A stretch of 36,443 bases of DNA from an uncultured Pelagibacteraceae bacterium (GTDB lineage: Bacteria; Pseudomonadota; Alphaproteobacteria; Pelagibacterales; Pelagibacteraceae). A model generated the notes under the pieces. That model made no database searches. It was not told the DNA's origin and saw only the letters and a list, made by a program, of their open reading frames with translations. Of this stretch, positions 1 to 36,443 are shown in pieces. Location of the stretch: NCBI GenBank assembly GCA_902549495.1, contig CACCVU010000006.1:1-36443 (forward strand), written 5' to 3'. The position numbers were made by a program, and so were the translations under genes. Numbering within the stretch: position 1 is the stretch's first letter; each line of letters opens with the position of its first letter.

Positions 1-1163
1 TGAATATTCACGAACATCAGGCTAAAGAAATATTAAGGAAATATGGTGCTCCTGTTTCTAATGGAATAGTGATTACAACAAAAAGTGAAATTAAAGAGAA
101 GATATTTGAATTAAAAAGTGGTCCATACGTTCTGAAAGCTCAAATTCATGCTGGAGGGCGAGGAAAAGCAGGCGGTGTTAAACTTATTAAAGAAAAAGAT
201 GATTTAGTTTTAGAGGCAGAAGAAATGTTCGGTAGAGTTTTGGTAACTCATCAAACTGGACCTGAAGGCAAAGAAGTAAAAAGACTTTATATTGAAGAGG
301 CTTCCAATATTTCTAAAGAATTTTATTTATCGTGTTTGGTTGATAGAGCATCATCTAAAATTGCATTTATAAGCAGTACAGAAGGTGGAATAGACATTGA
401 GAAAGTTGCAGACGAATCTCCTGAAAAAATAATTACAAAAAAAATTGATTATAAAGAAGATGGGCCTTCTGACGATGAAATAACAGAAATAATTTCAATA
501 TTTAATTTAACAGGTGAACAAATTAATCAAGGAAAACAACTTATTAGAATTTTGTATAATGTTTTAATAGATAAAGATGCAAGTCTTATAGAAATAAACC
601 CTTTGATTATTACTAAAGAAAAAAATCTAATTTGTTTAGATGCTAAAATGAATTTTGATGATAATGCAATTTTTAGAAGACCTGATATTTTAAAATTGAG
701 AGATTTAAATGAGGAAGAGCCTGCCGAAATTGAAGCAAGCAAACATGGTCTTGCTTATATAAAATTGAGCGGATCGATTGGATGTATGGTGAATGGTGCT
801 GGGCTAGCAATGGCTACTATGGATATTATTAAATTGTATGGTCAAGAGCCTGCAAATTTTTTAGATGTAGGAGGAGGAGCAACAAAAGAAAAAGTTACAG
901 CGGCATTTAAATTAATATTAGCTGATAGGAATGTAAAAGGTATTTTAATTAATATATTTGGAGGTATTATGAGATGTGATGTACTTGCCCAAGGAGTCGT
1001 TGAGGCTGCAAAACAAATAAATTTAGCAGTTCCCCTTGTTGTTAGGTTAGCGGGTACTAATTTTAAAGAAGGAAAAAAAATTTTAGAGGACTCAAAGCTT
1101 AAAATCTTATCCGCTTCAGACTTAAATGATGCAGCAAAAAAAATTGTGAATGCAATAAAATAG
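1..1163 (+). CDS. sucC: Succinyl-CoA synthetase beta subunit (ADP-forming), 5' end cut by one base
   Basis: Beta subunit of succinate-CoA ligase, which with SucD converts succinyl-CoA, ADP and phosphate to succinate, CoA and ATP in the TCA cycle. The window opens with the TG of the ATG start, so only one base is missing; the full reading frame runs from base 3 and begins NIHEHQAKEILRKYG, the usual N-terminus. An ATP-grasp domain fills the first half (for example KAQIHAGGRGKAGGVK), followed by the CoA-ligase domain with NIFGGIMRCDV and VVRLAGTN. Total length of about 387 residues is normal for the family. The stop codon TAG is immediately followed by the ATG of sucD with no gap, so the two subunits are very probably translated in a coupled way. 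Confidence 0.98.
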   Translation, partial: NIHEHQAKEILRKYGAPVSNGIVITTKSEIKEKIFELKSGPYVLKAQIHAGGRGKAGGVKLIKEKDDLVLEAEEMFGRVLVTHQTGPEGKEVKRLYIEEASNISKEFYLSCLVDRASSKIAFISSTEGGIDIEKVADESPEKIITKKIDYKEDGPSDDEITEIISIFNLTGEQINQGKQLIRILYNVLIDKDASLIEINPLIITKEKNLICLDAKMNFDDNAIFRRPDILKLRDLNEEEPAEIEASKHGLAYIKLSGSIGCMVNGAGLAMATMDIIKLYGQEPANFLDVGGGATKEKVTAAFKLILADRNVKGILINIFGGIMRCDVLAQGVVEAAKQINLAVPLVVRLAGTNFKEGKKILEDSKLKILSASDLNDAAKKIVNAIK

Positions 1164-2039
1164 ATGCCAATATTAGTAAACAAAAATACAAAAGTAATTT
1201 GCCAAGGTTTCACTGGGACTCATGGTACATTTCATTCAGAGCAAGCTAAAAATTATGGAACAAAATTAGTTGGTGGCGTGACTCCGAAAAAAGGAGGTCA
1301 AATACATCTAGGTCTACCTGTATTTAATACTGTTCAAGAAGCTAAAGATCAAACATCAGCAGATGCTACTATGATTTATGTTCCACCTAAATTTGCAGGA
1401 GATGCTATTATTGAGGCAATTGAGGCAAAAATAGAATTGATAGTTTGTATTACCGAAGGAATTCCAGTAATTGATATGTTAAAAGTAAAAAAGACTTTAA
1501 GTAAGAGCTCATCAAGATTAGTAGGACCAAATTGTCCAGGGATTATTACACCAAATGAATGTAAAATCGGAATCATGCCTGGCAATATACACAAGAAAGG
1601 ATCTGTTGGGATTATCTCAAGATCTGGAACTTTAACTTATGAAGCAGTTGCCCAAACTTCATCTAATGGAATGGGGCAATCTACTTGTATAGGAATTGGA
1701 GGAGATCCTATTAATGGAACAAATTTTATTGATTGTCTTAAATTATTTTTAAATGACGAGGAGACAAAATCTATTGTTATGATTGGAGAAATTGGTGGGT
1801 CAGCTGAGGAGGAGGCAGCAGAGTTTCTAAAAAGGGAAAAAATTAAGAAACCAATGGTTGGTTTTATTGCTGGGTTAACCGCCCCTCCAGGAAGAAGAAT
1901 GGGACATGCCGGAGCAATTATAGATGGGGGAAAAGGTGGAGCTGAAGATAAAATAGAAATAATGAAATCAGCGGGGATTACAATATCTAAATCTCCAGCA
2001 GATATTGGCAAAACTCTCCTAGAAAAACTTAATGGTTGA
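1164..2039 (+). CDS. sucD: Succinyl-CoA synthetase alpha subunit
   Basis: Alpha subunit carrying the phosphohistidine of succinate-CoA ligase. The CoA-binding segment [14 protein letters not shown] lies at residues 15-28, and the catalytic His is H248 in the [10 protein letters not shown] motif, close to His246 of the E. coli enzyme. The length of 291 residues is normal. The gene abuts sucC with zero spacing, and 32 AT-rich bases separate it from sucA, with no hairpin or T-run that would end transcription, so sucCDAB is probably one transcript. The order sucCD before sucAB is typical of Alphaproteobacteria (family knowledge). Confidence 0.98.
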
Positions 2040-2071
2040 TTTTTAATAATATATGATAAAATAAATTATTA

Positions 2072-4960
2072 ATGTCATCTTCAGATAATAATATAACATT
2101 TAAAAAAACATCCTTTTTATCTGGAATAAATTCAGAGTTTATTAATAAATTTTATTCTGATTATCTTACAGATCCAAAATCACTTCCCGAAAGCTGGAAA
2201 AAATTTTTTGATGGTTTAAGTGAGAATGAAAAATTAATTTTAAATGATATTAATGGCCCCAGCTGGTCACCAGGGAAAAAAATTAAAAAAATTGATTTCG
2301 GTCAAATTGATGAAAATATTAAGGAAAATGAGTCTATAGATTTTAGTATAGACTCCGTCAGACAAGCCTCGCAAGACTCTGTTCGGGCAATAATGTTAAT
2401 TAGAGCTTATAGGATTAGAGGTCACTTAATATCAAATCTTGACCCTCTATCTATCCAAGAAAAAAAAGAACATTCAGAACTTAAACCAGAGACATACGGC
2501 TTTACAAAAAAGGATTATAAAAGAAAAATATTTCTAGATGGAGTTTTAGGACTTCAATATGCTGACCTAAGCCAGATTCTGGATATTCTAAAAAAAACGT
2601 ATTGTTCCAAAATTGGTTATGAATTCATGCATATGAGTGATCCAGAAGAAAAAGCTTGGATTAGAAATAGGATAGAAGGATTGGAAAAAGATATCACTTT
2701 TACAGAAAACGGTAAAAAAGCAATTTTAAATAAGATTATTCAAGCAGAGGGTTTTGAAAAATATTTACACGTAAAATTTGTGGGAACTAAAAGATTTGGT
2801 TTAGATGGCGGCGAGTCATTAATTCCTGCTCTAGAACAGATTATCAAAAGAGGAGGAAATTTAGGCGCTAAGGAAATAAAAATTGGAATGCCACATAGGG
2901 GAAGACTAAATGTTTTAGCAAACGTAATGGGCAAACCTTTCAAAGCAATTTTTAGTGAATTTTTTGGAAAATCAGTAAATACAAGCAAAGATTTTGAAGG
3001 TGATGTAAAGTATCATCTTGGAGCATCCTCTAACAGAGAATTTGATGGAAACGTCGTTCATATAAGCTTAACTGATAATCCATCTCACCTCGAAGCAGTA
3101 AACCCAGTTGTTTTGGGACAAGTAAGAGCAAAGCAATTTTTTCATAAAGATAAAAAAAGAAAAGAAGTGATACCGGTTTTAATACATGGAGACGCAGCTT
3201 TCGCAGGCCAAGGAATAGTTGCAGAGTGTTTCGCGATGTCAGGATTACCAGGGCATAATATTGGTGGAACCATTCATATAATTGTTAACAATCAAATAGG
3301 ATTTACTACTGCACCGAGATTTGCAAGATCCTCTCCTTATCCCTCAGACGTGGCTAAAACTGCTCAAGCTCCAATTTTTCATGTAAATGGAGATGATCCT
3401 GAAGCAGTTACACATTGTGCAAAGATTGCTACAGAATATAGACAAAAATTTAATCGAGATGTTGTAATCGATATGGTTTGTTATAGACGATTTGGACATA
3501 ATGAAGGAGATGAACCTTCATTTACACAACCAATTATGTATAAAAAAATTAAAAATCATCCAACCACATTAACTATATATGGCAAGAAACTTTCCGAGGA
3601 GGGTTTAACTAGTATTGACCAACTACAAAAAGATAAAATTAATTTTAAAAATTTTTTAGAAGATGAGTTTTTATCTTCTAAGAACTATAAATCAGAATTA
3701 AAATGGTTTGATGGTGTTTGGTCTAGATTTAAACCAGGCTTGGGAAAAGATAAAAGGGGTAAAAGCGGTGTTGAAAAAAATATTTTAAATCAAGTTAGTA
3801 AAAAAGTATTTAAGATTCCAAAAGATTTCAACGCCCATAGAACTCTTCAAAGAGTCTTTGAGTTAAAAAGTAAAATGTTTTCTAACGGCCAAATCGATTG
3901 GTCATCATCTGAGACTTTAGCATTTGGAACATTATTAACTGAAGGATTTTCAGTTAGGCTATCTGGACAAGACTCTGGCAGAGGCACGTTTAGTCAAAGA
4001 CATGCAGTTTTGAGAAATCAAGATAATCATGATCGTTACATTCCACTTAATAACATTCAAGCAAATCAAAAGAAATTTGAAATAATAGACAGCTTGCTAT
4101 CAGAACTTGCAGTTCTTGGATTCGAATATGGATACTCTTTATCTGAACCTGAAACTCTGGTTTTGTGGGAGGCACAATTTGGAGATTTTGCAAATGGTGC
4201 TCAAGTTATTATAGACCAGTTTATTTCATCGTCAGAGTCTAAATGGGGAAGAGCAAGCGGTCTTGTATTATTATTACCTCATGGTTATGAAGGTCAAGGA
4301 CCCGAGCACTCTTCTGCAAGACTAGAAAGATTTTTACAATTATGTGCTGGAGAAAATATTCAAGTTGTAAACTGTACAACACCTTCTAATTATTTTCACG
4401 TCCTTAGAAGACAAATGCATAGAGAATTTAGAAAACCATTAATAATAATGACACCTAAATCTTTACTAAGACATAAACGATGTGTGTCAAACATTTCTGA
4501 ATTTATTTCAAAAAGTTCATTTCATAGAGTCTTAGAAGATGATGCATATAAAAAAGAGAACAATTTAATCTCCTTAAAAAAAGATAAAAAAATAAAAAAA
4601 GTAGTATTGTGTTCAGGTAAAATATATTACGATTTGATCGAAGAAAGGGAGAAAAAGAAAAATGATGATATTGTATTTGTAAGATTAGAACAACTCTATC
4701 CTTTTCCAGCAAAAACTTTAGCAAGAGTTTTAAAAAAATATAAAAAAGCTGAATTTGTATGGTGTCAAGAAGAACCCAAAAATATGGGTGCTTGGAATAC
4801 AGTTAGAAATTATATTGAAAGAACTTTAGAAATGATAAATTTTAAGGATATTAACATTAAATACGTAGGTAGATCAGCATCTTCAACGACTGCGACTGGA
4901 AATGCCAACAAACATCTTGCACAACAAAAAGAAATATTAGAAAAGATACTTAAATACTAA
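2072..4960 (+). CDS. sucA: 2-oxoglutarate dehydrogenase E1 component
   Basis: Thiamine-diphosphate-dependent E1 subunit of the 2-oxoglutarate dehydrogenase complex; it decarboxylates 2-oxoglutarate and passes the succinyl group to the lipoyl arm of SucB. The sequence shows an N-terminal segment with [17 protein letters not shown], the [16 protein letters not shown] motif, the TPP-binding stretch around [13 protein letters not shown] and [11 protein letters not shown], and the [16 protein letters not shown] motif. The C-terminal transketolase-like pyrimidine-binding domain includes [17 protein letters not shown]. At 962 residues it is slightly longer than the E. coli enzyme (933). Its last stop base is also the first base of the sucB start codon (TAATG), indicating translational coupling. 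Confidence 0.98.
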
Positions 4961-6285
4961 TGCCAGAAAAAATTACAGTTCCAACCTTAGGCGAATCAGT
5001 TACTGAGGCAACAGTATCTAAGTGGTTGAAGTCTCAGGGTGAAAAAGTAATTGCAGATGAACCAATAGTTGAATTAGAAACTGATAAAGTGAATGTCGAA
5101 GTGCCTGCTCCAGCAAATGGGGTTCTCGGTAACATTAAGGTAAAAGAAGGTGAGACTGTAAATGTCGGATCATTACTAGGAACAATAAATGAAAATTTTA
5201 ATGATGTTGCACAGGCTAAAGAGATTAAGTCATATAGTCCTCCAAAAAAACAAAATAAATCTATTGATGATAAACAGAGTAATATAAAAAAGAAAAAAAC
5301 AACTAAATCATTAATAGATGAACAGGTTTTAAAATTAGATAACGAAAAAATTGAAGATGAACCCCTAGTTTTAGATCAAGTTCACGAAGAAAATAAAATA
5401 TCCAAAAAACCTTTTATTAAAAAAGAAGAGGTTAAAGTTTCTCCTGCCGCTAGAAAGATAGCTAGTGAAGCAAAAATTGATTTAGAACAAGTTAAAGGCA
5501 CGGGAAAAAATGGAATAATTTTAAAAGAAGATATAATGGGTTTGATGGGTTCGAAACCTCCTCCATCTGAAAGAAAAATCAAACACGGTCCAGAAGAAAG
5601 AGTAAAAATGACTAGGCTCAGACTAACTATTGCTAAAAGGCTTAAAGAGGCTCAAGAAAACGCAGCGATGCTTACAACATTTAATGAGGTGGACATGAGT
5701 GAAGTAATTTCTATGAGAAATCAATATAAAGATGAGTTCCAAAGTAATTATGGAGTAAAATTAGGTTTTATGTCTTTTTTTGTAAAAGCATGCGTTATTG
5801 GTTTGAAAAACTTCCCAGCTATCAATTCAGAAATTCAAGCAGAAGAGATAGTTTATAAAAACTATTACAATATTAGTATTGCTGTTGGAACAGATAGAGG
5901 TTTAGTAGTGCCAGTTTTAAGAGGAACAGATGAAATGTCCTTCGCAGATATTGAGAAAAATATTGCCAACCTTGGACAAAAAGCCAGGGACGGTAAAATT
6001 ACTATAGAAGATCTTCAGGGAGGAACATTTACAATAACTAATGGAGGAATTTATGGATCAATGCTATCTACACCAATTTTAAATCCTCCACAATCTGCGG
6101 TGCTTGGTATGCACAATATTGTAGAAAGACCAGTTGTCATTAATGGAAATTTAGAGGCAAGACCAGTTATGTATTTAGCTCTATCATATGATCACAGAAT
6201 AGTAGATGGCAAAGAGGCAGTTTCGTTTTTGAAAATTATTAAAGAGTCATTAGAACAACCAAAAAGATTATTTTTAAATATATAG
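4960..6285 (+). CDS. sucB: Dihydrolipoyllysine succinyltransferase (E2 of 2-oxoglutarate dehydrogenase)
   Basis: Core E2 subunit that carries the lipoyl arm and transfers the succinyl group to CoA. The lipoyl domain spans about residues 1-78 with the modified lysine K43 in [11 protein letters not shown] long, charged, lysine-rich linker follows. The peripheral subunit-binding domain begins near residue 160 ([20 protein letters not shown]), and the catalytic acetyltransferase domain ends with the [15 protein letters not shown] motif, containing the His-Asp pair of the active site. The second residues of the lipoyl domain ([16 protein letters not shown]) identify SucB rather than pyruvate dehydrogenase E2. 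It overlaps sucA by one base and precedes lpd by one base. Confidence 0.97.
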
Positions 6286-6286
6286 A

Positions 6287-7687
6287 ATGGATAATTTTGA
6301 TTTAGTAGTAATTGGAGGAGGACCAGGTGGTTATGTCTGTGCAATTAGGGCAGCCCAACTAGGATTGAAAACTGCATGCATAGAATCGAGAGGGACTCTT
6401 GGCGGGACATGTCTTAATGTTGGATGTATCCCATCTAAAAGTCTATTAAATTTGTCAGAAAATTTTAATAAAGCTAAAAAAGACTTTAACCGCCAAGGAA
6501 TAGAAATTGACGGTATTAAATTAAATATTGAAAAAATGATGTCCAATAAAAATAAATCAGTTCAAGTTTTGACAAAAGGAGTGGAGTTTTTATTCAAAAA
6601 AAATAAAGTCACATATATAAAAGGAAAAGGTGTACTTTTCTCAAAAAACGACATAGTAGTTTATGAAAATAACAAAAAAAATAATTACACTGCTAAAAAT
6701 ATAGTTATAGCTACAGGATCGTCTGTAGCTTCGCTTCCAGGTATAGAAATTGATGAAAAAAATATTATATCATCTACCGGAGCTTTATCTTTGAAGAGCG
6801 TCCCAAAAAAATTAGCTGTTATCGGCGGTGGCTATATAGGTTTAGAAATGGGCTCTGTTTGGTCAAGATTAGGCTCAGAAGTCACGGTTCTAGAGTACCT
6901 TGATTATATAACTCCAGGTATGGACAGAGAAATTTCAGATGAATTTAAAAAGATATTATCTAAACAAGGAATTATTTTTAAGATGAGTTCCAAAGTAAAT
7001 AAAGTAAATTCCTCCGGATCTACTGTCACGATAAATTACACTGATTTAAAAAGTTCAAAAGATGAGACTCTGGAATTTGATAAAGTGTTAGTATCAGTTG
7101 GTCGAAAACCTTACACAGAGGGTCTAAACTTAACAAAAATTGGAGTAAAAAAAGATAAAAAAGGAAGAATAGAAGTTAATGCTAAATTACAAACCTCGAT
7201 TAAAAATATTTATGCCATAGGTGATGTTATTAAAGGTCCAATGTTAGCCCATAAAGCTGAAGAGGAGGGTATCGCAGTCGCAGAAATATTAGCGGGTCAG
7301 TCAGGACATGTAAATTATGACGTGATTCCCGGAGTGATTTATACTTCCCCAGAAGTGGCGACAGTCGGTAAAACAGAGGAGCAACTTAATGAGGAGAAGA
7401 AGTCCTACAAAGTTGGAAAATTTCCTTTCTTAGCTAACTCAAGAGCAAAGGTAAATAATGAAACCGAGGGTTTTGTTAAGATTCTAGCTGATAGCAAAAC
7501 TGATAAAGTTTTAGGAGTACATATCATTGGCCCTCATTGCGGAGATATGATTGCTGAAATGGCATTAGCTATGGAATTTGGAGCAAGTGCTGAGGATATT
7601 GCTAGAACCTGCCACGCTCACCCAACACACACTGAGGCTATAAAAGAAGCAGCATTAGCTGTTGATAAAAGACCAATTCATTTTTAA
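6287..7687 (+). CDS. lpd: Dihydrolipoyl dehydrogenase (E3)
   Basis: FAD-dependent E3 subunit that reoxidises the lipoyl arm of SucB with NAD+. The FAD-binding motif GGGPGGY is at residues 10-16. The redox-active disulfide is C42/C47 in GTCLNVGCIPSK. A second Rossmann motif, GGGYIGLEMGSVW, binds NAD, and the catalytic His-Glu pair is H445/E450 in HAHPTHTEA near the C-terminus. The length of 466 residues is standard. Its place directly behind sucB, with a 1-bp gap, makes it the dedicated E3 of this complex, though it could be shared with other 2-oxoacid dehydrogenases or the glycine cleavage system. Confidence 0.97.
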   Translation: MDNFDLVVIGGGPGGYVCAIRAAQLGLKTACIESRGTLGGTCLNVGCIPSKSLLNLSENFNKAKKDFNRQGIEIDGIKLNIEKMMSNKNKSVQVLTKGVEFLFKKNKVTYIKGKGVLFSKNDIVVYENNKKNNYTAKNIVIATGSSVASLPGIEIDEKNIISSTGALSLKSVPKKLAVIGGGYIGLEMGSVWSRLGSEVTVLEYLDYITPGMDREISDEFKKILSKQGIIFKMSSKVNKVNSSGSTVTINYTDLKSSKDETLEFDKVLVSVGRKPYTEGLNLTKIGVKKDKKGRIEVNAKLQTSIKNIYAIGDVIKGPMLAHKAEEEGIAVAEILAGQSGHVNYDVIPGVIYTSPEVATVGKTEEQLNEEKKSYKVGKFPFLANSRAKVNNETEGFVKILADSKTDKVLGVHIIGPHCGDMIAEMALAMEFGASAEDIARTCHAHPTHTEAIKEAALAVDKRPIHF

Positions 7688-7715
7688 TTAGTTATATTTC
7701 TAATAGAATTATCAC

Positions 7716-9659
7716 ATGAAATCGCTAGTGCTGTTGCCAAAAATTTTTAATTTTCCTTTCACTTATAATTCTAGAATTGAAAGCAAAATAGGTAATTTAG
7801 TAGAGGTTCCCTTCGGATCAAAAAATGAAATAGGTGTTATTTGGAAAAATAATTACACAGAGCCAGAAAATATAAAAATTAAAGATATAAATAAAAAGAC
7901 CGAATATTCTATTGATAGAAAATTAATTGATTTTATAGAGTGGTTTTCGACTTACAATATGGTTCCGGTTGGACTTGTATTGAAAATGGCTATAGGCAGT
8001 TCAGACAAATTTATCAAAAATAAAGATAGTTTTTCAGAGATAAAGAAAACTAAAACAAGAACCTTTAAATTAAATGACGAGCAAGTTTCTGCACTCAAGT
8101 TTCTTGAGAAAGTTAATAATAAATTTGACGTATCAGTTTTACAAGGTACTACAGGATCAGGAAAAACATTAGTTTATTTTGAGAGAATTAAAAAAGTAAT
8201 TGGAAAGAGTCAACAGGCATTGGTATTGCTTCCAGAAATTTTTTTAACAAATGAATTTAAATCAAGATTTGAGGACTTTTTTGGTTTTGAACCTTCAATT
8301 TGGCATTCAAAAATAACTCCAAAACAAAAAAGAATAATTTGGAAAGGATTGATAAAAAATAAGATTAAAATATTAGTGGGTGCCAGATCTGCATTACTCT
8401 TACCTTTTAAAAAACTTGGCATAATCATAGTTGATGAGGAACACGACAACTCATATAAGCAAGATGAAGGTGTAATATATAATGCAAGAGATATGGCAAT
8501 TTCTAGAGCTCAATTTGAGAATATACCTATTCACTTAGTTACTTCTGTTCCATCTATTGAAACTTTCAAAAATATTCAAACAAAAAAATATAGACATATT
8601 AAAATTTTAAAAAGATACGAAAATTTTCCATTACCAAAAGCTCAAATAATTAATTTGAACATTAATAAAATTAAGAATAAATATATTGCAAATGAAACAG
8701 TAAATTTAGTTGAAAAATTTCTAAAAAGAGGTGACCAAATTCTCTTTTTTATAAATAGACGAGGTTACGCACCTTATTTAATTTGTAAAAAATGTGGCAG
8801 CAAACAAACATGTTCTAATTGCTCTTTGTATCTCACATTTCATAAACTTAAAAATAAAGCAATATGTCATCACTGTGGTTTTGAAAAAAAAACTAAAGAG
8901 AAATGTAAAATTGAAGGAAATTGTGAAATAATAATGTACGGCCCTGGTGTTGAAAAAATATTTGATGAAACTAAAAAAATATTTCCTGACAAAAAAATTA
9001 ATATATTTTCAAGTGATTACTTAAAAACCAAAAAAAAATCTAATGAACTATTCAAGAATATTAAAGATAATAAAGTTGATATTTTAATTGGAACTCAAAT
9101 GATTTCAAAAGGTTTTAATTTTCCGAAATTAAATTGTATTGTAGTTATTGATGCTGACTTTTCAGGAAGAGGATATGATCTAAGGACAACTGAAAAGAAT
9201 ATCCAATTGTATCATCAATTGAGTGGAAGAGCAGGTAGATTTAGTTCTGAGTCTTTAATTATTTATCAAACATTAACCCCACATAATAATACCCTTAATG
9301 AATTGATAAAAAATAAGTCAGAGCAGTTATTAATTAATGAGCTGTTACTGAGAAAAAAAAATATGTTACCTCCGTATCAAAGACTGATATCAATCATAAT
9401 ATCTTCAAAGGATCGAAGCTTAAGTTTACAGGGAGCTAGAGAAATTAAACTAAGATTAAATCAAATAGAAAATATAGAAGTTCTAGGACCCGTAGACTCC
9501 CCTTTGCTTAAAATTAAAAAAAATTTCAGATCAAGATTATTAATAAGGTTTAAAAATGAAAATTTAATGCAAAAAAAAATCAGTAAAGTATTAAATGGGC
9601 TAAAAATCTCGTCTAAAATTAAACTTACGGTTGATGTCGATCCAGTCAACTTCGCTTAA
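7716..9659 (+). CDS. priA: Primosomal replication helicase PriA
   Basis: Superfamily 2 helicase that recognises abandoned replication forks and reloads the replisome. Residues 1-100 form a short 3'-binding/winged region. The Walker A motif GTTGSGKT is at 144-151 and the DEEH box at 240-243. Eight cysteines lie at 357, 360, 366, 369, 384, 387, 397 and 403. The first seven keep the spacing I recall for E. coli PriA, but the last pair is C-x5-C rather than C-x2-C. The C-terminal helicase lobe has IGTQMISKGFNFP and HQLSGRAGR. At 647 residues it is shorter than E. coli PriA (732). It lies 28 bp after lpd and 81 bp before the atp operon. Confidence 0.96.
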   Translation: MKSLVLLPKIFNFPFTYNSRIESKIGNLVEVPFGSKNEIGVIWKNNYTEPENIKIKDINKKTEYSIDRKLIDFIEWFSTYNMVPVGLVLKMAIGSSDKFIKNKDSFSEIKKTKTRTFKLNDEQVSALKFLEKVNNKFDVSVLQGTTGSGKTLVYFERIKKVIGKSQQALVLLPEIFLTNEFKSRFEDFFGFEPSIWHSKITPKQKRIIWKGLIKNKIKILVGARSALLLPFKKLGIIIVDEEHDNSYKQDEGVIYNARDMAISRAQFENIPIHLVTSVPSIETFKNIQTKKYRHIKILKRYENFPLPKAQIINLNINKIKNKYIANETVNLVEKFLKRGDQILFFINRRGYAPYLICKKCGSKQTCSNCSLYLTFHKLKNKAICHHCGFEKKTKEKCKIEGNCEIIMYGPGVEKIFDETKKIFPDKKINIFSSDYLKTKKKSNELFKNIKDNKVDILIGTQMISKGFNFPKLNCIVVIDADFSGRGYDLRTTEKNIQLYHQLSGRAGRFSSESLIIYQTLTPHNNTLNELIKNKSEQLLINELLLRKKNMLPPYQRLISIIISSKDRSLSLQGAREIKLRLNQIENIEVLGPVDSPLLKIKKNFRSRLLIRFKNENLMQKKISKVLNGLKISSKIKLTVDVDPVNFA

Positions 9660-9672
9660 AATCAAAATTGGC

Positions 9673-9686
9673 AACTTGATCAAGTT
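9673..9686. repeat. 14-bp perfect palindrome upstream of atpH
   Basis: AACTTGATCAAGTT is a perfect inverted repeat within the 81-bp priA-atpH spacer, followed by a T-rich stretch (ATTTTCTT). As RNA it could fold into a 5-bp stem with a GATC loop, which would make a weak terminator for priA; as DNA it could be an operator for the atp promoter. The octamer CAACTTGA at its left edge recurs at 9732-9739, just before the atpH start codon. The palindrome is seen directly; either role is inference. Confidence 0.5.
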
Positions 9687-9693
9687 ATTTTCT

Positions 9694-9699
9694 TATGAT
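9694..9699 (+). promoter_or_regulatory. Possible -10 element for the atp operon
   Basis: TATGAT matches the sigma70 -10 consensus at five of six positions and lies 41 bases upstream of the atpH start, in the only sizeable spacer before the operon. No convincing -35 hexamer lies at the usual 16-18 bp: TTGGCA (9668-9673) is 20 bp away, and TTGATC (9676-9681) is 12 bp away inside the palindrome. Low confidence. Confidence 0.3.
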
Positions 9700-9740
9700 A
9701 CGACCTCAGCATAATTTCACAATAACTCTAACAACTTGAA

Positions 9741-10298
9741 ATGAGCACAAACAAATCTTTCTCAACTGAAACTTCAGAAAGGTATTCACGCGCTTTATTT
9801 GAAATTTCTCAAGAGTCAAATGAGTTAAATAAGATAGAAAATGATATTCAAAATTTTAAATTGATTTATGATACAAATTTAGATGTAAGAAATTTTATAA
9901 AAGATCCTTCCCAAATGATAGCTGAGCAAAACAAGTTAGTAAATTTAATAAGTGATAAATTTAACTTTTCAAAAAACTTTAAAAAATTTTTATTGTTATT
10001 AATTGAAAAAAGAAGAATTTTTTTTGTAAGTAAAATTATTGAGAGTTTTTTAAGACTATGCTCAAAAAAAAGAGGAGAAGTCAAAGCATCATTAATTTCA
10101 TCAAAAGAATTATCGCAAATAGAACTCAACGATATAAGCAAAGATTTATCGAAATCAACGGGTTTAATTTTGAAATTTGATTTTAAAGTAGATAAAGAAT
10201 TAATTGGAGGCTTAAAACTTCAACTAGGAAGTATCATGATAGATACTTCTATTCGAAATAAATTAAAAAAATATGAACAAGTAATGTTAGAAAATTAA
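9741..10298 (+). CDS. atpH: F1 ATP synthase delta subunit
   Basis: Delta subunit (OSCP-type) that joins the F1 head to the peripheral stalk. The N-terminal six-helix region starts with [15 protein letters not shown], the usual entry to this domain, and the C-terminal part has the family motif [25 protein letters not shown] (shown here only as context; residues about 154-178). The length of 185 residues is normal. It opens the atpHAGDC cluster, one base before atpA. No clear Shine-Dalgarno sequence precedes its ATG. The F0 genes (atpB, E, F) are not in the window, consistent with the split F1/F0 arrangement of Alphaproteobacteria. Confidence 0.95.
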
Positions 10299-10299
10299 A

Positions 10300-11828
10300 A
10301 TGGCAATTAATCCATCAGAAGTTACAAAACTACTAAAAGATCAAATTAAAAACTTTGGAGAGAAGGCTGAGGTTTCTGAAATAGGAAAAGTTTTGTCGGT
10401 TGGAGATGGTATTGCTCGGGTCTATGGCCTTGACAATGTTCAGGCAGGAGAGATGGTTGAATTTGAAGATGGATCAAAAGGAATGGCGTTAAATTTAGAA
10501 AACGATAATGTCGGAGTAGTTATTTTTGGAGATGATAGAGGTATTAAAGAAGGGGATACAATAAAAAGAACAAATGCAATAGTAGATGTTCCAGTAGGAA
10601 AAGAATTACTGGGAAGAGTTGTTGATGGATTAGGAAATCCAATTGATGGGAAAGGAAAATTATCTGCAAAAAGTCGAAAGAGAGTTGAGGTAAAAGCTCC
10701 AGGTATTATTCCAAGACAATCTGTTAATGAACCAATGCAGACAGGATTAAAATCAATAGACTCTCTTATACCTATTGGTCGTGGACAAAGAGAGCTTATT
10801 ATTGGAGATAGACAAACTGGTAAGACAGCAGTAGCTATCGATGCGATTATAAATCAAAAAAAAATAAATGAGTCATCTGAGGAAAAGAAAAAATTATATT
10901 GCGTATACGTTGCTATAGGACAAAAACGTTCAACTGTTGCTCAGATTACAAAGACTTTGGAGGAAGCTGGAGCATTAAAATACACAACAATTGTTGCAGC
11001 CACTGCATCAGACTCTGCTCCTTTACAATTTTTAGCCCCTTATACTGGGTGTACGATAGGAGAATATTTTAGAGATAATGGCATGCATGCATTAATTGTT
11101 TATGATGATTTATCAAAACAAGCTGTTGCTTATAGACAAATGTCATTATTGCTGAGAAGACCCCCAGGTAGAGAGGCTTATCCTGGTGATGTATTTTATT
11201 TACACAGCAGATTATTAGAAAGAGCCGCTAAGTTAAATGAAAAAAGCGGGAGTGGTTCTTTAACAGCCTTACCAATAATTGAAACTCAAGCAGGAGACGT
11301 ATCTGCATATATTCCAACAAACGTTATTTCAATTACAGACGGGCAGATATTCTTAGAAACCGAATTATTCAATCAAGGAATTCGTCCAGCTGTAAATGTA
11401 GGATTGTCTGTGTCTAGAGTTGGCTCTGCTGCTCAAACTAAAGCAATGAAAAAAGTCGCCGGCTCAATTAAGTTGGAATTAGCTCAATATAGGGAAATGG
11501 CTGCTTTCGCACAGTTTGGTTCAGATTTAGATGCATCTACACAACAATTACTTAACAGAGGCGCAAAACTCACAGAACTTTTAAAACAAGATCAATACTC
11601 TCCAATGACCGTTGCAGAACAAGTTATTTCTGTTTTCACTGGTGTCAAAGGTTATTTAGATGACGTTGAAATAAGCAAGATCAAACAATTTGAAAACGAC
11701 ATAATTGAAAAAGTTAAATCCGACAGACCTGAAATAATTGAGTCTATTCAATCTTCAGGAAAATTAGAAGAAGATACTGAAAAACTTATTATTCAAATTA
11801 TAGAAGATTATAAAAAAGGTAATAAATA

Positions 11829-11829
<1 letters not shown>
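10300..11829 (+). CDS. atpA: F1 ATP synthase alpha subunit
   Basis: Alpha subunit of the F1 hexamer, carrying the non-catalytic nucleotide sites. The Walker A motif GDRQTGKT is at residues 169-176, the same positions as in E. coli. The segments [20 protein letters not shown] and the signature [17 protein letters not shown] are intact. The N-terminal stretch [16 protein letters not shown] is the region that contacts delta. The length of 509 residues is standard. Its stop codon overlaps the start of atpG by one base (TAATG), which fits the tightly coupled translation of this operon. Confidence 0.98.
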
Positions 11830-14124
<2,295 letters not shown>

Positions 14125-14125
<1 letters not shown>

Positions 14126-14514
14126 TGTCTGAAAAATTTACAATTGAAATAATCTCACCTGACAGATCAATTATAAAAACTGAAACTTCTGAAGTAGTTA
14201 TTCCCTCTTTTGAGGGTGAGATGGGTATCTTAAAAGATCATATCCCATTAATTACTTTTCTAAGACCTGGGCTTATAAATATTAAAAATAGCACTGATCA
14301 AAAGTTTTTTGTAGAAGAAGGTACAGTAGAATTTTCGAATAATAATCTTCTTATTTTAACCTCAACTGCTAAGGAAGTTACAAAAATGGAAAAAAAATTT
14401 ATTGATACTCTAATAAATGAATCTGAAAAAAAATTAGATAATAATGAATTAACTGATAAAGAGAGATACTTGTTATCATATAAATTAGAAACTTTGAGAA
14501 ATATTAATCAATAA
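14125..14514 (+). CDS. atpC: F1 ATP synthase epsilon subunit
   Basis: Epsilon subunit, which caps the rotor and can inhibit ATP hydrolysis. The N-terminal beta-sandwich shows FTIEIISPDRSI, the motif GEMGILKDHIPLIT and FFVEEGTVEFSNNNLLIL. The C-terminal helical hairpin (from about residue 88) is present. At 129 residues it is of usual size. The start is GTG, sharing one base with the atpD stop, so it is probably translated by re-initiation. The 3' end overlaps the oppositely oriented rppH by 11 bp, leaving no room for a terminator. Confidence 0.94.
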
Positions 14515-14974
14515 AATCTTTAAGAGTCTCCAATAACTCGACATACATTTTCTTCTTGAAATCAACAATAGTTTTAGGCAATTCATCAGGTACAATCCAT
14601 TTCCACTCAATAAATTCTGGATTTTTAGTTTGCAAATTTATTTCATTATCATTGCCAATAAATCTTGTAATAAACCATTTTTGTTTTTGACCTCTAAATT
14701 TACCTCTCCAAATAATACCAACTAAATTTTTTGGAAGCTCATACTCAAAAAAACCATTAATTTCTTTTAAGATTTCAATACTTTTAATGCTAGTTTCCTC
14801 ATAAAGCTCTCGTTTCATTGCTGAAAGATAGCTCTCTCCTATATCAACACCTCCTTGAGGCATTTGCCATCTATCTACAGGGTTATCTTTCCTCTTGCCA
14901 ACAAAAACCTTATTTTCATTATTTAAAACAATTACTCCTACTCCGTTGCGCATAGGAAGTTTTTGCATATTCAT
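14504..14974 (-). CDS. rppH: RNA pyrophosphohydrolase (Nudix family)
   Basis: Nudix hydrolase expected to remove pyrophosphate from the 5' end of mRNAs and so start their decay. The N-terminus RNGVGVIVLNNENKVFVGKR and the segment DRWQMPQGGVDIGES are typical of the RppH/NudH family. The Nudix box runs from G41 to I63 (G-x5-E, then RELYEE); its usual Gly near the end is S62. The length of 156 residues is close to the usual 155-175. Met8 is a possible alternative start. It is the last gene of a long leftward cluster, four bases after ctpA, and its 3' end overlaps atpC on the other strand. Confidence 0.92.
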   Translation of the reverse strand: MNMQKLPMRNGVGVIVLNNENKVFVGKRKDNPVDRWQMPQGGVDIGESYLSAMKRELYEETSIKSIEILKEINGFFEYELPKNLVGIIWRGKFRGQKQKWFITRFIGNDNEINLQTKNPEFIEWKWIVPDELPKTIVDFKKKMYVELLETLKDFID

Positions 14975-14978
14975 AAAA

Positions 14979-16115
14979 TTAAGAGTTGAAAAGTTTTATC
15001 GCGTAATTAAGTTGATTATCTTTATCAGTATTAATTGAGAAGTCATCACCCTCTTCTTCGACAACTATGTCAGGCGTAACCCCAACTTCTGAGATTGATT
15101 TACCAGAAGGCAAGTAATACTTTGATATAGTTAATCTAATTCCTCCACCATTTCTTAAAGGTATAATAGATTGCACAGAGCCTTTTCCATAAGAATTTTC
15201 TCCAAGAATTATCGCTCTTTTATGATCTTTTAATGCCCCAGCAAAAATTTCTGATGCCGAAGCTGATCCGTTATTTATTAAAACTACAATTGGTTTCCCT
15301 TCAATTTCATCACCTTTTCTAGCAAAGAATTTTCTTGTTTCTGACACCTTTCTTCCTTTAGTAGAAACTATTTCTCCATCTTCTAAAAAAAAATCGGTAA
15401 TATTGATTGCTTGAGTTAATAATCCGCCGGGATTATTCCTTAAGTCAAACACGTAGCCTTTGATTTTAGATTTTTTTTCAAATTCTTTCACAGATTTTAA
15501 AAACTGCTTGTCACTATTTTCGTTAAATGATTTTAATCTTACATATCCTAAGTTCTTTTCTTCTCCAATTATTTTAGAGCTTACAGATTGAACTTCTATT
15601 ATTTTTCGTTCTATTTTAAATTCTAAAGGCTTTTTAACTTTCTTTCTTCTCACTGTTAGTTCAATCGATGTACCTACCGGGCCTCTCATCAATTTTACAG
15701 CCTCCAGTAAAGATTTTCCTTGAACCTGCTCATTACCAATTTTAACAATGTAATCACCAGCTTTTATTCCAGCTTTTGCTGCAGGGGTATCATCTATTGG
15801 TGAAATAACTTTTACAACTCCAGCTTCCATTCCTATTTCTATGCCAAGTCCACCAAACTCACCTCTAGTATCAGTCTGCATTTCTTCAAAGAGTTCAGGA
15901 CTCATGTAGGCAGAATATGGATCTAGTGACTGTAAAACACCATTTATTGCAGAGTCCATCATCTCTGATTGGTCAACATCATCTACGTAATCTTTTTGAA
16001 TATTTTCCAGGACCTCACCAAACAGATCTATTTTTTCGTAAAGATTATTTTTTGAGTAAACAGAAATGTTTGAAAAATAAAAAAATAAAATTAGTATTAA
16101 AAAATTTTTTTTCAT
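14979..16115 (-). CDS. ctpA: C-terminal processing protease (S41 family), periplasmic
   Basis: Serine-lysine peptidase of the CtpA/Prc family. I place the start at 16115, giving MKKNFLILILFFYFSNISVYS, a clear signal peptide; this ATG overlaps the rsfS stop as ATGA. An in-frame start 12 codons upstream would spoil the signal sequence. In the 378-residue product a PDZ domain occupies about residues 85-160 (GIGLEIGMEAGVVKVI). The catalytic Ser is S286 in GSASASEIFAG and the Lys is K311 in YGKGSVQ, 25 residues apart as in E. coli Prc. It probably degrades or trims periplasmic proteins and may act with cell-wall enzymes; the substrate cannot be read from the sequence. Confidence 0.93.
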   Translation of the reverse strand: MKKNFLILILFFYFSNISVYSKNNLYEKIDLFGEVLENIQKDYVDDVDQSEMMDSAINGVLQSLDPYSAYMSPELFEEMQTDTRGEFGGLGIEIGMEAGVVKVISPIDDTPAAKAGIKAGDYIVKIGNEQVQGKSLLEAVKLMRGPVGTSIELTVRRKKVKKPLEFKIERKIIEVQSVSSKIIGEEKNLGYVRLKSFNENSDKQFLKSVKEFEKKSKIKGYVFDLRNNPGGLLTQAINITDFFLEDGEIVSTKGRKVSETRKFFARKGDEIEGKPIVVLINNGSASASEIFAGALKDHKRAIILGENSYGKGSVQSIIPLRNGGGIRLTISKYYLPSGKSISEVGVTPDIVVEEEGDDFSINTDKDNQLNYAIKLFNS

Positions 16116-16459
16116 ATCATAGCCTTCTCTTTTGGAATTTCTTCGGACCACATTTTTTCTAAATCGTAAAAATCTCTTTTTTCAGGATGAAATATGTGAA
16201 CAATTACATCTTGAGTGTCTACCAATTTCCAATCATTACTATCTTTTCCTTCTATCCGACAATTATTTAATCCAATTTTTTTTAACTCGGTAACAAGAAT
16301 TTCTGATAATGCTTGAAGATGTCTAGACGATGTTCCAGAAGCAATTATCATATAATCAGCGATGTAAGATTTATTTTTAAGATCTATAGATTTTATATTA
16401 AGAGCTTTATTATCATCTAAAATTTTTTCAATATTATCTTTTATATTTGATATTTCCAT
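16112..16459 (-). CDS. rsfS: Ribosome silencing factor RsfS
   Basis: Small protein of the RsfS/YbeB/Iojap family, which binds bL14 of the large subunit and blocks subunit joining when nutrients are short. The 115 residues carry the family core: NIKSIDLKNKSYIADYMIIA, SGTSSRHLQALSEI, and EGKDSNDWKLVDTQDVIVHI followed by FHPEKRDFYDLEKMW. It lies five bases after nadD, the common nadD-rsfS pairing in bacteria, and its stop overlaps the ctpA start (ATGA). Its place in the same run as rplU, rpmA and obgE adds a fourth ribosome-linked gene. Confidence 0.95.
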   Translation of the reverse strand: MEISNIKDNIEKILDDNKALNIKSIDLKNKSYIADYMIIASGTSSRHLQALSEILVTELKKIGLNNCRIEGKDSNDWKLVDTQDVIVHIFHPEKRDFYDLEKMWSEEIPKEKAMI

Positions 16460-16464
16460 TTATT

Positions 16465-17004
16465 TTATATTTTAATTCTTTTTCTTAATAAGGAAGAGGA
16501 TACTCTAATAGGCTTATTTTTAATAAATGAAATGTTATTTTTATTTAAATATTTTACCACGATAGTTTTTTTACTCTTTCTATCATATCCTTTACGAGAA
16601 AAAACAATTAATTTTGTTAATTTTACTATTTTTTTCCAGCTGTGCCACCTGTGAAACTTTAATAAAATATCTGAACCTACTATAAAATAAAGATCCTTAG
16701 GTTTTTTATTTTTCAAAATGTATTGAATTACTTTAATTGATTTAGAAGATTTTATCACATCATCTATATAAAGAACCTCTATATTCTTGACTTTACTTGA
16801 AATTTTTTTTGCTTTATCAATCCTATTTTTCAAGGAAAAAAAAGTTTTAACTTTAAAAGGATTTTTTTTTGTAACAACCCAGTAAATTTTTTTTAATTTA
16901 AGTTTTTTTAACGCAATTTTTGAAATTGCTAAGTGACCCTTATGAGCTGGATCAAAACTTCCACCTAAAATACCTATTTTCGTACTTTTAAGTTTAAACA
17001 TCAA
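16465..17004 (-). CDS. nadD: Nicotinate-nucleotide adenylyltransferase
   Basis: Makes nicotinate adenine dinucleotide from NaMN and ATP in NAD synthesis. The nucleotidyltransferase motif GGSFDPAHKGHLAIS begins near residue 14, and the second signature is VSSSLLRKRI close to the C-terminus. IVGSDILLKFHRWHSWKKIV is the usual substrate loop. The protein is short (179 residues): it ends just after the SSS-LLRKRI motif, where family members typically continue about 20 residues. The stop lies five bases before rsfS, so the short end looks genuine, not a frameshift artefact. It follows proA without a gap. Confidence 0.92.
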   Translation of the reverse strand: MMFKLKSTKIGILGGSFDPAHKGHLAISKIALKKLKLKKIYWVVTKKNPFKVKTFFSLKNRIDKAKKISSKVKNIEVLYIDDVIKSSKSIKVIQYILKNKKPKDLYFIVGSDILLKFHRWHSWKKIVKLTKLIVFSRKGYDRKSKKTIVVKYLNKNNISFIKNKPIRVSSSLLRKRIKI

Positions 17005-18246
17005 CTAAGTTCTAATAATTCCCTTTCCTGAAACAACATATTTATAAGAAGTTAATTGATTAATTCCAACTGGACCTCTAGGTGGTAATTTATTTGTTGA
17101 TATCCCAATTTCACCACCAAAACCAAATTCGCCACCATCTGCGAACTGTGTTGAAACATTGTGCATTGCTATGGAACTATTAACTCCTTGTAAAAAAACC
17201 TTCGCAGTTTTGGCATTATTTGTGAGTATACTATCAGTATGCATGGTTCCATATTTTAAAATATGATTTACAGCTTCATTTACATTTTTAACTGTTTTGA
17301 CTGAGATTATTGCATCGAGGTACTCAGTTTTCCAATCTTTCTCTTTTGCAAGTTTCAACTTATTGCCAAATAATTTATTAATTTTACTATCAACCCTAAC
17401 TTCACAACCACTTTCTCTAAGTGATTTAATTATTTTAATAGCATGTGTTTTTAAAGCTTTCTCCTCTATTAGAAGCGTTTCAACCGCTCCACATATGCTC
17501 GTTCTTCTCATTTTAGCATTCACAATTATTTTTTTTGCCATATTTAAATTTACACTTCTATCTACAAAAATATGACACAAGCCTTCTAAATGTCCTATTA
17601 CATGTACATTTGAAAATTTTTGAACTTTTGAAACTAATCCTTTACCTCCTCTAGGTACAATCACATCAATATATTTACTCATCTTTGAAAGTAAATAATC
17701 AACAACTTTTCTATTTTTTTTATCTATAAATTGAATACAATTTTTGTTTATATTATTTTTTTGAAGCACATCTCTAAATAAATTTGCCAATAATTTATTA
17801 GTATTGAAAGCTTCAGACCCGCCTCTTAATATGGAACAATTTCCTGATTTTAAGCTTAAACAAGCCACATCAGCAGTCACGTTTGGTCTACTTTCATAAA
17901 TAACTCCAATAACACCAATAGGTGTTGAAACTTTTTTAATAGTTAATTTATTTGGTCTTGACCATCTCTCTAAAACACGTCCAGAAGGGTTCTTAAATTT
18001 TGCTATCTCATTTATTGAATGTCTTATACTCTCTATTCCCTTTTCATTTAAAATAAGTCTATCTACAAGATTTTTACGTTTAACATTTTTAACATCTTTT
18101 AAATTTTCTTTGATTATTTTTTTCTTATTTTTAAGAAGAGATTTATTATAACTATTTAAAACATTTACTATTTTATTATGTTTTATAGATTTCAAATCTT
18201 CAAAAGCTATTTTTGCATTTTTTCCTATTTTTTCTAGATATTTCAT
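17005..18246 (-). CDS. proA: Gamma-glutamyl phosphate reductase
   Basis: Second enzyme of proline synthesis, reducing gamma-glutamyl phosphate to glutamate semialdehyde with NADPH. The aldehyde dehydrogenase fold is evident from VIGVIYESRPNVTADVACLS, RGGSEAFNTN and the catalytic Cys C252 in RRTSICGAVETLL. The C-terminal FGFGGEIGISTNKLPPRGPV is the family signature. The length of 413 residues is standard. It follows proB directly (0-bp gap), so the two enzymes, which hand over a labile intermediate, are made from the same message. Confidence 0.97.
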   Translation of the reverse strand: MKYLEKIGKNAKIAFEDLKSIKHNKIVNVLNSYNKSLLKNKKKIIKENLKDVKNVKRKNLVDRLILNEKGIESIRHSINEIAKFKNPSGRVLERWSRPNKLTIKKVSTPIGVIGVIYESRPNVTADVACLSLKSGNCSILRGGSEAFNTNKLLANLFRDVLQKNNINKNCIQFIDKKNRKVVDYLLSKMSKYIDVIVPRGGKGLVSKVQKFSNVHVIGHLEGLCHIFVDRSVNLNMAKKIIVNAKMRRTSICGAVETLLIEEKALKTHAIKIIKSLRESGCEVRVDSKINKLFGNKLKLAKEKDWKTEYLDAIISVKTVKNVNEAVNHILKYGTMHTDSILTNNAKTAKVFLQGVNSSIAMHNVSTQFADGGEFGFGGEIGISTNKLPPRGPVGINQLTSYKYVVSGKGIIRT

Positions 18247-20335
<2,089 letters not shown>

Positions 20336-20345
20336 TTATATAGAT

Positions 20346-20600
20346 TTAATTGGGGATTACAGAAACAAAAGTTCTGTTTAATTTAGATTTTTTAAATTTA
20401 ACTTTTCCTTTTATTAAGGAGAAAATTGAGTGATCTTTACCCATGCCTACATTTTCACCAGGATGGATTTTTGTTCCTCTTTGTCTTACAATTATATTTC
20501 CAGGAATAACTAATTGATCACCGTACCTTTTGACACCAAGACGTCTGCCTTTACTATCTCGGCCGTTCTTCGATGATCCACCTGCTTTTTTTGTTGCCAT
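20346..20600 (-). CDS. rpmA: Large ribosomal subunit protein bL27
   Basis: bL27, whose N-terminal tail reaches the peptidyl-transferase centre. The 84 residues begin [20 protein letters not shown] and continue [20 protein letters not shown], the invariant family sequence; there is no cleavable N-terminal extension of the kind known in Firmicutes. AGGAAG, which overlaps the rplU stop region, is its ribosome-binding site. It lies eight bases after rplU. Confidence 0.98.
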
Positions 20601-20608
20601 TTAACTTC

Positions 20609-21016
20609 CTATTTTTTTGTCTCTTTTTTTAAAGTTTTTTTATCTTCTTTTACAGTTTTCTTTTTTTCAACAATTTTAGCTTCGCTTATAACTTTACCAC
20701 CTTTTGCTAAAATTTTTGTAATTTGTATCTTTGAATGACGTTGCCTATGACCATTTTTTTTTCTTGAGTGTTTTCTTCTTCTTTTATGAAAAACCAGCAC
20801 AGTTCGATCTTTAATATTATCTAAAAGTTTAGCTTCCACTCTAGCTCCTTCAACTTTAGGGCTTCCAACTTCTGTTATTTTGTCATCGTTTAAAAGTAAA
20901 ACATTGTCAAATTTAATAGTTTCACCAACTTTGATATTAAGTTTTTCAATTTCTAATATTTTACTTGCAGATACTTTGTACTGCTTTCCACCTGTTTCAA
21001 TTATAGCAAATGACAT
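20609..21016 (-). CDS. rplU: Large ribosomal subunit protein bL21
   Basis: bL21 of the 50S subunit. The core has MSFAIIETGGKQYKVSASKI and the conserved VLVFHKRRRKHSRKKNGHRQ, with the RQRHSKIQITKI signature. At 135 residues it is about 30 longer than E. coli bL21 (103), the surplus being a C-terminal tail rich in Lys and Glu (residues about 108-135), as seen in several Alphaproteobacteria. It is the first gene after a strong promoter-like sequence and starts the rplU-rpmA-obgE run. Confidence 0.97.
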   Translation of the reverse strand: MSFAIIETGGKQYKVSASKILEIEKLNIKVGETIKFDNVLLLNDDKITEVGSPKVEGARVEAKLLDNIKDRTVLVFHKRRRKHSRKKNGHRQRHSKIQITKILAKGGKVISEAKIVEKKKTVKEDKKTLKKETKK

Positions 21017-21042
21017 AAATTATCTTTTTTTAATTTCCACGC

Positions 21043-21070
21043 AATATAGCCTTCAGTGCTAGCAAGTCAA
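21043..21070 (-). promoter_or_regulatory. Sigma70-type promoter for rplU-rpmA-obgE
   Basis: Read on the - strand, TTGACT (21070-21065) and TATATT (21048-21043) are separated by 16 bp, each matching consensus at five of six positions. The predicted start point lies about 20 bases before the rplU ATG, which leaves too short a leader for a ribosomal-protein autoregulatory structure. It sits in the 65-bp spacer between gloB and rplU and could drive everything down to rppH, since no later gap on this strand exceeds 40 bp. Confidence 0.6.
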
Positions 21071-21081
21071 GATTATTGAAG

Positions 21082-21840
21082 TTAAAAAGAGTCCTTTAAA
21101 TCTCTTAATTTTGAAAAAACTTTAAGATCTGATGAATCTTTTAACCCTAAACTATGCTTAATTTCATGATCATTACACCTTAAAAAAATATTTGTTTTAA
21201 TTTCCTGATCTAAAATAGTCGGGATAGTTGGCTGATTAGAATTTAATTTTTTTTGAATATCGATTTCTTTCTTTTTTAAAAAAGTATTTTTAGTATCATA
21301 TGCTAAGCAGAAATCTAAATTTGATTTTGTATATTCATGTCCACAATATATTTTTGTTTCTGATGGAAGTTTTTTAATTTTATTTAAAGAATTGAACATC
21401 TGTTCATGCGTACCCTCAAAAACTCTACCACATCCTAATGAAAATAAAGTATCACCTGTAAAAACTACTTTTTCTTTAAAAAAGAAAAATGCAATATGAC
21501 CCTTAGTATGACCAGGAACAAAAATTATTTTAAATTCTAAATTTCCAATTTTATACTTTTGTTTTTCTTTAAGCAGTATATCTATACCAGGAATTCGATC
21601 TTTATCTAATTCAAAACCCAAAATTTTAGAGTTATATTTTTTTTTTAACTCTAAATTACCACCGACATGATCAGCGTGATGATGTGTATTTAGAATAAAA
21701 TCTAATTTCTTGTACTTTTTAATTACATCATCACATGCATTGTATTCTGCAGGATCAACTATTGAAACCTTGTTAGACTCTTTATCGTGAATTAAATAAC
21801 TAAAGTTATCACTTAAACATGGAATAATTTCTACTTTCAT
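21082..21840 (-). CDS. gloB: Hydroxyacylglutathione hydrolase (glyoxalase II)
   Basis: Metallo-beta-lactamase-fold hydrolase splitting S-lactoylglutathione in methylglyoxal detoxification. The metal-binding motif THHHADHVGGN has H53, H55, D57 and H58; GHTKGHI and the later TGDTLFSLGCGRVFEGT supply further ligands, and YCGHEYT gives the glutathione-site residues. The C-terminal helical substrate domain, about residues 175-252, is present, distinguishing it from generic members of the fold. At 252 residues it is normal. It lies one base after metW and is probably part of the metX transcript. Confidence 0.93.
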   Translation of the reverse strand: MKVEIIPCLSDNFSYLIHDKESNKVSIVDPAEYNACDDVIKKYKKLDFILNTHHHADHVGGNLELKKKYNSKILGFELDKDRIPGIDILLKEKQKYKIGNLEFKIIFVPGHTKGHIAFFFFKEKVVFTGDTLFSLGCGRVFEGTHEQMFNSLNKIKKLPSETKIYCGHEYTKSNLDFCLAYDTKNTFLKKKEIDIQKKLNSNQPTIPTILDQEIKTNIFLRCNDHEIKHSLGLKDSSDLKVFSKLRDLKDSF

Positions 21841-21841
21841 A

Positions 21842-22450
21842 TTAACTAATTAAAAAAATACCAACTTTTGAAAAAAGATTTTTAATTTCTAAATTACTTT
21901 TTTTTATCAATGATGTTTTGTTTTCATTAACTCCAACCACTTTTTTAATAATAATATTTTTCTCATCACAAAAATTAAATAAATCTTTTATTGTGCACAT
22001 GTGTAAATTAGGAGTATTATACCAAGTATTTGGCAGTGTTTTTGTAACTGGCATTTCACCAAAAAGTAAAAGCTTTGTTCTTACTTTCCAGTAGCCAAAA
22101 TTGGGAATAGAAATGATAACTGATTTTCCAATTCTTAAAAGATTTTTTAAAACTTTTTCTGGCTCATAAAATGCTTGTAAGGTTTGACTCAATACAACAT
22201 AGTCAAATGATTTATCAGGAAATTGATGTAATTCAGTTTCTGCATTACCCTGTATAACTGGCAAGCCTTTATAAATACATTCTTGAACATTATCTTGATT
22301 AAGCTCTAGTCCACGTACCTCTACATTTTTTTCTATTTTGAGGAGATACATTAAAGATCCGTCTCCACACCCTATATCAAGAACCTTCGAGTTATTAGGT
22401 AATAAATCTGCAATTACTTTAAATTCTTTTTTCATTTTTAAATTTTTCAT
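21842..22450 (-). CDS. metW: MetW, methionine biosynthesis methyltransferase-like protein
   Basis: SAM-dependent methyltransferase fold, with motif [12 protein letters not shown] at residues 19-29 and the family stretch [20 protein letters not shown] followed by [11 protein letters not shown]. MetW occurs with MetX in many proteobacteria, where the pair supports homoserine acylation (established for some species; its exact chemistry is not settled). The start at 22450 overlaps metX by 32 bp; Met6 (22435) is an alternative that leaves a 17-bp overlap. Either way translation is coupled to metX, and so is under the metX riboswitch. Confidence 0.93.
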
Positions 22451-23558
22451 ACATAGAGTCTATAAAACCTTTAAGTGTTTTTAAAAATTCAGGTTCATCA
22501 AGTAAAAAAGAGTCATGCCCTCTATCTGTAATTATCTCAGAATATGAGACATCTGCACCTGATGCATTTAATGCTATTACTATATCTTTGTTATCTTTTG
22601 TTGTGTAAAGCCAATCAGAGGAAAATGATATTATTAAGAATTTTGTTTTTTGATTTTTAAATGCCTCTACTAAACCTCCTTTAAATTGTTTTGATAGATC
22701 AAAATAATCCATTGCTCTGGTTATATATAGTACTGAGTTAGCATCAAACCTTTCAACAAATGCATAGCCTTGATGTCTCAAATAGCTTTCAACTTGGAAA
22801 TCAGCATCAAAACTAAATTCATAATCTGCCTTTTCCTGTAATTTTCTTCCAAATTTTTCCTGCATACCTTTTTCAGATAAATAACTTATGTGACCCACCA
22901 TTCTTGCAACTGCTAACCCATTTTTGGGTTGAACGTCTTTTAAAACATATTTTCCATTATCCCATACAGGATCTGCCATAATTGCTTGACGAGCTAATTC
23001 ATTAAGAGCAATATTTTGAGCACTATGACTTGAACTACAAGCTATCGGAACAGCTGAAAAAGCTTTATCAGGAAATGTTGCACAAAATTGTAAAAGTTGC
23101 ATTCCTCCCATTGAACCCCCAGTCGCGCATAAAAGTTTCTTAATTCCAAGATGTTCAAGTAATGATTCCTGAGCTCTAACCATATCTTTAATTGTTATAA
23201 CTGGAAAATCCAATCCGTAAGGTTTTTTTGTTTTCGGATTAATATCTTTCGGACCTAAAGAACCCATACACCCTCCGATCACATTTGCACAAATAACAAA
23301 ATATTTGTTTGTATCTATCGCCTTTCCTGGACCCACCGCTGTGATCCACCATCCCTCTTTATTAGTAATAGGATTTATCTCAGTCACGAACTGATCTCCT
23401 GTTAGAGCATGAAATACAAGTATCGCGTTGTCTTTGTTATCATTCAATTTCCCGTAAGTCTCGTAAGCGAGAGGAAAATCTTTTATAGTTTTTCCGCAGT
23501 CCAATTTAAGCGGATTAGTAACGTTTAATTTCTTTATATTCTCAAGTTTTATATTCAT
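22419..23558 (-). CDS. metX: Homoserine O-acyltransferase MetX
   Basis: Alpha/beta-hydrolase-fold transferase acylating homoserine as the first dedicated step of methionine synthesis. The catalytic triad is visible as S149 in [13 protein letters not shown]315 in [10 protein letters not shown] and H348 in [10 protein letters not shown]. The length of 379 residues is standard. Sequence alone does not settle whether acetyl-CoA or succinyl-CoA is the donor, because MetX proteins paired with MetW include both kinds. The start codon lies only two bases after the U-tract of an intrinsic terminator, and no Shine-Dalgarno sequence lies between them. The SAM-II riboswitch just upstream makes it a SAM-repressed gene. 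Confidence 0.95.
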
Positions 23559-23560
23559 TC

Positions 23561-23586
23561 AAAAAAAAAGCCCAGCTAAACTGGGC
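23561..23586 (-). terminator. Intrinsic terminator of the metX attenuator
   Basis: On the - strand GCCCAG (23586-23581), loop TTTAG and CTGGGC (23575-23570) form a 6-bp G/C-rich stem followed by nine T (23569-23561). This is a textbook rho-independent terminator placed between the riboswitch and the metX start codon. Its 5' arm and loop can instead pair with the riboswitch 3' end. Confidence 0.9.
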
Positions 23587-23601
23587 GTCCCCTTTTTAGC
23601 T
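23574..23601 (-). promoter_or_regulatory. Predicted antiterminator hairpin of the metX leader
   Basis: AGCTAAA (23601-23595), part of the riboswitch core, is a perfect reverse complement of TTTAGCT (23580-23574), which comprises the terminator loop and the first two bases of its 3' arm. Inside it GGG (23592-23590) can pair with CCC (23585-23583) around a GACG loop, leaving an AA/AG internal loop. This 7+3 bp fold cannot coexist with the terminator or with the ligand-bound riboswitch. The complementarity is seen directly; the switching role is inference. Confidence 0.65.
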
Positions 23602-23641
23602 ACATTTATTATGCGCTTGCAATATGGTTAAATCAGCGCGA
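23589..23641 (-). promoter_or_regulatory. SAM-II riboswitch controlling metX
   Basis: The - strand carries the SAM-II (metA element) core in order: CGCGCTGATTTAACC, ATTGCAAGCGC, ATAATAAATG and GTAGCTAAAAAGGGG. From memory it is nearly identical to the Sargasso Sea metX SAM-II aptamer used for the crystal structure. Stem P1 pairs GCGCT (23639-23635) with AGCGC (23617-23613); the next pair, C-G in the reference, is C-A here. The class folds as a pseudoknot that binds S-adenosylmethionine. With the terminator directly downstream, SAM should stop metX-metW transcription. Confidence 0.93.
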
Positions 23642-23645
23642 ATTA

Positions 23646-23674
23646 TGTTTACTAAATCATCACAAACTTGTCAA
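23646..23674 (-). promoter_or_regulatory. Promoter of the metX riboswitch transcript
   Basis: On the - strand a perfect -35 TTGACA (23674-23669) is followed after 17 bp by TAAACA (23651-23646), a weak -10 matching three of six positions. Transcription would begin near 23640, at the first bases of the riboswitch, which supports the assignment despite the poor -10. Confidence 0.5.
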
Positions 23675-23734
23675 TTTTATATACGATAAAGAGCTATAGA
23701 AAAACTTAAACAATTTAGATAATACATTAAATAA

Positions 23735-24820
23735 ATGAGATTTCCGAAACCAAATAACATCGTTGCAGAGAAATATGTAGCTGGAATGAGTTTATTCAAG
23801 AGCAAATTAGCAAAAATTAAATTATCAGCTAATGAGTCTGCTCTTGGCCCTAGCCCTAAAGCAAGAAAACAATACTTAGAAGTTTCAAAAAACTTTGCAA
23901 GATACCCTGACTCTGACGGAACCTTTTTAAGAAATACTTTGGCTAATAAATTTAAGATTGATAAAAATAGAATTATCTTAGGATCAGGTTCCGATCAAAT
24001 ATTTGAACTAATATGTAAATCGTTCTTAAAAAAAGGAGACGAAGTTATAGTTCCAAAGTTTAGTTTTATAATTTACAGAATTTACAGCAGAATGAATGGA
24101 GCAAAAGTTATTTATTCAAAGGAGGATAATTTCACTGCTTCAATTAAAGACATACTAAAAAAAGTTACAGGGAGAACCAAAATAGTTTTCTTAGCTAATC
24201 CGAATAATCCAACTGGAACATATATTTCAAAAAAAGAATTACTCTTTTTAAGAAAAAAATTGAGAAGCAATATTCTATTGGTAGTAGATGACGCTTATTT
24301 TGAGTATGTAAAACAAAAAGATTATTTGTCTGGTTTGAGAACTTTTACAAATTTTAAAAATGTGATTATGACAAGAACCTTTTCAAAAATATACGGCTTA
24401 GCAGGACTTAGAGTTGGTTGGGGATATGGGTCAAAAGAAATTATTTCTGCATTAAATAAGGTTAAGCCACCTTTCAATGTGAGTAGGCCAGCCTTATTCG
24501 CGGCTTCTGCTGCAGTGAAAGACAGTTCATGGCTTAATAAAGAAATTAAACATGTGAATAAATGGAGTAAAAAAATGTTTTCTGAATTTAAAAAAATGAG
24601 AATAGAAACAAATAAAAGTTTTACTAATTTCTTATTGGTGAAATTCGATAAAGTTAAAATAAACTCTGCTAAAGCTTTTAGATTACTTGCAAAATCTGGA
24701 ATACTTGTTCGTAAAATGGATGTTTACGGAATTAAAAATTCTTTACGTATAACTATTGGGACAACATCAGAGAATATAGCGTTAATTAAAAAAATGAGAA
24801 AAATTTTAAATGTTCGGTAA
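23735..24820 (+). CDS. hisC: Histidinol-phosphate / aromatic aminotransferase HisC
   Basis: Class II PLP-dependent aminotransferase. LSANESALGPSPKA near the N-terminus, the NPNNPTGTYI motif and the PLP lysine K218 in TRTFSKIYGLAGLRVGWG are characteristic of HisC. The length of 361 residues is normal. Because it is followed by and overlaps tyrA (11 bp), it probably also transaminates prephenate-derived ketoacids for tyrosine and phenylalanine, as HisC-type enzymes do in several bacteria; its histidine role is inferred from family. No Shine-Dalgarno sequence is evident ahead of the ATG. Confidence 0.9.
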   Translation: MRFPKPNNIVAEKYVAGMSLFKSKLAKIKLSANESALGPSPKARKQYLEVSKNFARYPDSDGTFLRNTLANKFKIDKNRIILGSGSDQIFELICKSFLKKGDEVIVPKFSFIIYRIYSRMNGAKVIYSKEDNFTASIKDILKKVTGRTKIVFLANPNNPTGTYISKKELLFLRKKLRSNILLVVDDAYFEYVKQKDYLSGLRTFTNFKNVIMTRTFSKIYGLAGLRVGWGYGSKEIISALNKVKPPFNVSRPALFAASAAVKDSSWLNKEIKHVNKWSKKMFSEFKKMRIETNKSFTNFLLVKFDKVKINSAKAFRLLAKSGILVRKMDVYGIKNSLRITIGTTSENIALIKKMRKILNVR

Positions 24821-25706
24821 GTTAACCATAATAGGTTGTGGATTGATTGGCTCTTCAATTCTGAGAGCAACGCAGGAACAAAAATTAGCTAAAAAAATAA
24901 GTGTTTACGATAAGTCAAACAAAGTCATAGAATATTTAAAAAAAAATTTTACAGCTGATATTTGCTCTAATGTAACGGAGTCAGTAAAAGATGCAGACTT
25001 GGTAATAATTTCTGCACCATTAAGCAGTTACAAAGAAATTTTGCTTTCTATAAAATCAAACTTAAAGGAAGGATCTACTCTTACTGATACCGGTTCCACT
25101 AAAAAAGAAGTAAACAAAATTGTAAACAATTTAGGCCTTAAAAATATTAGTTGGATAGCTTCACACCCAATAGCTGGAACAGAATATAGCGGACCTGCTG
25201 CAGGATTTTCAAGTTTATTTAAAAATAGATGGTGTATTCTTTCAGCTGACAACCAAGTTTCTAAAGATAAAATAGAAAATCTAGAAAAATTTTGGTCCAA
25301 ATTAGGAAGTAAAGTTAAAGCCATGTCATTTGAAGACCATGATTATGTTTTGTCTTTAACAAGTCATCTCCCACATGCAGTTGCATACAGCATTGTTAGA
25401 ACTGCAATTAATAATGAGGACAAATTTAAAAATGATGTTATTCAATATAGTGCTGGAGGATTAAGAGATTTTACTAGAATTGCTGCTTCAGATCCTTTGA
25501 TGTGGAAAGATATTTTTATTGATAACAGTGAAAATATATTGAAAGTTTTAGATAATTATTCAAAAAATCTCGATGATATTAAAAGTGCTATTAAAAAAAA
25601 AGACAGTGAAAAGCTTCTAGAAATATTTTCATCAACTAAAAAAGTAAGAAAAGAAATTATTGAAGCTGGGCAGGATACAGAGAAACCAGACTTTGGAAGA
25701 AAATAA
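24810..25706 (+). CDS. tyrA: Prephenate/arogenate dehydrogenase
   Basis: NAD(P)-dependent dehydrogenase of tyrosine synthesis (TyrA/TyrC family). The Rossmann motif GCGLIGSSILRA lies at residues 9-20; LTDTGSTKKEV, SHPIAGTEYSGPAAG and LTSHLPHAVAYSI carry the family's substrate and catalytic residues, including the His of SHPIAG. At 298 residues it is a single-domain enzyme without a chorismate mutase or ACT domain. Its stop codon abuts the stop of plsC on the opposite strand with no base between them. Confidence 0.93.
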   Translation: MFGKLTIIGCGLIGSSILRATQEQKLAKKISVYDKSNKVIEYLKKNFTADICSNVTESVKDADLVIISAPLSSYKEILLSIKSNLKEGSTLTDTGSTKKEVNKIVNNLGLKNISWIASHPIAGTEYSGPAAGFSSLFKNRWCILSADNQVSKDKIENLEKFWSKLGSKVKAMSFEDHDYVLSLTSHLPHAVAYSIVRTAINNEDKFKNDVIQYSAGGLRDFTRIAASDPLMWKDIFIDNSENILKVLDNYSKNLDDIKSAIKKKDSEKLLEIFSSTKKVRKEIIEAGQDTEKPDFGRK

Positions 25707-26414
25707 TTAATAATATTTCTTTATTTCAGAATAAATTTTGTTTTCAATTTCTTTTATAAATTCATCATTGTCTTTACCAGGCATAATAGGGTCTAGAAAT
25801 GAAATATGAATATCACCTGAAAATTTCATAAAACTATTTTTCGGCCAAACCTGTCCTGTATTCAATGCGACTGGAATACAGGGTAAATTCAATGCTTTAT
25901 ATATCCGACCAACCCCCTTTTTAAAGGGAGGCTGATCGTCTAATTTTACTCTTGTCCCCTGAGGAAATATTAAAAGTGGTCTTTTATTTTTCTCTAATCT
26001 TTCTTTTATTTTATCAAAAAAATTTAAATTTTCTTTAGTGGTAGTCTCTCTAATGATTGCTATAGAACCAATTTTTCTTAAATACCAACCAAACAAAGGT
26101 ATATTTAAAAGTTCTTTTTTTAAAATAAAAATTGGACTATCTAACGGAATTTGTAATGCAAAAGTTTCAAACATTGATTGATGGGCGGAGGCAACAAAAA
26201 ATTGATCAACTTTTTTTAAATTTTCTTCACCATGAAAAATTACTTTAGTATTCATTACAAGTTTTAAAATTAAAACAATATATTTTGCTGATAACCTTCC
26301 AAAAAAAATGGTAAATTTTTCTGGAAGAACTAATGTTGGTATTGCTAATATGAAAATTAAAATAAGTCCCACATATAGGAAGATATTAAAAATTAAGGAT
26401 TTAATAAATTGCAT
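25707..26414 (-). CDS. plsC: 1-acyl-sn-glycerol-3-phosphate acyltransferase (PlsC family)
   Basis: Membrane-bound acyltransferase of phospholipid synthesis. A hydrophobic N-terminal segment (residues about 8-30) precedes motif I, HQSMFE at 78-83, which has Glu where E. coli PlsC has Asp, and motif III FPQGTR at 150-155, with Gln in place of the usual Glu. IPCIPVALNTGQVWPK-like sequence near 182-198 is the final conserved block. The length of 235 residues fits. It overlaps lysA by one base. The exact acceptor (lysophosphatidate or another lysolipid) is not fixed by sequence. Confidence 0.88.
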   Translation of the reverse strand: MQFIKSLIFNIFLYVGLILIFILAIPTLVLPEKFTIFFGRLSAKYIVLILKLVMNTKVIFHGEENLKKVDQFFVASAHQSMFETFALQIPLDSPIFILKKELLNIPLFGWYLRKIGSIAIIRETTTKENLNFFDKIKERLEKNKRPLLIFPQGTRVKLDDQPPFKKGVGRIYKALNLPCIPVALNTGQVWPKNSFMKFSGDIHISFLDPIMPGKDNDEFIKEIENKIYSEIKKYY

Positions 26415-27643
26415 TAAGAATTAATCAATTTTTGTAAATTTTGTTTTTTTCTAATATATTTAAATTTATTTTTATTGATTAAAATTTCAGCGATTAAAGG
26501 TCTTGTATTATAATTTGATGATAATGAAGAGCCATACGCACCAACATTTGTAATTGCCACAAAGTCATTCTCAATCAATTTTTGATATTTTCTATAAACT
26601 CCAAATTTACAAGTGCTTTCACATATTGGCCCCACAAATTCAATTGCACTTTTCATTTTGGATGAATTTTTAGTTATAGGAATAATTTTATGGAATGCAT
26701 CGTATAAAGCTGGTCGCATAAAATCATTCATTCCAGCGTCTAAAATTATAAAATTTTTATTTACCCCCTTCTTTATAAATTGAACTTTAGAGATGAGTAA
26801 GCCGGTATTTCCAATAATGGATCTACCAGGTTCAAAAATAATTTTACAATTAAGTTTTGTTGCAAAATTATTTACTAATTTTGCGTAATTATTTAATTTT
26901 ATTGGTTTTTCATTATCACTATAATTAATTCCAAAACCTCCTCCTAAATCGACATACTTTAAATTTATTTTTAGTTCCTTTATTAATTTATTCATTACAT
27001 TAAGTGTCTTTTTAAAGGGCCCATCATTTAAAATTTGGCTCCCTATATGAACACTTAATGCCTCAAGTTTTATATTTTTAAACTTATTTATCTCTCTAAG
27101 AAAAGACTTAAAATTTTTAATTGATAAACCAAATTTATTATCTGCTTTACCAGTAGATATATTTTTATGTGTTTTTGCATCAACATTGGGATTTAACCTA
27201 AAGCCAATGGAAACTTTTTTTCTTAAATTTTTTGCTAATTTGTTAACTAATTTCGCTTCACTCTCAGACTCACAGTTGATCAATAAAATTTTTTTATTAA
27301 TTGCTATTTTTAACTCCTCCTCAGACTTACCAACTCCCGAAAAAACGATTTTTTTTGGTTTAATGCCTGCTTTAAGAGCTTTTAATAGTTCTCCGCCAGA
27401 CACAACATCTGCTCCAGCACCAAGTTTACCTAAAATTCTTAAAATATTTGTATTGCTATTAGATTTTGCAGCAAAACATATTAAAGGATTAGTCTTTTTA
27501 AATGTTTTTACAAAATTTAAATAATTAGAAACTATTTGATTTTCAGAATAAATATAAAAAGGAGTTTTATTTTTCTTTAAAAAATTCTGGATAGATACTC
27601 GCTCCAGAAATAAATTTTTACCCACATATCTTAAATTTTGCAT
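26414..27643 (-). CDS. lysA: Diaminopimelate decarboxylase
   Basis: PLP enzyme making lysine from meso-diaminopimelate. The PLP lysine is K60 in CFAAKSNSN; the phosphate-binding GGGFGI (235-240), EPGRSIIG and the C-terminal GAYGSSLSSNYNTRP are intact. The active-site motif reads CESTC (341-345), with Cys in place of the Asp of the usual CESxD. At 409 residues it is of normal size. It starts four bases after the small lipoprotein gene, an arrangement resembling the yifL-lysA pairing of other Proteobacteria (family knowledge). Confidence 0.94.
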   Translation of the reverse strand: MQNLRYVGKNLFLERVSIQNFLKKNKTPFYIYSENQIVSNYLNFVKTFKKTNPLICFAAKSNSNTNILRILGKLGAGADVVSGGELLKALKAGIKPKKIVFSGVGKSEEELKIAINKKILLINCESESEAKLVNKLAKNLRKKVSIGFRLNPNVDAKTHKNISTGKADNKFGLSIKNFKSFLREINKFKNIKLEALSVHIGSQILNDGPFKKTLNVMNKLIKELKINLKYVDLGGGFGINYSDNEKPIKLNNYAKLVNNFATKLNCKIIFEPGRSIIGNTGLLISKVQFIKKGVNKNFIILDAGMNDFMRPALYDAFHKIIPITKNSSKMKSAIEFVGPICESTCKFGVYRKYQKLIENDFVAITNVGAYGSSLSSNYNTRPLIAEILINKNKFKYIRKKQNLQKLINS

Positions 27644-27647
27644 AAAA

Positions 27648-27758
27648 TTATAAAATTATTTGTATATGATTAAATTTTCCTTGATACTTTGGCTCTGATT
27701 TCTTTCCACATCCAGAGAGAGTTAAAATTATTATACAAATTAATACCAATATTTTCAT
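27648..27758 (-). CDS. Small lipoprotein resembling LptM/YifL
   Basis: A 36-codon frame begins MKILVLICIIILTLSGCGKK: a lysine, a hydrophobic stretch and a lipobox LSGC with the lipidated Cys at residue 17, followed by a short polar tail (GKKSEPKYQGKFN). The start codon overlaps the argH stop as ATGA, and AAAAAGGAGGTA, the best Shine-Dalgarno sequence in the window, precedes it. The stop is four bases before lysA. A short lipoprotein directly ahead of lysA matches the position of yifL/lptM, whose product assists LptD assembly in E. coli; the tail here is much shorter and lacks a clear GPLY motif, so this assignment is by position and lipobox. Confidence 0.75.
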   Translation of the reverse strand: MKILVLICIIILTLSGCGKKSEPKYQGKFNHIQIIL

Positions 27759-29137
27759 TTTACCTCCTTTTTATATTTTTTAATCATTGCTTTAACATTA
27801 GCAGTAGAAGTTCCTCCATAGGATTTTTTTGAGTTCATGGAATTATTTACATCAAATATTTTTAGTACATTTTTATCTAAATTTTTAAAAACTTTCATTA
27901 TTTCTTGTAAAGACATCTCAGATAACAATTTATTTTTCTTTTCGGCGTAATTCACTAATTTTGCTGCAACCGCATAAGAATCTCTAAAAGTGAGTTTCTT
28001 TTCCTTTACTAAATAATCAGCAAAATCAGTAGCCGTGGTAAAACCTTCATTAGCCATTTTGAGCATATTTTTTTTATTCGGCTTTATTGAATTCACTAAC
28101 TCAAGACTTAAAACCAATGAGTCATTTAAAGTATCAAATCCATCAAAGACAAGTTTTTTATCATCTTGAAGATCCTTAAAATAAGACATTGGGAGTCCCT
28201 TCATTATAGTAAGCATCGAATTTAAATTCCCATAGTTCAAACCAACTCTACCTCTGATTAATTCAGCAGGGTCAGGATTTTTCTTTTGTGGCATTATCGA
28301 TGAACCAGTCAACATACTGTCATCAAATGAAATTAAATTAAATGCATTTGAATTAAAAATTATAAAATCTTCAGCTAATCTAGATAAATGCATTGCACAT
28401 AAAGCAGAGGCATATAAAAAATCTACTGCAAAGTCTCTGTCTGCAACAGAGTCTATTGAATTATCAGTTGGTTTCTTAAAACCAAGTTGTCTTGAAGTAT
28501 AATTTCTATCTATTTTAAAAGAAGTTCCAGCTAGTGCGGCTGAACCTAATGGGCACTCATCTAAGAGTTTTATATTATTTTCTAATCTTTTTTTATCTCT
28601 TTTAAACATTTCAAAGTAAGACAGAAGATAATGTGCAAATGAAATAGGTTGAGCATTCTTAAGATGTGTTAAGCCAGGCATAACAGTTTCAACATTTTTC
28701 TCTGCTTTTTTGATTAAAATTTTCATTAAAGAGTTAATGTTAGCTATAGTTTCTTTTGATGATTTTTTAATCCACAATTTGAAATCTGTAACAACTTGAT
28801 CATTTCTTGATCTTGCTGTGTGTAAAAAACCTGCTGAAGGACCAATTAATTCAAATAATTTTTTTTCTATATTCAAATGTATGTCCTCAAATTTTTCTTG
28901 AAATTTAAACTTTCCCTTATCAATCTGTGATTTAATTTTTTTAAGACCATTGATAATTTTAGACCCTTCTTTTTTTCCAATAATCTTTTGCTTAACGAGC
29001 ATTTTGGTATGAACAATAGACGCAGCTATATCTTGCTCATAAAGTCTTTTATCTGCACTTATAGATGAGCCTATTTTTTGAAAAGAAAGTGATGTCTTTC
29101 CCTTTAGTCTATTCGCCCAAACAGTTTTATTTTTCAT
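27755..29137 (-). CDS. argH: Argininosuccinate lyase
   Basis: Last enzyme of arginine synthesis, splitting argininosuccinate to arginine and fumarate. The fumarase/aspartase signature GSSIMPQKKNP is at residues 278-288. LHTARSRNDQVVTDFKLW and MPGLTHLKNAQPISFAHYLL are the other two conserved blocks. At 460 residues it is normal. It heads the argH-lipoprotein-lysA-plsC run. Only 30 bp separate its start from the divergent thioredoxin-like gene. Confidence 0.96.
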   Translation of the reverse strand: MKNKTVWANRLKGKTSLSFQKIGSSISADKRLYEQDIAASIVHTKMLVKQKIIGKKEGSKIINGLKKIKSQIDKGKFKFQEKFEDIHLNIEKKLFELIGPSAGFLHTARSRNDQVVTDFKLWIKKSSKETIANINSLMKILIKKAEKNVETVMPGLTHLKNAQPISFAHYLLSYFEMFKRDKKRLENNIKLLDECPLGSAALAGTSFKIDRNYTSRQLGFKKPTDNSIDSVADRDFAVDFLYASALCAMHLSRLAEDFIIFNSNAFNLISFDDSMLTGSSIMPQKKNPDPAELIRGRVGLNYGNLNSMLTIMKGLPMSYFKDLQDDKKLVFDGFDTLNDSLVLSLELVNSIKPNKKNMLKMANEGFTTATDFADYLVKEKKLTFRDSYAVAAKLVNYAEKKNKLLSEMSLQEIMKVFKNLDKNVLKIFDVNNSMNSKKSYGGTSTANVKAMIKKYKKEVK

Positions 29138-29167
29138 TTTACTATGTTATCTACAATTTAAATTAAT

Positions 29168-29695
29168 ATGAAAATTAGTAAATCTTTTAAAATCTATATT
29201 CACATAATAGTTTTATCTCTTGTTAGCCAAAATCTTACTGGAGCAGAAGATTTTTCAAAAAATGTTATTATTCATGAAAAACCTCAAATTATTAGCGAAC
29301 TCAAATTTAAAGACTCAAATCTTCAAGACGTTGATTTAATAAACAAAAGAGGCAAGATCATGATAATAAATTTTTGGGCTACATGGTGTGCACCGTGTCG
29401 AAAAGAAATGCCCTCTTTAGAAAAACTAGGCACTAAGTTACCAGAAATTGAAATTTTTGCAGTGAATATGGAAAAACCAAATAATATAAAAGTAGATAAA
29501 TTTTTTAAAGATATAGGAGTAAAAGATCTAAAAACTTACTACGATCCTGAATTGAGATTAGTCAAAGGGTTCAAATTAAGAGGCTTACCTACAAGCATAT
29601 TAGTTAATAAAGAAGGTAAAGAATTCGGAAAAGTGATCGGTGAAATCGATTTTGCTAGCGAGGAATTTATTAAACTTTTAAGAAAATATATTTAG
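29168..29695 (+). CDS. TlpA-like periplasmic thioredoxin
   Basis: Thioredoxin-fold protein with a WATWCAPCRKEMP active site (C74, C77) and the cis-proline loop RGLPTSILVNKEG. The first 27 residues form a signal peptide or membrane anchor (hydrophobic core HIIVLSLVS), so it probably acts outside the cytoplasm. Members of the TlpA/ResA group reduce disulfides during cytochrome c or cytochrome oxidase assembly, which suggests a similar job here; no ccm genes are nearby to confirm it. The length of 175 residues fits. It converges on the HIG1-type gene, their stop codons sharing the tetramer TTAG. Confidence 0.88.
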   Translation: MKISKSFKIYIHIIVLSLVSQNLTGAEDFSKNVIIHEKPQIISELKFKDSNLQDVDLINKRGKIMIINFWATWCAPCRKEMPSLEKLGTKLPEIEIFAVNMEKPNNIKVDKFFKDIGVKDLKTYYDPELRLVKGFKLRGLPTSILVNKEGKEFGKVIGEIDFASEEFIKLLRKYI

Positions 29696-29892
29696 TCTTT
29701 AAAAAAATAGGCAAGTAAAACTAAAACAATAATTGCAATAAATTGTAATAATACTCTTAACTGCATAAGTTTATTTGAATATTTTTTACTAGTACTTCCA
29801 CCTTTAAATAAAGTATAAATACCCATTATTAAAACTATTGCAACAGCGCCTAATAAAGTGAAACCTATAAAGTTAAATAAAAATTCTGACAT
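29692..29892 (-). CDS. Small HIG1-type twin-transmembrane protein
   Basis: The 66-residue protein has two hydrophobic segments (about residues 6-27 and 47-63) joined by a basic loop with KLMQLRVLLQF. This fits the pattern of the bacterial and mitochondrial HIG1 family (RxRxxxQ-type motif). In mitochondria HIG1 proteins associate with cytochrome oxidase and supercomplexes; in bacteria the function is less certain. The start is 15 bp from the divergent hydrolase start. Moderately sure of the family, not of the role. Confidence 0.75.
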   Translation of the reverse strand: MSEFLFNFIGFTLLGAVAIVLIMGIYTLFKGGSTSKKYSNKLMQLRVLLQFIAIIVLVLLAYFFKD

Positions 29893-29907
29893 TCGTATTT
29901 TATCTAT

Positions 29908-30564
29908 ATGACCTTTTCATTAAATACAATTATTTTAGAGCCACTTTCTAAAGAAAAACCAAAAAACGCAGTAATTCTTTGCCACGGTTATGGTGGAGAT
30001 GGAAAAGATATTTCAATTTTAGCCAGTTATTGGAGAGCACACCTGCCAGACACTATTATAATTTGTCCAGACGCTCCTGAAAAATGCGCAGCAAGCCCAA
30101 CGGGATTTCAATGGTTTGACTTAATGGATCAAAGCCCTGAGCAAATTTTATCAAAATCTTTGGTTGCTGAGAATAAACTTAATAAATTAATAGATGAAGT
30201 GAAAGAAAAATATAATTTGAAAGCCAATGATATTATTATTGGAGGTTTTAGTCAGGGTTGTATGATAACTTTACAAACTGGAATAAAGAGAAAAGATACT
30301 ATAAATTCCATCATAGGTTACTCGGGTAGAATTATAAGCACACAACATCTCTCTAAAAATATAGTTTCTAGACCTAATATTATCCTAATGCATGGAGATC
30401 TTGATCAAGTTGTTCCTATAGAATCACTGCTTGAAGCTAAAGAATTTTTTGGAAAAAATAATTACGAAATTGAAACAAAAATTTTTAAACACTGTGAACA
30501 TCGTATACCAACGGAAGGGTCAAGTTTAGGTCTACAATTCATTAAAAAACATTTTGATTTATAA
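29908..30564 (+). CDS. Phospholipase/carboxylesterase-family alpha/beta hydrolase
   Basis: Alpha/beta hydrolase of the carboxylesterase 2 (Abhydrolase_2) group. LCHGYGGDGKD gives the oxyanion region, the nucleophile is S115 in GGFSQGCM, the acid D166 in MHGDLDQVVP and the base H198 in CEHRIPTEG. No signal peptide is seen, so it is cytoplasmic. The length of 218 residues is typical. Substrates of the family include short-chain esters, lysophospholipids and thioesters; nothing nearby points to one. The start is set by the first ATG, 15 bp from the HIG1-type gene. Confidence 0.88.
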   Translation: MTFSLNTIILEPLSKEKPKNAVILCHGYGGDGKDISILASYWRAHLPDTIIICPDAPEKCAASPTGFQWFDLMDQSPEQILSKSLVAENKLNKLIDEVKEKYNLKANDIIIGGFSQGCMITLQTGIKRKDTINSIIGYSGRIISTQHLSKNIVSRPNIILMHGDLDQVVPIESLLEAKEFFGKNNYEIETKIFKHCEHRIPTEGSSLGLQFIKKHFDL

Positions 30565-30625
30565 CTATTTCGCCTGTTACATAATTATAACTTGATAAAA
30601 TTTTTCTTATCAGTTAGCTTTAGGT

Positions 30626-31195
30626 ATGATTATTTCTTCTGTAGACAAAGTTCCTTTAGAAAAGTGTCCAGCATTAGTTCTCAATGCTGATTTTAGACCT
30701 TTGAGTTATTATCCGCTTTCTATTTGGTGTTGGCAAGATGCAGTTAAATCAGTTTTTTTAGATAGAGTAAGCATCGTTTCAAATTACAAACGAAAAATTC
30801 GAAGCCCATCTTTTGAGATGAATCTACCAAGTGTAATAGCTTTAAAAAATTTTATTCAACCATCAAAAAATCCAAACTTCACAAGATTTAATGTTTTTTT
30901 GAGAGACAAGTTCGCCTGTCAATATTGTGGAGACAAAAAAGATTTAACTTTTGATCATCTATTACCCAAATCAAAAGGTGGTTTAACAGATTGGAACAAC
31001 GTAGTCACGGCTTGCTCAAGTTGCAATGTTAAAAAAGGCGGAAAACTTTACAAAGACTGTGACTTAAAACTGACTAACAAACCTTATGCCCCAACCTTAG
31101 AAGATTTACACAGAAATGGTAGGAATTTTCCACCAAACTTTTTACACGAAAGTTGGATGGATTATTTATATTGGGATATCGAATTAGAGCCGTAA
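30626..31195 (+). CDS. HNH endonuclease family protein
   Basis: HNH-type nuclease. After about 90 residues of unassigned N-terminal sequence (PALVLNADFRPLSYYPLSIW, highly conserved in a widespread bacterial family), the zinc-binding HNH core has C98-x2-C101, DH at 110-111, N125 and C130-x2-C133, with RDKFACQYCG and HLLPKSKGGLTDWNNV. The last His of the motif is N134. The length of 189 residues is usual. Its role is not known; the family is a chromosomal housekeeping type, without intron, phage or restriction context here. Its stop abuts the coq7 stop with zero gap. Confidence 0.9.
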   Translation: MIISSVDKVPLEKCPALVLNADFRPLSYYPLSIWCWQDAVKSVFLDRVSIVSNYKRKIRSPSFEMNLPSVIALKNFIQPSKNPNFTRFNVFLRDKFACQYCGDKKDLTFDHLLPKSKGGLTDWNNVVTACSSCNVKKGGKLYKDCDLKLTNKPYAPTLEDLHRNGRNFPPNFLHESWMDYLYWDIELEP

Positions 31196-31729
31196 TTAAA
31201 TTTTTTCAGAAATCGTTATAGCTATCCTTGATGAAGTTTTGATAACTTTATCCAGTACACCAAATAAACCTTTTTTTGTTGCTCCATTGTCGTAAGCGAT
31301 ATCTTTGTGATCAAGTTCATCTTGTCTAAACTTAATTATTTTCTTTTTTAATTCCTCTTCATCTTTTCCAAGTTTATATGTTTGGTCTTTATAATGTCCA
31401 TCGATCACTTCTTCAACTGATGCAGTACATAACATAGCTGCTTTCTCACCAAGCATGGCAGTTCCAAAACCTAGGGTGACTCCCATTAAATCCCAGAGAG
31501 GTAAAAGTTTTGTCGGTTGTATATTTCTCTTTCTAATTTCGTTATCAAAGTATTCGTAATGCTCTCTTTCGTGCTCTTTCATTTCTTCAATCTTTCTTTT
31601 TAAAGAAGCATTTTGTTTGAAAGTTTTTAGAGCAAGTAATTGACCTTCATAGATTTTAATAGCACCACGTTCTCCAGCATGATCTACTCTTATAATCTCT
31701 TCTAAAGTTTTTTTATTAGTTTTTTCCAT
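31196..31729 (-). CDS. coq7: Demethoxyubiquinone hydroxylase Coq7
   Basis: Di-iron monooxygenase performing the C6 hydroxylation in ubiquinone synthesis. The ferritin-like iron ligands are visible: E20 in DHAGERGAIKIYEGQ, E54-x2-H57 in EHEREHYEYF, E106/E107 in SVEEVIDGHY and E138-x2-H141 in QDELDHKD. At 177 residues it is similar to the mitochondrial and alphaproteobacterial forms rather than a fusion. Its 5' end overlaps dsbB by 14 bp, so it is part of a dsbB-coq7 transcript. Confidence 0.95.
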   Translation of the reverse strand: MEKTNKKTLEEIIRVDHAGERGAIKIYEGQLLALKTFKQNASLKRKIEEMKEHEREHYEYFDNEIRKRNIQPTKLLPLWDLMGVTLGFGTAMLGEKAAMLCTASVEEVIDGHYKDQTYKLGKDEEELKKKIIKFRQDELDHKDIAYDNGATKKGLFGVLDKVIKTSSRIAITISEKI

Positions 31730-32198
31730 AATTTTTTATTACTTTGAACATAATACCACTTAATAATATCGAAATAACTGTATTTATTGTAGCAAGAGAA
31801 AGTCCGAAAAACCTAAAAGTTACGTCTTTACAGCTTATTGGAGTTTTATTCTTAAGTTGTTTTAATAAATCTTCTTTAGACATGTTTACATTAGACGAAC
31901 CTAAATCGCACACCAAATACTCACTAAAAAATCCTTGTTCGATCCCTACATGGTAAAAAGAAACTACGGAACCAAAAATAAAAAATAATAGCACAATACT
32001 GGCAATTAATTTTTCAAATTTATTAATTATAAATATTAACGAAATAAGTATTAAAGACGCTAAATAAGGAATTCTTTCAATTAAACATAAATTACAAGGT
32101 TCATGTCCTAGTATGTATTGAATGAAATAAGCTATAGCTAAAGACAATATGCTAAAAGCTAATATACTGTTTAAAATTAACTTGTTGTTATTCAACAT
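31716..32198 (-). CDS. dsbB: Disulfide bond formation protein B
   Basis: Inner-membrane quinone reductase that reoxidises DsbA. I place the start at 32198, whose ATG overlaps the preceding stop (TAATG) and gives MLNNNKLILNSILAFSILSL, the first membrane helix; an in-frame start 22 codons upstream would add an unlikely polar segment with stray cysteines. In this 160-residue form the catalytic cysteines are C35/C38 in GHEPCNLCLIERIPY and C97/C123. Four membrane helices are predicted. DsbB passes electrons to ubiquinone, so its link with coq7 is at least thematically fitting. Confidence 0.92.
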   Translation of the reverse strand: MLNNNKLILNSILAFSILSLAIAYFIQYILGHEPCNLCLIERIPYLASLILISLIFIINKFEKLIASIVLLFFIFGSVVSFYHVGIEQGFFSEYLVCDLGSSNVNMSKEDLLKQLKNKTPISCKDVTFRFFGLSLATINTVISILLSGIMFKVIKNYGKN

Positions 32199-32797
32199 TA
32201 GGTGAAAATTATATATAGAACGACAGCTAAAACTACAATAAAGATTCCAGTTAGAGTAAACCATAGCGCACCTCTTTTTTCGATGAAGTCACCAAATTTT
32301 TTTCCAAAAAGATACGTTAAATAAGAAACTAAGAAAAATCTTAGCCCTCTAGTAAAAAAACATATAAAGAAAAATACTGGAAGATTATAGGCGATCACTC
32401 CACTGGTAATAGTAAAAACTTTAAAAGGAAGCGGGGTGAAGCCAGCTAAAAACATAATTCCTAGCCAAGCTAAAAAACCACCTTTTGTTGACATTTTATC
32501 TTGCATCTCAAAAACTTTTTCCTCGTAACCATAAAATTCAATAATGACCATCGATGCATCTAAAAAGAAAACTCCTAACATGTATCCAAACAACCCTCCT
32601 AAAACAGAGCCCGTTGTAGCTATAAAAAATATCTTAAGATAATCCTCTCTCTTTGCCACTACCATTGGAACAATCATTAAATCAGGCGGAACTGGGAAAA
32701 AGAAACTTTCGATAAATGCTACAAAACCTAATAAAGGCTTTGAAAATTTATGTCTAGCAAGCTCAACACATCTATCGTATAATTTTTTTAAGATCAT
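32198..32797 (-). CDS. YqaA/DedA-like membrane protein (SNARE-associated family)
   Basis: Membrane protein with several hydrophobic helices and the motif GFVAFIESFFFPVPPDLMIVPMV, plus LAGFTPLPFKVFTITSGVIAY, characteristic of the YqaA/DedA group. Relatives are thought to translocate lipids or to support membrane-potential homeostasis. I start at ATG 32797 (MILKKLYDR), which fits the family N-terminus; a GTG five codons upstream (32812) with a GAGG nearby is possible. The ATG is part of the same CATG as the start of the divergent small gene. The stop is TAATG, overlapping dsbB by one base. Confidence 0.85.
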   Translation of the reverse strand: MILKKLYDRCVELARHKFSKPLLGFVAFIESFFFPVPPDLMIVPMVVAKREDYLKIFFIATTGSVLGGLFGYMLGVFFLDASMVIIEFYGYEEKVFEMQDKMSTKGGFLAWLGIMFLAGFTPLPFKVFTITSGVIAYNLPVFFFICFFTRGLRFFLVSYLTYLFGKKFGDFIEKRGALWFTLTGIFIVVLAVVLYIIFT

Positions 32798-32981
32798 GAA
32801 TTTAAAATGCACAATCCTCAGGTATCTGGCAAGTCTAATATTATCTACAGTCGCTATTTATTCAATCGTTATAGTTGCAGGAATGTTTGGTGCTGATTAC
32901 GGTTTCTCGCCGGAAGGGACGTTTATTATTTGGATTTTGATGGCTATTTTAATTAATCAAAGCGTAACGTGGAAAAAATAA
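32796..32981 (+). CDS. Small membrane protein, unknown function
   Basis: A 61-residue hydrophobic protein with two likely membrane segments (about residues 9-31 and 42-56), between them GADYGFSPEGT. I do not recognise a family. The case for a real gene is that the stop codon TAA is immediately followed by the ATG of the next gene, and the composition is that of a membrane protein. The ribosome-binding site is poor (AAG at -5). It is divergent from the YqaA-like gene, and the two start codons overlap. Confidence 0.7.
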   Translation: MNLKCTILRYLASLILSTVAIYSIVIVAGMFGADYGFSPEGTFIIWILMAILINQSVTWKK

Positions 32982-34031
32982 ATGTCTAAGCCAGTAGATC
33001 TAAAAACTGTAAAAATTTTCGAGCCTTTAAAAAAAAAACCGTCTTTTGAAAACAAAATTTTTAACACATTAAATTCTGACCAAGTTTACGACGTCTTATC
33101 TAAAAATTCTAATGAAACAGTATCTTTGTGGTTCAAGTTACAGCAATCATGGTGCAATAATGCTTATAGTACCTTTAAAGATTACGATAGTTATTTAATT
33201 TTAGTTTATTTAGTAAATCAAGTATTTCAAAAATATTCAGATCGTTTTCAATATCTTTCATTTCAGGAATTTTATGAAAAAAACGAATTAAACATTGATA
33301 AGATTAACCTAATTGAGATTTCAAAAGAGCTTAATATTCCTAAAGAAACAATAAGAAGAAAAGTTAATTTTTTGCAAAGTCAAAATATAATTTTTAGAAA
33401 AGGGAAAACTATTATTTTTAATAACGCAATAAATCGAGTGCAAAAACCATCTAATTCAAAAATAATGATGGCGAATTTCCTAGAAAAAACCAGCACCATC
33501 CTTGGGAAAGAAGACTGGTTTGGAAGATCATTCACAAAAGAAGAAATTGAGAAATTTATAGACACTTACTTTACTATATGTTGGCAACATTGGCTAAGGC
33601 TTCAGATTCCTTTTTTAGTGAGACACAGAACTTTTTTTGGTGATTTAGAAACGTGGAATGTATGGGGTGCAATAGGCATCTCACAATTTACCGATTATTC
33701 AAAACAAGTAAAAGGCAGAGTTGTTGAAGATCCGCGAACTTACGCTGATTTATATTTGCATCTTTTAAGGCATACTCCCAAAAATGGAATAAACGCCTCT
33801 TCTATTTCAGAAATTTCAAAAATACCAAGAGCCACAGTCATTAGAAAATTAAAGTATCTTACAAAAGAAAAGTTAGTAACGAAAAATAAAAAGCTAGAAT
33901 ATATACTTTTACCATCTCCCAAAAATATCAAATCTTTTGAAGAAAACTACATGCATAATCAAAAGCATAAAGCTGTTTTCGTAACTACAATTTTCGACCT
34001 CATGAAAAACTCTCCCTTTAAAGTAGAATAG
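32982..34031 (+). CDS. Protein with duplicated helical plus winged-helix module
   Basis: A 349-residue protein I cannot assign to a named family. It contains two copies of a module. Copy 1 (residues about 49-147) has LWFKLQQSWCNN, a YDSYLILVYLVNQ helix and a winged helix-turn-helix, ISKELNIPKETIRRKVNFLQ. Copy 2 (about 203-310) has HWLRLQIPFLVRH, LETWNVWGAIGISQ and ISEISKIPRATVIRKLKYLT. Each helix-turn-helix is followed by a basic wing (IIFRKGKTIIF; LVTKNKKLEYILL). Two DNA-reading heads in one chain suggest binding to a repeated or pseudo-symmetric operator as a monomer. It lies directly after the small membrane protein and 14 bp before the BASS transporter; a regulatory role there is inferred. 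Confidence 0.8.
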   Translation: MSKPVDLKTVKIFEPLKKKPSFENKIFNTLNSDQVYDVLSKNSNETVSLWFKLQQSWCNNAYSTFKDYDSYLILVYLVNQVFQKYSDRFQYLSFQEFYEKNELNIDKINLIEISKELNIPKETIRRKVNFLQSQNIIFRKGKTIIFNNAINRVQKPSNSKIMMANFLEKTSTILGKEDWFGRSFTKEEIEKFIDTYFTICWQHWLRLQIPFLVRHRTFFGDLETWNVWGAIGISQFTDYSKQVKGRVVEDPRTYADLYLHLLRHTPKNGINASSISEISKIPRATVIRKLKYLTKEKLVTKNKKLEYILLPSPKNIKSFEENYMHNQKHKAVFVTTIFDLMKNSPFKVE

Positions 34032-34045
34032 GAACTTATAAAATT

Positions 34046-34891
34046 ATGGAAATCGTAACTACAATTGCACCCGTATGTCTTGCCATAATAATGTTCGGTT
34101 TAGGTCTTGGCTTAACGATAGGGGATTTTACAAGGGTCTTAAAAAATCCAAGAGACTTCCTAGTAGGTTTTTTATGTCAGGTTATTTTGCTTCCGATAAT
34201 TGCTTTTATTTTAATTAGTATTATTTCACTACCACCAGAAATAGCTTTAGGAGTTATGGTAATAGCTGCAGCACCAGGAGGAGTAACCTCAAATATTCTT
34301 ACTAAGTTTGCCGATGGAGATGTTGCTCTATCAGTCAGTTTGACAGCAATTGTCAGTTTATTAAGTATTTTCATCGTTCCTTTGATAGTTTTTAATTCTG
34401 CCGATTTTTTAGGGATTGAAACAGCAAAAGATATATCAATGCTCAATATCGCAATGAAAATGTTCCTTGTAGTAACTGTTCCTGTTGTTTTTGGAATGAT
34501 TGTTAGAAGTTTAATGACTAATTTTATTATTTCCAAAACTCTTATTATTCAAAGATTGTCAGTAATTTTATTTTTAGTCGTATTTATTGCAATTTGGGTA
34601 GAGGAATGGGATAGAATTGTTTCTTATATAACTAGAGCAGGTCTAATAGCTTTCATTTTAAATATGACTATGATTTTCGTAGGATATTATGTTGCAAAAT
34701 TTTGGACATCAGGAATTGCACAAAGAAAATGTATTTCATTAGAATGTGGCTTACAAAATGGAACTTTAGCAGTTTTTGTTACAACACAATTATTTGATGA
34801 CATTGTTTTTATGGTGCCAACAGCGGCCTATGCACTAATTATGTTTTGCACCTCAATTATTTTTGTTCTCATAGTAAGAAAAATCAATTAG
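34046..34891 (+). CDS. Bile acid:sodium symporter (BASS) family transporter
   Basis: Polytopic membrane protein of the BASS family (sodium-coupled uptake of organic anions). APGGVTSNILTKFADGDVAL is the conserved substrate and sodium-binding region, and LECGLQNGTLAVFVT is the second crossing-helix motif. About eight to ten membrane helices are expected in 281 residues. Bacterial members carry bile acids, pantoate or small organic acids; the substrate here is unknown. AGGAA precedes the start. The upstream regulator-like gene 14 bp away may control it. Confidence 0.88.
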   Translation: MEIVTTIAPVCLAIIMFGLGLGLTIGDFTRVLKNPRDFLVGFLCQVILLPIIAFILISIISLPPEIALGVMVIAAAPGGVTSNILTKFADGDVALSVSLTAIVSLLSIFIVPLIVFNSADFLGIETAKDISMLNIAMKMFLVVTVPVVFGMIVRSLMTNFIISKTLIIQRLSVILFLVVFIAIWVEEWDRIVSYITRAGLIAFILNMTMIFVGYYVAKFWTSGIAQRKCISLECGLQNGTLAVFVTTQLFDDIVFMVPTAAYALIMFCTSIIFVLIVRKIN

Positions 34892-34906
34892 ATTATTGTA
34901 AAAAAA

Positions 34907-34993
34907 GGGCGAATGGTGGAACTGGTAGACGCGCCGGACTCAAAATCCGGTGGTAGCAATACCTTGAGAGTTCGAGTCTCTCTTCGCCCACCA
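34907..34993 (+). tRNA. tRNA-Leu(CAA)
   Basis: An 87-base leucine tRNA with CCA encoded. The acceptor stem pairs GGGCGAA (34907-34913) with TTCGCCC (34983-34989), followed by discriminator A and CCA. The anticodon stem CCGGA/TCCGG encloses the loop CTCAAAA, giving anticodon CAA. A long variable arm (GGTAGCAATACC) marks it as class II, and TTCGAGT is the T-loop region. It reads UUG. There is no obvious promoter; co-transcription with the BASS gene or the downstream ligase is likely. Confidence 0.96.
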
Positions 34994-34997
34994 AGTT

Positions 34998-36443
34998 ATG
35001 GATATAAGTAAATTAAATAGCTTAGTTGAACTTTACTTTAAAAAGACAGAAGAAGTTGAGGGTAAAAGACCATTTTTAAAATGGCTTAAACCTGACAAAC
35101 GAACTTATAATTGGAAAGATGTAACTGAAAGAATTTATAAACTTACTACAAAAATTAAATCGTTAATAAAACAAGGTGATAGATGTTTAATCCTTTCCGA
35201 GAATAGACCATATTGGTTAATGACCGATATTGCTATTATGAATGCAGGCGGTATTTCAGTTCCTATTTTTACAACTTATTCTGCAAACGATTATGAATAT
35301 ATTTTAAACGATTGTAAGCCTTCATTAATATTTGTGTCAAATCAAGATCAATTCAATAAAATTAAAAAATTTATAAATAGCGATGTTAGGAAAATAATAT
35401 CTTTTGAAAAAATAGATACTGATAGTTTATTAATTCAAGAAATACTAAATGAGGATTCTAATGAAAAAATAGTTAATAAAGATTTAAAACGAAATATGCC
35501 TGCTTGTATAATTTACACCTCAGGAACATCAGGAAATCCTAAAGGAGTTGTTTTAAGTCACGGTGGAATTCTGTCAAACTGTGAAGGGGCAGTTGAGTTA
35601 CTAGAAATTTTAACTAAAAAAAAAGATCCAGTATTTTTGACTTGGTTACCTTTATCGCATTCTTATGAACACACAGTTCAATTCATACAAATCATAGTTG
35701 GGGCAAAAGTTTTTTATGCCGAAAGTTTAGAAAAACTGATCTCAAATATGGGAATAGCAAAACCTACAATCATGACAGCTGTTCCTAGATTTTATCAAAA
35801 TCTTTTTACAAAAATTAATATGAATTTTGAGAAGCAATCTGGATTAAAAAGAACACTTATAAACCGGACATTAAATTTAGGTAAAAAAATACTCAAAAAA
35901 GAGGAATTAAAATTAAGCGAAAAAATCACAAATTTTTTGTGTGAAAAATTAGTTAGAAAAAAAATCAGAAATCAGTTTGGAGGAAATCTCCAAGCCTTTG
36001 TATCTGGGGGAGGAGCCTTAGATCAAAATATAGGAGAATTTTTAAATGCTGTTGGATTACCCACACTGCAAGGATATGGCCTAACCGAAGCCTCTCCAGT
36101 TGTGAGCTGCAATTTACCAGATTTAGTTAAGGTCGAATCAGTAGGACCACCGTTTAGGACTAATAAAGTCAAAATAGCAGAAGATGGAGAAATTCTTATT
36201 AAGGGTGAAAATGTTATGTTGGGATATTGGAATTTAAAAGAGGAGACAGAAAAAGTGATTAAAGATGGATGGCTTCATACTGGGGACATAGGAGAACTTG
36301 ATAATAATAATTATTTAAAAATTACAGACAGAAAAAAAGATATTATTGTAAATCTTGGTGGAGACAATATTTCTCCGAGCAAAATTGAAAATATTTTGTG
36401 TTTAAATGAAAACATTAAACAATCTTTTGTTTACGGAGATAAA
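34998..36443 (+). CDS. Long-chain acyl-CoA synthetase (AMP-forming), 3' end outside window
   Basis: Adenylate-forming ligase, 482 codons visible with no stop. It shows the nucleotide-binding loop YTSGTSGNPKGVVLSH at about residues 173-188, a LPLSHSYEH segment, GYGLTEASPVVS, and the adenylation signature GWLHTGDIGELDNNNYLKIT with DRKKDIIV. The closest group is FadD15-like fatty acid CoA ligases; the acid substrate cannot be told. The start ATG lies four bases after the tRNA-Leu CCA end, with no Shine-Dalgarno sequence in between; the next in-frame Met is near residue 75, too far in to be the start. Confidence 0.92.
   Translation, partial: MDISKLNSLVELYFKKTEEVEGKRPFLKWLKPDKRTYNWKDVTERIYKLTTKIKSLIKQGDRCLILSENRPYWLMTDIAIMNAGGISVPIFTTYSANDYEYILNDCKPSLIFVSNQDQFNKIKKFINSDVRKIISFEKIDTDSLLIQEILNEDSNEKIVNKDLKRNMPACIIYTSGTSGNPKGVVLSHGGILSNCEGAVELLEILTKKKDPVFLTWLPLSHSYEHTVQFIQIIVGAKVFYAESLEKLISNMGIAKPTIMTAVPRFYQNLFTKINMNFEKQSGLKRTLINRTLNLGKKILKKEELKLSEKITNFLCEKLVRKKIRNQFGGNLQAFVSGGGALDQNIGEFLNAVGLPTLQGYGLTEASPVVSCNLPDLVKVESVGPPFRTNKVKIAEDGEILIKGENVMLGYWNLKEETEKVIKDGWLHTGDIGELDNNNYLKITDRKKDIIVNLGGDNISPSKIENILCLNENIKQSFVYGDK

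Follow-up and report, generated by a model that had tools for sequence, protein, structure and literature searches.

The question raised by this locus is at which level a SAM-II riboswitch controls metX, the gene that follows it. SAR11 bacteria rank with the most numerous cells of the ocean, and the logic of their SAM-II leaders therefore bears on marine sulphur use. The metX aptamer serves as the reference for SAM-II folding and is quoted to illustrate how translation is controlled by hiding a ribosome-binding site (RBS) (PMC10907184, PMC6061858, PMC5780412). It is counted as a rare SAM-II that acts on translation in PMC6061858, while PMC10907184 and also PMC5780412 describe direct occlusion of an RBS that lies in P2. 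The window, i.e., the whole stretch of 36,443 nt from an uncultured Pelagibacteraceae bacterium (contig CACCVU010000006.1) that was analyzed here, carries a SAM-II aptamer, an antiterminator, a terminator, and nine U ahead of metX on its minus strand. Judged from sequence and modelled folding, this riboswitch would very probably switch off metX, and metW with it, by ending transcription, and its antiterminator would involve the aptamer core.

Organization of the metX leader

All parts of the leader lie on the minus strand. The -35 element TTGACA (23674-23669) is followed after 17 nt by the -10 element TAAACA (23651-23646), a weak match to the consensus, and the promoter was absent from the output of a sigma-70 scan. 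The P1 hairpin of the SAM-II aptamer, located by the RF00521 match, pairs GCGCU with AGCGC (23639-23635 with 23617-23613) around L1 (23618-23634). The invariant core (A)GCUAAA (23601-23595) is the 3' ligand-binding segment of the aptamer and at the same time the 5' strand of the predicted antiterminator. It is followed by AAGGGG (23594-23589), the 3' strand of pseudoknot P2, which is named as the RBS in print for the metX aptamer. The inner antiterminator strand GGG (23592-23590) within AAGGGG pairs with CCC (23585-23583), and the inner GGG/CCC hairpin together with the 3' strand UUUAGCU (23580-23574) spans 23592-23574 in the RNAfold prediction. An intrinsic terminator lies between aptamer and gene, with the hairpin GCCCAG-UUUAG-CUGGGC at 23586-23570 and a tract of nine U at 23569-23561. 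The first-pass annotation had placed promoter, aptamer, antiterminator, and terminator before metX, and its positions proved correct throughout; the exact reverse complementarity of AGCTAAA (23601-23595) to TTTAGCT (23580-23574) and the inner GGG/CCC pairing that it described can both be read in the sequence.

metX encodes homoserine O-acetyltransferase and occupies 22419-23558 with its start codon at 23558 (NF001209, 510 bits against a cut-off of 331). Its 3' end is overlapped by metW (21842-22450, minus strand; TIGR02081, 237 bits against a cut-off of 189.5), and the two likely form one operon. By NCBIfam models gloB comes after metW, while hisC and a gene of the prephenate dehydrogenase kind, which scores under the cut-off of its best model, begin on the opposite strand.

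The Rfam SAM_alpha model (RF00521) matched 23575-23649 on the minus strand with 26.3 bits. Because this is lower than the gathering score of 36, a default Rfam scan is silent and did not report SAM-II in the window at that score, while the E-value mode shows it. The gathering score is a detection threshold and not a structural feature, and the structural features of SAM-II are present in the window. A T-A to C-G change in a P1 pair among relatives (alignment A1) gives covariation support for the P1 hairpin. The eight ligand-contact letters U10, U11, A20, U21, U22, U46, A47, and A49 (bhmT numbering) have equivalents in the window, mapped by hand, and the core (A)GCUAAA includes those of U46, A47, and A49, which are ligand sites according to Feng 2024. 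The window aptamer is identical to the laboratory metX SAM-II 52-mer in 49 of 52 bases (3 differences), which suggests that the window RNA would bind SAM as well.

Predicted folding and proposed switch

The antiterminator (23601-23574) was assigned -12.0 kcal/mol and the terminator hairpin -9.6 to -10.8 kcal/mol by RNAfold, whose energy model contains neither pseudoknots nor SAM. The probability of the antiterminator core pairs was 0.963, 0.999, 0.988, and 0.945 for RNA ends at 23576, 23574, 23570, and 23566, respectively, the end at 23570 being the point where the terminator hairpin first becomes possible. The comparison of alternative folds that had been proposed with the original reading thus favored the antiterminator until the last U; once all nine U are made, the balance shifts to the terminator, whose stem then gains an A/U extension (-22.2 vs. 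-21.5, p 0.75 vs. 0.25). This terminator-favored state arises only with the polymerase already at the release site. P1 fits both folds, whereas the P2 pseudoknot is built from the core and AAGGG and excludes the antiterminator, so that an antiterminator built from aptamer bases and mutually exclusive with the ligand-bound form is predicted.

In the proposed switch, for which we infer the transcription start, the binding of SAM by the window RNA, and the effect on termination, RNA synthesis would begin at about the first base of P1. With SAM bound, the pseudoknot would hold GCUAAA and AAGGG, the terminator arms would pair, and the polymerase would leave at the nine U. Without SAM, GGG would capture CCC as the terminator 5' arm emerges, and GCUAAA would zip onto UUUAGC in the loop and 3' arm; since the antiterminator is finished four bases ahead of the point at which the terminator hairpin could form, the polymerase would read on.

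Conservation within the genus

Of the 101 genomes searched in the genus, 79 gave an RF00521 match and none exceeded the gathering score, so that annotation by that score omits these SAR11 elements. The genus search accepted E up to 0.1, where 2 of 14 control genomes also gave matches and the weakest rows may be noise. Of 119 match rows, 91 loci were examined (L001, L009-L098); of the other 28 rows, 24 are weak, with E of at least 0.0156, and 4 have E values from 0.007 to 0.0126. A readable core was present in 88 loci, while L016, L068, and L092 were missed by the core pattern, L068 being a tandem by its SAM-V match. The readable leaders comprise 73 before metX and 15 without metX, which are of the tandem type. 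SAM-V matched above its cut-off in all seven loci scanned, namely six of the 15 tandem leaders and one pattern-missed locus, and two proteins encoded downstream of tandems, a MetY-like and a BhmT-like one, matched at their starts the Pfam families expected for them.

A terminator of the metX or tandem form occurred in 88 of 88 readable leaders, with nine T in 86 and ten T in 2. TTTAGC or TTTAGT was present in the terminator hairpin of all 88, TTTAGC in 85. All 72 metX leaders that extend far enough upstream contain the -35 sequence TTGACA (one further leader was too short), as do 14 of 15 tandem leaders, and the ten commonest -10 variants, which cover 71 of the 72 leaders, all start with TA. 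The pairing had first been described as a 7-mer, and as a conserved unit the 7-mer was rejected: 69 leaders have A directly in front of GCTAAA, 13 have T, and 6 have C (n = 88). The six pairs of GCUAAA with UUUAGC or UUUAGU are conserved and the seventh, outer A-U pair is not. The loss among relatives that had been named as damaging to the original reading was accordingly found for the outer pair, and some lineages also have an internal mismatch.

In the 295 kb of the window's own genome, three strong terminator-like sites were found, the window hairpin included. The other two strong terminators are apparently GGGGGCTTAGGCCCCC-T7 and GGGCGGGTATG...CATACTTGCCC-T9, at L134 (T-run offset 8357, plus strand) and L141 (T-run offset 829, minus strand). 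At E up to 10, RF00521 also matched nine other places of this genome with 9-14 bits; they were treated as noise because all 14 control genomes give matches at that threshold.

Terminator designs across the order

An aptamer-only model was built from 27 sequences with the terminator excluded and matched 367 of 397 genomes of the order. Since the terminator is absent from the search model, the hairpins found beyond the matches are an independent look. Leaders were taken from the best places listed, and L258 was omitted from the typed list (90 rows). Among the best matches listed, 145 of 177 leaders had a terminator by rule, 31 had none, and one was without the core. The terminators follow three designs, which are GCCCAG..CUGGGC in metX leaders, CCACC..GGUGG in tandems, and a second family with CCGCC..GGCGG or CCACC..GGUGG around a loop of 14-16 nt. 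For the comparison of cores with hairpins, 71 distinct pairs were used among the matches listed. L260, which has a doubtful hairpin, was dropped there and from folding, and L218 and L248 fall outside the fixed frame of the column count, both being kept in alignment A2.

At least six contiguous bases complementary to the core region were present in 23 of 23 metX, 32 of 37 tandem, and 10 of 11 second-family pairs (distinct pairs, among the matches listed), the complement being shorter than six contiguous bases in five tandem pairs. Shuffled interiors reached a 6-base complement in 11.9, 19.5, and 13.4% of cases, respectively. Reversed hairpins reached at least seven bases in 1 of 23 metX, 22 of 37 tandem, and 0 of 11 second-family cases; with 22 of 37 the reversed-hairpin control is useless for the tandem group, and it was rejected there.

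The antiterminator was dominant (p > 0.5) in 37 of 47 distinct metX leaders of the genus, 9 of 12 of its tandem leaders, and 32 of 40 leaders of other genera, a group that includes two second-family tandems (L218, L237). Shuffled interiors gave dominance in 6.8, 7.1, and 11.9% of cases, respectively. For the second family, it was dominant at equilibrium in 4 of 15 distinct leaders vs. 8.7% of shuffled ones. A probability of at most 0.5 for core-hairpin pairing was accordingly obtained in 13 of 59 distinct leaders from the genus, 8 of 40 from other genera, and 11 of 15 from the second family.

The second family brings in another form of contact, in which the loop would pair with the core while the terminator stem stays intact, and this loop-core pseudoknot would slow the hairpin or compete with SAM. 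The complement of the second family (UUAGUUG, UUAGCUG) lies wholly inside its 14-16-nt loop, so that there a loop-core pseudoknot or a kinetic effect would be needed, in line with the antiterminator being favored in so few of its leaders. However, the pairing of the window and of the metX leaders of the genus occupies one to two bases of the terminator 3' arm and also engages the 5' arm by way of GGG/CCC, which makes a contact with an intact stem rather improbable as the explanation of this leader.

Covariation of the antiterminator

Covariation between the two 7-mers had been suggested as a check on the pairing. The hexamer GCUAAA is invariant across leaders and its pairs cannot covary because it never varies; it is the flanking pairs that covary, in the tandem leaders. 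In 43 distinct tandem rows, the 12-pair antiterminator was formed in 89.3% of cells and the terminator itself in 98.4%. Changes on both sides were found at three pairs in 11 cells, with G-C to U-A in 3 rows, C-G to A-U in 4 rows, and U-A/A-U in 7 and 4 rows; these counts are not independent events because the rows are related, and one of the three covarying pairs is present in just 11 of 43 rows. None of 500 shuffles reached the cell count or the score, while 51 of 500 reached three pairs and 36 of 500 the number of pair types. With the antiterminator slid by one to three columns, at most two such cells remained. The earlier statement that the antiterminator consumes both the ligand-binding segment and the terminator is thereby backed by conservation, covariation, and folding together.

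These counts also bear on the view that the terminator is constitutive, with a complement present by chance or inheritance and no switching. Relatedness inflates the counts and a 6-base complement arises in every fifth to eighth shuffled interior, which would speak for it. Yet the complement is kept in three terminator designs and two families, and double changes occur at the flanking pairs. Moreover, TTTAGC or TTTAGT is missing from all 24 other sites of the loosest terminator set in the 295 kb of the own genome, most of these sites being weak. We give a constitutive terminator hardly any credence.

The reference aptamer and the translational reading

The 52-nt metX SAM-II aptamer is printed as an RNA sequence in PMC8494917, and PDB 2QWY is described as a metX leader from a Sargasso Sea sequence (PMC8525861). 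Exact copies of the laboratory 52-mer were found in L009 and L010, both of this genus. In both leaders it is followed by GATGCCCAGTTTAGCTGGGCTTTTTTTTTGG and then the metX ATG, and both have the terminator. We take this 52-mer to be the RNA of PDB 2QWY.

Under direct occlusion, AAGGGG in P2 would be the RBS that is hidden upon SAM binding, as stated by reviews and by the SAM-V structure paper, and AAGGGG is indeed purine-rich. An ATG before the end of the T-run was found in 44 of 73 metX leaders of the genus, in frame in 43 of the 44, which would provide a closer start. Nevertheless, 29 of the 73 leaders, the window included, have no such ATG, and the frame is explained by the fixed lengths of hairpin and U-tract. 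From the end of the G-run to the metX ATG, 30-33 nt were counted in 73 of 73 leaders, with a terminator of nine or ten U between them, so that no RBS in P2 stands at working distance from the metX start codon in these leaders. The exact laboratory aptamer also precedes this terminator in both leaders that hold it, and direct occlusion is therefore regarded as very unlikely for the window.

An earlier ATG, as in the linker of L009 and L010 and in 44 of 73 leaders overall (in frame in 43 of these), would read through the terminator. The window has ACG in its place, and such natural variants are ready-made tests of the translational model. The metX ATG comes exactly two bases past the U-tract in 73 of 73 leaders (23556-23569 in the window for tract and start codon), and strong terminators are otherwise rare in this genome (3 sites in 295 kb); the U-tract may also serve translation.

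Control at both levels, i.e., attenuation combined with a distant effect on translation of the kind described for S. meliloti metA, would account for the order of aptamer, purine-rich site, sometimes an AUG, terminator, and an AUG two bases past the U-tract, the last in 73 of 73 leaders. The purine-rich site is AGGAG in 13 of 73 metX leaders of the genus, and S. meliloti metA offers a precedent (Scheuer 2022). However, GGG is paired with CCC in the antiterminated fold, so that the site would be hidden in both predicted states of the window, and we consider a double action possible by analogy, though the less expected outcome.

Attenuation by a core-pairing antiterminator, the reading preferred for the window, may extend to the reference RNA. 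The relatives suggest that the best-studied SAM-II RNA acts by stopping transcription. On balance we lean towards the view that the metX aptamer of the crystal and single-molecule work, printed as translational, is natively a SAR11 transcription attenuator with the core GCUAAA as antiterminator strand, and that the SAR11 platform differs from the one most visible in other alphaproteobacteria. Should the metX aptamer natively adjoin a terminator, work on the isolated 52-mer leaves out the ligand's competing strand. The attenuator reading is a testable correction to the literature.

The probable tandem leader of HTCC1062 bhmT

The tandem of G491 lies at 1127473-1127524 on the minus strand, and its coordinates fall inside the HTCC1062 intergenic region 1127293-1127553 (Meyer 2009, PMC2704228), from which we infer that it is the HTCC1062 bhmT leader. 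Its RNA letters agree with those of Feng 2024 at U10, U11, A20, U21, U22, U46, A47, A49, and U82-U90. A like logic with a longer pairing is predicted here, in which CCUGCUAAAGCG (41-52) would pair with CGCUUUAG-A-CAGG (66-78). The eight core pairs had p 0.988-0.997 at all 18 RNA ends tried from 73 to 210, the folding being rough from 150 nt on because the nested model also opens P1.

The predicted helix buries U46, A47, and A49. Feng 2024 describe SAM-II as unresponsive in the full-length RNA, with the response restored by blocking the linker and the reason not understood. An antiterminator that buries ligand contacts would explain this silence, and the prediction offers a direct, mutational test of the puzzle. 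In the same work, a DNA oligo on U83-U90 and beyond likewise restored the response; the pairing does not directly predict this effect, although the adjacent terminator hairpin could be favored in that case.

Leaders without the terminator

That all SAR11 metX leaders are attenuators was rejected. A scan of named loci gave at least 119 stretches, of which 80 SAR11 metX-type loci were given and examined. Among these matches listed, the hairpin was present in 25 of 80 (23 by the strict pattern, 2 variants) and 55 of 80 had no terminator. In the terminator-less kind the core runs nearly straight into T7-9, followed by a C/T-rich stretch and CAATTC. GAATTG in L1 and the complementary CAATTC downstream occurred in 55 of 55 terminator-less loci, and neither occurred in any of the 23 strict-hairpin loci (among the matches listed); the terminator-less pattern itself required AATTC, and the loci outside both patterns are the two hairpin variants only. 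L283 and L285 are examples among the 55; L401, which would be the HTCC1062 metX leader, is also of this kind, as are L200, L203, L204, L206, L207, and L209-L211. Without a terminator these leaders must work in another way, and GAATTG/CAATTC possibly marks another expression platform.

In genus g280, the loop is mostly UCUAG and once UAUGG, and the pairing is shifted outward as CAGCUA with UAGCUG or UGGCUG, while one g280 leader (L174) retains UUUAGC. By eye, L238, L239, L241, and L259 carry SAM-II-like elements of 43-45 nt with weak scores and a SAM-V-like sequence directly after, with no terminator between.

Comparison with other alphaproteobacteria and known systems

SAM-II aptamers before terminators and SAM-II before metX in Pelagibacter have long been known. 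As early as 2005, SAM-II was seen to be followed by terminators, with a promoter directly ahead of P1 (PMC1273637), SAM-II has been most often linked to terminators in alpha- and betaproteobacteria (PMC2258182), and Pelagibacter metX is preceded by SAM-II (PMC2704228). In the original 120 tandems the terminator always comes after SAM-II, and the bi-mechanism of the tandem is already known (PMC9481103). The P. ubique bhmT and metX SAM-II were counted as transcription-acting in PMC5069961, apparently with no terminator displayed in support. An antiterminator for SAM-II in SAR11 was not found in the literature, searched mostly below full-text level, and Poiata 2009 may show one. Nor did we find the pairing of the invariant core with the terminator loop in print at that level.

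RF00521 matched 183 of 385 genomes of the class, and from the best places listed 50 loci of other alphaproteobacteria were taken, 46 with the core and 26 with a terminator beyond P2. At least six contiguous bases of the P2 3' strand could pair with the terminator 5' arm in 13 of these 26, compared with 6.8% after shuffling, while TTTAG, TTAGC, or TTAGT occurred in the hairpin of 1 of 26. A core-loop pairing common to other alphaproteobacteria was rejected on that count, and the P2 strand seems to serve as a common antiterminator in that group. We read GGG/CCC of the window as the equivalent of that P2-strand antiterminator, which would make the core-loop pairing a SAR11 addition.

The S. meliloti metZ SAM-II, for which a transcription end is predicted and an RNA of about 100 nt was observed (Scheuer 2022), represents a type that likewise has an aptamer, then an intrinsic terminator, and OFF logic. 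Leaders of this type differ in that the P2 3' strand pairs with the terminator 5' arm (13 of 26 of the best places listed), the core motif being present in 1 of 26. In the S. meliloti metA leader, the Shine-Dalgarno sequence (SD) controlled by SAM-II acts across a terminator on the downstream AUG (Scheuer 2022). It shares the order of SD, AUG1, terminator, and AUG2, but its authors were unable to predict a SAM-II driven antiterminator there (Scheuer 2022). The tandem SAM-II/SAM-V leader likewise has SAM-II, terminator, and U-tract, and its core pairs with the loop, but it forms a direct helix of the GCUAAAGCG:CGCUUUAGC type without GGG/CCC and is followed by SAM-V. The laboratory metX 52-mer, finally, shares 49 of 52 bases with the window; it is translational in print, whereas in the relatives it precedes a terminator and nine U.
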